From positions 2,790,001 through 2,854,000 of the forward strand of contig NZ_CP019285.1 of NCBI RefSeq assembly GCF_000226975.2: a stretch of 64,000 nt of DNA, written 5' to 3'. This document shows positions 1-64,000 of the stretch, piece by piece (the stretch's first letter is position 1; each line of letters starts with the position of its first letter). Source of the DNA: Halobiforma lacisalsi AJ5 (lineage in GTDB: Archaea; Halobacteriota; Halobacteria; Halobacteriales; Natrialbaceae). Both the position numbers and the translations under genes were made by a program. The notes beneath the pieces were generated by a model. That model made no database searches. It was not told the origin of the DNA and saw only the letters and a program-made list of their open reading frames with translations.

Positions 1-422
1 CCGTCTCCGTCTCCGTCACCGTTCGTGCCGGCACCGGCATCGTCGTCGGTCGCGTCCTCGGCGTCGGCATCGTCCGTCTCCTCACTCCCGTCCTCGAGTT
101 CCTCCTCTATGGCCCCGTCGTCTCCGTCCCCGGAAGAGTCGTCCGCACCGTCCTCGACCGGGTCCCCGTCGTAGGTGAGTTCGTTCGGATCCGGCTGGCC
201 GTCGATCGCCGCGTCGACGGAGTCCGCGACGTCGTCGGTCGCCGAGGCGTCGAACTTGGCGTCCAGTTCGACGTCTACCTCGTCGCCGAGGTTGTCGATC
301 AGGAACTGGATCGCGTCCTGTTCGCGGACGAACCCGTACCTGCCGACGACGTCCTCGGAGATCTCCGCGCGGAGTCGCTGGATGAACGCGTACTGTTCGT
401 CGGTGACCTCGAGCGTTTGCAT
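1..422 (-). CDS. Acidic haloarchaeal hypothetical protein (3' end off the window)
   Basis: Not assigned to a function. The ATG lies at 422-420 and the frame stays open to the window edge, giving 140 codons. The first 60 or so residues look folded (begins MQTLEVTDEQYAFIQRLRAE, then an R-x-G-F-V-R-E-Q-D-A-I-Q-F-L-I stretch, suggesting a short alpha/beta or DNA/partner-binding module). From about residue 75 the chain becomes a low-complexity Asp/Glu/Gly/Ser/Thr tail, common in haloarchaeal cytoplasmic proteins. It is divergent from the thioredoxin-like gene at 506, sharing a promoter region of about 80 bp. The real C-terminus cannot be seen. Confidence 0.7.
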   Translation of the reverse strand, partial: MQTLEVTDEQYAFIQRLRAEISEDVVGRYGFVREQDAIQFLIDNLGDEVDVELDAKFDASATDDVADSVDAAIDGQPDPNELTYDGDPVEDGADDSSGDGDDGAIEEELEDGSEETDDADAEDATDDDAGAGTNGDGDGD

Positions 423-505
423 ACTCCATCGATGTTGCGGGGGGTACAAATATGTGGGTCGTCCCCACCGGCGGTCTTAAGATCCGCGCGGAACGACACT
501 CACGT

Positions 506-1069
506 ATGGTCCAACGGGAGTCAAACACCGACCTCGAGGCCGGCGACCCCGCCCCGGCGTTCGAACTCGAGGGGGTCGACGGCGAGACGTACACGCTCAA
601 GTCGTTCGCGGACGACGAGGCGCTGCTGGTGGTGTTTACCTGCAACCACTGTCCGTACGCACAGGCGAAGTTCGACCTCCTGAACGAACTCGCGGCCGAG
701 TACGACGACGTCTCGGTCGTCGGGATCAACCCCAACGACGCCGAGGAGTACCCGGAGGATTCCCTCGAGACGATGCGCGAGTACGTCGCGGACGGCCGGA
801 TCCAGTACGACGCGTACCTCCGGGACGAGAGCCAGGAGGTCGCCGAAGCCTACGGCGCGGAATGCACACCCGATCCGTTCCTCTTCGAACGGGCCGACGG
901 CGAGTTCCGACTCGTCTACCAGGGTCGACTCGACGACGCCCTGAATCCCGACGACGAGGCGACGCGGTATCACATCCGCGAGGCCATCGACGCGGTCCTC
1001 GCCGGCGAGGGGGTCGACCTCGAGTGGCGACCCTCCAGGGGCTGTTCGATCAAGTGGCGCGACGAGTAG
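506..1069 (+). CDS. Thioredoxin-like (AhpC/TSA-type) redox protein with CNHC motif
   Basis: 187-residue thioredoxin-fold protein, expected to act as a cytoplasmic thiol oxidoreductase or peroxiredoxin-like protein. The family-typical N-terminus (D-x-A-P-x-F-E-L) is followed by a redox motif F-T-C-N-H-C-P-Y with C46 and C49, a cis-Pro region C-T-P-D-P-F and a C-terminal G-C-S-I-K-W, all seen in the redoxin family carrying 'NHCPY'. A longer reading frame starts at 452. The ATG at 506 is preferred because it begins exactly where family similarity does and has a TTAAG-like TATA element about 28 bp upstream (near 476). The partner and substrate are unknown. Confidence 0.88.
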   Translation: MVQRESNTDLEAGDPAPAFELEGVDGETYTLKSFADDEALLVVFTCNHCPYAQAKFDLLNELAAEYDDVSVVGINPNDAEEYPEDSLETMREYVADGRIQYDAYLRDESQEVAEAYGAECTPDPFLFERADGEFRLVYQGRLDDALNPDDEATRYHIREAIDAVLAGEGVDLEWRPSRGCSIKWRDE

Positions 1070-1194
1070 GGCCCGCGTCGTCGGCCGTCGACCGCTGGCG
1101 TTCGACGGGGACGAACCCGCCAGCGACTCCGGGCGGAGGTTGAAACTGCCGGGTCTGCATACAAACGGGGAGGACCGCTATCCCTTCGTCCGAA

Positions 1195-2355
1195 ATGGCC
1201 GGTCGTCACTTTCGTCTTCACGTCTTGCAGTCTTCGCTCCGTCCCGAGCCGGTTCCGCGCATCCAGGACGCGTATCTCGGTTCCCTCCAGAGCCAACTGC
1301 TCGCGACGGTAGCCATCGTTGCCCTCGCGGCCGGTATGGTCCTCGGAATCTCGCGACTACGGCCCACCGTCGAGCGGCGGTTTGGCTCACAGAAGGGGGA
1401 AATCGTGTCGATCCTCGCGCTCGCGACGGTCATCGGCGCGACCGTGTACGCGCTCAGCGTCGTCTGGCGCGTGACGTTCGTGCTCTGGATCACGTTCCGG
1501 ACGATGACGTTCGGTCGGTGGGTCGCGGCCCAGCAACTCGTCACCTTCGCGCTTATCGCAACGGCGTATCTCGCCATCAGGGCCGTCAACAGGTCGATCG
1601 ACAAGGCAGCCGAGACGAAAGCGATCACGAAACACCAGAGCGAGGTCGCCCACCACGTCGCCGATGTGGCCATCGTCTCGTTCGTCAGCGTGGTGATCCT
1701 CACGCTGTGGGGGATCGACCTGACGAACGTCTTCATCGGCGCCGGCGCGCTTACGGCCCTCGTCGCGCTTACCGCCCGTGAGACCCTCGCCGCGATGCTG
1801 GCCGGGTTCATCCTGCTTTTTTCGCGGCCGTTCCGCGTCGGCGACTGGATCGAGGTCAACGAGACCGACGGGATCGTCACCGACGTCACTATCTTCACGA
1901 CCAAGATCCAGACGTTCGACGACACCCACGTTCTCGTCCCGAACGACGAGGTGACCGACAGCCAACTCGTCAACTACTCGCGCAACGACCAGCTCCGGAT
2001 CGACCTCGAGGTCGGCGTCGATTACGACGCGGACCTCGAGCACGCGCGCTCGGTGGCCGTCGAGGCCGTCGGCGGGGTCGAACAGATCAAGGATACGCCG
2101 GCACCGCAGGCGGTCGCCAGGCGGTTCGGCGACTCCGCGATCCTCCTCGAGGTCCACCTCTGGATCGGCGACCCGACGAAACGCCGGGAACACGACGCCC
2201 GGACCGCGGCGCTCGAGTCGATCCACGCGGCGTTCGACCGCGAGGGGATCGACATTCCGTTCCCCCAGCGGATCCACGCGGCTCGGAACGACTCCCTCCG
2301 GGTTGCGACTTCCGGTACCGAGAACGACCGTCCCGCGTCGACGCTGGGGGAGTGA
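1195..2355 (+). CDS. Mechanosensitive ion channel, MscS family
   Basis: 386-residue small-conductance mechanosensitive channel that would open under membrane tension to release solutes during hypo-osmotic shock. Predicted membrane segments lie near residues 32-52, 66-90 and 112-132. They are followed by the pore-lining TM3 and beta-domain signature around 178-222 (F-I-G-A-G-A-L-T-A-L then G-F-I-L-L-F-S-R-P-F-R-V-G-D-W-I), and then a soluble alpha/beta vestibule. The C-terminus is a short hydrophilic tail. Start at 1195 (ATG) keeps an N-terminal amphipathic stretch before TM1. It is a monocistronic-looking gene, convergent with the cupredoxin gene. Confidence 0.92.
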   Translation: MAGRHFRLHVLQSSLRPEPVPRIQDAYLGSLQSQLLATVAIVALAAGMVLGISRLRPTVERRFGSQKGEIVSILALATVIGATVYALSVVWRVTFVLWITFRTMTFGRWVAAQQLVTFALIATAYLAIRAVNRSIDKAAETKAITKHQSEVAHHVADVAIVSFVSVVILTLWGIDLTNVFIGAGALTALVALTARETLAAMLAGFILLFSRPFRVGDWIEVNETDGIVTDVTIFTTKIQTFDDTHVLVPNDEVTDSQLVNYSRNDQLRIDLEVGVDYDADLEHARSVAVEAVGGVEQIKDTPAPQAVARRFGDSAILLEVHLWIGDPTKRREHDARTAALESIHAAFDREGIDIPFPQRIHAARNDSLRVATSGTENDRPASTLGE

Positions 2356-2470
2356 CTACTGAAGGATGAAGGGTGATGATGGATGACACCGACGGTCGGG
2401 TGGTCGACCGCCGGCGGAGACAACGCGATTCGCGACGTTCGATTCCGTCGGGCGCTTCTGATCGGGCCGG

Positions 2471-2962
2471 CTACTCGACGACGATGTCCCCGATCATCGT
2501 GGTCTCGTGGGGATCGCAGACGTAACTGGCCATCTCGCTGCTGGCCGTGAACTCGAGCCACTGATCCTCGGGTTCGGCGACCTGCTCCGTCGAGAGGTCG
2601 TCGACGACATCGCCGCCGTCGGTACGGATCTCGATGTTGTGCTGGGACCCGTCGCCCTGGGTCCAGCCGATCTCGTAGTCTTCGCCCTCCTGCAGGATCA
2701 GCGTCGGGTTCTGCTCGCCTTCGATATCGCCGGGGGCGAGTCCTTCCCAACCGGCGGTCTGGCCGTCGAGTTCGATCTGCGTGCCGGGATCGATCTCGAA
2801 CCCGTCGGAACCGCCGTCGTCTTCGTCTTCGGTACCGTTCTCCGTCTCGTCCTCGCCGTCGCCGTCCCCGTCGTTACCCGAACAGCCGGCCACGAGCGCG
2901 GTCGCCCCCGCCGCGCCGGCTGCTTTCAGGAACGTTCGACGGCTCCCTTCGTCAACGGTCAT
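2471..2962 (-). CDS. Tat-exported cupredoxin (halocyanin/plastocyanin-like) lipoprotein
   Basis: 163-residue blue-copper protein, expected to shuttle electrons at the outer face of the membrane. Residues 7-27 form a twin-arginine signal (S-R-R-T-F-L-K) ending in a lipobox L-V-A-G-C27. An Asp/Glu-rich linker (28-55) precedes a cupredoxin domain. A complete type-1 copper ligand set is visible: H108 (in Q-H-N-I), C149, H152 and M156 (Y-V-C-D-P-H-E-T-T-M). The spacing C-x2-H-x3-M is short, as in plastocyanin-like archaeal proteins. No oxidase or reductase partner gene is adjacent, so the redox partner is unknown. Confidence 0.9.
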   Translation of the reverse strand: MTVDEGSRRTFLKAAGAAGATALVAGCSGNDGDGDGEDETENGTEDEDDGGSDGFEIDPGTQIELDGQTAGWEGLAPGDIEGEQNPTLILQEGEDYEIGWTQGDGSQHNIEIRTDGGDVVDDLSTEQVAEPEDQWLEFTASSEMASYVCDPHETTMIGDIVVE

Positions 2963-3058
2963 GCGTCGTTCGAACGATAGCTTACCGTCTCATTGAAGCG
3001 TCCGACTGCTCCCATCGGCTGGGACGAGGGGAGAAGATGTTCGCCGAATCCTTTACTA

Positions 3059-4165
3059 CTACCGGACCGCTCGCCGGTACTGGATCGGCCACTCCTCGGG
3101 AGCGTCCGTCTCGAGGTCCTCGGCTGCCCGGAGCCCGAAGTACGGATCCCGGAGGAACTCGCGACCGACCAGCACGAGGTCCGTGCGGTCGTTTCGCACG
3201 AGCGCGTCGGCCTGTTCGGGTTCGGTGATCCCGCCGACGGCACCGACGGCCGCATCCGACCCCTGGCGAACCGCTTCGGCCAGCGGCACCTGAAAGTTCG
3301 GCCCGCCCGGCGCGTCCTGCTCGGGGTGGAGCCCGCCGGAACTGACGTCGATCAGGTCGACACCCAGCTCGGCGAGGTCGTCCGCCAGCCGAACCGACTG
3401 GTCGACGTCCCAGGAGTCGCGGTCCTCGAGCCAGTCCGTCCCGGAGATGCGGACGAAGACCGGCTTCCCCTCGGGCCAGACGTCGCGGACGGCCCGGACG
3501 ACCTCCCGGAGGAGCCGCGTTCGGTCCTCGAAGCTCCCCCCGTAGTCGTCCTCGCGGCGGTTCGTGACCGGCGAGAGGAACTCGTGGAGCAGGTAGCCGT
3601 GGGCGGCGTGAACCTCCGCGATCTCGAAGCCGGCCTCGAGCGAGCGCTCGGCGGCGTCGCGGTAGGCCTCGATCACGCCCTCGATGTCGTCCTGGGTCGC
3701 CTTCCGCATGGCGGGTCGATCACCCGAGAACGGCGGGTACGCGTCGGGCGAAGGGGAGAGAACTTCCCAGCCGTCCGCGCCGTCGGGGTCGATCTCGTCC
3801 GGGGCGATGGGAACGTTGCCGTCCCACGGACGGGTCTTGCTGGCCTTGTGACCCGCGTGGGCGAGCTGGATCGCCGGTACGCTCCCCTGCTCACGGACGA
3901 ACTCGGTGATCGGCCGCAGGGCTTCGGCGTGCTCGTCGCTCCAGATCCCGAGGTCGTGGGGCGTGATCCGTCCCTCGGGCGAGACGGCGGTCGCTTCGGT
4001 CATCACGATGCCCGCGCCGCCGACGGCCCGACTGCCGAGGTGGACGCGGTGCCACTCGGTCGGCAGCCCGTCGGGGTCACAGGAGTACTGACACATCGGC
4101 GAGACCGCGATCCGGTTGGGTATCTCGCAGTCCCGCAGCGACAGCGGAGAGAAAAGGTCACTCAT
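3059..4165 (-). CDS. NADH:flavin oxidoreductase (Old Yellow Enzyme family, YqjM-like)
   Basis: 368-residue FMN-dependent ene-reductase of the OYE family, a TIM barrel that reduces activated C=C bonds with NAD(P)H. Visible family features: N-terminal V-S-P-M-C-Q-Y-S flavin-loop (YqjM-type Cys), H-A-G-H-K, the H-A-A-H-G-Y-L-L-H-E-F-L-S-P substrate/FMN motif, and D-D-Y-G-G-S-F-E-D-R-T-R. The C-terminal half has G-G-I and the G-R-E-F-L-R-D-P-Y FMN-phosphate site. A longer frame reaches 4423; the ATG at 4165 gives the normal family N-terminus. The physiological substrate cannot be told from sequence. Confidence 0.93.
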   Translation of the reverse strand: MSDLFSPLSLRDCEIPNRIAVSPMCQYSCDPDGLPTEWHRVHLGSRAVGGAGIVMTEATAVSPEGRITPHDLGIWSDEHAEALRPITEFVREQGSVPAIQLAHAGHKASKTRPWDGNVPIAPDEIDPDGADGWEVLSPSPDAYPPFSGDRPAMRKATQDDIEGVIEAYRDAAERSLEAGFEIAEVHAAHGYLLHEFLSPVTNRREDDYGGSFEDRTRLLREVVRAVRDVWPEGKPVFVRISGTDWLEDRDSWDVDQSVRLADDLAELGVDLIDVSSGGLHPEQDAPGGPNFQVPLAEAVRQGSDAAVGAVGGITEPEQADALVRNDRTDLVLVGREFLRDPYFGLRAAEDLETDAPEEWPIQYRRAVR

Positions 4166-4329
4166 GTACGGTACGCGGGCGTAGCCACCCCGCGGGAAAA
4201 ACGCCCCCGGACGGGGACGGCTTTGCCGCCTTGCGGTTCGCTCCCGAACCCGTTCGGAGGCCGTCGTGCGGTCCGGCGTGGCCCAGCCCCAGCGAACGGT
4301 ATTTCTCCCTCGAGGAGTCACGGTCCCAC

Positions 4330-5160
4330 ATGACCACTCCATCGCAGCCGCGATTCCTCGAGCGGTTCGACGTCGCTCGTCCGGTGATCGGCATGATACA
4401 CCTGCCGCCGCTGCCCGGCGCACCGGGGTTCGACGGCGACCGCGGGTTCATCCGGGAGCGGGCGCTTGCCGACGCACGTCGGCTCGTCGCCGGCGGCGTC
4501 GACGGGATCGTTCTCGAGAACTTCGGCGACGCGCCGTTTCACCCCGATTCCGTGCCGAAACACGTCGTCGCGGAGATGACCGCCGTCGCCGCCGCGGTTC
4601 GACGCGAGGTCGACGTCCCACTCGGCGTCAACGTCCTCCGGAACGACGCCGAGGCAGCGCTGTCGATCGCGGCGGCGGTCGACGCCGCGTTCGTCCGGAT
4701 CAACGTCCACGTCGGGACGGCCGCGACCGATCAAGGCGTCCTCGAGGGGCAGGCACACGAAACGATGCGACTGCGGGAGCGACTCGAGGCCGACGTCGCG
4801 GTCCTCGCGGACGTCCACGTCAAGCACGCCACCCCAGTCGGCGACGCTGGCGTCGAACGCGCCGCACGCGAGACGGTCGGACGGGGCCGGGCCGACGGCG
4901 TCCTCGTCTCCGGGTCGGGGACCGGACGGGAAGCGGCGCTCGAGGACGTGCGCCGGGTCGCTGCGGCCGTGCCGGAGACGCCGGTACTGGTCGGCAGCGG
5001 CGTCACCGCAGAGACCGTCGGCGACTGTCTCGAGGCGGGCGCGGACGGGGTCGTCGTGGGGACGGCGCTGAAAGACGGCGGCGAGACGACGAACGCGGTG
5101 GACCCGGAGCGAGTGGGGAGGGTCGTGACGGCGGCCCGGGAGGCGAGCACGAACGACTGA
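4330..5160 (+). CDS. BtpA/SgcQ family protein
   Basis: 276-residue TIM-barrel protein of the BtpA family. The cyanobacterial member is needed for photosystem I accumulation; archaeal members have no established reaction. Seen: R-P-V-I-G-M-I-H-L-P-P-L-P-G near the N-terminus, G-G-V-D-G-I-V-L-E-N-F-G-D, G-V-N-V-L-R-N-D, and a C-terminal phosphate-binding-like G-S-G-V-T-A-E-T. ATG at 4330 follows a TATA-like GGTATTTCTC about 30-40 bp upstream. Divergent from the OYE gene, convergent with the regulator at 5173. Family assignment is strong; function is unknown. Confidence 0.88.
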   Translation: MTTPSQPRFLERFDVARPVIGMIHLPPLPGAPGFDGDRGFIRERALADARRLVAGGVDGIVLENFGDAPFHPDSVPKHVVAEMTAVAAAVRREVDVPLGVNVLRNDAEAALSIAAAVDAAFVRINVHVGTAATDQGVLEGQAHETMRLRERLEADVAVLADVHVKHATPVGDAGVERAARETVGRGRADGVLVSGSGTGREAALEDVRRVAAAVPETPVLVGSGVTAETVGDCLEAGADGVVVGTALKDGGETTNAVDPERVGRVVTAAREASTND

Positions 5161-5172
5161 GAATGCGTCGAC

Positions 5173-5943
5173 TCAGTCTCCGGTTTCCGGCACTCGTTCC
5201 CGTTCCCCGGTAAACGCGTCCAGGGTCTCCTCCGAGATGCCCGACCGGGAGTGGACCGTCACGAAGTCGCCCTCCTCGATGGTCGTCTCCCCGGCGGGCG
5301 TGATCGCCCGCTCGTCCCGGTCGATCCGGACCACCAGCACGTCCGAGGGGATGAACCCGTCCTCGTTGGCCCGCTCGAGGGTTTTGCCGGCGATGGGCGC
5401 CCCCTCCTTGACGACGACCTCGATCACGTCCGCGCCTCCCGCGAGCCCGGCGACGCCGGTCACCGGCGAGATCGGTTCCGTCTCCCTCGGGCCGAACCGG
5501 GCGTAGGGCCGAAAGTGCTCCCGCCGGAGCAGATCCTCGTCGTCGATCTCGACCCCGAGGGACGTGATGTCCTGGGCGATACGCGTGAGGTCGTCCGTGT
5601 CCGTGCCGACTGCCTTGATCCGGAGGTCGCCCTTGCCCGACATGGCCTCCCGAACGTTGATGACACCGGGGACGTCGAGCACCTGCTGGGCCAGTTTCTG
5701 TCGGTCGGTCGCCGTCGTACTGCACACGAACAGGTCGGTCAGGAGCCTGTCGGCCCGTTCGTAGTTCACGTGGGCGTGGTACCCCTCGATGATGCCCTCC
5801 TCCTCGAGACGCCGGATCCGGTTCCGGACGGTCGGGGCGGAGACGTCTACCTTCTCGGCGATGTCCGGTGCGGACGTGTGCCGTGCCTCCCGGGAGAGGT
5901 AGTAGAGGATCTGTTCGTCCACGTCATCGATGCGGTCGCCCAT
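5173..5943 (-). CDS. Lrp/AsnC-type transcriptional regulator fused to a TrkA-C domain
   Basis: 256-residue regulator. Residues 1-60 are an Lrp-type winged helix (D-D-V-D-E-Q-I-L-Y-Y-L, recognition helix around V-S-A-P-T-V-R-N-R-I-R-R-L-E). Residues 65-135 are an RAM-like alpha/beta ligand/oligomer domain. Residues about 165-245 are a TrkA-C (RCK_C) domain with A-G-K-T-L and a C-terminal E-G-D-F-V-T-V-H. TrkA-C domains bind small ligands such as nucleotides. The gene sits divergently upstream of trkA-trkH, so control of K+ uptake genes is a context-based inference. It is likely leaderless (see promoter at 5972). Confidence 0.9.
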   Translation of the reverse strand: MGDRIDDVDEQILYYLSREARHTSAPDIAEKVDVSAPTVRNRIRRLEEEGIIEGYHAHVNYERADRLLTDLFVCSTTATDRQKLAQQVLDVPGVINVREAMSGKGDLRIKAVGTDTDDLTRIAQDITSLGVEIDDEDLLRREHFRPYARFGPRETEPISPVTGVAGLAGGADVIEVVVKEGAPIAGKTLERANEDGFIPSDVLVVRIDRDERAITPAGETTIEEGDFVTVHSRSGISEETLDAFTGERERVPETGD

Positions 5944-5971
5944 ATTTATACCCGGGAATTAGTACCATATC

Positions 5972-5983
5972 TGTATTTAAGTT
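5972..5983 (-). promoter_or_regulatory. TATA box of the Lrp/TrkA-C regulator gene
   Basis: On the minus strand CTTAAATACAG lies about 30-38 bp upstream of the ATG at 5943, which places transcription start almost at the start codon (leaderless, as is usual in haloarchaea). The divergent 230-bp region also serves the gene starting at 6175, for which an AGATATTTTAGG element lies about 30 bp upstream of its ATG. Confidence 0.5.
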
Positions 5984-6174
5984 ACCTTTGGGCTACGGTG
6001 GAAAATCGGCCAGTTCGCCGCGAGCGTCCGTCGTCGTTCGCGAGAGAGATGGGGATTTCGTACGGCAGAGCGCCCGAGGATACTGGCGAACGTTTAGAAA
6101 ATATATGGGATTCAGACAAACGATCGAATAACTCAACGCAAGATATTTTAGGTAACGGGAGCTGCCGTTTATCA

Positions 6175-6627
6175 ATGAGTGGAGATGAGCCGGTAGCACC
6201 GGAGGCGGTACCCGATCCGCTCGTCGAGCGCCTCGTCGCGCTCGACGTTCCGGAACTGCGCGCGGTTCGGACGTACGTCGAGCGACTGCTCGATTACGCC
6301 CGTCCGCCGCTGACCGACCGGATCCGGGCCGAGGCGTCGGGCGAACTGCTCGAGATCGACGACCACGGCGGCTCCGCTCTGGTTCGTAAACGCCCGCCGA
6401 ACCAGGAGGAATCCGACGCGGACCCTGGGATCGTCTCGCTCTACCGCGTGACTCGAGAGCGTCACATCGGCGGGGAGGAGACGTTGCACTGGTCGTTCCT
6501 GGGCGACGTGCGAAACCCGACGCTCACCGACTGTGACCACTGCGGCGGTTCGGTGGACGAGCACGCCGAGACCTGCCCACACTGCGGCAGCGAACTCCCC
6601 GATTCGAACCGGGAGGGGGAACGATGA
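6175..6627 (+). CDS. Haloarchaeal protein with C-terminal zinc ribbon
   Basis: 150-residue protein without a recognised function. The N-terminal half is helical (L-V-E-R-L-V-A-L-D-V-P-E-L-R-A-V-R-T-Y-V-E-R-L-L), the middle looks beta-rich, and the C-terminus is a rubredoxin-like zinc ribbon with C-D-H-C and C-P-H-C pairs near residues 121-137. It starts at ATG 6175, just downstream of an AT-rich promoter. It precedes trkA by 88 bp in the same direction, so it may be co-transcribed with the potassium system; whether it is functionally linked is inference. Confidence 0.8.
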   Translation: MSGDEPVAPEAVPDPLVERLVALDVPELRAVRTYVERLLDYARPPLTDRIRAEASGELLEIDDHGGSALVRKRPPNQEESDADPGIVSLYRVTRERHIGGEETLHWSFLGDVRNPTLTDCDHCGGSVDEHAETCPHCGSELPDSNREGER

Positions 6628-6715
6628 CCGGACCGGCGATCGTTCGGTCGCCTTCCCGTATCGGTCGACCCCCGAAAACGACCCCCGCGGCACCGATGTC
6701 GACGGAGGTGCCCCG

Positions 6716-7381
6716 ATGTATCTGATTGTCGTCGGCGCGGGCAACATCGGCTCGAACCTGATCGAACGGGCCGTCCAGGACGGTAACGACGTCGTCGTCA
6801 TCGAGAAGGACGAAGCGAGGGCCAACGCCGCGTCCGCCGAGTACGACTGTCTCGTGTTGCACGCCGACGCGACGAACCACGATACCCTCGTTGAGGCGGA
6901 GATCGATCGGGCGGACGCGGTCATCTCGACGACGGACGTCGACGCGACCAACATCATGGTGATGTTACTCGCGCAGGAACACGGCGTCCCGAATCTCGTC
7001 AGCGTCGTCCACGATCCCGACAACCTCCCGGTCTTCGAGAAGATCGGCGTCACCCTCATCGAGAACCCCCAACAGCTGATCGCGGACTACCTCTATCACT
7101 CGGTGCGGTATCCGGGCGTCAGCGACTTCATCGAACTCGACGGCGACACCGAACTCGTGGACCTGACCGTCGACGGGGACGCGCCGATGAGCGGCCAGCA
7201 GCTCGAGACCGCGCTCGAGTCGGGGCGGCTCCCCGAAGGGTGTCTCGTCGTCGCCCTCGAGCGGGACGGCGAGATCCGCGCCCCGCGGGGGGAGACGACG
7301 ATACTGGCGGGCGATCGGGTGACCGTCTTCACCGACGACGCCGCCCTGGACGACGCCGTCGCGGCGTTTACCGACGCCTAA
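6716..7381 (+). CDS. trkA: TrkA-type K+ uptake regulatory subunit (RCK protein)
   Basis: 221-residue cytoplasmic RCK protein that gates a Trk/Ktr potassium channel in response to nucleotides. Residues 1-120 form a Rossmann domain beginning M-Y-L-I-V-V-G-A-G-N-I-G-S-N-L (G-x-G-x-x-G) with the acidic ribose-binding residue after V-V-V-I-E-K-D-E. Residues about 135-220 are TrkA-C. The frame is open from 6533, but ATG 6716 matches the canonical family start. trkH follows after 2 bp, so the two form an operon. Confidence 0.95.
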   Translation: MYLIVVGAGNIGSNLIERAVQDGNDVVVIEKDEARANAASAEYDCLVLHADATNHDTLVEAEIDRADAVISTTDVDATNIMVMLLAQEHGVPNLVSVVHDPDNLPVFEKIGVTLIENPQQLIADYLYHSVRYPGVSDFIELDGDTELVDLTVDGDAPMSGQQLETALESGRLPEGCLVVALERDGEIRAPRGETTILAGDRVTVFTDDAALDDAVAAFTDA

Positions 7382-7383
7382 CC

Positions 7384-8931
7384 ATGCGACCCGATCATCG
7401 CGTCGTCGGACGGGACGTCGGCCGCATTCTCCAGGTCGTCTCGCTGGTTTCGGCCGCATCAATCCCGGTCGCCGTCGTCAACGGCGAGTTCTTCGCCGTG
7501 CCGGCGTTCGCCCTCGCCGCGCTCGTGATGGCCGGCATCGGGATCGGCCTGGCCCGGCGGTACCGCGACGCGGCGACGCCGGAAAAGGCCGAGGCGATGG
7601 TGACGGCGGCGAGCGCCTGGGCGCTGGTCGGCGTGTTGGGCGGGCTTCCCTTCCTGCTGGTCGCGTGGACGATCGAGCTCGACCCGTTTCCCGCCTGGGC
7701 GAACACACCCCCGATGGACGATACGACCGAGATCTTCATCAACCCACTCGATGCAGTCTTCGAGAGCATGAGCGGGTTCACGGGGACGGGGCTTACGGTC
7801 GCCGCGGTCGAAGAGGAGTTGCCCCGATCGCTTCACTGGTGGCGCTCGCTCACGGAGTGGATCGGCGGCGTCGGCGTGATCGTGTTGACCGTCGCGATCC
7901 TCGCTCGGCCCGGCAGCGGTTCGCTCACGCTCTTCGAGAGCGAGGCTCGCTCCGAGAAGATCCACCCCAGCGTCGTCAACACGGTCAAAGAGATCTGGAA
8001 GATCTACCTCGGACTGACCCTCGGGTCGATCGGCCTGTTCCTCGCGGTCGGGATGCCCCTGTGGGGCGCGATCAACCATGGAATGACGGGGATCGCCACC
8101 GGCGGGTTCTCCGTTCACGCCGACTCGATCGGCCACTACGGCAGCCCCCTCATCGAGTACGCGGTCGTCCCGGTCATGATCGCAGGCAGCATCGCCTTCC
8201 CCGTTCACTATCTCATCCTCAAGGGTGAGCTCTCGAACTTCTACAAGGACGTCCAGACGCGCTGGGTGTTCCTCTGGTTCGGCATCGGATCGGTCGTTCT
8301 GACCGGGATCCTCGCGCTCAACGGCCAGTACGAGTCGTTCGAGAAGACCTTCCGTACGGCCCTGTTCCAGTTCGTGTCCGCGACCTCGAACACCGGCTTC
8401 GGGACGGTAGCGATCGGAAACGGGACGGAACGGGTCTGGTCGGCCGGTGCGACGCTACTCGCCTGTCTCGGGATGCTCACCGGCGCGGCAGCCGGATCGA
8501 CGGTCAGCGGCCTCAAACTCGTTCGGGTCATCACGCTCGTCAAGGGGACGGCCTGGCAGATCGGGAACGTCCTCCAGCCCGATAGCGCGGTCCGAAGCTT
8601 CCGGATCGGCCAGCGAGACCTCTCCGAGGAGCAGATTCAGCGCGAGTACACCGAGGCGACGGTCGTGTTCGTGCTGTGGGTGGCCGCCCTGATGGTCGGG
8701 GTCGCCGTCCTGTTGCGGACGCTCTCCCCGGCCTACCCCCTCGAGTACGTGATCTTCGACGTGATGAGCGCACAGAGCAACGTCGGGCTCGACTCGGGCA
8801 TCACGGGGCCGGACCTGCCCGCCGCGGGCAGGGCGATGCTGATCGCCAACATGTGGGTGGGCCGGCTCGAGATCATCCCGGTCGCGGTGTTGCTGGGCGC
8901 AGTCTTCCGGCGGGCCGGCCTCTATCGGTGA
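7384..8931 (+). CDS. trkH: TrkH family potassium uptake channel
   Basis: 515-residue integral membrane K+ transporter of the TrkH/KtrB superfamily. The four selectivity-filter repeats are visible: S-G-F-T-G-T-G-L-T, T-G-I-A-T-G-G-F-S, S-N-T-G-F-G-T and S-N-V-G-L-D-S-G, each following a pore helix. Around ten hydrophobic segments surround them. Starts at the ATG at 7384, directly behind trkA. Uptake of K+ is central to the salt-in osmotic strategy of haloarchaea (established knowledge). The gene ends 26 bp from the convergent DUF112 gene. Confidence 0.96.
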   Translation: MRPDHRVVGRDVGRILQVVSLVSAASIPVAVVNGEFFAVPAFALAALVMAGIGIGLARRYRDAATPEKAEAMVTAASAWALVGVLGGLPFLLVAWTIELDPFPAWANTPPMDDTTEIFINPLDAVFESMSGFTGTGLTVAAVEEELPRSLHWWRSLTEWIGGVGVIVLTVAILARPGSGSLTLFESEARSEKIHPSVVNTVKEIWKIYLGLTLGSIGLFLAVGMPLWGAINHGMTGIATGGFSVHADSIGHYGSPLIEYAVVPVMIAGSIAFPVHYLILKGELSNFYKDVQTRWVFLWFGIGSVVLTGILALNGQYESFEKTFRTALFQFVSATSNTGFGTVAIGNGTERVWSAGATLLACLGMLTGAAAGSTVSGLKLVRVITLVKGTAWQIGNVLQPDSAVRSFRIGQRDLSEEQIQREYTEATVVFVLWVAALMVGVAVLLRTLSPAYPLEYVIFDVMSAQSNVGLDSGITGPDLPAAGRAMLIANMWVGRLEIIPVAVLLGAVFRRAGLYR

Positions 8932-8957
8932 CGGCCCTTGGAGACGTACCGCGCCAT

Positions 8958-10199
8958 TCAAACCCCGAACAGTAGCGGGCCGATCAACACCCCCATCAGG
9001 TGGACTCGCCGCGCTCGCAACCGTACGGGGACCATGCCGACAGCAGCCGCGGCAGCGAAGACGGCAACCCCCATCGGGCCGGTAAACAGGAACGAGAGGA
9101 CGACCAGGAGACCGAGGACGGCCACCGAGACCCTCCAGTAGGGTAGCCGCCCTACCAACTCGAGGTAGGCGTCCCCGACGGCGATCACGAGGACGAAGCC
9201 GATCAGGCCCGCGACGACCACGACACCGACGAGGAGGGGCAACTCGAGCGGCGCGTTCGCGCTCTCGAAGGCCACCATCACGCCGGTCCGCGGCCGGCCG
9301 ATCGCGGCGAGCGCGAACAGCGCGAAGATCGCGTTGGCCGTGTCGACGCCGCTGGTCGCGACGATGTAGCCCCGGTCGCCGGCTCCGCCCGGCACGAGCG
9401 CGAGGACCGCGACGGCGGCGATCGCGGCGGACACGCCCGGGACGTAGCCGACGACGGCTCCCGCGAGCGCCCCGGCGACGGCCGTCGCCCCGAGGAGGGG
9501 ACGGGACATCGCGATCGCGTCGTCCCGCTGGGGCGGGATACCGCTCCCGAACGCGGCGTCGATCAACACGGGCGCGCCGAACAGGCCCGCGAACAGCGGC
9601 GCGAGGGTGCCGCCCGCTTCGAGGGGCGCCTCGGGGGAGAGATCCAGAGTCAGCAGACCCAGGCCCGCTGCCAGCGCGAACGAGAACAGGGCGACGGCAC
9701 GGCTCCGCCACGTCCGTTCGGAGGCGATCAGCGCGACGACGACCGCCGCAAGCACGAGCGAGAGGTTCGTCCGGAGGGTCGGGTAGACCGCCGTGACGGC
9801 TCGCGTGACGGGGACGGCGAGCGGCACGGCGGCGAGCACCGCGAGCACGCTCCCGAGCGCGGAGAGCCGGATCGCCTCGTATCCCCTGCCCTCGAGTACC
9901 ATCCGGTGGCCCGGCAAGGCAGTGACGGCCATCTCGGCGTCGGGAACGCCCAGCGCCATCGCGGGGACGGCGTTGAGGAAGGTGTGGACGACGCCGGCCG
10001 CGAGCATCGCGGAGCCGACGAAAAGCGGCGGCCCCGGGACCGACGGCGCGATCCCGGCGAGCAGGAACGCGAAGTTGTTCGCGTGCAGGCCCGGAACGAG
10101 GCCGCTACAACACCCCAGCGCCGCGCCGGCGAGCGACCAGGCGAGCAGCCGGAACGACAGCGCGGGATCGGTGACGACCTCGACTGGACCGACAGCCAT
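8958..10199 (-). CDS. DUF112 / TctA-type multispanning membrane protein
   Basis: 413-residue membrane protein resembling the TctA permease family (DUF112). It has G-L-V-P-G-L-H-A-N-N near the N-terminus and the related G-Y-V-P-G-V-S-A-A-I in the second half, the paired G-x-x-P-G-x motifs typical of this fold, with about ten hydrophobic segments. In bacteria TctA acts with a periplasmic binding protein and TctB in tricarboxylate uptake. No such partners are near, and archaeal stand-alone members have unknown substrate. GC and amino-acid use match neighbours. Confidence 0.82.
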   Translation of the reverse strand: MAVGPVEVVTDPALSFRLLAWSLAGAALGCCSGLVPGLHANNFAFLLAGIAPSVPGPPLFVGSAMLAAGVVHTFLNAVPAMALGVPDAEMAVTALPGHRMVLEGRGYEAIRLSALGSVLAVLAAVPLAVPVTRAVTAVYPTLRTNLSLVLAAVVVALIASERTWRSRAVALFSFALAAGLGLLTLDLSPEAPLEAGGTLAPLFAGLFGAPVLIDAAFGSGIPPQRDDAIAMSRPLLGATAVAGALAGAVVGYVPGVSAAIAAVAVLALVPGGAGDRGYIVATSGVDTANAIFALFALAAIGRPRTGVMVAFESANAPLELPLLVGVVVVAGLIGFVLVIAVGDAYLELVGRLPYWRVSVAVLGLLVVLSFLFTGPMGVAVFAAAAAVGMVPVRLRARRVHLMGVLIGPLLFGV

Positions 10200-10263
10200 C
10201 GCCTCCTCTGGCCGCCCGTTCGTACTTAAACCCGCGCCGGCCCGCTCACGGTCACGGTCACGG

Positions 10264-11337
10264 TCACGGGGGCCCCCACACCCGTTGCTCGAGGTCCAGC
10301 AGCGAGACCACGACCACGTGAGGGAGGGTCAGCACGGCGATACAGACGAGATAGAGGGCGGCGACGTCGGGGACGGTCGCCGGCGTTCGGGGTACCAGCA
10401 GTCCAAGCCCGCCGAGCACCGCGAGGGCGGCGACCGTCAGCGGCGCGGCGTCGCGGGCAAACCGCCCCAGGGCCGCGAGGTCGTTCCCGTCGGCGAGGGC
10501 CTCGACCGCGGGGTCGTCGACGAGCAGCGTTCGGAGGACGTGTCGGACGGAGTGCCACAGCGCGAAGTAGAGCCCGATCGCCAGGATCGGCGGCACGAGG
10601 GCGAAGAAGGCGACGAGTCCGAGGGTCTCGGCGACGTCGATCAGCCAGGGCTCGAGCGCGTTACCTGTGCGGCGGTACCCCAGGGCGAGCGAGGCGACGA
10701 CGAGCGCGCCGAACCCGAGGCCGACCGTCGCCCGGACCGCAGGCTCGAAGATCGGCTCGAGGGCGGCCGCCGCCGCGGGATCGAACAGGCCGATCAGCGT
10801 TCCGGCGACGAATGCGTACTGCTCGGGGAAAGCGACGAGCGGGACGAGCATCGGCAGCCCGCCGCGAACGACCAGCGCGAGCGCGCGAGCGGTTCGGCTC
10901 TCGAGGTAGGTGCCGTCGCGGGTGAACGCGAACAGCGCGTAGACGTCGCCCTGACCCCAGTGGAAAAGCGTCACGAGAATGAACAGGGCGAACGCGAACG
11001 CCGGTGCGAGAAACCAGACGGCCGCGTAACTCGTCCCCACGACGAGGTAGAGCACCCCCACGGCGACCATCGATCGGGACGTGACTGGGTCGTTCCGCGC
11101 GCGCGGGAGCACGAGATGATCGACCGCGCCGTGCGGGAGGCCGAAGACGACGACGGTCGCCACGAGCGGGAGGTACTGATAGACGAGCGGGAGCGAGTCG
11201 ACGGCGGCGACGAGTGCCAGCCCGGCAAGGATCGTGGCAGCACCGAACCCGAGGCTGAGCCGTCCCGCACGCCGTCGCGCGCCGCTCGCGTCCGAACGGC
11301 CGAGCGACCCTTCGGACCGGGACGGTGTGGCGGTCAC
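10264..11337 (-). CDS. blh: Brp/Blh-type beta-carotene 15,15'-dioxygenase
   Basis: 357-residue membrane protein expected to cleave beta-carotene into two retinals, the rhodopsin chromophore. All the family histidine clusters are present: P-H69-G-A-V-D-H74, F-H126-W-G-Q-G-D, W-H262-S-V-R-H266 and L-P-H340. Bacterial Blh studies showed four such histidines to be essential for iron binding. Starts with GTG (11337-11335) that overlaps the TGA of the lycopene cyclase gene (GTGA), so translation is probably coupled. No rhodopsin gene is in the window; its location elsewhere is assumed. Confidence 0.9.
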   Translation of the reverse strand: MTATPSRSEGSLGRSDASGARRRAGRLSLGFGAATILAGLALVAAVDSLPLVYQYLPLVATVVVFGLPHGAVDHLVLPRARNDPVTSRSMVAVGVLYLVVGTSYAAVWFLAPAFAFALFILVTLFHWGQGDVYALFAFTRDGTYLESRTARALALVVRGGLPMLVPLVAFPEQYAFVAGTLIGLFDPAAAAALEPIFEPAVRATVGLGFGALVVASLALGYRRTGNALEPWLIDVAETLGLVAFFALVPPILAIGLYFALWHSVRHVLRTLLVDDPAVEALADGNDLAALGRFARDAAPLTVAALAVLGGLGLLVPRTPATVPDVAALYLVCIAVLTLPHVVVVSLLDLEQRVWGPP

Positions 11338-12107
11338 GGGAGATCACTCGGGGTTCGAAGCCGCTCGAGCGCGGGGAGTTCGTGGACGCGGTCGACCAGC
11401 CAGACGTAGAGGACGATTCCCTGGACGACGAAGACGTTCGTCAGCAGGAAGAACAGTCCCTCCTCGATCGGGAGCCCCCCGATCGTGTAGCCGGTGGTGT
11501 GGCTCCCGGAGATGATCCAGATCCCCCACTCGATGGCGATCCGATCGACGACACAGAGGTACAGCGTCGGCACGGCGACCGCGAGCGCGACCGGCCGACG
11601 GACCCGCCACAGGTACGTGAGGCCGAACGCCCACTGGATCGCCAGTACCGGGCCCGCCCACAGCAGCAACGAGCCGAGGTAGTACGTCGAGGTCGGACCC
11701 GCGAACAGCGTCCAGCCGACGACAGTGATCGCGAGCCCCCCGAGGGAACCGGCGAGTCTGTGGCTGCGGGGGATCCGGAGCGGCAGGTCGGCCCTCGCGG
11801 GGAACTGGAACAGGACGAGCGCGGTCAGGATCGGCTGTAGGACGAAAAAGAGGTACTCCTCGAGCGGCGTGTACCAGATTCGACCCAGCACTGCACCGTC
11901 GCCGTACCACCAGACTCCCTCCGGGATCATGTGGTTGGTCCACGGGGTGGTGTACGCCACTGCGAGGAAGAGAACGATCACGAGACCGGTGGCGGCACGT
12001 CGGTCCCGCCAGGCCGTCGGGCGTCGGACCGCGAGCCACCCGAGGATGAGGATCGGTGGCAGAACGAACGCCGCGTGAAATCCCAGGTAAGTAAGCGGCG
12101 GCGTCAT
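11334..12107 (-). CDS. crtY: Lycopene beta-cyclase, CrtYc/CrtYd fused type
   Basis: 257-residue membrane protein with two homologous halves of the lycopene cyclase domain. Each half carries the characteristic P-x-E-E motif (T-P-L-E-E-Y-L-F-F near residue 80 and L-P-I-E-E-G-L-F-F-L near 215), with about seven hydrophobic segments. It would convert lycopene to beta-carotene, the substrate of the overlapping Blh gene. A longer frame extends to 12230, but the ATG at 12107 (M-T-P-P-L-T-Y-L-G-F) gives the normal N-terminus. Gene order cyclase-dioxygenase makes this a retinal-synthesis operon. Confidence 0.93.
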   Translation of the reverse strand: MTPPLTYLGFHAAFVLPPILILGWLAVRRPTAWRDRRAATGLVIVLFLAVAYTTPWTNHMIPEGVWWYGDGAVLGRIWYTPLEEYLFFVLQPILTALVLFQFPARADLPLRIPRSHRLAGSLGGLAITVVGWTLFAGPTSTYYLGSLLLWAGPVLAIQWAFGLTYLWRVRRPVALAVAVPTLYLCVVDRIAIEWGIWIISGSHTTGYTIGGLPIEEGLFFLLTNVFVVQGIVLYVWLVDRVHELPALERLRTPSDLP

Positions 12108-12235
12108 CGACCCGTCCCTCGAGCGAGCGACGACCGCGGTCGGCCCCCGGGGAGGACGGCAGCGAGGGAAGTATCCCACGTGAACTGGCGGAGGTTCATT
12201 CGTCATTCGAAAACTCACGGCCGCACACACGTAAA

Positions 12236-12254
12236 GAACAGGGCAACACTGTTC
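12236..12254. promoter_or_regulatory. Perfect inverted repeat GAACAG-N7-CTGTTC between divergent carotenoid genes
   Basis: A 6+6 bp perfect dyad with 7-bp spacer lies in the 266-bp region between the lycopene cyclase operon (minus strand) and the Brp/Blh paralogue (plus strand). It lies upstream of both promoters and could be an operator for a shared regulator; a role is inferred only from position and symmetry. Confidence 0.35.
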
Positions 12255-12314
12255 GACTGGCGGGGAACGGCGGCCCGATCCGTCCGGACGCTGACGCCCC
12301 GCTGCCGACAGCCC

Positions 12315-12324
12315 CCTTAAAACC
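12315..12324 (+). promoter_or_regulatory. TATA box of the Brp/Blh-paralogue gene
   Basis: CCTTAAAACC with G/C flanks stands 50 bp upstream of the ATG at 12374, so it predicts a start site near 12345 and a leader of about 25-30 nt, unlike the leaderless genes around it. Confidence 0.45.
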
Positions 12325-12373
12325 CCGCCCGATGTCGGTCAGCGCACAAGTGTGAGCCGTCCTAACCTCCGAT

Positions 12374-13402
12374 ATGGCGACTCACTCCCGAGTTCGGGGC
12401 TCGCGTTCCCTGCCGGCACTCGAGACGATCGCAGTGCAGGGCTCTCGCGTCGCGCTGCTGGGCCTCGCCGTCGCGTTCGTCGCGGCGAAGGCGCTCGGAC
12501 GGATGCCGTCGCTCGAGGCGCAACTGGTCGTCTACCTGGTCGGGATGATCGCGCTGAATCTCCCGCACGGCGGCTACGAACACTTCTCGAACCTCCGGCG
12601 GCGCGGCCTGCCGTTCGGAGCCCGGTACGTCGGGGCGTACGCCCTCTGTATCGCCGCGTTCGTCGCGCTGTTTTTCGTCGCGCCGATCCCGGCGCTCGGC
12701 CTCGCGTTCGCCGTCGCGGTCGCGAAGGCCGGCCACGGCGACCTCCACGTCATGGACGCACTGGTCGGGAGCGACCACCTCGAAACCCGACTCCAGCGGG
12801 CGCTCGCGGCGGTCGCCCGTGGCGGCGCGGTCATGATCGTCCCGCTTCTCGCCTGGCCCGATACGTTCAACGGGTTCGCGACGTACATGCTCCTCCTGTT
12901 CGATCCGGGGGCGATCGGTGCGCTCGGACCCGCCCTCGAGTCGGCGCGGGTGGTTCTCGGCGTCGGCTACGCGGTCGCAGTCGTCGGCCACCTTACGCTC
13001 GGGTACGCGGTCGGGGGTGGCGCGTCCTGGCTCCGCGACGCCGCCGAGACGGGGCTGCTCGTGGGTTACTTCGCGGCCGTCCCCGTCGTCGTCGCCGTCG
13101 GGCTGTACTTCCCGCTGTGGTACTCGCTGCGACAGGCGGGCCGGGAGCGGTACGCCCGTCGGATCGAACCACCGACCGGCCTCTCCGTCAGGGACACCTG
13201 CGTCGCGATGCTCGCCGGCGGCGCGGCGACGGCCGCGGTCGCCGGCGCGTTCTGGCTCGTCGTTCCCAACCCGCTCGGCGGGCTCACTCTCTTGCCCGGG
13301 CTCGTAGCGTTTTACACGATCTTCGTCTGCGTCATCGCCCTGCCACACGTCGTGATCGGCGAGTGGCTCGACGCGGGCCGCGGGATCTGGTACGTGCCCT
13401 GA
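12374..13402 (+). CDS. Brp/Blh-family paralogue lacking several conserved histidines
   Basis: 342-residue multispanning protein clearly homologous to Brp/Blh: N-L-P-H65-G-G-Y-E-H70, G-H-G-D and a late A-L-P-H325-V-V in the same order and spacing as in the dioxygenase encoded at 10264. However, W-H-S-V-R-H there is W-Y250-S-L-R-Q254 here, and F-H-W-G-Q-G-D there aligns to A-K118-A-G-H-G-D. Three residues that are presumed iron ligands in active Blh are thus changed. It may be an accessory or regulatory protein for retinal production, or an enzyme with a different substrate. Followed after 99 bp by the CrtI-type gene in the same direction. Confidence 0.85.
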   Translation: MATHSRVRGSRSLPALETIAVQGSRVALLGLAVAFVAAKALGRMPSLEAQLVVYLVGMIALNLPHGGYEHFSNLRRRGLPFGARYVGAYALCIAAFVALFFVAPIPALGLAFAVAVAKAGHGDLHVMDALVGSDHLETRLQRALAAVARGGAVMIVPLLAWPDTFNGFATYMLLLFDPGAIGALGPALESARVVLGVGYAVAVVGHLTLGYAVGGGASWLRDAAETGLLVGYFAAVPVVVAVGLYFPLWYSLRQAGRERYARRIEPPTGLSVRDTCVAMLAGGAATAAVAGAFWLVVPNPLGGLTLLPGLVAFYTIFVCVIALPHVVIGEWLDAGRGIWYVP

Positions 13403-13443
13403 CCCCCTCGCTCGAGTCGCGGACGACACCCGACCGCGGCGAA

Positions 13444-13453
13444 CCTAAATACC
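13444..13453 (+). promoter_or_regulatory. TATA box of the CrtI-type desaturase gene
   Basis: CCTAAATACC occurs 49-58 bp upstream of the ATG at 13502, predicting an initiation site near 13475. This suggests the desaturase has its own promoter besides any readthrough from the upstream gene. Confidence 0.45.
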
Positions 13454-13501
13454 CCGAGAATAGCGGCTGACAGACTTCCGTGACCGATACGAAACGTGAC
13501 T

Positions 13502-15067
13502 ATGAGCGACCTGACCGACGACTCGATCGCGGTCGCCGGCGCAGGCTTCGGCGGTCTCGCCGCGGCCGCCTACCTCGCGGCCGCGGGGGCGGACGTCACG
13601 GTGTACGAACGACGAACCGAGGTCGGCGGCGTCGCGGGCCGGTTGACCGGCGAGGGGTTCCGGTTCGACACCGGCCCCTCCTGGTACCTCATGCCCGAAC
13701 TGTTCGACCGGTTTTTCGCCGATTTCGGCCGCGAGCCGTCCGACTACTACGACCTCGAGCGGCTGGACCCGAACTACCGGGTCTTCTGGGAGGACGGCGA
13801 TCGGGCGGACGTCCCCGCCGATCCCGCCGAGGCAGGGGCCCTGTTCGAGTCCTACAGCCCCGGCGCGGGGGAGGCCCTCGAGCGGTACCTCACGGACGCC
13901 CGCGAGGCCTACGAGATCGGGATGAACCGGTTCGTCCTGCCGAACCGGACGCGGTTCCGGGACTACCTCTCGACCGACGTACTCCGGTCGGCCCGCGGAC
14001 TCGCCCTGCTCGGCACGATGGACGACCACGTCGCCGACTACTTTGATCATCCGAAACTGCGCCAACTCGTCCAGTACACGCTGGTCTTCCTGGGCGGCGC
14101 CCCCCACAACACGCCCGCGCTCTATACCCTCATGAGTCACGTCGACTACGGGCTGGGCGTCTACTACCCCCAGGGCGGCATGCGCGAGGTGGTCGACGCC
14201 GTCGCTGCGGTCGCCCGCGAACAGGGTGCGACGATCGAAACCGGGACGCCGATCGACGCCCTCGAGCCGACCCCCAACGGGTTCGCCGTCACGACTGACG
14301 CTGGGCGCGTGCGACACGACCGCGTCGTCTGCAACGCGCCGCCGGCCCACGTCGAGCGAGACCTCCTCCCCGCGGGCGTTCCGGACCGGCCCGACGACTA
14401 CTGGGACGACCGAACCTACGCCCCGTCGGCGTTCATGCTGTACCTCGGGGTCGACGGCGAACCCCCCGAGTTCGAACACCACACGCTCGTCCTCCCGACC
14501 GACTGGACCCCACATTTCGAATCCATCTTCGACGACCCCGCGTGGCCCGACGATCCGGCCTACTACGTCAACGTCCCCTCCCGGACGGATCCGTCGGTCG
14601 CCCCCGACGGCTGCGAGACGGTCGTGATCCTCGTCCCGATCGCGCCCGGACTCGAGGACGACGACGCGACGCGCGAGCGGTTCCGCGACGCCGTGCTCGC
14701 TGACCTCGCGGAGACGACGGGGGTCGACCTCCGCGAGCGGATCCGCTTCGAGGAACGGGCCTGCGTCTCCGAGTTCGCCGGGGGGTTCAACAAACCCCAG
14801 GGCACGGCGCTCGGACTGGCCCACACGCTCCGCCAGACGGGGCCGCTCCGACCCCGTCACCGCGTGCCTGGCCTCGAGGGGTTGTACTACGTCGGCGGCG
14901 ACACGAATCCGGGGATCGGCGTCCCGATGTGTCTGCTGAGCGGCGAACACGTCACGGAGGCGGTTCTGGCGGACGCCCGGGACGGCCCCGTGGACCGGGG
15001 TCGGAGCGGAAACGGGCTTCGCCGGCTCCTCCGGCAGGGGCTGTATCGGGTCCAGTCCAGCCTCTAA
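13502..15067 (+). CDS. Phytoene desaturase family FAD oxidoreductase (CrtI/CrtD type)
   Basis: 521-residue flavoprotein of the carotenoid desaturase family. N-terminal dinucleotide-binding motif A-V-A-G-A-G-F-G-G-L, then R-R-T-E-V-G-G-V-A-G-R and F-D-T-G-P-S-W. The C-terminal FAD motif L-Y-Y-V-G-G-D-T-N-P-G-I-G-V-P-M is complete. It could catalyse phytoene-to-lycopene desaturation feeding the cyclase nearby, or act later in bacterioruberin synthesis (CrtD-like); sequence alone does not settle this. GTG at 13496 is an alternative start. I prefer ATG 13502. Confidence 0.9.
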   Translation: MSDLTDDSIAVAGAGFGGLAAAAYLAAAGADVTVYERRTEVGGVAGRLTGEGFRFDTGPSWYLMPELFDRFFADFGREPSDYYDLERLDPNYRVFWEDGDRADVPADPAEAGALFESYSPGAGEALERYLTDAREAYEIGMNRFVLPNRTRFRDYLSTDVLRSARGLALLGTMDDHVADYFDHPKLRQLVQYTLVFLGGAPHNTPALYTLMSHVDYGLGVYYPQGGMREVVDAVAAVAREQGATIETGTPIDALEPTPNGFAVTTDAGRVRHDRVVCNAPPAHVERDLLPAGVPDRPDDYWDDRTYAPSAFMLYLGVDGEPPEFEHHTLVLPTDWTPHFESIFDDPAWPDDPAYYVNVPSRTDPSVAPDGCETVVILVPIAPGLEDDDATRERFRDAVLADLAETTGVDLRERIRFEERACVSEFAGGFNKPQGTALGLAHTLRQTGPLRPRHRVPGLEGLYYVGGDTNPGIGVPMCLLSGEHVTEAVLADARDGPVDRGRSGNGLRRLLRQGLYRVQSSL

Positions 15068-15100
15068 CTGCGTTCTCGACTCCGCTCCGGTCGCTTTGCT

Positions 15101-15151
15101 GCTCGCTACGCGAGCGGCGTCGCCACTGGCCGACGTGACACACGCAAAAAA
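15101..15151. terminator. Convergent gap with hairpin and T-tract, likely terminator region
   Basis: Between the desaturase (ends 15067) and rpl12 (ends 15189 on the minus strand) lies a perfect 6-bp hairpin GCTCGC-TAC-GCGAGC (15101-15115). A run of six A (15146-15151) reads as a T-tract on the minus strand about 40 bp after the rpl12 stop. Oligo-T tracts terminate archaeal transcription, so the T-tract is the better candidate for ending the L1-L10-L12 transcript. Confidence 0.45.
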
Positions 15152-15188
15152 TATCGATCGTTGAGACTGTGAACTCGTCGCGTCCGAC

Positions 15189-15530
15189 TTAGCCGAAGAG
15201 CTCGCCGAGACCTTCGCCGTCGGCCTCGTCGTCTTCGTCCTCGTCCTCGTCCGTCGTGTCCGGGACGTCGCTGGTCTCTTCTTCCTCTTCGGCTTCCTCG
15301 TCGGCTTCCTCGGCGGCGGCACCGCCAGCGGCGCCGGCGGCCGCGGCGGGCGCGGCAGCAGCCTCGGAGACGGCCTCGTCGATGTCGACGTCCTCGAGCG
15401 CGGCGACGAGCGCCTTGACGCGGGACTCTTCGACGTCGACGCCGGCAGCGTCGAGTACGTCGGTGAGGTTGTCTTCGTTGATCTCTTCGCCCGATTCGTT
15501 CAGGATGAGTGCAGCGTAAACGTATTCCAT
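15189..15530 (-). CDS. rpl12: 50S ribosomal protein L12 (P1-like stalk protein)
   Basis: 113-residue archaeal P1/L12 stalk protein that binds L10 as dimers and recruits translation factors. N-terminal helical dimerisation domain ([10 protein letters not shown]) to about residue 55, Ala-rich hinge (55-72), an Asp/Glu tail and the conserved C-terminal G-L-G-E-L-F-G factor-binding peptide. It lies 21 bp behind rpl10 in the L1-L10-L12 operon, with a GGAGG-like Shine-Dalgarno before its ATG. Confidence 0.97.
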
Positions 15531-15551
15531 TGTTGAATCCTCCGTTAGTCG

Positions 15552-16592
15552 TTATCCGAACATTTCGCCGAGGCCGGCCGCGCCGTCTTCGTCGTCATCG
15601 TCGTCTTCCTCGTCGGCGTCGGCCTCCTCTTCGGTCTGGTCGTCTACCGATTCGTCTTCGTCCTCGCTCTCGCCCTCGTCAGCCGCCGGCTGTGCAGGCG
15701 CGTCGACGTCCTGCAGCTCCTCCGGCAGCGCTTCCTCGTCGTCGATCTGGGCGGCGAGCGCGCGAAGTTGCGCGTCGGCCTTGGTGACGAGGTCGGGCAT
15801 GAGCTCTTCGTCCTCGATGGCGGCCTGCAGGCCGAGGCTCTTTGCCTCGCCCGTGGCCTTGGCGACCAGCGTCGGGACCGTCGTCTCGGTCGGGTACTCC
15901 GCGTTGACCGCGAGGTTCCGCGCCCGAGCGGCGGCCGTCTGCACGTCGCTCTCGTAGGCCTCGACGTCGATGTCGAGGTCTTCGGGGTCGAAGAGGACGC
16001 CCTCGGCGACGACGGCACGAAGGTCGAGCCCGACTTCCTTGGGCTCGATGCCGAGTTCGTTGAGGACGTTCGCCAGGTCCGCAGAGACCTCCTCGCCGGC
16101 CTCGAGGACCGTCGAGTCCTCCATGACCTGAATCGAACCGTCCTCGATGCGTGCGTTCGCGCCGATACCCTGAAGTTCGCCGACGAACGGCCCCGGATCG
16201 ACGCCCGTGTCCCCTTCCGGGATCACGATGTCGTTCGGGGCGACCTCGCCCTCGTTGATCGGCGCCGGCGTCTTCGACGCCTCGAGCTCCTTGTAGAGCG
16301 CGAAGGGGTTGTCGTTCGTCGCGATCAGACCGACGTGGCCTTCGACGTGGTCGACCAGGTCGTCGTAGCCGGCCTCCTCGAGTGCGCGGATCTGCAGGGT
16401 GTTGCGGCTGACACGCAGCTCCGCGGTGCCGTACAGATCGCGGCGCATGTCCTGGAGCTGCTTCGAGGGGATGCCGGTGAGGCCGACGATGCCGACGCTC
16501 TCGTACTCGCCGAGTAGCTCGGAGAGCTCCTCGACTTCCTCTTGCTTCCACTGGGGAAGGTTCTCGGTTTTGCGTTCAGCCTGGGCGCTCAT
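15552..16592 (-). CDS. rpl10: 50S ribosomal protein L10 (P0)
   Basis: 346-residue archaeal L10/P0, the base of the ribosomal stalk that binds 23S rRNA and the L12 dimers. N-terminal rRNA-binding domain with [16 protein letters not shown] and R-V-S-R-N-T-L; archaeal insertion domain follows. The spine helices for L12 lie roughly at 230-300, then an acidic tail ends with the same G-L-G-E-M-F-G peptide as L12. It starts 1 bp after the rpl1 stop, so it is translationally linked. Confidence 0.97.
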
Positions 16593-16593
16593 G

Positions 16594-17226
16594 TTAGGCC
16601 ACCTCCACGGACGGGCCCATCGTCGTCTTCACGTAGACGGCGTCGATGTTCTGGGGCCCCTTCTCGAGGTCCGCGTGCAGGCGACGCAGGATGACGTCGA
16701 TGTTGTCGGCGATGTTCTCGGCATCCATGTCTTCGGCGCCGACGAGCGTGTGGAAGGTTCGTCGGTCGCCGGAGCGAAGCTGCACGGTGTTTTTGAGCCG
16801 GTTGACGGTCTCGACGACGTCGTCGTCGGGACTGAGCGGGTCCGGCATCTTCCCCCGGGGACCGAGGATGGTACCCAGGTGCCGGGCGATGTCTTGCATC
16901 ATCGCCTCTTCGGCGATGAAGAAGTCCGTCTCGTCGGCCATGTCTTTGGCCTCGTCGTCGTCGAGGTCTGCGACCTCGTCCTCCGAGAGAACCTCGTCCG
17001 CGGCCTCTTCGGCGCGGACTGCAGTTTCGCCCTCGGCAATGACGACGATTCGCGTGTCCTGTCCGGTTCCGGACGGGAGCACGACGGACTCGTCAACTCG
17101 ATTCGACGGTTCGTTCAGGTCAAGGTCGCGCAGATTGATCGCGAGGTCCACCGTCTCGGTAAAGTTCCGATCCGGTGACTCCTCGAGTGCGCGAGCCACT
17201 GCGGTTTCGATATCCGAATCTGCCAT
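16594..17226 (-). CDS. rpl1: 50S ribosomal protein L1
   Basis: 210-residue L1, which binds helices 76-78 of 23S rRNA and, in several archaea, its own mRNA as translational repressor. Typical features include [11 protein letters not shown] near residue 22, the second domain with L-G-P-R-G-K-M-P, and late H-T-L-V-G. The length is normal for archaea. First gene of the L1-L10-L12 operon; a strong Shine-Dalgarno GGAGGTGA sits 4 bp before the ATG, and the leader has structure (next entry). Confidence 0.97.
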
Positions 17227-17289
17227 CGTTCACCTCCGTAGTACGCAGGAGTGCTCCTACGGGTCAGTGAAACAGGCGATGCCTGTCTC
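17227..17289 (-). promoter_or_regulatory. Structured 5' leader of the L1-L10-L12 mRNA, candidate L1 autoregulatory site
   Basis: The predicted leader of about 60 nt is unusual among mostly leaderless neighbours. Read on the minus strand it contains ACAGGC-ATC-GCCTGT (17272-17286), a perfect 6-bp hairpin. It then has AGGAG-CA-CTCCT (core of a 6-7 bp hairpin, about 17246-17260), then the GGAGGTGA ribosome-binding site. Halobacterial L1 is known to bind a leader structure resembling its 23S site; here the equivalence is inferred, as I could not align it with 23S rRNA. Confidence 0.45.
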
Positions 17290-17309
17290 TGTTGAAGGGA
17301 GTAGCATGG

Positions 17310-17320
17310 AAAACTTAAAC
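17310..17320 (-). promoter_or_regulatory. TATA box of the L1-L10-L12 operon
   Basis: GTTTAAGTTTT on the minus strand, in a GC-rich setting, predicts initiation about 25 bp on, near 17289, giving the leader described above. Confidence 0.6.
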
Positions 17321-17510
17321 CCGTCGAACTGGACTCCTCGAGCGGGCGTTTCGAGGTGTCCTTTCGTCTTTCGTGAACGAACACCATGGACCTGCCGTTC
17401 GCCTCGTCCCCGTTCCCCGGGTGCGACGCCGTATCAGCGCTCGAGAAAGTTTTATTCTGAAAAGTTTCCAACCAAAAGTACTATTTGAAAAGACATAGTA
17501 GCTTTCTCCT

Positions 17511-18116
17511 ATGTGGCCAGTAGATTTATACGCGATGAGCGCTGCACCGACCATCGCCACCCCCACGGCGATGGCGAACGCAGGGGCCGTCGACCTGTTC
17601 AAGACGGTCGGTCCGTCGGTTCGTGCCGCCGCCGGGTTTCTCGGCACACTTCTGGTCGCGATGGTCGTCCTCGGCCTCGTGCACGAGCACGGGTTGAAAT
17701 CCGTCGCGAAGGCACGTCGTAGCCCCGTTATTTCGATCTGCGTCGGCCTCCCGGCGACGCTCGTGATCGCAGCCCTGGGATCGACCGGCGCGTTCATCGT
17801 CGGTTCGAGCCTCGGGACGTTCTTCGGCGTTCCGCTCGTGATCCTGGGCGCGGTCGTGCTCCCGGTGCTGACGACGTTCGGCTTCGTCGCGATCGGTGCT
17901 ACCGTCGCCGCCCGTCTCGGCCGCGACCGATTGGGTACCGGTGTCCTCGTCGGGAGCCTGTTGGCCGGCCTCGGCACCCTTTCGCTCCCGTCGGCGATCG
18001 TCCTGACGGGACTGGCCGCGTCGCTCGGCGTCGGTGCGGGCATCCGCGTGCTGGTCGGCGCCGGCGGCTCGAGCCAGCCCGACGACAGAACGGTCCCGCC
18101 CGCGAACAAGATCTGA
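17511..18116 (+). CDS. Small multispanning membrane protein, function unknown
   Basis: 201-residue hydrophobic protein with about four or five predicted membrane segments (roughly residues 38-58, 75-95, 100-130 and 142-180), Gly/Ala/Val-rich, ending in a hydrophilic tail. No family is recognised. It is transcribed opposite to the ribosomal genes and separates rpl11 from rpl1, an uncommon position. A TACTATTTGAAAA element around 17480-17492 would fit leaderless transcription from ATG 17511; ATG 17535 is an alternative start. Confidence 0.72.
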   Translation: MWPVDLYAMSAAPTIATPTAMANAGAVDLFKTVGPSVRAAAGFLGTLLVAMVVLGLVHEHGLKSVAKARRSPVISICVGLPATLVIAALGSTGAFIVGSSLGTFFGVPLVILGAVVLPVLTTFGFVAIGATVAARLGRDRLGTGVLVGSLLAGLGTLSLPSAIVLTGLAASLGVGAGIRVLVGAGGSSQPDDRTVPPANKI

Positions 18117-18560
18117 GCACCCGATCTCACGGCCGACCGGCGGTCCGTCTGGCCACGTCGGACCGTCGTGACGGCCCCGGTTCGTGACTTCCTCGCCGAT
18201 ACTGACGTCCTGTTAGAGCCCCTATAAAACGGGTTTTCCGCCACTTACATCCGCGACGTGGGTGGCCGTGACACGGAGTGTCGCGTCGGCCGTCTTCTAG
18301 GCAGTATCCGTGTCGGCGGGGCAGTCGAACCCCGCGACTCGAGAAACTGACCCCGCCGTGGCCGTCGGCCGATGCGCGATCGGTTCGGGGACGAACGTGG
18401 GCCGAACGAAAGCCGGTGTGAAGAACAACGGTCCAACGCGAAAATCGAACCGGGAGTGGATCGCCAACCTGGAACCGACGCGTCGCTCGAGGACCATTCG
18501 AAACGACGAAGCAGGAATGGAGTCGATCGAGATTCGACTCGAGGAGTCGGCGGTCGTCGA
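18117..18560. other. Gap between membrane-protein gene and rpl11, no gene seen
   Basis: 444 bp with several open frames but none with coherent haloarchaeal coding character or an obvious start. A short GGGG-N8-CCCC dyad near 18318-18333 resembles a tRNA T-arm in reverse, but no cloverleaf can be built. CCCTATAAAACGGG around 18220-18233 looks like a TATA box on the plus strand without a gene behind it. Confidence 0.4.
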
Positions 18561-19049
18561 TTACGCTTCCGCTTCGTCCGCGAGTACGTCGTCGTACTCG
18601 CCGGCGTCGACCTTCTCCTTGAACTCTCGAGCGTCGTCGCCCTCGATGGTGACGCCCATCGAGGCGCAGGTGCCGACGATCTCTTTCGCGGCGTTTTTCG
18701 TGTCGTACGCGAGCAGGTCGGGGTGTTTCTGCTCGGCGATCTGCTTGACCTGGTCGATCGAGAGGTCGGCGACGAAGTCCTCCTGGGGTTCGCCGCTGCC
18801 CGTCTCGAAGTCGGCCTCGTCTTTGATCAGTTCGGCCGTCGGCGGGACGCCGACCTCGATCTCGAAGGAGCCGTCGTCCTCGTAGTCGACCGTGACGGGG
18901 ACCTCGGTCCCGTCGAAGGCCTCGGTCTGATCGTTGATCTCCTGTACGACAGCCTGCACGTCGACGGGCGTCGGTCCGAGCTCGGGACCGAGCGGCGGGC
19001 CGGGGTCGGCCTGGCCACCCGGAACGAGCACTTCGATGGTTCCAGCCAT
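18561..19049 (-). CDS. rpl11: 50S ribosomal protein L11
   Basis: 162-residue archaeal L11, a component of the GTPase-associated centre on 23S rRNA. Characteristic G-G-Q-A-D-P-G-P-P-L-G-P-E-L-G near residues 11-25 and the C-terminal RNA-binding domain with I-A-x-x-K and G-T-C-A-S-M-G-V. The frame runs on to 19412, but the ATG at 19049 (M-A-G-T-I-E-V-L) is the family start and is preceded by its TATA box. It is probably transcribed separately from L1-L10-L12. Confidence 0.97.
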   Translation of the reverse strand: MAGTIEVLVPGGQADPGPPLGPELGPTPVDVQAVVQEINDQTEAFDGTEVPVTVDYEDDGSFEIEVGVPPTAELIKDEADFETGSGEPQEDFVADLSIDQVKQIAEQKHPDLLAYDTKNAAKEIVGTCASMGVTIEGDDAREFKEKVDAGEYDDVLADEAEA

Positions 19050-19070
19050 ACCCGTGACAACCCGTGCGCG

Positions 19071-19082
19071 AGTTTTAAGGGT
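19071..19082 (-). promoter_or_regulatory. TATA box of rpl11
   Basis: Minus-strand ACCCTTAAAACT is centred about 27 bp before the ATG at 19049, so the L11 mRNA should be leaderless, in contrast to the L1 operon. Confidence 0.55.
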
Positions 19083-19149
19083 TGCTTTTTCGGGCAGTCG
19101 GCGTCTGTGATACACTGACGCGGATCCCCGGCCGGTTCCTCCCGTCGGA

Positions 19150-19452
19150 TTACTCCACGCTCTCGTCGCGCCACTCGGCGAACGACTCGAGGACGTGCGC
19201 TTCGTCGAACCGCTCGATACACGGGACGTCGTAGGGATGCAGTTCTTCGACCCGGTCGACGAGGTCGTCGTACGCGTCGACGGTGGTCTTCGCGAGCAGC
19301 GCGACCTCCTCGTCGCGCTGGACCTCGCCGTCCCAGCGGTAGGTCGACGTGATCGGGAACCGATTGACACAGGCGGCAAGTTGCTCCTCGACCAGTCGTC
19401 CGGCGATCGCATCTGCCTCCTCGGGGGGAGCCGTGATGTACGCGGTCGGCAT
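19150..19452 (-). CDS. cutA: CutA1-type divalent-cation tolerance protein
   Basis: 100-residue CutA1 protein, a very stable trimer with a PII-like ferredoxin fold. Signature A-C-V-N-R-F-P-I-T-S-T-Y-R-W-D-G and E-L-H-P-Y-D-V-P-C-I are intact. Linked genetically to copper tolerance in E. coli, but its molecular role is unsettled in archaea. Upstream of rpl11 on the same strand, separated by about 100 bp including the rpl11 promoter. Confidence 0.95.
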   Translation of the reverse strand: MPTAYITAPPEEADAIAGRLVEEQLAACVNRFPITSTYRWDGEVQRDEEVALLAKTTVDAYDDLVDRVEELHPYDVPCIERFDEAHVLESFAEWRDESVE

Positions 19453-19569
19453 CGTCGGGAGCTACGGTCGAGAGGACAAAAAGAGCCGCGAGTCCGCTTT
19501 CGGGCGGCGCTCGAGCAGCGAAAGTCGCTCGCGCGACTGGACGTGAACGCCGGTCAGGGGCCCCGGAGG

Positions 19570-19761
19570 TCAGGAGTCGTTCTCAGCGACCGGATTGAAC
19601 GTGCCGTTGATGTCCCACTCGTGGAGGCAGTGGGGGTTGCCGATCAGTTTCTCGCCATCGTCCCGGTCGAGTTGCCAGGCCTCGAGGTCGTCGTCCCATC
19701 GTTCCGCGCGACCGCACCGTTCGCAGACCCGCGCGGTCGGCGTTCGTACGCGTGCACTCAT
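19570..19761 (-). CDS. HEWD-family small haloarchaeal protein
   Basis: 63-residue protein with one C-E-R-C-G pair near residues 14-17, a C-x-H pair (N-P-H-C-L-H-E-W-D) and the diagnostic H-E-W-D-I-N-G-T-F near the C-terminus. The Cys/His set suggests a small zinc-binding module. Function unknown. ATG 19761 is preferred over longer in-frame options. Confidence 0.85.
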   Translation of the reverse strand: MSARVRTPTARVCERCGRAERWDDDLEAWQLDRDDGEKLIGNPHCLHEWDINGTFNPVAENDS

Positions 19762-19881
19762 TGACGGACCTGGGAACTGGACGCATATAACGATGCGTAC
19801 CCGCGGCAAACAATGCGAGTTGTTCACAAAAGTCTAGGTACGAATCGAGCGCGCCTCGAGCGTCCCGCGCGAGGGACGCGA

Positions 19882-21399
19882 TCAGTACACGGCGTCTTTG
19901 ATCTCGTCCCGGAGATTCTCGAACGTCTCGAGGTACTCGCGGCGTTCCGTACGCAGGTCAGCGAGGGCTTCGTCGTAGTCCTCGACGTGGTCGGGGACGT
20001 AGTAGTCCTCGATCTCGAGGCCGGGAATCGACTGGGGAATCGTCAGCCCGGTTCGGTCGTCCTCGGTCCATTCGATCCGACCGCGGGCGGCTTCCGTGAG
20101 GATCGTGACCGACTCCTGGACGCCGACGTCTTTCGATTGCTCGCCCAGGTAGCCCGTGTTGATGACGTAACAGTCGACGTCCAGTGAGGCGACGAGGTCA
20201 CGGAAGACGTTCCCTTCCTCTCCCTCGGAGCCGATAATGAACGGGTTGGTCCCGACGACACGGATCGATTCGCCCGCTCGAGAGGGGTCGCCCGCGCTGG
20301 TCTCGATCGACTCGCCGAGCATGAACGCGACCGCCGACTGCTCCTCGGTGAGTTTCGCGACCGGCGGCATCAGGGGGTTTCGCGTGATGAAGAAGACCTG
20401 ATCTATCCGCTCCAGGTCGATCTCGTCGTCGGCGCTCTCGAGTTCGTCGCGCTGGACGATCGCCCGCGAGTTGGCAGTGTGGCGATCATCGTCGAAGTCG
20501 ACTGTCCCGTCCTCGTCGACGGCGACGTTCTCCAGGATCGCAGACTCGTCGGTCGCCGCGGCGTAGAGTTCAGGCTGTTCGTCCTCGTCCAGCCCGATCG
20601 TCTTGATGAACAGCCCCTTCCCCTCGCTGCCGGCGACGGAGCCGTCCGGGAGGAGCCCGCAGACGTCGTCCTGTAACATCGCGGCGTCCTCGGGATCCTC
20701 GAGCCAGCAGCCGTGGGACGTCAGCGTCGACTTGCCGGTCGCGGACAGGCCCATGAACACCTGGCCGACCGTCCGCAGGTCGCCGTCGGCGTCGCGGACC
20801 CGGACGCGCTTGCTCCCGGCGTGGAGCCCGAGTCCGCCGCGTTGCTTGATCCGGTACATGAACAGCCGGAGGAACGATTTCTTGGCTTCCCCGGTGTAGT
20901 CGCTGCCCAGTACGGCGGTAACGCCCTCGTCCGGAAGCACGCGGATCGCGGTCTCGTCGTAGTCCGGATCCTGAACGGTGTAGAAGTCGGGCTCGGCGTC
21001 GGGGTCCTCGACGGGTTCGAACAGGTTTGCCCAGGCGAGGGCGATTCGCGCGTGGTCGACCGGCACGAACAGGCGACAACGGAACGTCGCCTCCGGGTGG
21101 CGGCCCATCCGACGGTCGACACAGAGCATCTCCCGTTCGTCCGCGCGGGTAATGGCGTCGTCGACTAGCTCGCGGTCGCGACCGTCGAACTCGTGGTCGA
21201 CGGCGTTTTTCGTCCGATCGGCGCTGCGAGAACGGAACTCGCTGACGTAGGACGGGGAGCCGAACTCGGTGGTCGTCTCCTCGTGGGCGGCGAGTTCACG
21301 CAGTTCCTCGAGCGAGGGGTTGTACCGAACGTTCGACGCGGCGAGTGGGTCGGGAAGCTCCCGTGTGAGCGGGCGGGGCTCCGTCCCGGTTTCGGACAT
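19882..21399 (-). CDS. pckA: Phosphoenolpyruvate carboxykinase (ATP)-type
   Basis: 505-residue ATP-type PEP carboxykinase, making PEP from oxaloacetate in gluconeogenesis. Y-T-G-E-A-K-K-S (168-175) corresponds to the substrate-binding Y-x-G-E-x-K-K. The P-loop G-L-S-A-T-G-K-S-T is at 217-225, a metal-binding D-D pair follows at 244-245 (Q-D-D-V-C), and R-N-P-L-M-P-P lies near 340. Length fits the family. The P-loop Ala in place of Gly and Ser for Thr are mild changes found among archaeal homologues as I recall. Monocistronic and divergent from the actin-fold protein. Confidence 0.9.
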   Translation of the reverse strand: MSETGTEPRPLTRELPDPLAASNVRYNPSLEELRELAAHEETTTEFGSPSYVSEFRSRSADRTKNAVDHEFDGRDRELVDDAITRADEREMLCVDRRMGRHPEATFRCRLFVPVDHARIALAWANLFEPVEDPDAEPDFYTVQDPDYDETAIRVLPDEGVTAVLGSDYTGEAKKSFLRLFMYRIKQRGGLGLHAGSKRVRVRDADGDLRTVGQVFMGLSATGKSTLTSHGCWLEDPEDAAMLQDDVCGLLPDGSVAGSEGKGLFIKTIGLDEDEQPELYAAATDESAILENVAVDEDGTVDFDDDRHTANSRAIVQRDELESADDEIDLERIDQVFFITRNPLMPPVAKLTEEQSAVAFMLGESIETSAGDPSRAGESIRVVGTNPFIIGSEGEEGNVFRDLVASLDVDCYVINTGYLGEQSKDVGVQESVTILTEAARGRIEWTEDDRTGLTIPQSIPGLEIEDYYVPDHVEDYDEALADLRTERREYLETFENLRDEIKDAVY

Positions 21400-21463
21400 A
21401 TACCTAATCCACCATCATCCTGATGTATAAACGTGGAGGATTTTGATCGGAGTGTGTCACTAC

Positions 21464-21556
21464 CTACCCAGACACTAACGAGTATGTCGGGTTCCGAAGC
21501 ACTTCGAGGGCCCGAATAGTCGATTCCTTCTCGAGCGAAGAATGATCATAATCCAT
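21464..21556 (-). CDS. Possible 30-residue peptide
   Basis: In the pckA/actin-fold intergenic region the minus strand encodes M-D-Y-D-H-S-S-L-E-K-E-S-T-I-R-A-L-E-V-L followed by R-N-P-T-Y-S-L-V and a stop. Codon use and an AT-rich upstream region (AAAATTATTTCTTATACG, about 21575-21595) would fit a small gene, but length prevents certainty. Confidence 0.25.
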   Translation of the reverse strand: MDYDHSSLEKESTIRALEVLRNPTYSLVSG

Positions 21557-21697
21557 ATCATTGTAGGAATGTACTCGTATAAGAAATAATTTTATTCTCG
21601 AGTATGGAGGGCGTGTACGTCGATCCGACGGGGAGCAATTTTCAGTTCTGGTATTCGGAACCAAAGCTCCAATACCGGGGTCTCCCTCTTCGAGCGC

Positions 21698-24496
21698 ATG
21701 GTACGCGGTCTCGACATCGGACCGGACGCGATCAGGTCGGCGACCGGTGAGACGGACGCCCCGACGATCGACTCGGAACCGGCCGTCGTCGTCCCGGTCG
21801 ACGACGCAGCCCTCGAGTCGATCGACCACGACGTTCGGACGATCGGCCGAGAAGACGGGAACGACGAGGTGTACGCGGTGGGCTCGAGCGCGGCAACCGT
21901 CGCCGACGCCCTCGGCGAGGACCTCGAGCGGCGATCGATCCTCTCGAATGGAGTTCTCGAGACGTCGACCGACGCGGAAGCGGCGCTGACGGCGACGCTC
22001 GAGTCGATGTTCGGAAACGAAACGGTCGACCGAGTCCGATACGCGACTCCGGAACCGCGGCCGTCGGATCCTGCCGCGGTCGCGGACCACCGGGAGACCG
22101 TCGAGTCCGTTCTCGCCCAGTGGGGAATCGAGGCCGCACCGATCGGCAAGGGGTTCGCCGTCGTCTACGACCAGCTTCGATCGGACAACTACACCGGGAT
22201 CGGGATCTGCCTCGGCCACGGGCACACCAGCTTCTCGCTCGCGTACTACGGCGTCCAGTCGCTGTCGGTGTCGATCCCGCGAGGCAGAGACTGGGTCTGC
22301 GAGCGCGCGGCGTCGGAAACCGACCGTTCGCCGTCGGCCGTTGGGGACGTCCTCGAGACGTTCGAACTGGATCCCGAGACGACGGGGGAGATCGAGAGCG
22401 CGATCGCCGGCGCGTACGACGACCTGATCGGCGACCTGATCGACGCGGTCGTCGACAGGGTTGACGACGGAGCCGTCCAGGATGGCGTCGCGGTCCCGAT
22501 CGCGATCGCGGGCCCCGGTGCGGTCGATGGCCTCGAGTTCCTCGTGGGAGGGCGATTCGACGCCGGCGGACTGGGCGCCTCGATTCGCGGCGTTCGACTG
22601 GCCGACGAGCCGACGGAAAGTGTCGTCAGAGGCGCGCTCGCGGCCGCGTGCGACGACGATTTCGCTGACGGGGACGAGGCCGGGATCCGGGATGCCGACA
22701 TCGACGTCGAATCCGACGAACGACGCGTCCCCACAGCCGATGAGGACGACGGGGAGACCCGCCTCTCGTTCGACGCGATGGCCGACGACGGCGGAAACGA
22801 GGCCGCGGGATCGACCCGCGCCGATCCCGCGACGGACCTCCTCGAGACCCTCTCCGAACGGTTCCCGGACGACGACGAACTCCGCGCGGTCGAAGCCGAA
22901 CTGGACGACGTTCGCGACGAACTCGAGGGGATCGAGGAACGGACCGCGACGCGGGAACGCGTCGTCGCCCTCGAGGATCGGGTCGACGCCCTCGCCGACG
23001 AGGTCGCCGATCTCGAGGAGCGGCGGGAGTCGGACGAGGACGACGCGCTCGCGGACGACCTGGCGGACGACCTCGCGGCGGCGTCGGCGGCGGTCGAAAC
23101 CCTCGAGAAAGACGTCGATGAACTCTCCGCACGGATAGCGGCGGTCGACGGGCTTCCGTCGGCTGTCGAATCGCTCGAGGACGACGCCGACGAGCTAGCG
23201 GACGATCTGGCTGACCTCGCCGAGGAAACGGCCGACGAACGGGACCGTATCCGTGACGACCTCGATTCGGTCCGCGACGACTGCGAGTCGGCGACGGCCG
23301 AACTCGACGCGCTCGAGGATCGCCTCGAGACGGTGGCCGCCGACCTCGACGACGTCCGGGCGGAGCAGGACGACCACGCCCTCGCGAGCGATCTCGACGC
23401 GCTCGAGGACCGACTCGATTCGGCTGCGAACGACCACGAATCGCTCGCAACGGAGGTCGACCGGCTGGCCGAGCGAACGGACGGAATAGATGCGCTCGAG
23501 GATCGACTGGACGATCTCACGGAGCGGGTCGACAGGGTAGACGATCTCACGGAGCGGGTCGATGGACTCGGCGATCGAATCGAACGCGTCGACGACTTCG
23601 AACGGCGGGTCGACGAACTGGAACCGCTGGCGGACCGGATCGACGAACTCGAGGCCGTGAAAACGGAACTCACGGCGCTCGAGGACCGCCTCGACGAGCA
23701 GGGTGATGACGTCGACGCACTCGAGAGCCGCCTCGTGGATCTCGAACGCGTCGAAGAGCGCCTCGAGGAGATCGCGGAAGTACGGGATCGTCTGGACGAA
23801 CTCGAAGGGCAAACTGCGCGTACCGACGACCTCGCGGACGTCGAGGAGCGGTTGGCCGACGTAGCCGATCTGGCGTCGACCGCGGCGGACCGCGAGGCCG
23901 TCGAGGAACTCGAGGACGAGATCGACGCTATCCGCGCAGTCGAGCAGCGGATCGACGACCTCGAGGCTCTCGAACAGCGCGTCGATACCCTCGCCGATCT
24001 CGAGGATCGGACGGTCGACTCCGGAACCGTCGACGGACTCGAGGATCGGCTCCTCGCGCTCGAGGATCGCGACCCGACCGTCGACGACCTGGCTGATCGG
24101 CTCGAGACCCAGAACGCCCGCCTCGACGGCGTTTCGGGCCGCACCGAGGAGGTCGCCGAGCGCCTGGACGCTCTCGATCGCGACCTCGACCCCGGCCTCG
24201 AGTTCGACCCGGCGCGCTCCGAGGACGTGGACGGGCTGGCCGACCGCCTCGACGGCCTCGAGTCCTCCCTCGAGACCGTCGAGACGCGCCTCCGGGCGCT
24301 CGAACCGGACGACGAAAGCGAGGCCGACGGCTCCATCGTCGAATCCGAACTCGCAACCGCGACGCTCGCGGGCGGCGGGGGTGCCGGGCTCGTCGCCGGA
24401 GCCGTCGTCGCGCTCGCCGGCGACGGCACGGTCGGAGCGGGTGCGGCGGCGCTGGGCCTGATTCTCTTGGGCGTCGCGGCCGTCGCGGGTCGCTAA
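21698..24496 (+). CDS. Actin-fold (ASKHA) ATPase-like domain + long coiled coil + C-terminal membrane anchor
   Basis: 932-residue protein of unassigned function. Residues 1-315 read as an actin/Hsp70-like fold: phosphate-1 G-L-D-I-G (4-8), a connect-like G-K-G-F-A-V-V-Y-D-Q-L (150-160), phosphate-2 G-I-C-L-G-H-G-H-T-S-F-S (169-180) and adenosine motif I-A-G-P-G-A-V-D-G-L (270-279). Residues 320-380 are an acidic linker. About 390-870 is heptad-repeat coiled coil full of L-E-D-R-x and V-D-x-L units. The end (about 880-932) has two hydrophobic Gly/Ala segments, a likely membrane hairpin. This architecture suggests a membrane-tethered cytoskeletal or scaffold protein. ATP binding and polymerisation are inference; the phosphate-2 loop is atypical. 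Confidence 0.8.
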   Translation: MVRGLDIGPDAIRSATGETDAPTIDSEPAVVVPVDDAALESIDHDVRTIGREDGNDEVYAVGSSAATVADALGEDLERRSILSNGVLETSTDAEAALTATLESMFGNETVDRVRYATPEPRPSDPAAVADHRETVESVLAQWGIEAAPIGKGFAVVYDQLRSDNYTGIGICLGHGHTSFSLAYYGVQSLSVSIPRGRDWVCERAASETDRSPSAVGDVLETFELDPETTGEIESAIAGAYDDLIGDLIDAVVDRVDDGAVQDGVAVPIAIAGPGAVDGLEFLVGGRFDAGGLGASIRGVRLADEPTESVVRGALAAACDDDFADGDEAGIRDADIDVESDERRVPTADEDDGETRLSFDAMADDGGNEAAGSTRADPATDLLETLSERFPDDDELRAVEAELDDVRDELEGIEERTATRERVVALEDRVDALADEVADLEERRESDEDDALADDLADDLAAASAAVETLEKDVDELSARIAAVDGLPSAVESLEDDADELADDLADLAEETADERDRIRDDLDSVRDDCESATAELDALEDRLETVAADLDDVRAEQDDHALASDLDALEDRLDSAANDHESLATEVDRLAERTDGIDALEDRLDDLTERVDRVDDLTERVDGLGDRIERVDDFERRVDELEPLADRIDELEAVKTELTALEDRLDEQGDDVDALESRLVDLERVEERLEEIAEVRDRLDELEGQTARTDDLADVEERLADVADLASTAADREAVEELEDEIDAIRAVEQRIDDLEALEQRVDTLADLEDRTVDSGTVDGLEDRLLALEDRDPTVDDLADRLETQNARLDGVSGRTEEVAERLDALDRDLDPGLEFDPARSEDVDGLADRLDGLESSLETVETRLRALEPDDESEADGSIVESELATATLAGGGGAGLVAGAVVALAGDGTVGAGAAALGLILLGVAAVAGR

Positions 24497-24510
24497 CCGA
24501 CCGACGGACC

Positions 24511-24879
24511 CTATCTGTCCTCGACGATCGCGTCGTCGGCAACGTTCGGCGCGCCGACGACGAGCACGCGACTCTCCTCGATCGCCCGGATCTGTCGCCA
24601 GGATTCGGGCGACACGACGAGGACGTCCCCGGAGGTGAGTTCGACCACGTCGCGGTCGTCACCGTGTTCGATCGTCACGTCGACGGTCCCCTCGAGGACG
24701 ACGTACAGTTCCTCCTGTTCGTCCTGTCGGTGGGAGGTGTTCTCCTCGCCGGCGTCGTACTCCCAGACGCTCGGCCGCATCCGATCGGGCCGGAGTTCGG
24801 GTCCGATCGGCAGCAGCGTCGGTTCGATGTCGTCGAGTTCGTGGGGCTCGACGTTCTCGAGGTCGACCATCGAGTACAT
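24511..24879 (-). CDS. Cupin-domain protein
   Basis: 122-residue single-domain cupin (beta-barrel). Features: W-E-Y-D-A-G-E, then E-L-Y-V-V-L-E-G-T-V-D-V-T and a later G-D-V-L-V-V-S-P. Only part of the usual metal-binding set is obvious (H after T-S, two Glu), so metal binding is uncertain. I chose ATG 24879 (M-Y-S-M-V-D-L-E-N-V); the frame continues upstream to 25080, with ATG 24960 as a longer option. Convergent with the actin-fold gene, 14 bp apart. Confidence 0.8.
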   Translation of the reverse strand: MYSMVDLENVEPHELDDIEPTLLPIGPELRPDRMRPSVWEYDAGEENTSHRQDEQEELYVVLEGTVDVTIEHGDDRDVVELTSGDVLVVSPESWRQIRAIEESRVLVVGAPNVADDAIVEDR

Positions 24880-25051
24880 AGCAGGGGGTTCCACGATCGG
24901 CAGCAAAAAGCCGCGGCGCTCGTGTTCGTGGTCTTCCCGTCGCCACTGTGGGCGAGCCATCGGCTCCCGCAACGGGTGGTGTACTGCGGAGACACGGGAT
25001 ACAGTAGCTGGGACCGAACGTGACACGCCGAAAGGAGGCCCTACTCCCGGC

Positions 25052-25190
25052 TCAAATCGCGGTTTCCGTTCCGTCACCACGCCGCCGACGGGTGCTGTCG
25101 AGTGCGTCGTCGACCGGTTTCGGCCGGCCGTAGTGGATCCACGCGTACTCGAGCCGTTCGGGAGTGACGTACGTCCCCGTTACTCCTCGG
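25052..25190 (-). other. Coding-like stretch without a clear start, possible gene remnant
   Basis: The minus strand has an open frame with good haloarchaeal codon use encoding T-Y-V-T-P-E-R-L-E-Y-A-W-I-H-Y-G-R-P then K-P-V-D-D-A-L-D and a basic tail, but no ATG/GTG/TTG sits at a plausible place; the frame only reaches an ATG at 25255 inside the MFS gene's end. It may be a small gene with a non-canonical start or a fragment. Confidence 0.25.
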
Positions 25191-25211
25191 CCGCAATCGC
25201 TCCGTCCCCAG

Positions 25212-26441
25212 TCAGCCGTCGTCCGTAACCAGCAAGAGGAGGGCGAGCAGGGCACCGAGCGCGATCGAAGCGGCGAGCAGCCGGAACGAGGTCCGAAATC
25301 CGGCGACGTCCGAGAGCGCGCCGACGATCGCCGGCGCGACGGCCCCGCCGCCCATCAACAGCGTGCGGACGACGCCGAGCCCGCCGCCGGCCACGTCATC
25401 CGGGATCGCCGACATCAGGTACGCACTCCTGACGGGCCTGAACCCGTGCAGACCGAGGCCCGAAGCGACGAGCGCGCCACCGAGCGCGATCGGACCTGCG
25501 GAGCCGGTCAGTGAAACAAAGGCGACGAGCGCGGCCGCCGCGAGCCCGAGCGAGCCGACGACGATCGGGAGCCGACCGATCCGGTCGCTGAGTTCCCCGG
25601 TGACGAGCTGGACCAGGCTCGCCAGAAAGAGCGCGCTGTAGAGCAGGCCGGCCGTCGCCTCCGAGACCCCCGCGGTCTCGGTCAGATACAGTGGGGCGAA
25701 CGCGACCAGCCCGTTGTAGGTGAACGAAAACAGCAGAGTCACGGCCACGAACGTCGTGAGCCGGCGATCACGAAACAGTCCAGCGTACCGGCGGACCTCG
25801 TCGACGTCGATCCCGGTCGCTCCGGTGCCGTCGGCGGCCGCTTCCCCGGGCACTCGATCGGGGACTCGAGCCAGGAACGCGCCCGCGAGGGCGAGCCCCG
25901 CGACTCCCGCAAGGAGGAAGATCACGCGCCAGCTCTCGCCGAACGCGTAGGCGACCCCGCCCGCGGCGACGATGGCAGCCGGGGCGACGACCCCACCGAA
26001 CGCGCCGAAAGTATCGAGCACGCCCAGCGCCCGGCCCGTCCGTGCCGGGTACGCTCGAGAGAGCAACCTGACGGCGACGGTCTTGTGTGCGCCGGTGCCA
26101 GCACCCATGACGAGCATCGCCACGATCAGGACCGGGAACGGCGAGGCGACGACCAGCGAGAGGGCGGCAGCCGCGGCAACGACGGCACCGACGGCGATGA
26201 CAGTGATCGATCCGATCCGATCGGCGAGGACGCCGGACGGGAACTGCACGGCGGCGTAGATCAGCATGAAGCCGGTGAACGCCGATCCGAGAACGGCGTT
26301 CGAGACGCCGTAGCTCTCCTGGAACGGCCCGAAAAGCGGTGGAAAGGCATACCGGAGGAACTTGGCGAGAAACCAGATACCGGCGGTCAGGAGCAACACG
26401 TCGAGTTCGGCGACGCGTCGTCTCGTTCCGGACGGGGACAT
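25212..26441 (-). CDS. MFS transporter
   Basis: 409-residue major facilitator with about 12 hydrophobic helices. The loop 2-3 motif is clear (G-V-L-A-D-R-I-G) and its repeat lies in the second half (G-E-L-S-D-R-I-G-R-L). A hydrophilic central loop around 195-215 (Asp/Gly-rich) separates the two halves. Substrate cannot be deduced; neighbours give no pathway context. It starts with ATG at 26441. Confidence 0.9.
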   Translation of the reverse strand: MSPSGTRRRVAELDVLLLTAGIWFLAKFLRYAFPPLFGPFQESYGVSNAVLGSAFTGFMLIYAAVQFPSGVLADRIGSITVIAVGAVVAAAAALSLVVASPFPVLIVAMLVMGAGTGAHKTVAVRLLSRAYPARTGRALGVLDTFGAFGGVVAPAAIVAAGGVAYAFGESWRVIFLLAGVAGLALAGAFLARVPDRVPGEAAADGTGATGIDVDEVRRYAGLFRDRRLTTFVAVTLLFSFTYNGLVAFAPLYLTETAGVSEATAGLLYSALFLASLVQLVTGELSDRIGRLPIVVGSLGLAAAALVAFVSLTGSAGPIALGGALVASGLGLHGFRPVRSAYLMSAIPDDVAGGGLGVVRTLLMGGGAVAPAIVGALSDVAGFRTSFRLLAASIALGALLALLLLVTDDG

Positions 26442-26580
26442 TCTCGTTCGGGGGACTGAGTCGGCGCACCGAGAACCCTCCGATTACATCGTCGTAATCC
26501 TAGTATGCCATTTAATGTCACATAAGTGTATAGCCACTTAATCGAGAGAATTTATATTCGGGTTCGTCGCAGTAGACGGC

Positions 26581-26763
26581 ATGGCAGTGAACACGACCGC
26601 CGACTGGAGCGATCCGGCAACGTGCCCGTACTGCGGCGACGACCTCGAGTCAGCCGGAGCGGGCTTCGTCGACCACGTCGACGACAACGACCCCTGCAAA
26701 CGCGAGTTCGACCACTGGCGGAACAACATCGCGGGCGACCTCGCCGGCGAGTGGGGCGGTTAA
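26581..26763 (+). CDS. Small haloarchaeal zinc-finger-like protein (probably DUF7501)
   Basis: 60-residue protein with C15-P-Y-C18, H32 and C39 (D-H-V-D-D-N-D-P-C), arranged like a C2HC zinc finger, and a C-terminal F-D-H-W-R-N-N-I-A-G-D. It resembles a widespread haloarchaeal family that I recall as DUF7501. It has an AT-rich promoter (AGAATTTATATTCGGG, about 26546-26562). No function is known; nucleic-acid or protein binding is a guess. Confidence 0.75.
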   Translation: MAVNTTADWSDPATCPYCGDDLESAGAGFVDHVDDNDPCKREFDHWRNNIAGDLAGEWGG

Positions 26764-26936
26764 CGCTCGTATCGAAGCGCACGGCGAGGTAGTCGACGGT
26801 GGCCGTCCTCGGAACGAGTACGGAGAGGCGGTCGCTCGGAGTTGGGCCCGTCCGTCAGGATCGGAGAAAACAGCGAACGCAACGGTTCGCGTCCCGATAT
26901 CGGACGGGAAGCCCCAGAAACGGGAGCGAAACGTGG

Positions 26937-27404
26937 TCAGTCGAAATCCGGGAGGTCCTCCGGCGGTTCGTACTCGGCTTCCCAGTCGATGTACTCCTCC
27001 TTGAGCACCTCCGAGACGACCTGGCCGAACTCCGTTAACTCGGCGTTGATCGACGAGACCGTCCCCCAGGTGTCGAGTTCGGGGTGGTACTCCCGTGCCT
27101 GCCAGTCTTCCGGAATGCCGGGTGCGTGATAGCCGACGCGGTCGGCGAAGTCGTCCCAGAAGAAGTCGAACTCCGAGAAGAGTTCGAGGTCCCGGGCGAT
27201 CTCGTACTCCCGTTCCTCGAGGTCGGTCTCCTCCCGCCAGGCCTCGAACGATTCCTCCCAGGCCCCCTCCTCGAGGAACGTCTGGAGCTCCTCTCGGCGG
27301 TAGTCGACGTCGGTCCCGTCGGCGCTGATCGTCGCGTCCTCGTACTCGTTCGGATCGACGAACTCCAGTTCCGGCGGCGCAGGGGGTTCGACCTCGAGTG
27401 CCAT
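26937..27404 (-). CDS. Acidic haloarchaeal hypothetical protein
   Basis: 155-residue protein, no recognised domain. Very acidic with many aromatic residues (F-S-E-F-D-F-F-W-D-D-F-A-D-R-V-G-Y), predicted mostly helical and soluble. ATG 27404 is chosen; the frame extends 18 codons upstream in a less coding-like stretch. The conserved look of W-x-A-R-E-Y-H-P-E-L suggests a genuine haloarchaeal family rather than a chance frame. Confidence 0.75.
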   Translation of the reverse strand: MALEVEPPAPPELEFVDPNEYEDATISADGTDVDYRREELQTFLEEGAWEESFEAWREETDLEEREYEIARDLELFSEFDFFWDDFADRVGYHAPGIPEDWQAREYHPELDTWGTVSSINAELTEFGQVVSEVLKEEYIDWEAEYEPPEDLPDFD

Positions 27405-27673
27405 GCGCGTGGCTACGGCCGGTTCGGGGATAAGAATTCCCACCTCGGGTGCGCGCAAGGCCGGACGGCTACGGTCCGGCTCCGGGTCATCGTGACCCGC
27501 AGCGACAGCGCGAGGTGGCCGATCTGCTTTCGTAGTCGGCGAGAAATATCTATATTCTTTCCATTAGAGAGACCCCAGATGACGGAGCAAAGAGCAACTC
27601 TCTGGTTCGAACGTCGAACGCGTTCGACAAAAGTACCAAATAGCGTTTACAACACCCGTGTGTCCATCCTCGT

Positions 27674-28366
27674 ATGGAACAGCGCTTCCATCGGTACGGA
27701 CGGCGTCGCGTGCTCGGCGCGATCGGTGCCGGCACCGCGCTCGGACTGGCAGGCTGTCTCGACGACGACTCGACCGACGACAACGACCCGAACGACGGGG
27801 CAGACGGAACCGACGAGACGTCTGACGGGGAGTCTGACTCGAGTGACGCCGATGCCAACGACAATACCGACGAGAATACCGACGATACCCCCTCGGTCGA
27901 AGAGGCCGTGGCGTTCCCGGAGGGGCGGGAGTGTACCGTCTGTAACATGATCGTCGCCGACCATCCCGACTGGAATGCCCAGCTAGTACACGAGGACGGG
28001 CATCGCGAGTTTTTCTGCTCGACAGGCTGTCTGGCCGCCTACTACGCGGTTCCGGAAACGTTCGACGGTCCGGAAACGGAGATCGAAGGCGTCTGGGTGA
28101 CCGACTACGAGAGCGGCGACCTCGTCGACGCGTCCGACGCGTCGTTCGTCCGGGTATCCGATCCCGATCACGTCGACGACGTCATGACGCGCAATCCAAC
28201 CCCGTTCGCCGATCGGGACGAGGCCGAATCGTTCGTCGGCGAGTTCGACGCGTACGACGAGGACGACATCCTCGAACTCTCGGCGTTCGACCGGGACCTC
28301 GCGGAGTACTACCGTGGGAACCTCCTCGAGGGGAACGACGGCGGCGATAACGGACACGATCACTGA
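27674..28366 (+). CDS. nosL: NosL-like copper-binding lipoprotein
   Basis: 230-residue exported lipoprotein. The twin-arginine signal has R10-R11-R12-V-L-G and a lipobox L-A-G-C28. A long Asp/Ser/Thr linker (29-75) follows. The NosL domain has C87-T-V-C90-N-M92, the Cu(I)-binding motif, then F-F-C115-S-T-G-C119-L-A-A-Y. NosL delivers copper to N2O reductase in denitrifiers, but no nosZ/nosD genes are here, so another copper protein may be the client. It ends in a His-containing tail (G-H-D-H). The adjacent membrane gene (38 bp on) may be co-transcribed. Confidence 0.9.
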   Translation: MEQRFHRYGRRRVLGAIGAGTALGLAGCLDDDSTDDNDPNDGADGTDETSDGESDSSDADANDNTDENTDDTPSVEEAVAFPEGRECTVCNMIVADHPDWNAQLVHEDGHREFFCSTGCLAAYYAVPETFDGPETEIEGVWVTDYESGDLVDASDASFVRVSDPDHVDDVMTRNPTPFADRDEAESFVGEFDAYDEDDILELSAFDRDLAEYYRGNLLEGNDGGDNGHDH

Positions 28367-28404
28367 CCGCACAGAGCGATCTGCGGCGGCTATAACCCGG
28401 AGGC

Positions 28405-28845
28405 GTGACAGTGTTTCGCTACGTCGGTACACGCAACCCCCCGCTCGATCCTCGGCAATCGGAGGCGATAGCCGACGCATCCGCGCTTCCGGTCGGTGAC
28501 TGGCTGCCACCGTCGATCGCGCCGCTGTTGTTCGCGATCGTCGCGTTCGCCGCGGTCGGGACCCTGACGCTTTTCATCGTCGGCCTGATCGGGTACGCGC
28601 GACGCTCGACGTTCCGCTATCGCGTGCTGACGGTCGCCCTCGGCGCGCTGGTCGTCCGTTCGATCGTCGGCGCGGGCACCACATTCGGGCTCGTCCCGAT
28701 GGTGGTCCACCACCTCGTCGGGCACGGGGCCGACCTCCTCGTCGCGTGGCTCTTGCTGTATCTGCTCTACTGCGAGCGGGGAACCACCGTTCGTGAAGCC
28801 GATATCGATGCGGCAACCGAACTCGAGATGAAGCGAGACGAGTGA
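28405..28845 (+). CDS. Membrane protein downstream of nosL, unknown function
   Basis: 146-residue protein starting at GTG 28405 (GTG 28411 is equally possible), preceded by a CCGGAGG Shine-Dalgarno. Three hydrophobic segments, roughly 38-62, 72-92 and 100-125, the last carrying H-H-L-V-G-H in which paired His residues could bind metal or heme. A hydrophilic tail follows. Position behind nosL suggests a link to copper or respiratory-chain assembly (inference). Not assigned to a family with confidence. Confidence 0.72.
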   Translation: MTVFRYVGTRNPPLDPRQSEAIADASALPVGDWLPPSIAPLLFAIVAFAAVGTLTLFIVGLIGYARRSTFRYRVLTVALGALVVRSIVGAGTTFGLVPMVVHHLVGHGADLLVAWLLLYLLYCERGTTVREADIDAATELEMKRDE

Positions 28846-28882
28846 ACCCTACAGTTATTCCGACGACGACCCTATACCCGCT

Positions 28883-29290
28883 ATGGGCAGCGACGGCGGC
28901 AGGGACTACAGTCCCACCGAGATCTTCGCGATCAAGTTCGTGCTGGCCGACGTCATCATCATCGCGGCGTTGGTACTGGCCGGTCCGTGGGTCGCGGTCG
29001 CCATCACCGGCCTGTTCGTCCTCAGTTTCCTGCTCCTGTGGTATCTGATTCAGGCAGAGCCGTTCGCCGACGATGAGCCGATGGGAGAGCGGGAAGTGGC
29101 GAGCGAGGACGCCGGCGTCGACCCCGTCACGAAACTCCAGCAGCGGTACGCCGCGGGCGAACTCTCCGACGCCGAGTTCGAGGCAAAACTCGAGCGCCTG
29201 ATCGAGGGCAACGAGCGGGCCGAGAGCGCAGGGATCGACACCGAAGAACTGGAACTGGAACTCGAGTTCGAGCGCTCCGGTCCCGAGTGA
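28883..29290 (+). CDS. SHOCT-domain membrane protein
   Basis: 135-residue protein with two adjacent N-terminal membrane helices (about 18-58), an acidic stretch, then a short C-terminal SHOCT motif (L-Q-Q-R-Y-A-A-G-E-L-S-D-A-E-F-E-A-K-L) near 88-108, and a Glu-rich tail. SHOCT motifs are oligomerisation or interaction segments in many prokaryotic membrane proteins. Function unknown. Confidence 0.85.
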   Translation: MGSDGGRDYSPTEIFAIKFVLADVIIIAALVLAGPWVAVAITGLFVLSFLLLWYLIQAEPFADDEPMGEREVASEDAGVDPVTKLQQRYAAGELSDAEFEAKLERLIEGNERAESAGIDTEELELELEFERSGPE

Positions 29291-29355
29291 GTCGGGATGC
29301 GGAGCCGTCACCGCGAACCAAACACTCAATCGCCGTCCGGCCCTACTACTGTGTG

Positions 29356-30273
29356 ATGACCGACTACGAGGGCGCGATCCTGGACGTGGACGGGACGATC
29401 GTCCGGGGCGACCAGTTGATCCCGGGGGCGAGCGACGGCCTCCGGGCGCTCGAGGACGCGGGCGTCTCCCGGCTGCTGTTTTCGAACAATCCGACCCGGG
29501 GGAGCGACCACTACCGGGAGAAACTCGCGCCCCACGGCGTCGACATCGGACCCGACCGCGTGTTGACCTCCGCGACGGTGAGCGCGTCGTATCTCGCCCG
29601 GAACCACCCCGACGCACACGTCTACCTCGTCGGCGGGAACCGTCTCGCGTCGATCCTCGAGGACGCGGCGATAAGCGTAACCGACGATCCCGAGGCCGCG
29701 GACGTCGTGTTGGGCTCGTTCGACCGGGGGTTCTCCTACGGCACGCTCGGGGACGCGCTGCGGGCCTTCGAGAACGAGCGCGTCGGCGAAACCGAGGGCC
29801 AAACGGCGAGTTCTGGGGCTCGGGCGAACGGGGGTGCCGACGGCGATGATGACGGCGAGATGGACGGCGACGCCGACGCCAACGCTGGCGCTGGCGCTGT
29901 TACCATTGACGGCCCCGTCCCCTTCTACGGCACCGATCCCGACGCGACGATACCCGTCGAGAACGGGACGATCCCGGGATCGGGCGCGATCCTCGCCGCG
30001 ATGGAGGCCGTCGCCGGCCGCGAACCCGATGCCGTCCTCGGCAAGCCGTCCGACGTCGCCGCCGACGCTGCGCTGGATCGGCTCGGCGTCGCTCCCGAAT
30101 CGGTCCTCGTCGTCGGCGACCGGCTGGACACGGACATTGCGCTCGGCAACCGGGCCGGGATGACGACCGCGGTGGTCCTCTCGGGGGTGACCGACCGTGC
30201 GACCCTCGAGGAATCGCCGATCCAGCCGGATTACGTCCTCGAGTCGCTCGGGGAGGTCGAGCGGTTGCTCTGA
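29356..30273 (+). CDS. HAD-IIA family phosphatase (NagD/AraL-like)
   Basis: 305-residue HAD hydrolase. Motif I D-V-D-G-T-I (8-13), motif II S-N-N-P-T-R, and C-terminal motif III/IV L-G-K-P-S-D and V-G-D-R-L-D-T-D-I all intact, so it should be an active sugar- or nucleotide-phosphate phosphatase. The subclass IIA cap lies between. An Asp/Gly/Ala low-complexity insertion (about residues 155-180) interrupts the cap region. The frame begins at 29287; ATG 29356 is the family start. The stop codon is shared by a palindromic repeat (next entry). Confidence 0.92.
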   Translation: MTDYEGAILDVDGTIVRGDQLIPGASDGLRALEDAGVSRLLFSNNPTRGSDHYREKLAPHGVDIGPDRVLTSATVSASYLARNHPDAHVYLVGGNRLASILEDAAISVTDDPEAADVVLGSFDRGFSYGTLGDALRAFENERVGETEGQTASSGARANGGADGDDDGEMDGDADANAGAGAVTIDGPVPFYGTDPDATIPVENGTIPGSGAILAAMEAVAGREPDAVLGKPSDVAADAALDRLGVAPESVLVVGDRLDTDIALGNRAGMTTAVVLSGVTDRATLEESPIQPDYVLESLGEVERLL

Positions 30274-30354
30274 TACGGCTTGCTGTATCGATTTCCCGGC
30301 GCAACCGCCGCCCGGGTCGCGGGTGTGCCGGCACTGACGGACAGGAACCCGTAT
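30273..30354. repeat. 82-bp palindromic repeat, copy 1
   Basis: Bounded by ATACGGCTTGCTGT and ACAGGAACCCGTAT, 14-bp ends that are inverted repeats with two mismatches. An inner stem (element positions 24-34 with 49-59) can pair at 10 of 11 positions. It begins on the final A of the HAD-phosphatase TGA stop. A second copy, same length and about 68% identical by my hand count, is at 58009-58090. Confidence 0.75.
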
Positions 30355-30419
30355 GAGTCGGGCCGAATTCCGTCCTCTTCGGGAAAACGTATTTGCCGAA
30401 CGGGTTGCTATACTCACAT

Positions 30420-30632
30420 ATGAGGGACCGACTCACCAACGTGCTTCGAAGGGCCCGCTACGCAGCGATCGGGGCAGCCATCGGAGCCGCAATCGGGGCA
30501 CTGTTCAGTCGAAACGCCGCGAGTACCGGGGGCGCGATCGGGGGCCTCGTCGGCGCCATCGTCGCGGAGACGAGGGAAACGGCCGACGAACTGCTCGAGG
30601 AAGCCAAAGAACGAACCGGGAAGACGGACTGA
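30420..30632 (+). CDS. Small glycine-zipper membrane protein
   Basis: 70-residue protein: basic N-terminus (R-D-R-L-T-N-V-L-R-R-A-R), then A-A-I-G-A-A-I-G-A-A-I-G-A-L-F and G-G-A-I-G-G-L-V-G-A-I-V-A, two Gly/Ala zipper helices likely to insert in or associate with the membrane, and an acidic/amphipathic end. ATG 30420 follows the repeat element and a CGTATTTGCCG element at about 30388-30398 which may be its promoter. Unknown function. Confidence 0.7.
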   Translation: MRDRLTNVLRRARYAAIGAAIGAAIGALFSRNAASTGGAIGGLVGAIVAETRETADELLEEAKERTGKTD

Positions 30633-30763
30633 CGGGCCGACCGCCGCCGTTCCTTTTATACTGAATTGCGAGGCGAATACCCCGACCCACCGTGGTCGGG
30701 TATGAAGCCGACAACTCGTGATACAAACCATTAAGAAACAATACGACGAATCAAGAGACAGCG

Positions 30764-32005
30764 ATGGAATACAGTCACCGCTACCACGCCTACCCAACAC
30801 AAGAGGTAGCGGCTGAACTGGAACATCATCTTGACGTTCATCGCCAACTCTACAACCACGTCCGATGTGACTACGAACAAGCCCCGGAAGACGACAAGCC
30901 GAGCGAGTACGACCAGAACAACAAACTTCCCGAGTGGAAACGCAAGTGGCCGGTTTTCGGTGAACTGCACTCGAAGGCCGCACAAGCTACCGTCGCTCGT
31001 TTTCACCGTAACCTCTCGAACCTTCGTAAGAAAAAGGAGAAAGGGTACAAGGTTGGTCGGCTCAAACGGCAAGCACCCACTGAGTACCAGAGCGTGACGT
31101 ACAGTCAGTCTGGTTTTGACCTCGATGAAAAGAGGGGCTACGACAAATACGCATACGTTCGCTTCAGCAAGATTGGCTGGGTCAAAATCCGGTATTCTCG
31201 CCCGATTCCCGACCACACCACCATCAAAGAAGTCACATTCAAGAAAGAGACGACTGGCGAGTGGTTCGTGTCCTTCGGTCTGGAAACCGACGACACCGAC
31301 TTGCCCGAGAAACCCGACGTGGAGTCGCTCGACACGAGCAACAGTGTCGGGATTGACCTCGGCATCCTCAACTACATCCACACATCGGACGGTAAGACCG
31401 TGGATTGGCTCGACCTCGAAGACGACTACGAGCGACTCCGACGCGAGCAACGCAAACTCTCACGGAAAGAGAAGGGGTCGAACAACTACGAGAAACAACG
31501 GCGAGAAGTGGCGAAGGGTAAGCGCCATCTCAAGCGGAAGGTGCTGGACTATCAGCACAAGATTACGACGTGGCTCGTCAAAGAGTACGACGCCGTGTTC
31601 GTGGAAGACCTCAACGTATCAGGGATGCTTCAGGGAGAGGGGAACGCTCGGAACAAGCAGGATGTGGCGTGGCGACAGTTCATCACGCTCCTCGAATACA
31701 AGGCCGACCTCTACGGCGCTCACGTTGTTCAGGTCGAAGCACGAGGGACGACGAAGGAGTGCGCGTCGTGTGGTGTGGAGACGGCGAAGCCCATCTGGGT
31801 CAGGGAACACTCCTGCCCGTCGTGTGGGTTCAAGACAGATCGGGACGCAAATGCGGCGATGAACGTCTTGCAGAGAGGGTTTTCTGAATTAGGGCTGGGA
31901 TGGCCCGAATCAACGCCTGTGGAGACTGTGACCGCTACGGGCACCGCTGATTTTCAGCGCGTGTCTGCAAGTCACGTCATCGAAACAGGAAGCCTGCCCT
32001 CGTGA
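30764..32005 (+). CDS. tnpB: TnpB RNA-guided endonuclease (IS200/IS605 family)
   Basis: 413-residue TnpB. The RuvC catalytic residues appear intact: D198 (V-G-I-D-L-G), E281 (V-F-V-E-D-L-N) and D361 (T-D-R-D-A-N-A-A-M-N). The zinc finger C333-A-S-C336 / C351-P-S-C354 is complete. The N-terminal wedge/REC region includes H-R-Q-L-Y-N. TnpB proteins cut DNA at a TAM-adjacent site chosen by an omega-RNA made from the element's right end and favour retention of the element. No frameshift or stop is seen, so it may be functional. Confidence 0.95.
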   Translation: MEYSHRYHAYPTQEVAAELEHHLDVHRQLYNHVRCDYEQAPEDDKPSEYDQNNKLPEWKRKWPVFGELHSKAAQATVARFHRNLSNLRKKKEKGYKVGRLKRQAPTEYQSVTYSQSGFDLDEKRGYDKYAYVRFSKIGWVKIRYSRPIPDHTTIKEVTFKKETTGEWFVSFGLETDDTDLPEKPDVESLDTSNSVGIDLGILNYIHTSDGKTVDWLDLEDDYERLRREQRKLSRKEKGSNNYEKQRREVAKGKRHLKRKVLDYQHKITTWLVKEYDAVFVEDLNVSGMLQGEGNARNKQDVAWRQFITLLEYKADLYGAHVVQVEARGTTKECASCGVETAKPIWVREHSCPSCGFKTDRDANAAMNVLQRGFSELGLGWPESTPVETVTATGTADFQRVSASHVIETGSLPS

Positions 32006-32046
32006 GAACAGGATTCCCCGCGCCACCGTGCGCGGGGTAACATTCA
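31850..32046 (+). ncRNA. Predicted omega-RNA (sense-overlapping RNA) at the right end of tnpB
   Basis: In IS1341-type elements of haloarchaea, sense-overlapping transcripts cover the 3' end of tnpB, and TnpB omega-RNAs end at the right element boundary with the guide reading into flanking DNA. Here the 3' tnpB codons plus the CCCCGCGC hairpin (32016-32037) match that arrangement. The guide would start just after about 32046, within the peptidase gene's 5' region. The 5' limit is approximate. Confidence 0.45.
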
Positions 32047-32073
32047 ATGTACAGCCGTCCGACCGAGGGATGG

Positions 32074-33132
32074 ATGAGCGACTTCGTTACGCCACCGCCG
32101 CTCGAGCGTGGCGACCGGATCGCGGTCGTGGCACCGGCGTCGAACCCCCGGTCGGAGTTTCCGCACGTCTACGACCTCGGCCTCGAGCGGCTCCGCGAGG
32201 TGTTCGACCTCGAGCCCGTCGAGTACCCGACGGTCTCGATGACCGACGAGGAGCTATCGGGCGCGGAGGGTCCCGAAGCGCGTGCGAAAGACCTGATGGA
32301 CGCCTTCGAGGATCCCGACGTCGACGGCGTCGTGGCCGTCATCGGCGGTAACGACCAGATCGGCGTCCTCGAGCACCTCGAGCCGGACGTCTTCCGGAAG
32401 AACCCAACCCGGTTCTACGGCTACAGTGACAACACGAACCTCGCGCTATACCTCTGGAACCTCGGGATCGTCTCCTACCAGGGACCGATGGTCTTCACCG
32501 AACTGGGGATGGACGGCTCCATGTTCGAGTACGGTATCGAGTACGCCGAACGCGCCTTCTTCGAGGAGTCGCTCGGCGAACTCCGGCCCGCCGACCGCTT
32601 CACGGACGAACCCGGCGACTGGACCGATCCGAACGATATCGAGGAGCCGCGGAACACCGAATCCAACCCCGGCTGGCAGTGGGCCGGCGGCGACGACCCC
32701 GTCTCGGGGCGCGTCTGGGGCGGCTGCCTCGAGATACTCGACCAGCAGTTCCTCGCCGGCCGCTACCTCCCCGACGAGGACGACCTCGAGGGAACGATCC
32801 TCGCGCTCGAGACCTCGGAGGAACTCCCGGAACCGACCTGGGTGGCAGGGGCACTCCGGGCGCTCGGCGAACGGGGGCTGCTCGAGCGGTTCGACGGCGT
32901 CCTCGTCGGTCGGCCGCCGGCCCGCTCGCACCTCGAGGATCGGCCGCCCGAGCGCCGCGAGACCTACCGGGAGAACCAGCGAACGGCGATCGAGGAGGTG
33001 TTCGCGACGTACAACCCGTCGGCGCCGATCGTCTTCGACGTCGACTTCGGCCACACGTACCCGACCGCACCGATCCCGATCGGCGGGCGCGTCGAGATCG
33101 ATCCCGGGGCAGAACGGATCCGCTTCGAGTAG
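32074..33132 (+). CDS. S66 family peptidase (LD-carboxypeptidase/MccF-like)
   Basis: 352-residue serine peptidase of family S66. The Ser-Glu-His triad is visible as S118 (F-Y-G-Y-S-D-N-T), E246 (A-L-E-T-S-E-E) and H327 (D-F-G-H-T-Y-P). Arrangement and length favour the MccF-like branch, which hydrolyses peptidyl-nucleotide/amide bonds, over murein LD-carboxypeptidase, and haloarchaea lack murein. ATG 32074 is the family start. The TnpB element ends about 28 bp upstream, so the native promoter has probably been displaced or replaced. Confidence 0.9.
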   Translation: MSDFVTPPPLERGDRIAVVAPASNPRSEFPHVYDLGLERLREVFDLEPVEYPTVSMTDEELSGAEGPEARAKDLMDAFEDPDVDGVVAVIGGNDQIGVLEHLEPDVFRKNPTRFYGYSDNTNLALYLWNLGIVSYQGPMVFTELGMDGSMFEYGIEYAERAFFEESLGELRPADRFTDEPGDWTDPNDIEEPRNTESNPGWQWAGGDDPVSGRVWGGCLEILDQQFLAGRYLPDEDDLEGTILALETSEELPEPTWVAGALRALGERGLLERFDGVLVGRPPARSHLEDRPPERRETYRENQRTAIEEVFATYNPSAPIVFDVDFGHTYPTAPIPIGGRVEIDPGAERIRFE

Positions 33133-33141
33133 AAGCGACGA

Positions 33142-33585
33142 TCAGTTCCCGTTCTCTCCGTCGATCGCTTCCCGTCGCAACCGTTCTTCCTCCTCCGTGG
33201 AGACCGTCAATTCGGGGACCGTCGTCGGCTTGTTGTTTTCGTCGATCGCGACGTAGACGAAGTACGATTCGGTCGTCTTCTCCCGCTCGCGCGTTCGCAG
33301 GTCCTCGCGCTCGGCGACCAGCCGCACCTTCACGCTCGAGGTGCCCGCCTCGTAGACGTAGGCGGTGATGTAGGCGGTGTCACCGACTGGAATCGGCCGC
33401 TCGAAGTTCATGCTGTTGACCCGTGCGGTGACGCAGGTTTCGCCGGAGAACCGCATCGCGGACATCGCCCCGACCTCGTCCATCCACTTCATCACGTTCC
33501 CCCCGTGGGCGACCTCGAGCATGTTGGCGTGGTTGGGCTGGACCATCTCCCGGTTCTCCACTACCGTCTCGATCAGATCGGTCAT
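33142..33585 (-). CDS. Acyl-CoA thioesterase (hotdog fold)
   Basis: 147-residue single hotdog domain of the YciA/cytosolic acyl-CoA hydrolase type. Diagnostic: N-H-A-N-M-L-x-x-A-H-G-G-N-V-M-K-W-M-D-E, then V-T-A-R-V-N-S-M-N-F. The Asp of W-M-D is the usual catalytic acid. It would hydrolyse acyl-CoA esters in the cytoplasm. Convergent with the S66 gene, 9 bp apart. Confidence 0.93.
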   Translation of the reverse strand: MTDLIETVVENREMVQPNHANMLEVAHGGNVMKWMDEVGAMSAMRFSGETCVTARVNSMNFERPIPVGDTAYITAYVYEAGTSSVKVRLVAEREDLRTREREKTTESYFVYVAIDENNKPTTVPELTVSTEEEERLRREAIDGENGN

Positions 33586-33684
33586 CGGTCTACGTTCCGC
33601 CAGGACGGTTTTGATTCTTTCACTCCGCGCCCGCGCACCGGTCGGTTCGACACTGGTAAAAGTCGCGGCCGAGTTGAACCGCTA

Positions 33685-35478
33685 ATGAGCGATGGAGGTG
33701 GCGTCGACGTGCCGGAGCCGCCCGACCGGCCGGAATCCGAACCGGGCGGGGACGGGAACCGCGGTACCGGCTCCGTCGACGTCCTCGGGACTGCACACGT
33801 CTCGCAAGCGAGCGTCGACGAAGTTCACGAAACCGTCGATCGCGACCAGCCCGACGTCGTCGCCGTCGAACTCGACGAGGGTCGCTACCGCCAGATGCAG
33901 GGCGGCACGCCCGACGACCTCGAGGCCGAGGACCTGCTGTCGGGCAACACCGTCTTCCAGTTTCTGGCCTACTGGATGCTGTCGTACGTCCAGTCACGGC
34001 TCGGCGACCAGTTCGACGTCGAACCCGGCGCCGACATGCAGGCCGCGATCGAGGCCGCGGAGCGAAACGGCAGCGGCGTCGCCCTGGTCGATCGTGACAT
34101 CCAGGTGACGATCCAGCGGTTCTGGCGGCGGCTCTCGTTTACCGAGAAACTGAAAATGATCGGCGGGCTCGCGCTCGGGATCACCGATCCGCGAACGATC
34201 GGGCTGGCCCTCGGCGCGGCTGCCGGCGTCCTCGCCGGGATCGTCCTCACCGTCTTCGTCGGGCCCTTCCTGGGGTACGGCGACGCCCTGTTACTCGGTG
34301 TCGAGAACCCGACGACGCTGCAGTACGTCGGCGCGGTCGGCGCCGGTGCCGTCGGCGGCGTTTTGCTCGGGCTCCTCTTTCTCCCCTCGCTGGAGACCGT
34401 CGCGGACGACGACGGCCGACTCGACGGGTTCACGGTACGCCTGCTGGGCGGTGCAGCGATCGGCATCGCCGCCTGTCTGGGACTCGTCGCTACCGGCACG
34501 TTCGTCGGCCCGTTCTCGGCGGCGAACCTCGAGGGGGCCGGCGTCTACTCGATCCGGGGCGCGCTCGGGGCCGTCGCCGGCCTCGGGTTCGGCGTCGTCG
34601 CGGGCGGGGTCCTCGGACTCCTCCTCGACGCCCTCGGCGGGGACGTCGAGGAGGTCGACGAGATCGACATCGAGGAGATGACCGACGGCGACGTCGTCGG
34701 CGCGATGATGGAGGAATTCCGCCAGTTCAGCCCGCGAGGGGCCAACGCCCTCATCGACGAACGGGACGCCTACATCGCCCACAACCTCCACCAACTGCGA
34801 CAGCAGGGGTACGAGGTGCTCGCCGTCGTGGGCGCGGGCCACCGGGCCGGCATCGAACGCTATCTCGCAAACCCCGAGGAACTGCCGCCGATGGAGTCGC
34901 TGACGGGCACCGCGTCGGGACGGCGGTTCTCGCCCGTGAAGCTGTTCGGCTATCTGGTGATGCTGGCTTTCTTCGGCTTCTTCTTCCTGCTGATCATGGC
35001 CGGCGTCAGGAACACGTTCCTGCTCCAGCTGTTCGCGGCGTGGTTCCTGTTCAACGGCATCTTCGCGTTCACGCTGGCCCGCCTGGCCGGCGCACGATGG
35101 TCGAGCGCCGGCGTCGGCGGCCTGGTCGCCTGGCTGACCAGCATCAACCCGATGCTCGCGCCGGGCTGGTTCGCCGGCTACGTCGAACTCAAACACCGCC
35201 CGGTCAACGTCCGCGACATCCAGACGCTCAACGAGATCGTCGGCGACACCGAGCGGCCGATCGGCGAGGCCGTCGAGGACATGTTCGACGTCCCGCTGTT
35301 CCGGCTGATCATGATCGTCGCGCTGACGAACATCGGGAGCCTGATCGCGACCGTGCTGTTCCCGCTCGTCGTGTTGCCGTACCTGGCACCCGACATCGGC
35401 GGCGTCGACGCCCTGATGAACGAACTGCTACGCGGAGCCGAGAACAGCCTCGAGTTGCTCCGGGAGGCGCTCCGATGA
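33685..35478 (+). CDS. TraB family membrane protein
   Basis: 597-residue TraB/PrgY-type protein. N-terminal domain (about 25-260) with V-L-G-T-A-H-V-S and V-A-V-E-L-D-E-G-R-Y, and the G-A-G-H-x-x-G (A-V-V-G-A-G-H-R-A-G-I) near 395, the conserved residues proposed to form a metal-dependent protease-like site. A multi-helix region lies around 165-310 and another at the C-terminus (about 420-575). In Enterococcus TraB/PrgY reduces pheromone activity; the archaeal role is unknown. The frame begins at 33505; ATG 33685 is chosen. It overlaps the next gene by ATGA. Confidence 0.88.
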   Translation: MSDGGGVDVPEPPDRPESEPGGDGNRGTGSVDVLGTAHVSQASVDEVHETVDRDQPDVVAVELDEGRYRQMQGGTPDDLEAEDLLSGNTVFQFLAYWMLSYVQSRLGDQFDVEPGADMQAAIEAAERNGSGVALVDRDIQVTIQRFWRRLSFTEKLKMIGGLALGITDPRTIGLALGAAAGVLAGIVLTVFVGPFLGYGDALLLGVENPTTLQYVGAVGAGAVGGVLLGLLFLPSLETVADDDGRLDGFTVRLLGGAAIGIAACLGLVATGTFVGPFSAANLEGAGVYSIRGALGAVAGLGFGVVAGGVLGLLLDALGGDVEEVDEIDIEEMTDGDVVGAMMEEFRQFSPRGANALIDERDAYIAHNLHQLRQQGYEVLAVVGAGHRAGIERYLANPEELPPMESLTGTASGRRFSPVKLFGYLVMLAFFGFFFLLIMAGVRNTFLLQLFAAWFLFNGIFAFTLARLAGARWSSAGVGGLVAWLTSINPMLAPGWFAGYVELKHRPVNVRDIQTLNEIVGDTERPIGEAVEDMFDVPLFRLIMIVALTNIGSLIATVLFPLVVLPYLAPDIGGVDALMNELLRGAENSLELLREALR

Positions 35479-36116
35479 GCGTGCGCGCCGACCGCCGGTC
35501 CCAGCCCGGGCCCGAGTTGACGTTCAGCGACAAGGAACTGTTCGACCTCGCGGTCTCCTGGCTCGTCCTGAGCGTCGCGTTCGCGCTGTTGCTCAGGCCG
35601 ATCCATCGGGTCGATGGAATCTCCCTCGGTTCGTTCGTGACGATGGTCGGGCTGAGCTTCGTGACCGTCGGGGTCGCCTTCCTGTTGCACGAACTCGCAC
35701 ACAAGGTCGTCGCGATCGAGTACGGCCAGATCGCCGAGTTCCGTGCCGACTATCAGATGTTGTTCCTGGCGATCATGAGCGCGCTGATCGGCTTCCTGTT
35801 TGCCGCGCCGGGAGCCGTCTACCACCGCGGCCGCATCACGAAACGGGAAAACGCCATGGTGGCGGTCGCCGGACCCGTGACCAACCACCTGCTCGCCGTG
35901 CTCTTTCTCCCGCTCATGGTGTTCGGGGGGTACCTCGGCGTGATCGGCCACATGGGCGTGCTCATCAACCTCTTCCTGGCAGCGTTCAACATGCTGCCGT
36001 TCGGCCCGCTCGACGGGAAGACCGTCCTCGAGTGGAACACGGGCGTCTTTGGGGCAGTCTTCGCTCTCAGCGTAGCGTTGCTCGCCGGGTTCGTCGTGCT
36101 GTTCGGGTTCTGGTGA
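35475..36116 (+). CDS. Site-2-type zinc metalloprotease (M50 family)
   Basis: 213-residue intramembrane metalloprotease. The zinc motif H-E-L-A-H (in L-L-H-E-L-A-H-K-V) is in the second or third membrane helix, and the third ligand region is N-M-L-P-F-G-P-L-D-G-K near residue 180. V-A-G-P-V-T-N lies between. The gene overlaps the TraB-family stop (ATGA at 35475-35478), implying coupled translation and a shared role at the membrane. Its substrate is unknown. Confidence 0.92.
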   Translation: MSVRADRRSQPGPELTFSDKELFDLAVSWLVLSVAFALLLRPIHRVDGISLGSFVTMVGLSFVTVGVAFLLHELAHKVVAIEYGQIAEFRADYQMLFLAIMSALIGFLFAAPGAVYHRGRITKRENAMVAVAGPVTNHLLAVLFLPLMVFGGYLGVIGHMGVLINLFLAAFNMLPFGPLDGKTVLEWNTGVFGAVFALSVALLAGFVVLFGFW

Positions 36117-36165
36117 CGGAGCCGTCGGGCCGCAATAGTATTTCGACGCTCGCACCAGACCGTTG

Positions 36166-36489
36166 ATGGCCGTTCCGCCCGACGATTCCAGTATGCACAC
36201 CGGCGACGGTGACGGAGCACGGGCGTCGAGCAGCGAGCACGAGGGAGTCATCGTCTGCGAAATCGACGAGCGCCACGACGTCGGGTGGCTCACCGACACG
36301 CTCCCGCGGCTGGTTCGGCTCCCCGGCGTGGAGTCGATCGATGTCGACCGTGACACGTTCGCGGACGCCGAGTACCTCCAGCTCGTCGTGACGTTCTCGT
36401 CGGAACGGGCATGGGCGCGGTTTGCGTCCGGCGACGGCTGTCGACTCGTCTCCGTTCTCGAGTCCCGGCTGGACCGACCGGGAACGTGA
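36166..36489 (+). CDS. Small hypothetical protein
   Basis: 107 residues, acidic and soluble: an unstructured N-terminus (about 1-28) and an alpha/beta body with V-I-V-C-E-I-D-E and L-V-V-T-F-S-S-E. No family recognised. A TTG immediately precedes the ATG at 36166. GTATTTCGACG about 28 bp upstream may be the TATA element. It lies between the M50 gene and purM in the same direction. Confidence 0.6.
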   Translation: MAVPPDDSSMHTGDGDGARASSSEHEGVIVCEIDERHDVGWLTDTLPRLVRLPGVESIDVDRDTFADAEYLQLVVTFSSERAWARFASGDGCRLVSVLESRLDRPGT

Positions 36490-36574
36490 CGATAGGGCGC
36501 GAGCCCGAGACGGCTCCGGTCGTAACCCGCGGGCGACCGGTGATCTTTTGCTCACACCGGTCAGTCGTTCGAAC

Positions 36575-37627
36575 ATGACCGAGTCCGCGGACGACGGCGA
36601 GGGCCAAAAGCAGGAGCAGGAGCAGGAGCAGGACCAGGACCAGGACCAGGACCAGGACCAGGACCAGGAGCGACTCACCTACGCCGACACCGGCGTCGAC
36701 ATCGAGGCCAGCGAGGACGCGACGGCGGCGCTGCTCGAGGCCTTCGGGAGCGATCTCACCACGGAGTACGCCGGTCTGCTCGACATCGGCGACCGCTACC
36801 TGGCGCTTGCGACCGACGGCGTCGGCACCAAACTGCTCGTCGCCGAGGCGATCGAGGACTACTCGACGGTCGGCATCGACTGCATCGCGATGAACGTCAA
36901 CGACCTCGTCGCCGCGGGCGTCGAACCCGTCGCATTCGTCGACTACCTCGCGATCGACGAACCCGACGAGGACGTGGCGAACGGGATCGGCGAGGGACTG
37001 GCCGTCGGCCTCGAGGAGGCCGACCTGACGATGCTCGGCGGCGAGACCGCGGTCATGCCCGACGTCGTTTCCGGGTTCGACCTCGCCGGGACCTGTGCGG
37101 GCCTGGCGGCGAAAGACGACGTGCTCGAGGGGGAGGCCGCGGTCGGCGACGCCCTCGTCGGGTTCCCCTCGAACGGGATCCACTCGAACGGGCTCACGCT
37201 GGCTCGCGAAGCCGTCACGCGCGATCACGAGTATACGGATCCGTTCCCGTACGGTGAGGGGACGATCGGCGAGGAACTCCTGCGCCCGACCCGGATCTAC
37301 ACGGACCTGCTCGAGCCGATGGGCGAGCACGGCGTTCGGGCAGCGGCCCACGTGACAGGCGGCGGCTGGACGAACCTCCTGCGGATGGGCGAGCACAAAT
37401 ACGTCATCGACGATCCGTTGCCCGCTCAGCCGGTCTTCGAGTTCGTCCAGGAGGAAGGCAACGTGACCGACGAGGAGATGCACCGGACGTTCAACATGGG
37501 CACCGGGTTCGTCGTCGCGCTCCCCGAGGACCGCGCCGCGGACCTCGTCGCCGAGACGGACGGTCGGGTAATCGGCCACGTCGAGGAGGGTGACTCCGTC
37601 GAGATACGGGGCCTCTCGCTGTCATAG
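36575..37627 (+). CDS. purM: Phosphoribosylformylglycinamidine cyclo-ligase
   Basis: 350-residue AIR synthetase, fifth step of purine synthesis: FGAM + ATP to aminoimidazole ribonucleotide. Conserved Y-A-D-T-G-V-D-I-E-A, A-T-D-G-V-G-T-K, G-I-D-C-I-A-M-N-V-N-D, G-G-E-T-A-V-M-P and A-H-V-T-G-G-G are all present. It carries an odd N-terminal extension (residues about 1-32) made of Gln-Glu and Gln-Asp dipeptides encoded by a hexanucleotide repeat. The real domain begins around residue 33; ATG 36575 is the only nearby start. Confidence 0.96.
   Translation: MTESADDGEGQKQEQEQEQDQDQDQDQDQDQERLTYADTGVDIEASEDATAALLEAFGSDLTTEYAGLLDIGDRYLALATDGVGTKLLVAEAIEDYSTVGIDCIAMNVNDLVAAGVEPVAFVDYLAIDEPDEDVANGIGEGLAVGLEEADLTMLGGETAVMPDVVSGFDLAGTCAGLAAKDDVLEGEAAVGDALVGFPSNGIHSNGLTLAREAVTRDHEYTDPFPYGEGTIGEELLRPTRIYTDLLEPMGEHGVRAAAHVTGGGWTNLLRMGEHKYVIDDPLPAQPVFEFVQEEGNVTDEEMHRTFNMGTGFVVALPEDRAADLVAETDGRVIGHVEEGDSVEIRGLSLS
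36611..36670 (+). repeat. Hexanucleotide microsatellite in purM
   Basis: Ten perfect-length 6-bp units in a row: three CAGGAG, six CAGGAC, one CAGGAG, encoding (Gln-Glu)3(Gln-Asp)6 Gln-Glu. As 6-bp units, length changes stay in frame. Confidence 0.95.
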
Positions 37628-37655
37628 TCGCCCGATATCGAGTTCCGGCTCCTGG

Positions 37656-38186
37656 TTACCGATCACCCATCGGCGTCGCGTCGTCGCTCACCCGGAGGTC
37701 GTCGAGTTCCGCGAGCAGGTCGTCGACGTCCGGCCGATCGAACGTCGATCGTCCCCGGTGGACGAAGGCCAGTTTCGGATCTTCGCTCCGAAGGTCGACG
37801 ATGACGACCTCGGGCATGCGGCCGAAGAAGTCGCTGACGTTCCCGAGAACCCCGAACCGAACGGGCTGATCGTAGGCGTCGCCGACGGCGGCGTCCGGAT
37901 CGGCGAGCAACGGAAACGGAAGGTCGTACTTCTCCTGCCACTCCGCCGCGCTCTCGCGCGGTTCCGGAAGGATCGAGACGACCGCTGCGTTCCGTTCCCG
38001 GAAGTCGTCGATCCTGTCGGCCAGTTCCCGAACCTGGCTTCGACAGTTCGTACAGTAATAGTCCCGCTGGAAGAACAGGACCGCGAACTCGAGGTCCTCC
38101 GGCAGGTCCGCGAGCGAGAACGGGTCGGGTCCCGGGCCGACGTTCGGCAGCGAGAAGTCGGTCGGCGCCGTCGGTTCGGTGGTCAT
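37656..38186 (-). CDS. Peroxiredoxin/redoxin family protein
   Basis: 176-residue thioredoxin-fold protein: P-E-D-L-E-F-A-V-L-F-F-Q-R-D-Y-Y-C45-T-N-C48-R motif replaces the usual peroxiredoxin T-x-x-C with a C-x-x-C-like pair, and F-P-L-L-A-D-P-D-A is peroxiredoxin-like. It probably reduces peroxides or disulfides in the cytoplasm. Convergent with purM. Reductant unknown. Confidence 0.88.
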   Translation of the reverse strand: MTTEPTAPTDFSLPNVGPGPDPFSLADLPEDLEFAVLFFQRDYYCTNCRSQVRELADRIDDFRERNAAVVSILPEPRESAAEWQEKYDLPFPLLADPDAAVGDAYDQPVRFGVLGNVSDFFGRMPEVVIVDLRSEDPKLAFVHRGRSTFDRPDVDDLLAELDDLRVSDDATPMGDR

Positions 38187-38234
38187 ACCGTCGTGTTCGC
38201 CCTCGGCCGGAAAAGCTCCATCCCTCCTCGGGGA

Positions 38235-38933
38235 TCAGCCCCCGTCGAACCGCCGTTCGATCTCGGCTTTCGTGTCCGCGATGACCTGCCGCTCGGCGCG
38301 TCGCATCGCCCGGATGGCCTCCTCGGTGTAGTCGATCGACGGGCTCGGCAGGGCGGCCGCGAACGGCCCGCCGAGGACCTCGCCCGGATCGATCTCGACC
38401 GCGAAGACGAACGCCTCCCCGTGTCGCTCGATCGGGCCGGTAAACGGGAAGACCTCCTCGGCGAGTTCGGTCGCTTCCGGGAGGTCGAACGCCGCGCGCG
38501 CCGCCGGCCAGAAGCGGTCCTCCGGCCGGTCGACGATCGGCGCGATCCCGTCGCCGAGACGCCGTAGCCGCTCGAGGACGGCCTCCTCGACGGCTCGCCG
38601 TTTCGCCGCCGAGACCCGCGGATCGAGCGCCTGGACGTAGCCGTCGCGTTCGAGCAACTCCTCCGCGAAGGCATCGATCGGCTCGTCCCCCTCGACGTAC
38701 TCCAGGACGAGGCGGAACTGCTCGAGCGAGCCCCGTCGGTAGGCGTTCAGTTCCGGTTCGACGACGGCCCGCTCGAGCGCGTCCGCGTTTGTCCGGAGTT
38801 TGTCGACGACGGCTCCGCCGGGGCCGAGTCCCGACCCCCGGAGCGCGCGGGCGACGCTGAACTCCCGTCTGGTCGCCTCGATCGTGTCGTCGAGGAACCG
38901 CTCGAACCCGTTCCTTGCGGCCGTTCGAGTCAT
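38235..38933 (-). CDS. Haloarchaeal hypothetical protein
   Basis: 232 residues, predicted almost wholly helical and soluble, rich in Arg/Glu/Ala (V-E-E-A-V-L-E-R-L-R-R-L, then A-M-R-R-A-E-R-Q-V-I-A). No domain recognised. The frame runs to 39065; ATG 38933 is preferred because the upstream part overlaps the promoter of the divergent UbiA gene. It is 48 bp from the peroxiredoxin gene and may share its transcript. Confidence 0.72.
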   Translation of the reverse strand: MTRTAARNGFERFLDDTIEATRREFSVARALRGSGLGPGGAVVDKLRTNADALERAVVEPELNAYRRGSLEQFRLVLEYVEGDEPIDAFAEELLERDGYVQALDPRVSAAKRRAVEEAVLERLRRLGDGIAPIVDRPEDRFWPAARAAFDLPEATELAEEVFPFTGPIERHGEAFVFAVEIDPGEVLGGPFAAALPSPSIDYTEEAIRAMRRAERQVIADTKAEIERRFDGG

Positions 38934-39024
38934 GTGGGCGGTTCTCAGGACGGGACCGTATTGAAGCTTCGTGGAATGTCGACCGACAGACATACCTTTT
39001 GCCGCTCCAACCTCGCACCGACTC

Positions 39025-39996
39025 GTGTCCGTCGCGAGACTTCGCTCGGCGGCCGTCGATCGCACGCCGCGACTCTGGTGTCTGTGGGCCGCGAGTCGAC
39101 CGAGCCAGGTCGCGCTCGTGTTGCTCGTCTATCTCCTCGGCGTCGGCCTCTCGACTGCGGGGCCGCCGGTAGCCGCTGCGGAGACCGCGACGGGGCCGAG
39201 CGAGGTGACCGCCGAGCCGTTCCTCGGACCGGTAGTTGACGGCGCACTCGCGTTGCTCCCCGTCACGGTCGCGATCCACTACGCCAACGAGTACGCCGAC
39301 GTCGAGACGGACGCCCTGACGGACCGGACGCCGTTTTCGGGCGGGAGCGGCGCGCTCGAGGCGACCGGCCTCCCGCCCGCTTTCCTCCGGCGGGCGACGA
39401 TCGTCGCAGTCGGCCTCTCGGCGGCCGCGATCGTCGCCGGTCTCGTCGCGGGGGCGTTGCCGCTCGAGACCGTTGGGCTGTTGGTCGCCATTTTGATTCC
39501 GGGGCTGGCTTACTCCCTACGGCCGCTGACGTTGATTCGCCGGGGTGTCGGCGAGTTCGTCAACGTGGCGCTCGGCGGACTGTTGCTCCCGCTGTACAGC
39601 GTTGCGGCCGTCTCACGACCGACCGAAATCGCCGCCCTCGCGGTCGTCCCCTTCGCGCTCGCGGTCGGCTGTAACCTGCTCGCGACCCACTGGCCGGACC
39701 GGGAGGCCGACGCCGCGGTCGGCAAACGGACCCTCGTCGTGCGGTGGTCGCCCGACCGGGTCCGGCGCGTCTACGCCGTACTGGCCGGGGCGGCCACGGC
39801 GGTTACCGTCGGACTGTGGGGAGTCGACGTCCTGCCGACGACCGTGGCGCTTGCCACACTTGGGCCTCTGGCCCTGCTCGGTCGAGGCTGGTGGGTACTG
39901 ACACGTCAGCGAAGCCCGTTTCCCTCGGTGCTCGCGATGGTCGGCGTCGCCGCAGGGTCGACCGCCGCGTGGTGGTGGGTCGGCGTCTTTTCGTGA
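39025..39996 (+). CDS. UbiA-family prenyltransferase
   Basis: 323-residue membrane prenyltransferase with about nine helices. The first aspartate-rich motif is N-E-Y-A-D-V-E-T-D and the second D-R-E-A-D-A-A-V-G-K-R-T, both needed for prenyl-diphosphate/Mg binding. The second resembles MenA-like enzymes, so menaquinone or an archaeal lipid/chlorophyll-like prenylation are options. Starts at GTG 39025, 30 bp after ACATACCTTTTGC, a TATA-like element. No quinone-synthesis neighbours support a choice of substrate. Confidence 0.87.
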   Translation: MSVARLRSAAVDRTPRLWCLWAASRPSQVALVLLVYLLGVGLSTAGPPVAAAETATGPSEVTAEPFLGPVVDGALALLPVTVAIHYANEYADVETDALTDRTPFSGGSGALEATGLPPAFLRRATIVAVGLSAAAIVAGLVAGALPLETVGLLVAILIPGLAYSLRPLTLIRRGVGEFVNVALGGLLLPLYSVAAVSRPTEIAALAVVPFALAVGCNLLATHWPDREADAAVGKRTLVVRWSPDRVRRVYAVLAGAATAVTVGLWGVDVLPTTVALATLGPLALLGRGWWVLTRQRSPFPSVLAMVGVAAGSTAAWWWVGVFS

Positions 39997-40081
39997 TGGA
40001 AGGCGAAAGCGAGACCCGGTTCCGTACGGATCGCATCCGACCGCGGACGGTTTTTACTTCGAGCGGCCGAAGGACCGACCG

Positions 40082-40837
40082 ATGGCAGATCCGTTCGACG
40101 GCCGCGACGACGAGGTTGGAGAGGCCTCGACAGGGGGCCGACCGCCGTCGACCGATCCGACGACGCTGGCTCGAGACCTCCTCGAGCGCGTCAGGCGAGG
40201 GGAGTCGGCGGACGGCCACCTGCGGGCGCTGGCCGACCTCTCGAGGGCGGACCTCGAACCGCTCCGGAACGACCCGCGGGCGGCGCTCGCGTTCTGGCTG
40301 AACGCGTACAACGCGGCCGCGCAGTTGCTGCTCGAGCGGAACCCGGAGCTGTTCGACTCCCGCTGGCGGTTCTTCCGCGCGGAGGCGCTTGCGGTCGCCG
40401 GCGTCGGGTTGAGCCTGGACGACGTCGAACACGGCATCCTCCGGGGCGCGCGATCGAAGTACGGGCTGGGCTATCTGCCGCGACTGTCCCGGTCGGGCCT
40501 CCCGAAGGCGTACCGGCTCGAGCCCGACCCCCGAATCCACTTCGCGCTCAACTGCGGGGCCGCGAGCTGTCCCCTAATTCGACCCTACGATCCCGAGACG
40601 GTCGACGCTGCGCTCGACCGGGCGACGCGGACCCACCTCGAGACGACGGTCGATTACGATCCCGAGCGCGACCGCGTGCGGGTGCCGCGATACTGCCTGT
40701 GGTTCCTCGGCGACTTCGGCGGTCGCTCGGGGCTGTACGAGTTCCTCCGGGAGTTCGACCGGCTTCCGGAGGGTGCGAGGCCGTCGCTGCGGTTTCGTGA
40801 CTACGACTGGACGAAGACGCCCCGGATGTTCGCCTAA
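40082..40837 (+). CDS. DUF547 domain protein
   Basis: 251-residue protein with the DUF547 core: A-F-W-L-N-A-Y-N-A near residue 65, I-L-R-G (residues about 120), and H-F-A-L-N-C-G-A-A-S-C-P near 160, the Cys/His/Asn signature of a papain-like fold suggested for this family. Followed by Y-C-L-W-F-L-G-D-F. Enzyme activity is not established. No signal peptide, so cytoplasmic. Preceded by GGTTTTTACTTC, a TATA-like element, about 28 bp upstream. Confidence 0.9.
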   Translation: MADPFDGRDDEVGEASTGGRPPSTDPTTLARDLLERVRRGESADGHLRALADLSRADLEPLRNDPRAALAFWLNAYNAAAQLLLERNPELFDSRWRFFRAEALAVAGVGLSLDDVEHGILRGARSKYGLGYLPRLSRSGLPKAYRLEPDPRIHFALNCGAASCPLIRPYDPETVDAALDRATRTHLETTVDYDPERDRVRVPRYCLWFLGDFGGRSGLYEFLREFDRLPEGARPSLRFRDYDWTKTPRMFA

Positions 40838-40844
40838 CTCCGTT

Positions 40845-41372
40845 CTACCGATCGGCTTCGGCGTCGGACGCCGCCGCTTTCCCCGTCGCCGACCGTATCG
40901 CGTCGAACTCCTCGTCGCTGTAGGCGATAAAGCGCACGTCCTCGAGCGTCTCAGGGTCGTATTCATCGATCTCTTCGCCGATGATCTCCGCCCCCTCGCG
41001 CAGGTCGAACCCGGCGACGCCACAGCCAAGCGCCGGGAGCACGAGCGACTCGCAGCCGAGTTCGTCCGCCGTCTCGAGCGCGTTCCAGGTGGCATCCCGA
41101 ATGCTCGCTTCGGTGGCTTCTCCGTCCCCGTAGTGGGGCATCGCGGCCGCGTGGATCACGTGATCGGCGTCCAGGTCGTAGGCGTCGGTGACGGCGACCT
41201 CACCCAGTTCGACCGGCCCCTGCTCCATGGCCTCCTCGTTGATCCCTTCACCCGCGCCGCGTCGGAGCGCGCCGGCGACGCCCGACCCCATCCGGAGGCT
41301 GGTGCCGGCGGCATTGACGAGCGCGTCGGCAGACTGTGCGGCGATGTCGCCCTGGACGACGTCGTACTTCAT
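40845..41372 (-). CDS. Macrodomain protein (ADP-ribose-binding)
   Basis: 175-residue macrodomain of the O-acetyl-ADP-ribose deacetylase class. G-D-I-A-A-Q-S-A-D-A-L-V-N-A-A (9-23) with the ligand-binding Asp/Asn, then M-G-S-G-V-A-G-A-L and a late L-P-A-L-G-C-G-V-A-G-F phosphate loop. It likely binds or removes ADP-ribose derivatives. ATG 41372 chosen over upstream in-frame extension to 41459. Convergent with DUF547, 7 bp apart. Confidence 0.92.
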   Translation of the reverse strand: MKYDVVQGDIAAQSADALVNAAGTSLRMGSGVAGALRRGAGEGINEEAMEQGPVELGEVAVTDAYDLDADHVIHAAAMPHYGDGEATEASIRDATWNALETADELGCESLVLPALGCGVAGFDLREGAEIIGEEIDEYDPETLEDVRFIAYSDEEFDAIRSATGKAAASDAEADR

Positions 41373-41515
41373 ACGCGTATGTACGACCGCGACCAGTTTG
41401 AAAGTAGCCTCTCCCCACGTTCGAACGCACCGGGACGCTGGCGGGTGCTCTCCGATCACTACCGCGGGACCGGTTCGGTTCCCAGAGAGTTAGGTCGACC
41501 AAAACCCTTTTAGAT

Positions 41516-41529
41516 TTAGGCCCGCCTAA
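41516..41529. promoter_or_regulatory. TTAGGC-CC-GCCTAA palindrome, DtxR/SirR-like operator
   Basis: A perfect 6-2-6 dyad positioned where transcription of the gene at 41539 should begin, downstream of a CCTTTTAGAT TATA-like element (41506-41515). An extra TTAGG half-site occurs at 41490-41494. The core TTAGG...CCTAA matches DtxR-family metal-repressor operators in archaea and bacteria; the regulator itself is not in the window. Confidence 0.55.
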
Positions 41530-41538
41530 CTCCACGTG

Positions 41539-41706
41539 ATGGACGTACCCGCCCGCAGGCAGGACACCGATGCCGACGAAGAACTCGAGGAGCCGGCAAC
41601 GATCGTGACCAGCCACGAGACGCGCCCCGGCAAGATCGTGTTCACCGAGCGCGACAACGCCGACGGCTGGATCGCGACCGATCTCACCGTCGACCTCGAG
41701 CGGTAG
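41539..41706 (+). CDS. 55-residue haloarchaeal protein (DUF7331-like)
   Basis: Short acidic protein beginning M-D-V-P-A-R-R-Q-D, followed by E-E-P-A-T-I-V-T-S-H-E and ending G-W-I-A-T-D-L-T-V-D-L-E-R. The second half looks like a conserved beta hairpin (G-K-I-V-F-T-E-R-D-N-A-D-G-W-I). It resembles a small haloarchaeal family that I recall as DUF7331. The TTAGGCCCGCCTAA box in its promoter suggests metal (iron/manganese)-dependent expression. Confidence 0.7.
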   Translation: MDVPARRQDTDADEELEEPATIVTSHETRPGKIVFTERDNADGWIATDLTVDLER

Positions 41707-42023
41707 CGGCGGTCCTCCCGTTCCCCGCTGACTCCCTTCGCCAGCCTTCGCCTCATCCGTCTCCGTACCTCCATCCCCCACTTTCCCCTCATCCCGTCTG
41801 CGTACCGCCGTCACCAATGCTCCGTTTTCCGTCTCCGACCAGTCGTGATAGTCGAGACCAGTCGGTCCTGCAGGGGGATACGATGGGCTCTGGACCCGAA
41901 CCGATCGAGTATCGAATCGACGGGGCGCTCTCTCGGTGTAACAGCGGCAAAAAACTAGTCCGATCCCGTCCCGACCGACCGGGACGACACCGACCGACGC
42001 GGGAGCGCCGAACGTCGTCGACG
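41707..42023. other. Gap before dpsA, no convincing gene
   Basis: 317 bp between two convergent genes. Open frames exist in both directions but show no family resemblance or start signals; the stretch is Pro/Arg-rich in all frames, as expected from GC-rich noncoding DNA. Confidence 0.4.
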
Positions 42024-42575
42024 TTACCGTTCCTTCGTCGCTTCTTCGAGCACCAGCGTGTCGTCCTCGAGGTAGTGCTCGAAGTGGTGACCGTCCTCCT
42101 CGAGCGTGACGAGGATCTGACGCAGGAGTTCGGCGGTGGCGTGGTCGCCGAGGTTCTCCGCGAGTTCGATGCTGTCGCGCATCGATTCGATGATGTCGCC
42201 GTACATCTCGAGGTCGTTGCGGAACATCGTGCGGACGTCGTAGACGTCCTCACCCTCGAACTCGACGGTGGCACGCTCCTCGAGGTTCGTCGGGCCCGAA
42301 ACGGGAACGCCGCCCAGCGCCTGGGCGCGCTCGGCGACCTCGTCTGCGCCTTCCTCGACGTGCTCGTATGCTTCCTCGAGGAACTCGTGGAGCGGGAGGA
42401 ACTCCGCACCCTCGACGACCCAGTGGTGTTTCTTGAGCTGGTGGTACAGTACGTACGCGTTGGCCAGTTCCGTGTTCAGTGCGTCGACGATCTGCTCGGC
42501 TTTTTCCTGGTCGAGGCGGAGTTCGTTCTCCTCGACGGTGTCGGCCGATTGACGGACGGTCTTCTGAGTGCTCAT
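42024..42575 (-). CDS. dpsA: DNA-protecting ferritin-like protein Dps (DpsA)
   Basis: 183-residue Dps-family protein forming dodecameric shells that oxidise and store iron and protect DNA from peroxide. The inter-subunit ferroxidase residues are visible: H-H-W-V-V-E-G-A, then H-E-F-L-E-E-A-Y-E-H-V-E-E-G-A-D-E-V-A-E-R. Length matches halobacterial DpsA. The frame extends to 42836, but ATG 42575 follows a strong TATA box and is the family start. Confidence 0.96.
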   Translation of the reverse strand: MSTQKTVRQSADTVEENELRLDQEKAEQIVDALNTELANAYVLYHQLKKHHWVVEGAEFLPLHEFLEEAYEHVEEGADEVAERAQALGGVPVSGPTNLEERATVEFEGEDVYDVRTMFRNDLEMYGDIIESMRDSIELAENLGDHATAELLRQILVTLEEDGHHFEHYLEDDTLVLEEATKER

Positions 42576-42601
42576 CGTATTCAAACGATACACCCGCATC
42601 C

Positions 42602-42614
42602 AACTTAAGTGTTT
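42602..42614 (-). promoter_or_regulatory. TATA box of dpsA
   Basis: Minus-strand AAACACTTAAGTT, about 27-39 bp before the ATG at 42575, predicts a leader of only a few nucleotides. No TTAGG-type box is seen here. Confidence 0.55.
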
Positions 42615-43030
42615 CCCGTCACAAAACAATTTTTCCCATTTAGAAAATATCGAATGGTGGTTCGGGCTATTTCTGTTCCGGAATGGGAAATGGCCAGGTG
42701 GAGCATATCTCCGGAAGGGCCGATACGCTTCCGTTCGTACGACTCCGTCGGCCACGACGCCATTACGGATTGTCCCTGCGCTCGCCGCGGGCGACGGCGT
42801 AGCGTTCGAGTCCGCGGGCGAGACCCCGAGACCCACGAGATAGCCCAGAAGAGCATTGCTCTGTAAGCGTCGTCAGAGTCGTTTCTCCCTGTACTCCACC
42901 TCGAGGACCACCTTCCGCAAGTCCCTGCTCCACCCCGAGGATCGCCTCCCGCGATGTCGATCCGGGCGTTCACACGCGAGCGGTAATCGCAAGCAAACCA
43001 CATAACGTCGTCCGGTCCTCGGTTCTGCGT
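42615..43030. other. Divergent gap upstream of dpsA, no gene seen
   Basis: About 415 bp, partly AT-rich next to dpsA (TTTTTCCCATTTAGAAAATATC near 42632-42652). Frames of 80-90 codons exist on both strands but none resembles a protein family. A small perfect hairpin AGAGC-ATT-GCTCT lies at 42850-42862. AAACCACATAACG just before 43010 may be the promoter of the YihY gene. Confidence 0.4.
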
Positions 43031-44200
43031 ATGTCGACCGACGTCCGCGACGGGCTCTCGTTCGCCAGGACCGTCGTCAACGGGATCCAGGACCGGAACG
43101 TCCCGTTCATGGCCGCGAGCATCGCGTACCAGGCGTTTATCTCACTGTTGCCACTGCTCGTGCTCCTGTTTTTCCTCGTCACGCTGGTCGGGGACGAGAC
43201 GTTCGCGACGCAGGTCACCGAGACGACTGAGGGCTTCCTCCCCGAGAGCGGCCAGTTGCTCGTCGAGGACGCGCTCGAGGACTCGCCCGCGACGGCGGGG
43301 TCGACGTTGATTGGCCTCGTCGTGCTCCTGTGGGGGTCGTTGAAGATCTTCCGCGGACTCGATACGGCGTTTTCGGAGATCTACGGCACCTCGGAGTCGA
43401 ACTCGTTCGTCAGCCAGTTGCGGGACGCGGTGCTGGTCTTCGGTGCGCTCGGCGGGGCACTGTTCGCGGCCGCCGCGATGGGGATCGTGTTCGCGTTCCT
43501 GCCGAACGTACCGGGTTTCGGCCTGTTGCAGTCGCTGTTGCTGGTCATCGTGCTCGTCCTCGCGTTCTACCCGATGTACTACTACTTTCCGGACGTCGAC
43601 GTTTCGCGGCGGGAAGTGATCCCCGGGGTCGTCCTCGCCGCCGTCGGGTGGATGGCCCTGCAGTCGCTGTTCCGGGTGTACGTCTCCGTTGCCGCCGACT
43701 CCGAAGGCGCAGGGCCGCTCGGGGCGATCCTCCTCTTGTTGACCTGGCTCTACTTCGGCGGCCTGGTGTTGCTCTCCGGCGCGGTCGTCAACGCGATCGG
43801 TACGGGGTACCTCGAGCCGGGGGTCGACGAAGAAGCCGAAACGGAGACCGACGAGGACGAGACCAATACACCGGCCGTTGGGGAGTCGATCGCCGACTCC
43901 GATCGCGACCCGTTCGTCGACGACCGCGCACGCGAACGCGAACGACTCGCCGACCGCGCGGCGAAACTCGAGCGCGAACGCGATCAGTTGCGCAACGATC
44001 TCGCGGCCCAGCGACGACGCCGTTACCGGCTCGAGGACCGGGTCGACGACCTGGCGGAACGGACCCGCGAACTCGAGGCCGAGAACGGACGGTTGCGCCG
44101 GGAACTCGAGGCACAACGTGACCCAACCTGGAAGCAAGCCCTGCAGCAGGCTCTGGAACGCGTCGGCGACGTTCGGATCGGCGTCCTCGAGCGGAGATGA
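43031..44200 (+). CDS. YihY/BrkB-family membrane protein with C-terminal coiled coil
   Basis: 389 residues. The YihY/UPF0761 domain (about 1-262) has A-A-S-I-A-Y-Q-A-F-I-S-L-L-P, six hydrophobic helices, F-Y-P-M-Y-Y-Y-F-P-D, and the late W-L-Y-F-G-G-L-V-L-L-S-G-A. An acidic linker follows, then about 300-365 is a charged coiled coil (R-E-R-E-R-L-A-D-R-A-A-K-L). Despite older annotation it is not an RNase BN; transport or envelope roles have been suggested for the family. The coiled-coil tail is the unusual part. Confidence 0.9.
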   Translation: MSTDVRDGLSFARTVVNGIQDRNVPFMAASIAYQAFISLLPLLVLLFFLVTLVGDETFATQVTETTEGFLPESGQLLVEDALEDSPATAGSTLIGLVVLLWGSLKIFRGLDTAFSEIYGTSESNSFVSQLRDAVLVFGALGGALFAAAAMGIVFAFLPNVPGFGLLQSLLLVIVLVLAFYPMYYYFPDVDVSRREVIPGVVLAAVGWMALQSLFRVYVSVAADSEGAGPLGAILLLLTWLYFGGLVLLSGAVVNAIGTGYLEPGVDEEAETETDEDETNTPAVGESIADSDRDPFVDDRARERERLADRAAKLERERDQLRNDLAAQRRRRYRLEDRVDDLAERTRELEAENGRLRRELEAQRDPTWKQALQQALERVGDVRIGVLERR

Positions 44201-44343
44201 GGGGTGTCACGAGTCACGGGAGCGAGGATGAGGGGGCTCACGAGTGACGAGCGCCGAGCGCCGAGCGCCGAGCGACGAATCACGGCCGGACGCATGCACC
44301 CGGAAGCGCGGGGTTGTAGTAGCTCGCGCGCACATCGCCGGTC

Positions 44344-44766
44344 GTGTCGCACCCGATACGGGACGTGCGCCGCCGGCTGCTCGCGGACCACGGGCCGATC
44401 GTCGCCGAGATCGACCGCTGTGCCGACGCCGTGGCCGATCCCTGGGACACCGCTCGAACCGCGGACCGGGCGGCGCTCGTCGACGGCCTCCGTACGGCCC
44501 TCGAGAGCGAGGGCGTTCTCGAGCGGCTGCCGACCGTACTCGCCGACACCGTCGACGCGACCGGCCACGACCTGCAGGCGCGACCGGTCGCCGGGCCGCC
44601 CTACGTCGTCGTGACGAGCCGCGGCCCGCTACTCCGTGCGACGATCGACCCCGGGCGACTGGTGATCCGGTTCGACGTCTTTGACGTGATCCGCAACGCC
44701 GAGCCGGGGCGGCGGGTCACGTACCGGCGGCGGGACGGCGTCGAACTGGCGATCGGTCTCGAGTGA
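44344..44766 (+). CDS. Small hypothetical protein upstream of YbaK
   Basis: 140 residues starting at GTG 44344. Helical N-terminal half (R-D-V-R-R-R-L-L-A-D-H-G-P-I-V-A-E-I) and beta-rich C-terminal half (P-Y-V-V-V-T-S-R-G-P-L-L-R-A-T-I). No recognised family. It may be translationally coupled to the YbaK-type gene, as an in-frame GTG of that gene overlaps this stop (44763-44766). Just upstream (44246-44275) is a short array of CGAGCGC 7-mers. Confidence 0.65.
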   Translation: MSHPIRDVRRRLLADHGPIVAEIDRCADAVADPWDTARTADRAALVDGLRTALESEGVLERLPTVLADTVDATGHDLQARPVAGPPYVVVTSRGPLLRATIDPGRLVIRFDVFDVIRNAEPGRRVTYRRRDGVELAIGLE

Positions 44767-44798
44767 ACGTTTTGTCGGCGGCCGTGGAACCGCTCGAT

Positions 44799-45275
44799 AT
44801 GCACCCTCGAGCAGCCGCCTTCGCACGGCGAGCACGCGAGCGGTACGACTTCGACCCGGAGGTCCGTGAGTTTCCCGAAGGAACGAAGACTGCGGAAGCG
44901 GCGGCCGACGCGATCGGTTGTGAGGTGGCCCAGATCGCCAGTTCGCTCGCGTTCGACGCCGACGGATCGCTCGTCGTCGCGGTGACCAGCGGGGCGAACC
45001 GGGTTGACGAGGCCGCACTGGGCGATACGGTCGGCGTGCCGGAACGCGCGGTGTCGATGGCCGACGCGGAGCGCGTCAGGGACGACCTCGGCTGGTCGAT
45101 CGGCGGCGTCCCCCCGTTCTGTCACGATCGGGCGGTTCCGGTCGTCCTCGACGAAACGCTGCAGTCGTTCGAGACGGTCTGGGCGGCCGCCGGGACGCCG
45201 AACGCAGTTTTTCCCGTCTCACCGGAGACGATCCTCGAGTACGCCGACGCGGAACCCGCGTCGATCGCGGAGTGA
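44799..45275 (+). CDS. YbaK/EbsC-type aminoacyl-tRNA deacylase
   Basis: 158-residue YbaK/ProX-like protein that hydrolyses mischarged tRNA (for example Cys- or Ala-tRNAPro) or related esters. Family features: T-A-E-A-A-A-D-A-I-G-C, then V-A-Q-I-A-S-S-L-A-F with the usual K replaced by S in the V-A-K/Q-I motif, G-W-S-I-G-G-V-P-P-F-C-H and F-P-V-S-P-E. The changed residue may alter substrate. ATG 44799 is the normal start; GTG 44763 would add 12 residues and overlap the previous stop. Confidence 0.88.
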   Translation: MHPRAAAFARRARERYDFDPEVREFPEGTKTAEAAADAIGCEVAQIASSLAFDADGSLVVAVTSGANRVDEAALGDTVGVPERAVSMADAERVRDDLGWSIGGVPPFCHDRAVPVVLDETLQSFETVWAAAGTPNAVFPVSPETILEYADAEPASIAE

Positions 45276-45414
45276 GCGGTCGACCGGGAGTCGGGAGTAC
45301 CCTCGAGCGCGACACCGGCGAGTACTCCCAACGTCACTTCTCCGCTGTGCCGTCTGGTCGTCGCTGCCCTCGTCCGGACCCATGTTGCTAACAATTCGAT
45401 CTCGAGTGCCACGA

Positions 45415-45444
45415 GTTATTAACTAGCTCCAATAATATAATAAC
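45415..45444. promoter_or_regulatory. Inverted repeat GTTATTA-N16-TAATAAC at the zinc-importer promoter
   Basis: Perfect 7+7 bp dyad immediately upstream of the TATA-like CACTTTTAACC (45444-45454) of the ABC importer operon. AT-rich dyads at such a position are typical of repressor operators; a zinc- or manganese-responsive regulator is the obvious candidate, but none is encoded nearby. Confidence 0.45.
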
Positions 45445-45474
45445 ACTTTTAACCGGGAGCGCGTATGCTCACAC

Positions 45475-46554
45475 ATGGAACTACCACGCCGTTCGCTGCT
45501 CCGTTCCGGGGCCGGTGCGCTGGCCCTCGGAGCCGCCGCTGGGTGTCTGATCGAGCCAGGTGACGACGGAACCGCCGGTGAGCGGGAAGGATACGCCGCG
45601 TTCTTCGCGCTCTGGGACTGGGCAGCGGAGGTCTCCGGCGACGCGATGGCGTTTACGAACCCGGTCGATGCCGGCGAAATGGGACACGGGTGGGAGCCGC
45701 CCGCGGACCTCCAGCGAAACGTCGCCGGCACGGATGCCTTCGTCTACCTGGACACGCCGGAGTTCTCCTGGGCGCAGAACATCGCCGACGACCTCGCGGC
45801 GGACAACACGGACGTCGCGCTGATCGACGCGCTCGAGGGGGTCGAGGGGCAGTTGCTTCCGCCGGGCGGTAATCACGATCACGACCACGAAGGAGAAGAC
45901 GAGCACGACCACGAAGAAGACGAAGAGGACGACCACGAGGAGGAAGACGACGATCACGATCACGATCACGACCACGAGGACGACGACACCGCACCCGAGT
46001 TCTACGACCCCCACGTCTGGACCGACCCCCTCCTGGCCGAGGAGATGGTCGAAACCATCGCCGCCGAACTCGGCGAAATCGATCCCGACAACGCCGAGGT
46101 CTACGAGGACAACGCCGCGGCGTACGTCGAGCGACTCGAGGGCGTCCACGAGCAGTTCGAGAACCTCGTCGCGGACGCCGACCGCGACGTGGCGGTCTTC
46201 GCCGGCCACGACTCGTTCCGCTACCTCGAGGAGCGGTACGGGTTCGAACTCCACACGCCGGTCGGCGTCTCGCCGAACGCCGCGGAGACGCAGTCGGACA
46301 TCTCCGAGTCGATCGCGATCGTCGAGGAACACGACATCGACACGATCCTCTACGACCCCTTCGAAGCGCCGAGCGAGGACGAACTCCCGCAGATGGTCGA
46401 GTTGCTGCTCGAGAACACCGAGGCCGACGACTACGCGCCGCTCACTTCCACAGAGGGGACCACCGCCGAGTGGAACGACCGCGGCTGGGGCTGGGTCGAG
46501 CAGATGGAAGAAGTGACCATCGCCGGACTCCGGCAGGCGCTCGGAGCCGACTAA
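45475..46554 (+). CDS. znuA: Zinc-type ABC transporter substrate-binding lipoprotein (ZnuA-like)
   Basis: 359-residue cluster A-I metal-binding protein. Signal P-R-R-S-L-L-R-S with lipobox A-A-G-C24. Metal-ligand candidates are H70 region (M-G-H-G-W), D-P-H-V-W (about 182), G-H-D-S-F (about 242) and the Asp of Y-D-P-F. An Asp/Glu/His-rich loop (about 133-170, repeats of H-D-H and E-H-D-H-E) is the hallmark of zinc rather than manganese binding proteins. First gene of a three-gene operon. Confidence 0.93.
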   Translation: MELPRRSLLRSGAGALALGAAAGCLIEPGDDGTAGEREGYAAFFALWDWAAEVSGDAMAFTNPVDAGEMGHGWEPPADLQRNVAGTDAFVYLDTPEFSWAQNIADDLAADNTDVALIDALEGVEGQLLPPGGNHDHDHEGEDEHDHEEDEEDDHEEEDDDHDHDHDHEDDDTAPEFYDPHVWTDPLLAEEMVETIAAELGEIDPDNAEVYEDNAAAYVERLEGVHEQFENLVADADRDVAVFAGHDSFRYLEERYGFELHTPVGVSPNAAETQSDISESIAIVEEHDIDTILYDPFEAPSEDELPQMVELLLENTEADDYAPLTSTEGTTAEWNDRGWGWVEQMEEVTIAGLRQALGAD

Positions 46555-46600
46555 CCGGGACCGACGAAATGGAAGAACTAAACGGCTCAGTAACGGACGT

Positions 46601-47350
46601 GTGTCTATAGTGACGCCGGTCGTCGACGTTCGAAACGTATCGTTCGCCTACGGGGACTCGCTCGCGCTCGACGACGTGAGCCTGACCGTCGAGCAGGGCG
46701 ACTTCCTCGGGCTAGTCGGCCCGAACGGCTCCGGCAAGACGACGCTATTGCACGTCATGCTCGGGCTGTTGTCCCCGGACAGCGGCTCGGTCGAACTCTT
46801 CGGCCAGCCGGTCTCGGAGTTCGAGGCGGGCGAACGGATCGGCTACGTTTCCCAGAAGGCGACCGACCGGGGCGGAACGATGCCCGTCACCGTCCGGGAG
46901 TGCGTGCGAATGGGTCGGTTCGCCCACGTCGGCCATAGCCGACTGACCGACGACGACCGCCGGATCGCCGACGAGGCCCTCGAGACGGTCGGCATCGGCG
47001 ACATCGCGGACCAGCAGATGAACCAGTTGTCGGGTGGCCAGCGCCAGCGTGCCTACATCGCGCGGGCGCTTGCGTCGGAGGCCGACCTGCTCGCGCTCGA
47101 CGAGCCGACCGTCGGCGTCGACGCCGAGTCGCGCGACGAGTTCTATCGGCTGCTCGAGTCGCTGAACCAGTCGGGGATCACGATCATCCTGATCGAACAC
47201 GACATCGGCGTCGTCACGGACCGGGCGAACCGCATCGCGTGTATCAACACGGAACTGTACCACCACGGAGACACCGAGTCGTTCGTCGAGAGCGACGCCC
47301 TGAGCGAGGCCTACGGTAAGACGGGCGAGGTCGTTCACCACCACCACTGA
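46601..47350 (+). CDS. znuC: Metal ABC transporter ATP-binding protein (ZnuC-like)
   Basis: 249-residue ABC ATPase energising the importer. Walker A G-P-N-G-S-G-K-T-T near 40, Q-loop V-S-Q-K-A, signature L-S-G-G-Q-R-Q-R, Walker B L-L-A-L-D-E-P and switch His (I-L-I-E-H-D) are present. The C-terminus ends V-V-H-H-H-H, a four-His tail that may bind the metal. It starts at GTG 46601 (GTG 46610 possible), 46 bp after the binding-protein gene; the permease follows 2 bp later. Confidence 0.94.
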   Translation: MSIVTPVVDVRNVSFAYGDSLALDDVSLTVEQGDFLGLVGPNGSGKTTLLHVMLGLLSPDSGSVELFGQPVSEFEAGERIGYVSQKATDRGGTMPVTVRECVRMGRFAHVGHSRLTDDDRRIADEALETVGIGDIADQQMNQLSGGQRQRAYIARALASEADLLALDEPTVGVDAESRDEFYRLLESLNQSGITIILIEHDIGVVTDRANRIACINTELYHHGDTESFVESDALSEAYGKTGEVVHHHH

Positions 47351-47352
47351 CG

Positions 47353-48561
47353 ATGACGGGAACTGATACGGACGCGACGGGGACGACGGCGGACGAGGAG
47401 CAGACGGCGGCCGACGGCGGCACCGTCGACGGCGACGCGGACGTCGAGGTCGGCGGAAACGTCGACGGGACGCAAGCCGACGCGAGGCCGGTCGACCGAC
47501 GCCGACAACTCGAGCGCGTCGGCGTCGCAGTGGTCGGACTACTGGCGGCCGGGATGGTCGCGTTCATCGCGCTCGACTGGCTCCGCCGGTACCCCTACGC
47601 CGACGCCTCGCCGCTGCTCGAGACGCTCTATACGGTGACGGGGATCGATCCGGCGGCCGGCGTGGCGTTCGACCAGTTCCTGATCGCCGGCGCGTGGCTC
47701 GATTACTTCCTGGGAACCGAAGTGTTCCGGTACGCGTTCATGTGGCGCTCGATCGCGACCGGCGTGCTCATCGGTGTCGTCGCGCCGCTGGTCGGCACCT
47801 ACCTCGTCCACAGGCAGATGGCGCTGATCGGCGAGACGCTCGCGCACACGGCCTTCGCGGGCGTCGCGATCGGACTGCTGTTCAATGCCGCGACCGGGTG
47901 GGAGGGTTCGCTGCTGATCGTCGCGTTGCTCGTCAGCATCGTCGGCGCGCTCGCCGTCCAGTGGCTCACGGAGCGGACGCGAACCTTCGGCGACGTGCCG
48001 ATCGCGATCATGCTGAGTGGGAGCTTCGCGGTCGCGACGCTGCTGATCAGCTGGGGCCGGGGTTCGATGTCGATCGCAGTGGACATCGAGGGCTTTCTCT
48101 TTGGGAGCCTCTCGGTCGTCACCGCCGGCGGCGCGCGACTGATGGCGCTTCTCAGCGTCGCGGTCGTCGCTATCGTCGCGCTCACCTACAAGCAGTTGCT
48201 GTTCATCACCTTCGACGAGCAGGCGGCCCGCGTCGCTCGCCTCAACGTCACGGCGTACAACACCCTGTTGATCGTGATGACTGCCGTAGTGGTCGTCGGT
48301 GCGATGCAGGTACTCGGCGTGATCCTCGTCGCCGGGATGCTCGTGATCCCCGTTGCGGCCGCCTCACAGATCGCTCGCAGCTTCCGGGAAACGCTGTACC
48401 TCTCGGTCCTGTTCGGCCAGGCATCGATCCTCGGCGGGTTCACCTTCGCGATCAGCCAGAGCCTCCCCTCCGGCGGCTCGATCATCGTCGTCGCGATCGC
48501 GATCTACCTGACCGCGGTCGCACTCTCGGGCCGCTCCGGGACCGCGATTTCGGTTCACTGA
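47353..48561 (+). CDS. znuB: Metal ABC transporter permease (ZnuB-like)
   Basis: 402-residue cluster-9 (ABC-3) permease with about eight to nine membrane helices. Contains the family stretch H-R-Q-M-A-L-I-G-E-T-L-A-H-T-A-F-A-G and, in the second half, A-M-Q-V-L-G-V-I-L-V-A-G-M-L-V-I-P. The first about 50 residues are an acidic Asp/Thr/Gly extension absent from bacterial ZnuB. Directly follows znuC. Zinc is favoured by the His-rich binding protein, manganese is not excluded. Confidence 0.93.
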   Translation: MTGTDTDATGTTADEEQTAADGGTVDGDADVEVGGNVDGTQADARPVDRRRQLERVGVAVVGLLAAGMVAFIALDWLRRYPYADASPLLETLYTVTGIDPAAGVAFDQFLIAGAWLDYFLGTEVFRYAFMWRSIATGVLIGVVAPLVGTYLVHRQMALIGETLAHTAFAGVAIGLLFNAATGWEGSLLIVALLVSIVGALAVQWLTERTRTFGDVPIAIMLSGSFAVATLLISWGRGSMSIAVDIEGFLFGSLSVVTAGGARLMALLSVAVVAIVALTYKQLLFITFDEQAARVARLNVTAYNTLLIVMTAVVVVGAMQVLGVILVAGMLVIPVAAASQIARSFRETLYLSVLFGQASILGGFTFAISQSLPSGGSIIVVAIAIYLTAVALSGRSGTAISVH

Positions 48562-48621
48562 GACCCAGCCGCTGGGAGCAGAGTAGCGGTTTTAACCCGT
48601 TCCGGAACGACCTCCCGAACG

Positions 48622-50718
48622 ATGGGACGGCTAGCCGAACTATTCAGACCCGAGACCGTCGGCGTGATCGGTGCGACCGATCGCGAAGGCGCAGTCGGTC
48701 GGGCGATCGTCGAGAACCTGCGAGACGACTTCGCGGGCGAGATCGTCCCGGTCAATCCGAAACGCGACGAGGTACTCGGGCTCGAGTGTTACGAAGACGT
48801 GGAGAGCGCGCCGTCGATCGATCTGGCGGTGGTCGTCGTACCGCCGCCGATCGTTCTCGACTCGGTGCGAGAGTTGGGCAAAGCGGGGACGAAGAACGTG
48901 GTCGTTATCACCGCCGGCTTCTCCGAGACCGGCGGCGAGGGGGCCGAACGCGAGCGGAAGCTCCGGGAACTCGCCGAGGAGTACGACCTCAACGTCGTCG
49001 GCCCCAACAGCCTCGGGATCATGTCGACGCCCGTCGGCATGAACGCCACGTTCGGCCCGGAGAACGCCGAGGAGGGCTCGATCTCCTTTATGAGCCAGTC
49101 GGGCGCGTTCATTACCGCCGTCCTCGACTGGGCGAACGAACAGGGGATCGGCTTCCGTGACGTCGTCTCGCTGGGCAACAAGTCCGTCCTCGACGAGACC
49201 GACTTCGTCCAGGAGTGGGGGGACGACCCCGACACCGACGTCGTCATCGGCTACCTCGAGGACATCGACGACGGCCGCGAGTTCGTCGAGACGGCCCGCG
49301 AGGTGACCGAGGACACGCCGATCGTCCTCGTCAAGTCCGGGCGAACGGACGCGGGCGCGCAGGCCGCCTCCTCGCATACGGGGGCGATCGCCGGCAGCGA
49401 ACGCGCCTACGAGGCCGGCCTCGACCAGGCCGGCGTGATCCGCGCCGAGTCGGTCCAGGAGCTGTTCGACTCCGCGCGGGCCCTCTCGGGACTGCCGGAA
49501 CCCGAGTCCGACGGCGTCGCCATCGTCACGAACGCCGGCGGCCCCGGCGTGCTGACGACCGACGCCGTCGGCGATTCGACGCTGCAGATGGCCGGCTTCA
49601 CCGACGAGACGATCGAGCGACTGAACGAGGCGATGCCCGACGAGGCCAACGTCTACAACCCGATCGACGCGATCGGCGACGCGGACGTCGATCGGTTCGC
49701 GGAGGCCCTGGAGATCGCACTCGCCGATCCGAACGTCGGGAGCGCGGTGGTCGTCAGCGCGCCGACGGCGGTGTTGCCCTACGACGAACTCTCGGAGGTC
49801 GTCATCGAGAAAAGCGAGACCCACGACAAGCCGGTCGTCACCTGCCTGATGGGCGGTGACCGGGCCCGCGACGCCGAGGCGGTCCTGCGGGAGTCCGGCA
49901 TCCCGAACTACTTCGACCCCTCGCGGGCCGTCCAGGGGCTCGACGCGCTCGCGCGGTACCGCGACGTCCGCCAGCGAGTGGTCGACGACCCCACCGAGTT
50001 CGACGTCGACCGGGAACGGGCCCGCGAGATCCTGGAACGGACGAAAGAACGCGACGACAACCGTCTCGGCGTCGAGTCGATGGACCTGCTCGAGGCCTAC
50101 GGCATCCCGACGCCAACGGGGGAGATCGTCGACGACCCCGACCGGGCGCGGGAGGTCGCCGAGTCGATCGAGGGCGACGTCGTCATGAAGATCGTCAGCC
50201 CCGAGATCTCCCACAAGTCCGACATCGGCGGGGTCAAGGTCGGCGTCTCGGACGACGAGGTCTACGACGCCTACGAGGAGATCATCACCCGGGCGCGCAA
50301 CTACCAGCCCGACGCGACGATCGTCGGCGTCCAGGTCCAGGAGATGCTCGACCTCGACGCCGGAACGGAGACGATCGTCGGGATGAACCGCGATCCCCAG
50401 TTCGGCCCGCTACTTTTGTTCGGGCTGGGTGGCATCTTCGTCGAGATCCTCGAGGACACCTCCGTCCGGGTCGCCCCGATCGGCGAGGGCGAGGCCCGGG
50501 AGATGATCGACGAGATCCAGTCGGCACCGCTGTTGCGCGGGGCTCGCGGCCGCGAGCCGGCCGACATCGACGGGATCGTCGAGACGATCCAGCGGCTCTC
50601 ACAGCTGGTGACTGACTTCCCGTCGATCCTCGAACTCGACGTGAACCCGCTCGTCGCGGGGCCGGACGGCGTACAGGCGATCGACCTGCGACTCACCGTG
50701 GACACGGAGGAACTATGA
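48622..50718 (+). CDS. acd: Acetate-CoA ligase (ADP-forming), fused alpha-beta type
   Basis: 698-residue ADP-forming acyl-CoA synthetase, which makes ATP and acetate from acetyl-CoA in archaea. N-terminal CoA-binding Rossmann domain (V-G-V-I-G-A-T-D-R-E-G), ligase domains with S-Q-S-G-A-F and the active-site His segment S-S-H-T-G-A-I-A-G (about 253-261). A C-terminal ATP-grasp half has M-K-I-V-S-P-E-I-S-H-K-S-D-I-G-G-V and F-G-L-G-G-I. Both alpha and beta parts are in one chain as in haloarchaeal ACD. Overlaps the next gene by ATGA. Confidence 0.95.
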   Translation: MGRLAELFRPETVGVIGATDREGAVGRAIVENLRDDFAGEIVPVNPKRDEVLGLECYEDVESAPSIDLAVVVVPPPIVLDSVRELGKAGTKNVVVITAGFSETGGEGAERERKLRELAEEYDLNVVGPNSLGIMSTPVGMNATFGPENAEEGSISFMSQSGAFITAVLDWANEQGIGFRDVVSLGNKSVLDETDFVQEWGDDPDTDVVIGYLEDIDDGREFVETAREVTEDTPIVLVKSGRTDAGAQAASSHTGAIAGSERAYEAGLDQAGVIRAESVQELFDSARALSGLPEPESDGVAIVTNAGGPGVLTTDAVGDSTLQMAGFTDETIERLNEAMPDEANVYNPIDAIGDADVDRFAEALEIALADPNVGSAVVVSAPTAVLPYDELSEVVIEKSETHDKPVVTCLMGGDRARDAEAVLRESGIPNYFDPSRAVQGLDALARYRDVRQRVVDDPTEFDVDRERAREILERTKERDDNRLGVESMDLLEAYGIPTPTGEIVDDPDRAREVAESIEGDVVMKIVSPEISHKSDIGGVKVGVSDDEVYDAYEEIITRARNYQPDATIVGVQVQEMLDLDAGTETIVGMNRDPQFGPLLLFGLGGIFVEILEDTSVRVAPIGEGEAREMIDEIQSAPLLRGARGREPADIDGIVETIQRLSQLVTDFPSILELDVNPLVAGPDGVQAIDLRLTVDTEEL

Positions 50719-51947
50719 GCGACACCGACACCGATACCGAGACAGACACTGCCACTGACACCGAACCGGAACCCGAGACCGAACTGGAACCCGAAACCGA
50801 ACCCGAACCAGAACTCGACTCCCCCGAGAGCGACACCGACCGCCGGGCCAAACCGGACGGCGGGGCCGACACGGACGCCATCCTCGTCGCTTCACTCGAG
50901 GAGAGCACCGGCAAGACCGCCATCACGCTCGCACTGGGTCGGCTCGCCGCCGAGGAGGGCGACAGCGTCGGCTACATGAAACCCAAGGGGACCCGGCTCC
51001 AGAGCAACGTCGGCAAGACCCTGGACGAGGACCCGATGCTCGCCCGGGATCTGCTCGACCTCGACGCGGAGATGCACGACCTCGAGCCGGTCGTCTACTC
51101 GCCGACGTTCATCGAGCAGGCCATCCGCGGCCGCGAGGACCCCGACGACCTCCGCGAGCGGGTCCGTGAAGCGTACGAGACCCTCGCTGCGGAGCACGAC
51201 CGGATGTTCATCGAGGGCGGCGGCCAGTACGACATCGGCGGCATCGTCGAACTCACCGACGCCGACCTCGCCGAACTGCTCGACGCCCGCGTCATCGTCG
51301 TCGCCCCCTACGAACGGCCGGCCGACGTCGACGACCTGCTGACCGCAGCGCGGGCCTTCGGCGACCGGTTCGCCGGCGTCGTCTTCAACGACGTCCCCGA
51401 CGCCGCCTACGACCAGCTCGAGACCGACGTCGTCCCGTTCCTCGAGGGCCGGGGCCTGCCCGTCCACGGCGTCGTCCCCAACGAGCGGGACCTGTCAGGC
51501 GTGACCGTCGCCGACCTCGCGGAGGAGGTCGGTGCGTCCGTCCTCGTCGACGAGGGTACCGACGCATACGTCGAACGGTTCATGGTCGGCGCGATGGGTG
51601 CCGACAGCGCCCTGCGACACTTCCGGCGAACCAAGGACGCCGCCGTCATCACCGGCGGCGACCGCGCGGAAATCCACACCGCGGCCCTCGAGGCGCCGGG
51701 CGTCCGGTGTCTCATCCTGACCGGCGGCCATCGGCCTTCGGGTGCGATCCTGGGTCAGGCCGCCGAGAAGGGCGTCCCGATCCTCTCGGTACAGACGGAT
51801 ACGCTAACGACCGTCGAACGCGCCGAGGACGTCGTCCGCACCGGGCGGACCCGTGACCTCGAGACGGTCGAACGGATGGGCGAGTTGCTGACCGACCACG
51901 CGGCCGTCGACGCGATCCTCGAGGGCGAGAGCCAGGGCGGCGACTGA
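50715..51947 (+). CDS. Phosphotransacetylase-family protein (P-loop dethiobiotin-synthetase-like + DRTGG)
   Basis: 410 residues. The N-terminal about 50 residues are Asp/Thr/Glu/Pro dipeptide repeats (low complexity). Residues about 55-265 resemble the P-loop NTPase domain of the long Pta type (I-L-V-A-S-L-E-E-S-T-G-K-T-A-I and E-G-G-G-Q-Y-D-I). About 270-370 is a DRTGG-like regulatory domain (G-G-D-R-A-E-I-H-T-A-A). The catalytic phosphotransacetylase domain itself is missing, so it is more likely a regulator. Its 4-bp overlap with acd links it to acetyl-CoA/acetate metabolism. Confidence 0.88.
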   Translation: MSDTDTDTETDTATDTEPEPETELEPETEPEPELDSPESDTDRRAKPDGGADTDAILVASLEESTGKTAITLALGRLAAEEGDSVGYMKPKGTRLQSNVGKTLDEDPMLARDLLDLDAEMHDLEPVVYSPTFIEQAIRGREDPDDLRERVREAYETLAAEHDRMFIEGGGQYDIGGIVELTDADLAELLDARVIVVAPYERPADVDDLLTAARAFGDRFAGVVFNDVPDAAYDQLETDVVPFLEGRGLPVHGVVPNERDLSGVTVADLAEEVGASVLVDEGTDAYVERFMVGAMGADSALRHFRRTKDAAVITGGDRAEIHTAALEAPGVRCLILTGGHRPSGAILGQAAEKGVPILSVQTDTLTTVERAEDVVRTGRTRDLETVERMGELLTDHAAVDAILEGESQGGD

Positions 51948-51956
51948 GTCATCCCC

Positions 51957-52012
51957 GGTTCCTGGCTTTTGGTTCTCGGTTCCTGGTTCTCGGTTCATGG
52001 TTCTCGGTTCCC
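51957..52012. repeat. 14-bp tandem repeat array
   Basis: Three near-identical units of GGTTCTCGGTTC plus two variable bases (51971, 51985, 51999) after one degenerate unit (51957-51970). Located just after the stop of the phosphotransacetylase-family gene; no coding potential seen. Confidence 0.85.
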
Positions 52013-52125
52013 GGTACCAGCTGTCATCGTTCCCACTGTTCTTCGTTCGCTTCGGACACCACGTGTCGCGGTTCCTGACTGTCCCGTGACCAAGAGTTAA
52101 GAGCCAGCCACACATGGAGCCAGAC

Positions 52126-52428
52126 ATGGTAGAGCTGGACGACACTCCACAGGAGATCACCTCCCTCGTCGGCCGCGAAGTGTACTCGAACAGCGGCGTC
52201 TTCGTCGGGGAAGTCGAGGATCTGCAGCTAAACGTCGACGGCGAAGCCGTCACCGGGCTCGCGCTCGGCAGCCTGAACGCCGAACTGTTCCAGGCGGAAG
52301 CCGAAACTGGGCAGGGCGTCATCGTGCCCTACCGGTGGGTTCGGGCCGTCGGTGACGTTATTCTCGTCAACGACGTCGTCGAGCGCGTCCGGGATCCGGA
52401 CGAGCAGGAAAGCGAGCTGGTCGCCTGA
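52126..52428 (+). CDS. PRC-barrel domain protein (possibly CdpB-type)
   Basis: 100-residue protein that is essentially one PRC barrel: E-I-T-S-L-V-G-R-E-V-Y-S-N-S-G-V-F-V-G-E-V-E-D and V-I-V-P-Y-R-W-V-R-A-V-G-D-V-I-L-V. Small PRC-barrel proteins CdpB1/CdpB2 take part in FtsZ-based division in Haloferax, with SepF and CdpA. The neighbouring DHH gene matches, as I recall, the neighbourhood of cdpB1, but this is from memory and the homology should be tested. ATG 52126 is preferred; ATG 52114 is an upstream option. Confidence 0.85.
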   Translation: MVELDDTPQEITSLVGREVYSNSGVFVGEVEDLQLNVDGEAVTGLALGSLNAELFQAEAETGQGVIVPYRWVRAVGDVILVNDVVERVRDPDEQESELVA

Positions 52429-52517
52429 GTTCTCAGTACCGTTTCAAGCGTCGACTGCGGAGCCGAAACGAACCGCACCGCCGGATTCGACACGACAGTT
52501 CAGGCGCGAACCGATAC

Positions 52518-53966
52518 CTAGTTCCCGTTCGAACCTTCCGTTCCTTCCACGCCCATCGCATCGAACAGCGTTCGCTTGACCGCCTCCTCGGTCAACTCGA
52601 GCAGCGTCTCGCGCGTGTCCTCCGAGATCTCGATCCCGGTGAAAATGCCCAGCGGGATCTCCGCGCTGGCCTGCGTCGAGTGGCCTGCGGTCTCGCCGAT
52701 CTCGCCGTAGGCGTCGTCTAACACCTTGCCGATGTTGATGCGGATGTCCTTCGAGCGGCCGGCGAGGAAGATCGTCTCGTCGGCGATGCCGAAGACGGCC
52801 GTCGTCGTGACCCCCTCGAGGTTCAGCAGGTGGCTTGCCGCTTGAGCGAGGGCCTCGCGGTCGCGGACGAACCCCGCGTTCGAGACCAGGTGGCTTCCCT
52901 GGACGTCGCGGTTGGCGATCGCCTCCGCGAGGACGTCGAGCGTTTCGGGGGACATCGACGGCGACTCGACCTGCTCCAGGGTGTCGTGGTTCGCGAACGG
53001 GTAGAGGTAGGCTGCCGCGGTGAGGTCGGCGGGGGTAGTGTCGCGTTTGAAATCAAGGGTCTCCGCGCGGATGCCGTAGAGCAAGGCGGTGGCGACCTCC
53101 TCGGAGACGTTCATGTCGAATTCCTGGATGTACTTCGTCATGATCGTCGAAGACGAGGACATGTTCGGGCGGATGTCGACGAACTCGGGTTCGTACTCCT
53201 GCTCGGGTTCGTGGTGGTCGATGAGGATGTCGACCTCGAGGTCCAACTCCTCCGAGGTCGCGGAATCGACCAGCGTCACCGTGTCGTAGACCGAGTAGTC
53301 CTCGATCTCGTCCCACTGAACGAGGTCGATCCCGAGCAGGTTGACGAACGCGCGGTTCTCCTGGTGGCCGACGTCTCCGAGGTAGATGATGTCGGAGTCG
53401 ACGCCGAGGTGGTCGGCGACCGCCTGCATTGCCGCCGCGGACGCGATCGAGTCCGGATCCGGGCTGTCCTGGGTGATGATCGCGAGCCGTTCGTCGGTCT
53501 CCTCGATCAGGTCGGCGAGTTTGCTGGCGTTGTACTCGAGTTCGCCCGATTCGAGCGCCCGCAGGGCCGACTCGGCGATCACCGAGGACGGGTTGATGAC
53601 GACGTCCGCGCCGAGTTCCTCGAGTTCGTCGCCCGAGACCGGGTCGCTTGCTCGCGCGACGACGAACTGGCCGTCGTTTTGCTCGCGGATATGTTCGACG
53701 GCCCGTTTGTTGGACTCGACGTCCGATGCCAGGATGAGGACGACGTCGCGCTCGGCGACGAGGTCCGCGGCCTCGGGTTCGCGGATGTCGGCGGTTCGCG
53801 CGTCGAGGTCCTGGTCGCGCAGCGACTCGACGCGACTCTCGTCGCGGTCGATGATGAGGACGTCTTTCCCCTGTTCGACCAGTTCCTCGGCGACGGCGTA
53901 GCCGACGCTCCCACAGCCCAAGATAGCGTAGTCAGAGATCGACGAGATCGTAACCCCCGTACTCAT
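52518..53966 (-). CDS. TrkA-N/DHH-DHHA1 phosphoesterase
   Basis: 482-residue protein. Residues about 10-125 are a Rossmann TrkA-N domain (A-I-L-G-C-G-S-V-G-Y). About 160-330 is the DHH phosphoesterase domain (Q-D-S-P-D-P-D-S-I-A-S-A and I-L-I-D-H-H-E-P), and about 350-460 a DHHA1 domain (G-H-S-T-Q-A-S-A-E-I-P). DHH enzymes cleave cyclic dinucleotides, nanoRNA or pAp. Coupling with an NAD/nucleotide-binding domain hints at ligand-regulated turnover. Convergent with the PRC-barrel gene, 89 bp apart. Confidence 0.93.
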   Translation of the reverse strand: MSTGVTISSISDYAILGCGSVGYAVAEELVEQGKDVLIIDRDESRVESLRDQDLDARTADIREPEAADLVAERDVVLILASDVESNKRAVEHIREQNDGQFVVARASDPVSGDELEELGADVVINPSSVIAESALRALESGELEYNASKLADLIEETDERLAIITQDSPDPDSIASAAAMQAVADHLGVDSDIIYLGDVGHQENRAFVNLLGIDLVQWDEIEDYSVYDTVTLVDSATSEELDLEVDILIDHHEPEQEYEPEFVDIRPNMSSSSTIMTKYIQEFDMNVSEEVATALLYGIRAETLDFKRDTTPADLTAAAYLYPFANHDTLEQVESPSMSPETLDVLAEAIANRDVQGSHLVSNAGFVRDREALAQAASHLLNLEGVTTTAVFGIADETIFLAGRSKDIRINIGKVLDDAYGEIGETAGHSTQASAEIPLGIFTGIEISEDTRETLLELTEEAVKRTLFDAMGVEGTEGSNGN

Positions 53967-54143
53967 TGAGCGTGTGGTCGGACCGACCGCACTTAACCCT
54001 CCCGAAGATTGGTACGTTTTGCGACTCGTGCCGGCCGAGCGCGGAAGTGCGGGTCTCCCGGGGACCGTCTCGAGCCGCCGTCAGGGGCCGACGGCGGGAC
54101 CGGTCGCGTGTCCTTGACTGTCACGACGCCTTCCAAGGGAAAC

Positions 54144-54154
54144 GTATTTTAATG
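54144..54154 (+). promoter_or_regulatory. TATA box of tRNA-Lys
   Basis: GTATTTTAATG is centred about 29 bp upstream of the mature tRNA 5' end at 54178, consistent with a very short 5' leader. Confidence 0.6.
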
Positions 54155-54177
54155 CCCGACGAAAACTCGGAGGTGTA

Positions 54178-54251
54178 GGGCCGGTAGCTCAGTCCGGCAG
54201 AGCGTCTGACTCTTAATCAGACGGTCGCGTGTTCAAATCGCGCCCGGCCCG
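54178..54251 (+). tRNA. tRNA-Lys (anticodon CTT)
   Basis: A full cloverleaf can be drawn by eye: acceptor GGGCCGG pairs with CCGGCCC, D arm GCTC/GAGC, anticodon stem TCTGA/TCAGA with loop CTCTTAA (anticodon CTT), T stem GCGTG/CGCGC (one G-T pair) with loop TTCAAAT, discriminator G. No intron. The CCA tail is not encoded, as usual in archaea. Confidence 0.97.
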
Positions 54252-54371
54252 CTTCTTGCCGCGAGCAAATTCGTGAGCGACAGGTAACGGATCCGGCGGG
54301 ATTTGAACGAGACGAGTCCCAGCCCGTGAACGAGCGCAGCGAGCGAACTGGAACGTCTCGGCGTAGTTCAC

Positions 54372-54390
54372 AATCGCGCCCGGCCCGCTT
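54372..54390 (+). repeat. Duplicated 3' end of tRNA-Lys
   Basis: A 19-bp sequence (starts AATCGCGCCCGG) identical to 54236-54254, the last 16 bases of the tRNA plus three downstream bases. An imperfect GTTCA upstream extends it to about 24 bases. Such partial tRNA copies are typical attachment-site (att) relics of integrases, but only 136 bp separates the two and no integrase gene is present. Confidence 0.75.
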
Positions 54391-54507
54391 TTGCGACGAC
54401 GATTCGGTAAGCGACGGCTCCCTCGAGTCGTTACCCTCGAGAGCCCCGCCGACGATCGTGACAGCTCTCCTGACGTTTTATGTGACCGCCGCCGTTCATT
54501 CGACCCA

Positions 54508-55128
54508 ATGGTCGAGAAAGACGTCGTCCGTCGAGGGTACGACGAGATCGCCGACGTCTACGCGTCGGAGCGTGTCGTCTCGGACCACGGGGTGGAGATG
54601 CTCGAGAGGTTCCTGGCGGAGCTGGGTGACTCGGCGCGGATCCTGGACGCCGGATGTGGCCAGGGAACGCCGGTTCTCCGACGGGCCGACGAAGCCGGTC
54701 TGAACGGACTCGGCGTCGACTTCTCCCGCGAACAGCTCGGCCTCGCCGGGGAGAACGCACCGGGGGCAGACCGCGTACAGGGGGACATGACGCGGTTACC
54801 GATAGCCGACGGGACCTGCGACGGCGTCGCGGCGTTTCACTCGCTAATCCACGTCCCGCTCGAGGACCACCAGACCGTTATCGACGAGTTCGCGCGCGTG
54901 CTGCGCCCGGGCGGCCGACTGCTCGTCTCCGAGGGGGCAGAGGAGTGGAGCGGGACGAACCCGGACTGGCTCGAGACAGACGTCGAGATGCAGTGGCACA
55001 TCGCGGGCGCGGAACGGACCCGGAAGCAGTTGCGAAACGCGGGCTTTACGATCACCGACGAGCGCGGCATCGACATGCAGTTCGCGGACCACGAGGAGCA
55101 CTGGGGGTTCTTTTCGGCGCGGTTGTAA
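54508..55128 (+). CDS. Class I SAM-dependent methyltransferase
   Basis: 206-residue methyltransferase. Motif I I-L-D-A-G-C-G-Q-G-T-P near 47-57, acidic residue of the next strand G-V-D-F-S, motif G-D-M-T-R-L-P and L-R-P-G-G-R-L-L-V-S-E. N-terminal R-R-G-Y-D-E-I-A-D-V-Y-A is typical of Methyltransf_11/UbiE-like proteins. Substrate unknown. The frame opens at 54391; ATG 54508 is the normal start. Confidence 0.92.
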   Translation: MVEKDVVRRGYDEIADVYASERVVSDHGVEMLERFLAELGDSARILDAGCGQGTPVLRRADEAGLNGLGVDFSREQLGLAGENAPGADRVQGDMTRLPIADGTCDGVAAFHSLIHVPLEDHQTVIDEFARVLRPGGRLLVSEGAEEWSGTNPDWLETDVEMQWHIAGAERTRKQLRNAGFTITDERGIDMQFADHEEHWGFFSARL

Positions 55129-55211
55129 CCGACGCCGATCCGGCTATCGGTCGACGGTTCGAGAGGTGCCGGTCGAACCGATCTTGGTGTTCCGGACGAA
55201 AGACGACGGCT

Positions 55212-55850
55212 ATGGGAGCCTCGTCGAATCCGACACCGAGCGGGATCCGCGTCGTCTGTCTCGCCGGACCGAGCGACTCGGGGAAGACCACCCTCGTCGA
55301 GCAGCTGGTCCCGCGACTTGCCGATCGCGGTGACCGCGTCGCGACGATCAAATCGATCCACCACGATATCGAGATCGACACCCCGGGCGCGGACACCCAC
55401 CGGCATCGAACCGCCGGCGCCGAGACCGTCGTCGGCATTACGCCCGAACTCACCTTCGATATCACCGCTCGAGGAAAGCGGGAGCCGCCGGAGCTACCCG
55501 CGGGGTCGAGCCCCGGCCCGCTCGAGGCGGGCGACAGCGACGATAGAGCCGACCGCGACCGTCGCGAGCGTCTGGCCCTCGCCAGCACCCTCGCCCGCCT
55601 CGAGCGGCGTGGGTACGACGTCGTCCTGGTCGAGGGGTTTTCGGCCGCGCCGCTCCCGACGGTCCTCGTCGGCAACCGGGAGCCAGACGCCGTGACCGGC
55701 GAGATCATCGGTCACGGGGACGACGACCCGGCGGCGCTCGTCGAGACGATCGGATCGCTCGAGCCGATTTCGTTTCGCACCGAGGGAGAGGGGTCCGACC
55801 ACGATAGCGACGACGCAGGCCCGTCGGCGAACACCGACCGCCGGGAGTAA
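55212..55850 (+). CDS. mobB: Molybdopterin-guanine dinucleotide biosynthesis protein MobB
   Basis: 212-residue P-loop GTPase-like MobB. Walker A G-P-S-D-S-G-K-T-T near 20, then T-I-K-S-I-H-H-D characteristic of MobB, H-R-x-A-G-A and V-L-V-E-G-F-S. It assists MobA in attaching GMP to molybdopterin. A hydrophilic insertion (about 100-130, with G-D-S-D-D-R-A-D-R-D) lies between. ATG 55212 follows the methyltransferase by 83 bp. No molybdoenzyme gene is nearby. Confidence 0.93.
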   Translation: MGASSNPTPSGIRVVCLAGPSDSGKTTLVEQLVPRLADRGDRVATIKSIHHDIEIDTPGADTHRHRTAGAETVVGITPELTFDITARGKREPPELPAGSSPGPLEAGDSDDRADRDRRERLALASTLARLERRGYDVVLVEGFSAAPLPTVLVGNREPDAVTGEIIGHGDDDPAALVETIGSLEPISFRTEGEGSDHDSDDAGPSANTDRRE

Positions 55851-56375
55851 TCCCTGCATTCCGAAAACGCAGTGACGTGCGGGTTTGGAAGGGGAAACCG
55901 TGCTTCCACTCCGACACCGTAACCGAGAGAAATCACAGGACCCAGCCCCAAGCGCTACCATCCCTGCTGCTGTGGGCGACCGCGTCGGGAGTTCGTCTCG
56001 GCCGCCGGCGCGGTGTTGCTGCTTGTCCTCGGGCGATTCATCCCTCTCGGGTCGGCTGCGCCCGCCGCAGGCGGGCCATTGACGGATAGCCGCCTCGGTG
56101 TCGTCCTCACCCTGACGGTCGTCGCTGCGCTGGTTCTCGTCACCGCGACGGTCGGCTTCGACGACGTCGACCCGTGATTCGAGACGGTCGTTCCCATCGG
56201 GTCGCGCCGTACAGATACCTATTCGAATCCCGAAACGTATCCGATCGTTCCGATCATATTTCCCGTCATTTTGCGGCGGCCAAATATCCCAAAACGTGGA
56301 CTATCAGGTCTATCGGTGCTAATTTCTTTGGAAGTGAGGTTAATGCGGTCCCCGTCGTATCGGTGAGTGAGACAT
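55851..56375. other. Gap between mobB and the HTH-10 gene
   Basis: 525 bp without an intact gene. It contains a coding-like membrane-protein frame on the plus strand (see the entry at 55923) and an AT-rich promoter region (CCAAATATCCCAAAACG near 56280-56296, then TTAATGCGG). Nothing else is supported. Confidence 0.45.
55923..56177 (+). pseudogene. Coding-like membrane-protein fragment without a normal start
   Basis: After a TAA at 55920 the frame encodes R-R-E-F-V-S-A-A-G-A-V-L-L-L-V-L-G-R-F and then a Gly/Ala stretch and a second hydrophobic segment (L-G-V-V-L-T-L-T-V-V-A-A-L-V-L-V), ending at TGA 56175. No ATG is available; GTG 56013 would truncate the first helix. Composition looks like a genuine two-helix protein, so a degraded gene or non-canonical start is possible. 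Confidence 0.35.
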
Positions 56376-57053
56376 ATGACATCCATCGCAGACATCGAGC
56401 TTCCGGCCGAGGGGACCGGACTGGCGGAGCTGTTCGAGGCGGTACCGTCGCTAACCTGTGAAATGGAGCGCGTGATCGCCTCGAGCGGCCACGGACTCTG
56501 GCTCTCCGGCCCCTCCCGCGAGGAGGTCGAGGGCGCACTCTCCGAGGTGTCGGCGATCAGCGGTTACTCGCTCATCAACGGCGAGGACGACCGCTGGCTG
56601 TACGACATCGAGTTCGATCCGGATACCGTCGACCCGTTCGAGGCCGTCCTCGAGGAGAACGGGACGGTCCTCAGTGCGTCCGCGTCCAACGGGACCTGGC
56701 TGCTGAGCATCCGCGTCGTCGAGCGCGAACACGTGAGTTCACTGTACGACCGCTTCGTCGATCACGACGTTTCTCCGACGATCGTCCGTCTGTACGACCT
56801 GGAGGAAGAGACCCACTCCCAGTGTGGACTCACCGCCCGCCAGTACGAGACGCTCGTCGCGGCGATCGACCACGGCTACTTCGAGATCCCGCGCGAGGTC
56901 TCGATGCAGGAACTCTCGGACGAGCTCGACATCTCGCATCAGGCGCTGTCCGAGCGACTCCGCCGTGCCTACCGGGCGCTCGTCACCTCGGAACTCAACG
57001 TCACCGAAGAGGAGGCAAATCCGCCGCCGATGGCCTCGATGAACTCGGACTGA
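56376..57053 (+). CDS. HTH-10 (Bat-type) transcriptional regulator
   Basis: 225-residue regulator of the haloarchaeal HTH-10 class. The N-terminal part (1-155) is the bacterio-opsin-activator-like sensor region (D-P-F-E-A-V-L-E-E-N-G-T-V-L-S-A). Residues about 160-212 are the HTH_10 domain (L-T-A-R-Q-Y-E-T-L-V-A-A-I-D-H-G-Y-F-E-I-P, S-D-E-L-D-I-S-H-Q-A-L-S-E-R-L-R-R-A). Regulators of this type control metabolic and light-related genes. ATG 56376 is preceded by a GTG at 56367 in frame. Targets are unknown. Confidence 0.93.
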   Translation: MTSIADIELPAEGTGLAELFEAVPSLTCEMERVIASSGHGLWLSGPSREEVEGALSEVSAISGYSLINGEDDRWLYDIEFDPDTVDPFEAVLEENGTVLSASASNGTWLLSIRVVEREHVSSLYDRFVDHDVSPTIVRLYDLEEETHSQCGLTARQYETLVAAIDHGYFEIPREVSMQELSDELDISHQALSERLRRAYRALVTSELNVTEEEANPPPMASMNSD

Positions 57054-57232
57054 TCGACCCGGCAGCCGAATCCGGGTTCTAATGCCGATCCAGCCGCAGT
57101 CCGGCGTCGACGGGGCTACCCGCCCTTCCCCACCCCCGGCCTCGACCGTTTGTCCGCCGACGCGCACCGTTTTCGCCGATCGTCACCCGTGCGACACCTA
57201 CAATTAAGAGCCGTCCATGCGACCCTCGAGGC

Positions 57233-58009
57233 ATGCACGTCGACACGGACGACGGCGTACTCGAGATCACGTTCGATCGACCGGGGGTCCTCAACGCGAT
57301 CACGCGCGAGACCGCCGTTACCCTCGCGGAGACGATCGAAGATGCCTCGCCCGAGGAGTATCACGCGATCGTCCTCTCGGGAGAGGGCGACGCATTCAGC
57401 GCTGGCGGCGACGTCGAAGCGATGGCCGAAGAACCCGTCGCGCCCCGGGCGGAATACGAGGAGGTCGAGGAAACCTTCGGTCGCGTCGTCGAGGCGATGC
57501 TCGAGTGTCCCGTGCCGATCGTCGCGAAGGTAAACGGCGACGCCGTTGGAGCGGGACTGGCGATCGTCGCGCTGTCGGACATCGCCTACGCCGCCGAGGA
57601 CGCGACCTTCTCCTGTGCCTTCGTCAAGGTCGGGTTGATTCCCGACACCGGCGGGACCTTCATGCTCCCCGAGATCGTCGGCCTGCGGACGGCAAAGAAA
57701 CTCGCGTTCACCGGGGAGTTCTTCGACGCCGAGCGTGCGGCAGACCTCGACCTCGTCAACGAGGCAGTCCCGGCCGACGAACTCGAGAAGCGGGTAACCG
57801 AGACTGTCGATCGACTCGGCCGCCGCCCCACTGACGTGATCGGCATGATGAAACAGGCGATGCACGAGAACCTGGGGCGACGCTGGGACGAGGCGCTCGA
57901 CTACGAGAACATGCTGCAGGTCCAGGCGCGGGCGACGGAGTCCCACGAGGAGGGTGTGGCCGCGTTCCTCGAGGGGAGGGAGCCGGCGTTCAACGAGTAC
58001 GACGACTGA
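57233..58009 (+). CDS. Enoyl-CoA hydratase/isomerase family protein
   Basis: 258-residue crotonase-fold protein for fatty-acid or amino-acid beta-oxidation. G-E-G-D-A-F-S-A-G-G-D-V oxyanion-hole segment (49-60 region), G-D-A-V-G-A-G-L-A-I, and V-G-L-I-P-D-T-G-G-T. A Glu (E in F-V-K-V-G or the P-E-I-V-G segment) may be catalytic. Starts ATG 57233 with TACAATTAAGAG, a TATA-like element, about 30 bp upstream. Its TGA stop overlaps repeat copy 2. Confidence 0.93.
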   Translation: MHVDTDDGVLEITFDRPGVLNAITRETAVTLAETIEDASPEEYHAIVLSGEGDAFSAGGDVEAMAEEPVAPRAEYEEVEETFGRVVEAMLECPVPIVAKVNGDAVGAGLAIVALSDIAYAAEDATFSCAFVKVGLIPDTGGTFMLPEIVGLRTAKKLAFTGEFFDAERAADLDLVNEAVPADELEKRVTETVDRLGRRPTDVIGMMKQAMHENLGRRWDEALDYENMLQVQARATESHEEGVAAFLEGREPAFNEYDD

Positions 58010-58090
58010 TACGGGTTACTGTTCGTCGGTTCCGGCGTACCCGCGACCCGGGAGGTGGGTGCGCCGGTGCATCGGGACAGCAATCCGTAT
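58009..58090. repeat. 82-bp palindromic repeat, copy 2
   Basis: Same length and placement as the copy at 30273: ends ATACGGGTTACTGT and ACAGCAATCCGTAT (13 of 14 pair, counting one G-T). Inner stem 24-34/49-59 pairs at all 11 positions including one G-T pair. It starts on the last A of the enoyl-CoA hydratase TGA. Confidence 0.78.
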
Positions 58091-58268
58091 GGGAGCGGGC
58101 GCGAGTGTCGGCCGCCCGGGACTCGAACCGCGAGTGGAGACGCTCGAACGGAGGGGCCGGCGATAGTTCGCTTTACCCGAAAGTCGGCTGAGCCCGAAAC
58201 ACGCGGCGGAACCGCCAGCCACAGCAAGCACCACCGTCTTTGGCGCGGTTGCCGTTAGTGGGAGCGCA

Positions 58269-58916
58269 ATGTCACCACAGTTCACTGACGACGACATCGG
58301 CAAGACCGTCGTCAACGCGAACGGAGACGAGGTCGGTATCGTCGCGGACGTCGAGCACGGGACAGCACACGTGGAACCTGATCCGGGGATCACGGACACG
58401 ATCAAGGCGAAACTCGGCTGGGGCGGGACCGACGAGCACGCCTACCCGCTCCAGGAGCAGGCGGTGTCACAGGTGACGTCGGACGCGGTCCACCTCGAGA
58501 GCGATCTCTCGGGGACTGGAACAGGAACGAGCGGCCGGGAAACGACGGGAGCCGGGACGGGGACCGACACCGGAACCGGATCCGGGACCCCGGGAACCGG
58601 CTCGGGGCGAGACATGGGTACCGATCGAGGGACCGACGTCGGCGACGACCAGGGCCTGATGGACGACGATGACGACGACCTCATCGGCGATGACGATAAC
58701 GAAGGCATGATCCGGGACGATGACGACGACCTCATCGGCGACGACGATAACGAAGGCATGATTCGCGATGATGACGACGACGAACTCATCGGCGACGACG
58801 ACGATGACGGGCTAATGAGCGATGACGATGACGACGACCTCATCGGCGACGATGATGACGACGACGGGCTAATGAGCGACGACGACGACCGGACCCGCGA
58901 CGACGACACTATCTGA
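58269..58916 (+). CDS. PRC-barrel-like protein with Asp-rich tandem repeats
   Basis: 215 residues. Residues 1-80 resemble a PRC barrel (D-D-I-G-K-T-V-V-N-A-N-G-D-E-V-G-I-V-A-D-V). About 83-125 is a Gly/Thr linker (G-T-G-T, T-D-T-G-T-G). About 130-212 contains five related blocks built on D-D-D-D-D-x-L-I-G-D-D-D alternating with G-M-I-R or G-L-M-S. The repeats are extremely acidic, and could bind divalent cations or provide a hydrated, disordered tail. No membrane segment. Unknown function. Confidence 0.85.
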   Translation: MSPQFTDDDIGKTVVNANGDEVGIVADVEHGTAHVEPDPGITDTIKAKLGWGGTDEHAYPLQEQAVSQVTSDAVHLESDLSGTGTGTSGRETTGAGTGTDTGTGSGTPGTGSGRDMGTDRGTDVGDDQGLMDDDDDDLIGDDDNEGMIRDDDDDLIGDDDNEGMIRDDDDDELIGDDDDDGLMSDDDDDDLIGDDDDDDGLMSDDDDRTRDDDTI

Positions 58917-58920
58917 ATCG

Positions 58921-59244
58921 TCAGTGGGTCACGTGTCGCTCCACGTCACCCTCGAGTCGCTCCGTTCGCTCCCGACCCTCTACTCCTCGTCCCGATAGTC
59001 GCCGGTCGCGACCACGGACCCAGTACGGGAGCCCGACTTCTCCCTCGAGCGACCGCTTTAGAACGAGGTATACGACGACTCGAGCGGATCAACGGAAAAA
59101 CACGGTGACAGGAGCGGGCCGTTTCGACCCCGCCAGCCGGAGTAATACGCGATACTACCCGTCGGCGTCGGAGCCACCCGTCCGGAAAGACGCGATTACG
59201 GCTATCGCGGCGGCCAGTGTCCGAGGCGAGCCGTCACCCACCGT
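58921..59244. other. Gap with an anchorless coding-like frame
   Basis: 324 bp between convergent genes. On the minus strand 58921-59088 is open (55 codons) and reads V-V-V-Y-L-V-L-K-R-S-L-E-G-E-V-G-L-P-Y-W, then a basic tail, but no ATG/GTG/TTG is present near its beginning. It may be a gene remnant or chance frame; otherwise nothing is seen. Confidence 0.35.
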
Positions 59245-60084
59245 TCACTCCGTCGATCCCGGTTCGCCGAACGACTCACCCTCCCGCTGGTCGGCCCGGC
59301 GTCGACGCAGCGCCGCCCGCGCGTTCGAAGCCTCGTACCCGAACAGGACGCTCTCCCCGTACTCCTCGGCGACCTCGAGGGCGTGGATCAGGTTATCGAC
59401 GTCGACGTTGACTGCGTACAGTTCGATGCTGAACGGCGTCTCGAGGGCGCTGTCGAAGCCGCGCGCGATCGTCTCGAGCCAGTAGGTCGTCTCGTAGGCA
59501 GTATCGTACAGCGGGACGACGAACTCGTCGACGTACTCCTCCAGGGCCTCGAGGTCGAGACCGGCCCGTTCGTAGAGGTGGCCCGGATACGGGTCGGGGT
59601 ACAGCGTCAGGTAGACCCGGCCGGGAATCCTGTCGGCGGCCGCTTCGACGAACTCCGTGATGACCTCGGCCCGCCAGTCGAAGCGGTCGTCGTGGTCGCT
59701 CTCCTCGAACCGCTGCTCGCAGACGCCACACCGGCAGTACTCCGCCCGCGGGAAGCCGACGTCGTCGAGGCGGACGTCCTCGTTCGCGTCGACGCAATCG
59801 TCGATGACGTCGAACAGCCCGTCCCGGTAGTCCTCCCTCGAGGGGCAAATGTAGTCCCAGTCGAAGTACGTCCGATCCCGTGTCGCGGGCCGGCCCAGAT
59901 CGTCGACGGGTACCAGCGAAGGGTCCGCGTCGGACGCCGCGTTGTCCCCGAAACAGGAGACCATGTTGACCCCGTCCTCGATCGGTTCGGCGGACCTACC
60001 GGTCACGTCTTTGACTTCGTAGAAGCCGCGGTCGAACTCCGGCCACCGGACCTCCTCAGCGTTGCGGGTGACGACGCCGTACAT
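59245..60084 (-). CDS. Haloarchaeal hypothetical protein, possibly a TIM-barrel hydrolase
   Basis: 279 residues, no family named. Seen: a C-R-C-G-V-C-E-Q-R-F cluster near 118-127 (possible metal site), D-D-V-G-F-P-R-A-E-Y before it, then R-V-Y-L-T-L-Y-P-D-P-Y-P and F-V-V-P-L-Y-D-T-A-Y. Alternating beta and helix stretches with conserved acidic/aromatic residues recall glycosidase-like barrels of the 'putative glycoside hydrolase' type, which is only inference. Soluble, no signal peptide. ATG 60084. Confidence 0.75.
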   Translation of the reverse strand: MYGVVTRNAEEVRWPEFDRGFYEVKDVTGRSAEPIEDGVNMVSCFGDNAASDADPSLVPVDDLGRPATRDRTYFDWDYICPSREDYRDGLFDVIDDCVDANEDVRLDDVGFPRAEYCRCGVCEQRFEESDHDDRFDWRAEVITEFVEAAADRIPGRVYLTLYPDPYPGHLYERAGLDLEALEEYVDEFVVPLYDTAYETTYWLETIARGFDSALETPFSIELYAVNVDVDNLIHALEVAEEYGESVLFGYEASNARAALRRRRADQREGESFGEPGSTE

Positions 60085-60212
60085 AGCTCAGAGTACGGCG
60101 CGGTCGCCGTAAGCCGTTCGGGTTCGGAATCCCGAGTCCGGCCCCGGTGGTCCAAGCGAAGCGGGTCGGGGCCGGACGGGGGACCGATCAGAGCGGAACG
60201 ACGGTTCGTGAA

Positions 60213-60329
60213 CTATTCGGTCGGTTCGTACTCGATCTCCTCGACGTCGGCGTCCGAGCCGCTGAAGACGACTTTCCAGAGGACGACGACGGCGACCAGG
60301 GCGAGCAGGATTTTGATAGTACGTGACAT
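60213..60329 (-). CDS. 38-residue single-helix membrane protein
   Basis: Too short for routine gene callers. Starts M-S-R-T-I-K-I-L-L-A-L-V-A-V-V-V-L-W-K, a basic start plus one membrane helix, then an acidic tail with a Glu-Glu-Ile-Glu-Tyr motif and stop at 60213. Codon use is typical for the genome. Divergent from the RAD55-like gene and just upstream of the hypothetical gene at 59245 on the same strand. Unknown function. Confidence 0.65.
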   Translation of the reverse strand: MSRTIKILLALVAVVVLWKVVFSGSDADVEEIEYEPTE

Positions 60330-60679
60330 GTACGTGTGAACGAACGGTCGAGACGTACTTAGCTATTCTGGATAGTTCTCAGGACGAGAACGTCCACGGT
60401 GTCGCCAGGGGCCCTCCCCCGCGTCAGGTCGCGTCGATCAGCGATGCAATCTCGTCACGAACGATGGTTCCGCAGTACACACAGCGCACGCCGTCCTCGA
60501 GCACCTCGATTCTTGAATCCCCTCGTTCTCCGTTTCCGAATCCCCGATCCGATCCACACTCGAGAGACCGCAGCGACCGGTCGGACGCGGTGACCTCCCC
60601 ACCGCGGTGACTGCGATAATTGGGCGCCGAACCGAAGGCAAAGAATTATGCAGACAGTCCAGCAAACAGTCACAATCGT

Positions 60680-61306
60680 ATGGTGGATCGGCTGGAAACC
60701 GGGATCGACGTGTTGGATCGGAAACTCGACGGCGGGTTGCCCCCGGGGTATATCGTCGCGTACACTGCCGACCCGGCGAGCCAGTCGGAACTGCTCCTGT
60801 ACGAACTGACGGCCGCCCGCGGGACCCTCTACCTGACCACCGAGCGTTCCGACGGCGTCGTCCGCCACACGCTCGAGTGCTCGCCGTCTGCCGTCGGAAG
60901 CCCGACGGTCAGACACGTCTCGAGCGACGCCCCGCTCGAGGAGGCGACGCGCCTCGTCGACGCGCTCCCGGACGGGGCGAATCTCGTCGTCGACACGATG
61001 AACGTCCTCGAGCGAAGCGACCGCGAGGAGTACGTCACCTTCCTCAACGAACTCAAAGAGAAGATGACCGAGACGGGCAGCATCGCGATGTTACACTGCC
61101 TGCAGGAACGGGACACCCCCGACAACCGGTCGCACACGTACCACGCCGCCGACGCCGTGTTCGATTTGCAGACCGACCTCTCGGGAACCGAGATCGAGAA
61201 CCACCTCACAATCCCGAAGTTCCGCCACGGCGGGCAACCCGTCGAGTCGATCAAACTCGAGTTGACCGAGGAAGTGGCCATCGACACGAGTCGGGACATC
61301 GCCTAA
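60680..61306 (+). CDS. RAD55/KaiC-like ATPase homologue with degenerate P-loop (HTR-like protein)
   Basis: 208-residue RecA-fold protein of the RAD55/KaiC group. It begins R-L-E-T-G-I-D-V-L-D-R-K-L-D-G-G-L-P-P-G, the family N-terminus, but where G-x-x-G-x-G-K-S/T should be it has A-D-P-A-S-Q-S-E-L-L. The Walker B-like strand N-L-V-V-D-T-M-N is present. It is therefore unlikely to hydrolyse ATP in the usual way and may be a structural or signalling partner. ATG 60680 chosen; the frame opens at 60620. Not linked to a partner gene here. Confidence 0.87.
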   Translation: MVDRLETGIDVLDRKLDGGLPPGYIVAYTADPASQSELLLYELTAARGTLYLTTERSDGVVRHTLECSPSAVGSPTVRHVSSDAPLEEATRLVDALPDGANLVVDTMNVLERSDREEYVTFLNELKEKMTETGSIAMLHCLQERDTPDNRSHTYHAADAVFDLQTDLSGTEIENHLTIPKFRHGGQPVESIKLELTEEVAIDTSRDIA

Positions 61307-61361
61307 GCGCGACCGGCGCGGGCCGAAGCGACGAACGGGAGAGAAAAATCAGCGGTTCCCG

Positions 61362-61994
61362 TTAGAAGTCAAACGAGAACAGGCCTCCCGAGCTATCGGC
61401 TCCACTGTCGCCGCTGTCCGCACTGCTTATCGTCGTCCCCTGCTGGACGTTCGTGTTCGACTGGTTGATATCTGTCGACGTGGTGGCGTCACCGGACTCG
61501 AGGTCCTGGTCGCCGACCTCGACGTTGATGTCGAGTTGATCCCTAGCTACCGGGTCTTCTGGCGGTTTTTGTCCGCCACCATTGGGCGGTGCTTCACACT
61601 GGATGTCAAATTCGAGGGTTTCCTCTGTGCTATTATTTCCTACCCGCTCTGCGTTGACCTCAACGGTATACTTCTGATCACTCTCAATCCCGGTAAGAGA
61701 AACAGTGAGACAACTTGGACCGGGAAGATTGGGAGGAGTCGGAAGATTAGGTCTAGACTTAGAAACTCCAACAGATGGAGAGACTGAGACGTCTATAAAA
61801 ACTGCTGGTTCTTCATCATCCACACGGCAGACCTGAAATGTGCCATCAGAACAAATATTCTCCTGTTTTATGGCTATTAAATTTCCTTGCTGTTGGGCGG
61901 CAGCGGTCGTCGCAAACGCACCCCCTCCAACGACTGTCGCCGCGCTTGCTTTCAATACGCTACGCCGTGATACCGTGGATGAATCCTTTGTCAT
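61362..61994 (-). CDS. Tat-exported protein of unknown function
   Basis: 210 residues. A clear twin-arginine signal (S-R-R-S-V-L-K, then G-G-G-A-F-A-T-T-A-A-A) with no lipobox Cys, so the product is probably secreted free. The mature part has a Pro-rich region (N-L-P-T-P-P-N-L-P-G-P), four Cys (two possible disulfides), a beta-rich centre and a Thr/Ser/Asp tail. The central coding part (about 61560-61900) is visibly AT-richer than neighbours. ATG 61994. Confidence 0.8.
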   Translation of the reverse strand: MTKDSSTVSRRSVLKASAATVVGGGAFATTAAAQQQGNLIAIKQENICSDGTFQVCRVDDEEPAVFIDVSVSPSVGVSKSRPNLPTPPNLPGPSCLTVSLTGIESDQKYTVEVNAERVGNNSTEETLEFDIQCEAPPNGGGQKPPEDPVARDQLDINVEVGDQDLESGDATTSTDINQSNTNVQQGTTISSADSGDSGADSSGGLFSFDF

Positions 61995-62408
61995 AGTTAT
62001 CACTCCTGTCGCAATCGGCTCTGAGAGGGGTCCTCTCCCCGGGGAACGGATACCCCTCGAGAACGACTACCACCAACGAGGGAAGTATAATCGAATTATC
62101 GTTGCAAACGCAACTCGGGTATTAACGTGCGAAAATCGGACACTATCTCGAGCGAAACCGACTCAAGAACGCTGTACACCGAAACAGTCGATCGAACGAC
62201 GCGAAACAATCACGAGTTCGACCGCCGGACGGAAACCGTTTCAGCAGCTAATCCGACGTTCTCGACCACGATATGGCATGGTTGCCGGACGGAAACGATA
62301 CAGAACGTTGAACGATCCACCGGTCACGGCTGTGATTCCGTTCCGGGCGTGAAAGACGAAGAGAACGAGAAGAAAACGACGGGAACCGAACCGAGACGGT
62401 CGGCGCGG
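61995..62408. other. Gap between the Tat protein and secY, no gene seen
   Basis: 414 bp. AT-rich stretch near 62085-62120 (AGTATAATCGAATTATCG) probably carries the promoter of the Tat-protein gene. GCCGGACGGAAAC occurs twice, about 62 bp apart (near 62222 and 62284), without an evident role. No open frame looks coding. Confidence 0.4.
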
Positions 62409-63902
62409 TTACTCCTTGCCGAACATCTGGCGCATCATCGGATGCATCTCCATCATCTGCTCTTCCGCGATCTCCTCGTAGAGCTTGTAGGTGATGGAGA
62501 CTGCCAGCAGGAGCCCGGTCCCGGTGACCGAGCCGATGGTGCCGAGCATGTTCGCCATGACGGCCAGCAGGCCGACCAGTGCGCCGCCGATAACGGTCAC
62601 CTGCGGGATGTACCGCTCCATGACCTTCTCGATGACGCCGACGTTCTGTCGGAAGCCGGGGATCTGCATCCCGGAGTTCTGGATCTGCTTTGCTGTCGCT
62701 TCCGGACCCATGTCCGTCGTCTCGACCCAGAAGATGGCGAAGACCGCGCCACCGACGATCATGAACGTCAGGTCGACGGCGACGCGGATCAGCACCATCC
62801 AGACCTCGGCCGTGATCTCGCCGGTCCACCACATCCAGTCGTCGGGGCTGTAGATCGGGGAGACGTAGTAGAACAGCCCACTGACGGGCTGGCTCTGGTC
62901 GTAGACCCCGAGCCACGACAGTTCCTGGCCGAACAGGATGATCGGGCCCGCCTGGCGGTCCGGACCGAGGGTGAACAGGATCTGTCCGATGAACTGGACG
63001 TTCGCCTGCAGCGCGCGAACGAGGATCATCGGCAGGACGCTCGCGTAGATGAGCTTCACGGGGAAGCGACCGCGGGCACCCTTGACCCTGGCGTGGCTGA
63101 GCGGGATCTCGACGCGGACCGACTCCGCGTAGACGACGATCCCGAAGATCAGGACCGTCGTGAACAGCGCGAGGAGCTGTCCGCCGTCCTGCGAGAGCAG
63201 CACGAACAGTCCATCACCGGTGAGCACCGACCCGACGGCGACTTCGTCGGTGAAGAGGATCTGGTACCAGCTGTAGAAGAACCCCTCCGCCGTCGGAGAG
63301 ATCAGGCCTGAGACGAGCCGCTGGCTCACGCCGGCGACGATGAACAGGCCGATACCGCTGCCGACCCCCCACTTGCTGACGACCTCGTCCATGTACAGGA
63401 GGAGGATACCGCCAGCGAAGATCTGGAGGAACATCAGCACCTGGACCTGCGAGCCGACGAACTCGAGCCCACCGAGGACTAACTGATCCTGGGCTGGCAG
63501 GAAGCCGCCGGCGAACACCATCGGAAGGGCGGTCAGCGCCGTCATGACGACGACCAGCAGCTTCTGGAGGCCCTGGTAGAGGACCTGGTCCCGGGGGTCG
63601 TCGGTGTCGAGCCCGAGCAGGTTTGCGCCCCCGAGCAACTGCATGACGATGCTTGCCGTGACGATCGGTCCGATACCGACCTGCAACAGCGAGCCCTGCT
63701 CACCTGCAAGGATCGCACGGAACTCGCCGAAGAGGTCTTGACCCCCGGCCGCGCCGAGGATGTCGATGTTCGTCAGGAAGAAGTACAACACGAGGATCCC
63801 CGCCGTCCACGCCAGCTTGCGCTTGAAGGGAACGTGCCCTTCGGGACGCTTCACTGCGGGCATCCGCGTCAGGACCGGTTCAGCGGCTTCCTTCCATCCC
63901 AT
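62409..63902 (-). CDS. secY: Protein translocase channel subunit SecY
   Basis: 497-residue archaeal SecY/Sec61-alpha with ten membrane helices. N-terminal E-G-H-V-P-F-K-R-K-L, the plug region after TM1, G-I-G-P-I-V-T-A-S-I-V-M-Q-L-L (TM2, signature 1), and G-S-G-I-G-L-F-I (TM4 region). The cytosolic loop E-I-P-L-S-H-A-R-V-K-G-A-R-G-R-F-P-V-K holds the ribosome-contact Arg. C-terminus M-M-R-Q-M-F-G-K-E. Follows the L15 gene by 3 bp, the conserved rpl15-secY order. Confidence 0.98.
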   Translation of the reverse strand: MGWKEAAEPVLTRMPAVKRPEGHVPFKRKLAWTAGILVLYFFLTNIDILGAAGGQDLFGEFRAILAGEQGSLLQVGIGPIVTASIVMQLLGGANLLGLDTDDPRDQVLYQGLQKLLVVVMTALTALPMVFAGGFLPAQDQLVLGGLEFVGSQVQVLMFLQIFAGGILLLYMDEVVSKWGVGSGIGLFIVAGVSQRLVSGLISPTAEGFFYSWYQILFTDEVAVGSVLTGDGLFVLLSQDGGQLLALFTTVLIFGIVVYAESVRVEIPLSHARVKGARGRFPVKLIYASVLPMILVRALQANVQFIGQILFTLGPDRQAGPIILFGQELSWLGVYDQSQPVSGLFYYVSPIYSPDDWMWWTGEITAEVWMVLIRVAVDLTFMIVGGAVFAIFWVETTDMGPEATAKQIQNSGMQIPGFRQNVGVIEKVMERYIPQVTVIGGALVGLLAVMANMLGTIGSVTGTGLLLAVSITYKLYEEIAEEQMMEMHPMMRQMFGKE

Positions 63903-63905
63903 ACG

Positions 63906-64000
63906 TTAGTCCTCGTTCTGTTCGTCTTCGTCGTCTTCGGCGTCGGCCGCTTGCTCCTCGGCGCGTTGCTTTCCGCGCTCGGAGAGGACGGCGTCACCGC
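63906..64000 (-). CDS. rpl15: 50S ribosomal protein L15, C-terminal end (5' part off the window)
   Basis: The last 31 codons are visible: G-D-A-V-L-S-E-R-G-K-Q-R-A-E-E, then an acidic tail ending E-Q-N-E-D and TAA at 63906. This matches the archaeal L15 C-terminal strand, and the position directly before secY supports it. The start lies beyond the window edge. Confidence 0.85.
   Translation of the reverse strand, partial: GDAVLSERGKQRAEEQAADAEDDEDEQNED

Follow-up and report, generated by a model that had tools for sequence, protein, structure and literature searches.

A long volactin paralogue with a coiled-coil stalk and a probable membrane anchor in Halobiforma lacisalsi and related haloarchaea

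The window analyzed here, a stretch of 64,000 nucleotides of Halobiforma lacisalsi AJ5 (contig NZ_CP019285.1, positions 2,790,001 to 2,854,000), contains a gene whose product joins an actin-like domain, a long coiled coil and a hydrophobic end in one chain. The question raised by this locus is whether such a protein builds a filament of its own or serves filaments made by another protein. The reading frame at 21698-24496 of the plus strand is uninterrupted, with ATG at 21698 and a stop codon at 24496, and encodes 932 amino acids. The sequence-only reading of this DNA had described the frame, the order of the nucleotide-site motifs, an acidic linker, a heptad coil and a hydrophobic end; all of these were confirmed by the open frame, by comparison with shuffled sequences and by hydropathy. 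The features, in coordinates of the window, are as follows.

21698..24496, plus strand: coding sequence, with its stop codon, of the long, probably membrane-tethered paralogue of volactin (932 aa); orthologue L001 is 96% identical, with dN/dS 0.28 overall
21698..22654, plus strand: Volactin (actin-like) domain, residues 1-319, from PF25216 and the hhalign match to canonical volactins
21707..21721, plus strand: phosphate-1 motif GLDIG, residues 4-8, with Asp6 conserved in long and short forms
22148..22150, plus strand: Lys151 at the catalytic Glu position (MreB E140, MamK E143), from alignment with MamK and MreB
22208..22234, plus strand: phosphate-2 motif CLGHGHTSF, residues 171-179, with Asp replaced by Cys and both Gly present in the H. 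lacisalsi copy
22508..22534, plus strand: adenosine-type motif AGPGAVDGL, residues 271-279, with G272 and G278 invariant in long and short forms
22655..22825, plus strand: acidic linker, residues 320-376, rich in Asp and Glu
22826..24301, plus strand: coiled-coil stalk, residues 377-868, from heptad statistics and AF2 helices at 377-868
24350..24493, plus strand: C-terminal hydrophobic hairpin, a probable membrane anchor, residues 885-932, from hydropathy and a tail motif conserved in family f1

The connect-like motif PIGKGFAVVY occupies residues 148-157, and the phosphate-2 stretch GICLGHGHTS residues 169-178. Asp and Glu make up 35% of the linker region (residues 320-384), Lys and Arg 8%. 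Comparison with the 96% identical relative from Halobiforma haloterrestris (L001) demonstrates purifying selection, with dN/dS lowest in the domain (0.19) and higher in the coil (0.37) and the tail (0.43). The whole length of the frame is therefore a maintained protein. Rfam yielded no matches within 18000-27000 of the window.

The actin domain itself is not new and belongs to the known Volactin family. Residues 1-317 match the full length of the PF25216 profile (positions 1-321 of 321; E=4.1e-111, 371.9 bits, the curated cut-off being 35), and all 35 members of alignment A1 match this family as well. Comparison of the domain with canonical short volactins by hhalign gives E=2.8e-62 over 315 columns at 31% identity. 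Volactin (VolA, HVO_2015) was described in 2024 as an actin homologue of Haloferax volcanii that forms dynamic filaments and matters for disk shape (PMC10869688), and was later tied to tissue-like development (PMC7617734). The salactin model NF053533 left the domain unmatched at E<=10, and the NCBIfam FtsA models gave no match either.

The sequence-only reading had proposed an actin-like domain, and this is borne out by the PF25216 match and by the similarity of the volactin profile to solved structures. The profile of canonical volactins matches chains of an actin-like ATPase, which we take from their residue numbering to be MamK, at 4.8e-9 and MreB at 1e-5. A mixed profile matches FtsA (7q6d) weakly, at 9.6e-5, and the profile of long forms alone gives weak matches (FtsA, 0.068). 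An AF2 model of residues 1-331 built from the single sequence reached a pLDDT of 38. The kinship of the volactin domain to actin-like proteins thus rests on sequence comparison.

The second part of the protein has the properties of a stalk. In the coil, the lag-7 autocorrelation of hydrophobicity is 0.25 versus 0.00 +/- 0.04 in shuffled sequences, and the best hydrophobic a/d fraction has a mean of 0.73 versus 0.575 +/- 0.016, with none of 500 shuffles above 0.625. The heptad signal therefore exceeds chance or an effect of composition. AlphaFold2 modeled residues 370-932 as a nearly unbroken helix from 377 to 868 (mean pLDDT 69) and left the tail unmodeled; if the helix is continuous, the stalk would be about 73 nm long. 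Matches of the coil to SMC/Rad50/ASRP, DUF7310, NPV_P10 and similar families were set aside as generic coiled-coil similarity.

Two hydrophobic segments, at about 885-908 and 912-931, close the protein, and their hydrophobicity makes this hairpin a probable membrane anchor. A hydrophobic segment or hairpin terminates every one of 49 long proteins analyzed, which range from 575 to 1263 aa and have spacers of 221-903 residues (median 654). At the level of sequence, the coil and membrane anchor proposed earlier are thereby upheld, since all 49 retain them. Long forms of family f1, the family of H. lacisalsi, retain the tail motif AGGGGAGxVAG...G...A..LG; the tails in families f7 and f10 are hydrophobic, yet unlike those of f1. 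In a genome-wide search, the tail was shared with no other protein of H. lacisalsi.

The true VolA orthologue in this genome is a different gene. A canonical short volactin of 341 aa is encoded at G000:C1:3108909-3109871 and is 34% identical to the domain of the long form, so the 932-aa protein is a second, long paralogue. Among the 391 genomes of the class that were searched, 101 belong to f1; 75 of these have a long form (73 with open frames of at least 649 aa, plus G062 and G104) and 26 do not. Five more were found in two other haloarchaeal families, f7 (G033, G140, G242) and f10 (G135, G260). A short volactin accompanies the long form in each of the 80 genomes that have one. The two forms evolve at different rates: short forms share a median identity of 95%, the long forms of f1 one of 49%. 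Short volactins are also present outside the class, in phylum families f19, f21 and f22, which appear to be methanogen-side lineages; all of these have short open frames. A scan of viral contigs for relatives of volactin found none. Two genomes contain broken volactin genes. In G364, which has no long form, the canonical volactin is split into two pieces separated by about 9 kb (G364:C54:57721-58026 and 66867-67544), as if by insertion or rearrangement. A third volactin copy at G105:C4:12424-13352 is split in two frames, and two intact copies lie on other contigs.

In the tree rooted on 16 short volactins from f19, f21 and f22, all long forms compose one clade with support of 100/99.6, to be read with the caveat of long branches. 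This clade suggests that the long layout probably arose once. The simplest reading of the sequence data would be one duplication in haloarchaea, followed by one gain of the coil and anchor and then by fast evolution. A convergent origin of the f7 and f10 long forms was considered and rejected: their tails differ, but the domain tree groups them with the other long forms. Gene neighborhoods offered no partner. In many f1 genomes the long-form gene is flanked by conserved, seemingly unrelated neighbors, judged by inspection to be an ATP-dependent PEP carboxykinase upstream and a transporter downstream; in other genomes it adjoins an epimerase-like gene. The neighborhoods revealed no operon shared with a short volactin or any other gene of the cytoskeleton.

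The long and short forms differ at the place of the catalytic glutamate. When profiles are aligned, a Glu that is invariant in canonical volactin (in I[DN]EG) coincides with MamK E143 and MreB E140. In MreB this Glu positions the attacking water (PMC4051119), and it corresponds to actin Q137 (PMC9597168). Mutations of the D161 or E143 type abolish the ATPase activity of actins (PMC5059902). Glu occupies this place in all short volactins compared (36/36 haloarchaeal and 16/16 methanogen-side) and in none of the long forms (0/44 in f1 and 0/5 in the other families), where it is replaced by Lys, Thr, Arg and others; the H. lacisalsi protein has Lys151.

Other positions of the site are retained to different degrees. 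The phosphate-1 Asp6 is present in 41 of 44 long forms of f1, in all five other long forms and in 36 of 36 short forms. G173, G175 and T177 of phosphate-2 are all found in the H. lacisalsi copy, but the second phosphate-2 Gly (G175) is kept in only three of the 44 f1 long forms, this copy included. Where actins and MreB have an Asp in phosphate-2, this copy has Cys; the loss of that Asp is not special to the long form, because an invariant Ser already takes its place in canonical short volactins (L002, L122-L137). Such a Ser is itself unusual for a dynamic filament. Thus, the motif residues noted at the locus proved conserved among homologues at phosphate-1 and eroded at phosphate-2 and the catalytic site in the long-form subfamily. 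As judged from these aligned residues, nucleotide binding by the long-form domain is plausible and fast ATP hydrolysis unlikely; the ATP-splitting site is apparently disabled.

A comparison with known systems clarifies what is new in this layout. Residues 1-317 match the whole volactin profile, whereas about 600 further residues (linker, coiled coil and hairpin) and K151 in place of the catalytic Glu distinguish the long form from VolA. Salactin is likewise a haloarchaeal actin-fold filament protein with a domain of similar size; unlike the long form, it has no described coil or anchor, and its distribution over genomes is complementary. MamK and MreB, to which the profile of canonical volactins comes nearest among solved structures, have both the catalytic Glu (E143/E140) and the phosphate-2 Asp, which are replaced in the long form. 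MreB reaches the membrane by a short amphipathic or hydrophobic stretch rather than by a coil and hairpin. FtsA resembles the long form in outline, in that its actin fold serves to attach a filament to the membrane, and is linked to it by a weak profile match. However, the C-terminal element of FtsA is an amphipathic helix and its filament is made of a tubulin homologue, whereas the long volactin has a hairpin and a long coil, and its likely client is an actin filament. Another parallel is provided by SpeMreB3 of Spiroplasma, a natural MreB paralogue without the hydrolysis motif that exists beside active paralogues; its phosphate release is slow and polymerization is retained (PMC9597168). Unlike the long volactin, SpeMreB3 is not known to carry a coil or membrane anchor. 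A literature search over open-licence papers, including those mentioning volactin, retrieved no protein of the volactin-coil-anchor layout. The sequence-only reading knew of no described haloarchaeal protein with this layout either, but the domain belongs to a described family; the long, tethered and apparently silenced volactin subfamily seems to be undescribed.

The explanation that we favor, at a likelihood somewhat short of even, is that a duplicated volactin turned into a membrane-anchored adaptor that serves or captures the filaments of canonical volactin. The hairpin would be inserted in the cytoplasmic membrane, and the coil would self-associate and hold the volactin domain out in the cytoplasm at a distance of roughly 30-130 nm. 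The domain may bind nucleotide without quick hydrolysis and would join or cap dynamic canonical filaments at their end (or side). The latter would thereby be captured, nucleated or stabilized at the membrane by a tether made from the filament subunit itself. The narrower proposal, that a silenced actin paralogue fixed by its hairpin on a coiled-coil stalk of 30-130 nm caps or captures the ends of dynamic actin filaments, is somewhat less likely still. If it is true, an actin-anchoring factor evolved from actin itself, in archaea without any other known volactin-binding protein.

Several observations are consistent with the adaptor. The volactin domain is full-length, the coil and terminal hairpin are kept in 49 proteins, and the coil length is free to vary (221-903 residues), which suits a spacer. 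The contrast between Glu in 52 of 52 short forms and in none of 49 long ones, together with the constant co-occurrence and the fast evolution of the long form, argues for an adaptor and not a self-sufficient filament. In Hfx. volcanii, canonical volactin filaments span the cytoplasm and meet the membrane by their tips only, and tethers at these tips would thus be expected; the same paper calls for volactin-binding factors yet to be found, which fits the adaptor reading (PMC10869688). On the other hand, 26 of the 101 f1 genomes have no long form, and there is no genetic linkage to the short volactin. Moreover, tips are anchored in Hfx. volcanii without a known long form, and hence tethering does not need one everywhere. 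Binding of the long form to canonical volactin is proposed, and the membrane hairpin is a prediction from hydrophobicity. The long-form family is nevertheless a concrete candidate for the factor that holds archaeal actin filaments at the membrane, present in most f1 genomes, and as such it makes predictions: membrane localization, association with volactin and, owing to the lost Glu, slow hydrolysis.

A somewhat unlikely alternative is that the coil leads and the actin fold follows. The protein would then be a membrane-attached, intermediate-filament-like or tethering coil, with the volactin domain as a non-polymerizing module for nucleotide sensing or partner binding. The actin-fold adaptor PilM is a module of this kind. 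No part of the protein is larger than the coil, the subfamily shows an eroded phosphate-2 and no catalytic Glu, and the long-form domain evolves fast; coiled-coil SMC-like proteins are known to affect the shape of Hfx. volcanii (PMC10869688). However, purifying selection (dN/dS 0.19) still maintains the domain as a volactin of full length, with the phosphate-1 Asp kept, and the constant presence of a short volactin suggests a volactin-linked role.

Filament, spacer and anchor in one chain, an autonomous one-protein cytoskeleton whose actin domain polymerizes by itself, was the interpretation offered by the sequence-only reading, and it now appears improbable. The motifs are all in order, both phosphate-2 glycines are present in the H. 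lacisalsi copy, and SpeMreB3 polymerizes without a catalytic motif (PMC9597168). Yet the catalytic Glu is Lys here and is missing from all 49 long forms, and the divergence of the latter (49% versus 95% identity) is unlike that of a filament-former. The loss of Glu, the loss of the second phosphate-2 Gly from most members and the constant company of a separate canonical volactin make an accessory role likelier than a self-sufficient filament.

Most improbable is that the long volactin is a functional stand-in for salactin in lineages without it: the salactin model NF053533 matches 191 of the 391 class genomes (191 of the 311 without a long volactin) and none of the 80 with one, and salactin filaments are anchored at cell poles (PMC10869688), while the long form has its own anchor, but only three families show the pattern, which one to three events may suffice to explain, 26 f1 genomes have neither protein, the domain has no sequence kinship to the salactin model, and salactin is a dynamic filament, whereas the long-form domain looks poor in hydrolysis. 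Salactin, the second haloarchaeal actin, helps to partition DNA. No genome of f1, f7 or f10, that of H. lacisalsi included, was matched by NF053533. The exclusion between salactin and long volactin is phylogenetically clustered and is best taken as a lead. Actin complements of haloarchaea vary by lineage, with volactin and salactin in some families and volactin and the tethered form in others. The salactin model also matches the control genome of Hfx. volcanii above the curated cut-off, which contrasts with a 2025 paper naming volactin as the sole identified actin homologue in this species (PMC7617734).

Two other frames of the window, both on the plus strand, are recognizable by sequence inspection. 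The frame at 27674-28366 starts like a lipoprotein and contains a CTVCNMIV motif that recalls NosL, and the one at 30764-32005 appears to resemble a TnpB-type transposon protein, with zinc-finger cysteines and a DRDANAAMN motif.

Follow-up and report, generated by a model that had tools for sequence, protein, structure and literature searches.

The 80-bp palindromic elements that adjoin stop codons in Halobiforma lacisalsi AJ5 are very probably non-autonomous DNA transposons (miniature inverted-repeat transposable elements, MITEs), which duplicate a TNA target triplet, have spread recently in several lineages, frequently insert into TGA stops and would rely on a trans-acting DDE transposase for movement. 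What looks like fusion to the stop codon is produced by a target-site duplication (TSD) that falls within that codon and regenerates it. The family, high in copy number and recently active, occurs in a large group of salt-loving archaea; the open literature searched contained no description of it, subscription journals and ISfinder lying outside the scope of that search. Since insertion duplicates TGA and leaves the gene intact, the element offers a ready system for studying how transposons target safe sites, and its copies could be used as natural strain markers.

Results

The window, which is the whole 64,000-nucleotide stretch of DNA analysed, carries two copies of the element (Table 1). 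The original prediction had placed here two 82-bp sequences 27.7 kb apart (30273-30354 and 58009-58090), each with the A of a TGA stop as its first base, and both were confirmed, at the ends of coding sequences for a HAD-type phosphatase and an enoyl-CoA hydratase, respectively. Its hand count of 56/82 matches was exact for the two copies read on the same strand; because the reverse-complement match is better (67/82), copy 2 is inverted relative to copy 1. As a baseline for this comparison, random 82-mers of the window gave a mean of 23/82 matches. Another hit in the window (44042-44124) was a chance partial match and was kept out of the alignments.

Two genes follow copy 1. A small 70-aa glycine-zipper protein (30420-30632), missed by the codon-based gene caller, is encoded between the element and a lone IS605-type TnpB gene (OrfB_IS605 plus a Cas12f1-like TNB domain; 30764-32005), which lies ~410 bp downstream of copy 1. 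The ORFs listed around this TnpB gene include no TnpA, and no relatives of the TnpB were found in viral contigs.

Table 1. Coordinates of the element copies, their parts and their host genes in the window, and loci of a second hairpin family
Feature	Position	Strand	Basis
HAD-type phosphatase CDS; stop codon is the copy 1 insertion site, start codon uncertain	29287..30273	+	Pfam PF13242/PF13344
Copy 1, gene-side target duplication (TGA stop of the HAD-phosphatase gene)	30271..30273	+	sequence; TSD pattern over 40 copies
Copy 1 of the 80-bp mobile element, TACGG...CCGTA	30274..30353	+	alignments, genome searches; boundary from empty site
Copy 1, outer terminal inverted repeat, left (TACGGCTTGCTGT)	30274..30286	+	
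Copy 1, inner stem, left arm (CCGGCGCAACCGC)	30296..30308	+	
Copy 1, inner stem, right arm (GCGGGTGTGCCGG)	30319..30331	+	
Copy 1, outer terminal inverted repeat, right (ACAGGAACCCGTA)	30341..30353	+	
Copy 1, distal target duplication (TGA)	30354..30356	+	TSD pattern
Enoyl-CoA hydratase/isomerase CDS ending at copy 2	57233..58009	+	Pfam PF00378
Copy 2, gene-side target duplication (TGA stop of the enoyl-CoA hydratase gene)	58007..58009	+	
Copy 2 of the element, orientation opposite to copy 1; site empty in sister species G001	58010..58089	-	
Copy 2, distal target duplication, decayed to TGG	58090..58092	+	
Second hairpin family	mid-locus in L199, L201, L203, L205, L212, L213, L217, L222, L224		

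The element family has the ends TNATACGG...CCGTATNA and combines 13-bp outer inverted repeats with a 13-bp inner hairpin; the consensus layout of the aligned copies is TACGGATNNCTGT, a spacer, CCGGCGCAACCGC, a loop of ~10 nt, GCGGTTGCGCCGG, a second spacer and ACAGNAANCCGTA. Because outer and inner arms share a register, the whole element forms a single long, imperfect palindrome. Its length is nearly constant across genera (80-82 bp), the 13-bp outer terminal inverted repeats (TIRs) are conserved over copies, and the 80 bp have no coding capacity. Inverted ends and an internal stem had been predicted and both are present, with outer repeats of 13 bp. The predicted extent of 82 bp likewise holds for the length as delimited, but its terminal A and T lie in flanking 3-bp repeats, and the element proper is therefore 80 bp, as a clean empty site shows.

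A second short hairpin family, numerous in the congener G002, has the same outer ends with another inner stem (TTACCGCCGATCGCC...GGCGATCGGCGGTAA), a combination that fits recognition of the outer ends. Diverged relatives with similar ends also occur in the window's own genome (L109 near 1995-2074, L110 near 1949-2028 and L112 near 2026-2105), and the inner stem of those in L109 and L110 resembles that of the second family (TACCGGTGATCG...).

The base before the element is the same as the base after it in 36/40 copies (G/G 19, C/C 16, A/A 1; Fisher's test on the G/C table, p = 1e-8). Because these flanking bases are identical and not complementary, they form a direct repeat rather than a pairing extension or longer stem. 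The repeat is a 3-bp TNA, usually TGA or TCA, with TTA/TTA in one G002 copy, and the target is palindrome-like, near GAC-TSA-GTC. Comparison of the window's own genome (G000) with a sister species (G001) revealed precise empty sites, including that of copy 2, with one TGA when empty and two when filled. In a clean pair, the empty G000 site reads GACGACTGACGAG and the filled G001 site reads GACGACTGA[TACGG...CCGTA]TGACGAG. Among 24 element-bearing gene ends of G000, G001 was filled at 16 (one of them a degenerate copy read by eye) and empty at 8; the gene ends compared were 89-98% identical between the two species. In more distant congeners the element occupied the same stop at 0/11 (G002), 0/11 (G003) and 1/13 (G004) gene ends.

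Near-identical copies at unrelated sites show recent movement. Among 20 copies in G002, 21/190 pairs were identical at unrelated sites, with TSDs intact in 17/20 copies, and identical copies were also present in G021 and G001. Together, the high copy number, inverted ends, 3-bp target duplication, empty sites and recent near-identical copies support the MITE among the three options that the original prediction had put forward, the others being a REP-like element and a 3'-UTR or terminator RNA.

The elements have themselves received insertions. One copy (L105, 59-138 and about 3818-3870; G000:C1 near 103058 and 106856) is split by a ~3.7-kb insertion, an IS with ends CTCAGCTTTGCACGTT / AACGTGCAAAGCT, so that the lone perfect TIR at 106856 is the right end of the copy at 103058. 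In L218 (G016), L256 878-1029 (G002) and G002:C1:2714789-2714888, one element has inserted into the end of another or immediately next to it.

A first sequence search of the window's own genome gave further copies at 75-90% identity. The covariance-model scan envisaged in the original prediction, with a model built from 35 copies, brought these to at least 61 distinct loci (E < 1e-5), all on the largest contig (C1), versus no copies on the smaller contigs C2 and C3. Across the order, the family is present in 59/293 genomes, mostly of the window's own family (Natrialbaceae) and 17 of them in four other families; many Natrialbaceae genomes have tens of copies, while the four other families have sparser ones. 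Plasmid records gave nine matches, all named Natrialbaceae, and the publicly annotated end of one gene on Natrialba magadii pNMAG01 coincides exactly with the element. A search of phage records gave no matches.

Exactly on a stop codon are 43/61 copies in G000 (42 TGA, 1 TAA), as judged from stops called by a codon-usage gene caller trained on that genome; this is a lower bound because the caller can miss genes. The predicted preference for stop codons is thus real and enriched, and it arises from insertion into TGA with duplication of the TGA. The set of 43 stop-associated copies is defined by a stop in the gene-side triplet; the distal one has remained TGA in just 21/43, as expected if selection retains only the stop. 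Noncoding CTSAG sites in the same loci are stops less often (23/84, 27%; versus 43/61, Fisher 3e-7). Were insertion tolerated at gene 3' ends alone, the expectation would rise to 23/37 (62%) and the difference from 43/61 would vanish (p = 0.5). Orientation relative to the gene is mildly biased among the 43 stop-associated copies (29:14, p = 0.03).

Discussion

The TNA duplication suggests that the mover is probably a DDE transposase of the IS1031-group/PIF-Harbinger style. The IS1031 group of IS5 has an exclusive 3-bp TNA target duplication (PMC12016507), and PIF/Harbinger elements have a 3-bp TSD within a 9-bp extended target (PMC2836001). By analogy, a transposase supplied in trans would recognize the outer repeats, excise or copy the element and make a 3-nt staggered cut at a palindromic target near GAC-TSA-GTC. 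After insertion, the gene-side TGA still terminates the gene; selection would preserve this required triplet and leave the rest of the copy to decay. Stops may be favored for two reasons: GAC TGA is frequent where genes end in this genome with its acidic proteome, and an insertion at that point leaves the protein unharmed, whereas one in coding DNA would break the gene. Motif plus tolerance is the economical reading of the stop association.

A strict definition of MITEs requires ends in common with the autonomous transposon that supplies the transposase (PMC3119063). Searching TIR-pattern sites in up to 12 genomes turned up no element that combines these ends with a transposase; TIR patterns that excluded the usual MITE interior led only to MITE variants, the second hairpin family or chance matches. 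Nor did the PF01609 loci that were read contain a partner; together these searches take in some transposase families, and a partner sharing only a few terminal bases would escape them. The PF01609 loci in G000, G002, G021 and G016 were rejected as partners, having other terminal repeats (GAGGGTGTCATAGAAC, GTCTTTAGCTAAG, GGCTCTGTTGAAATCC and others).

MITEs of the IS1031 group, like the element, are short and non-coding with terminal inverted repeats and a 3-bp TNA duplication (PMC12016507), represented here by TGA, TCA and TTA repeat pairs. They differ in that the TACGG... ends match no IS seen here, PF01609 transposases being present but with other ends and DUF4096-type transposases (PF13340) being absent in six genomes. 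Tourist-like MITEs of PIF/Harbinger (mPing) also have a 3-bp TSD in a 9-bp extended target (PMC2836001), but they are eukaryotic, and the likeness is one of working, with no homology shown. Compared by description, the nearest in kind are the short mobile repeats (SMRs) of Haloquadratum walsbyi, which are likewise haloarchaeal, ~80-110 bp long and present in tens of copies, with TIRs unrelated to known transposons (PMC3119063); one of them, HqIRS41, is 80 bp (PMC3119063). SMRs are, however, reported to lack a target duplication and to target other mobile elements, whereas the 80-bp element makes a TNA duplication and lies mostly at gene ends.

A different kind of mobility would apply if these were REP-like palindromes or IS200/IS605-related PATEs, with a Y1 transposase moving them in single-stranded form. 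The element is hairpin-rich, intergenic and high in copy number, PATEs are known from haloarchaea (PMC3119063) and are likewise short, hairpin-forming and non-coding, REP/RAYT palindromes are also high-copy intergenic repeats, and the window has its lone TnpB gene close to copy 1. Yet PATEs and IS605 have neither terminal inverted repeats nor target duplication (PMC3119063), while the 80-bp element has both, and REPs are 20-40 bp (PMC3733652) compared with 80 bp plus TIRs and TSD here. This makes single-stranded movement extremely improbable, and the REP-like option does not stand as a family assignment. Only slightly less remote, and still very unlikely, is a functional 3'-UTR RNA, or a termination or mRNA-stability module, put after stops by selection. 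The 43/61 copies that begin exactly on a stop codon and the weak orientation bias would suit such a module, and the whole element can be folded as one long RNA hairpin (copy 1, -38 kcal/mol, z -2.3; copy 2, -49.8, z -5.0). Pairing across 35 copies was nonetheless 82.5% versus 82.0% with 3' arms shuffled among copies, and the covariation score was equalled by 51/500 shuffles; this lack of within-copy covariation makes it unlikely that selection maintains a 3'-UTR or terminator RNA. The hairpin appears strong at birth and not visibly maintained, given z -7.8 for the young G002 consensus versus z -2.3 for the old copy 1, whose fold is weak and which has no T-run. The element is also mostly missing from orthologous stop codons in congeners, and the flanking bases covary as identity, not complementarity. 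An Rfam scan of the window found only a tRNA, and the element matches no curated family. Conserved hairpins right after stops in such genomes can be transposon debris, not terminators, which calls for caution.

It is also conceivable, though quite unlikely, that movement depends on a site-specific system recognizing stop codons or transcript 3' ends, beyond a mere sequence motif. Young copies are at stops in 6/8 cases in G001 (subtype B) and 12-14/20 in G021, above the 27% of noncoding CTSAG sites, and the G001 share exceeds the plain CTSAG expectation (p = 0.007). Against this, the motif alone predicts 62% at stops if only gene 3' ends tolerate insertion, copies away from stops use the same TNA target, and just 6/20 young copies are at stops in G002, where stops may be under-called because the caller was trained on G000. 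Transposition into a tolerated motif is favored here, but with 6/8 in G001 and yet only 6/20 in G002, motif and tolerance may not be the whole account of the stop excess.

Subtypes of the element alternate between the sister species. A detailed comparison of 13 shared sites gave 72-94% identity for the element versus 91-98% for the adjoining gene ends, and several G001 copies resemble other G000 copies more closely than the one at the matching position. Moreover, 4/10 young non-shared subtype-B copies (G000 and G001 together) occupy positions that hold an older subtype-A copy in the sister species, a pattern not accounted for by simple random transposition. The alternation could stem from gene conversion, from re-insertion at hot sites or from excision followed by re-insertion, and similar 'SwitchRepeats' are listed for Haloquadratum (PMC3119063). 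A bolder and rather unlikely extension is that the element is directed to translation stops or transcript 3' ends, with the stop as the duplicated triplet, and that newer subtypes re-occupy old sites; if so, restoration of the stop by every insertion would amount to a built-in safe-site strategy. Occupation of the same stop by subtype A in one of the two sister species and by a young subtype B in the other was observed in L073, L075, L078, L293 and L297 versus G000 positions 911612, 1727582, 1011141 and 3301203.
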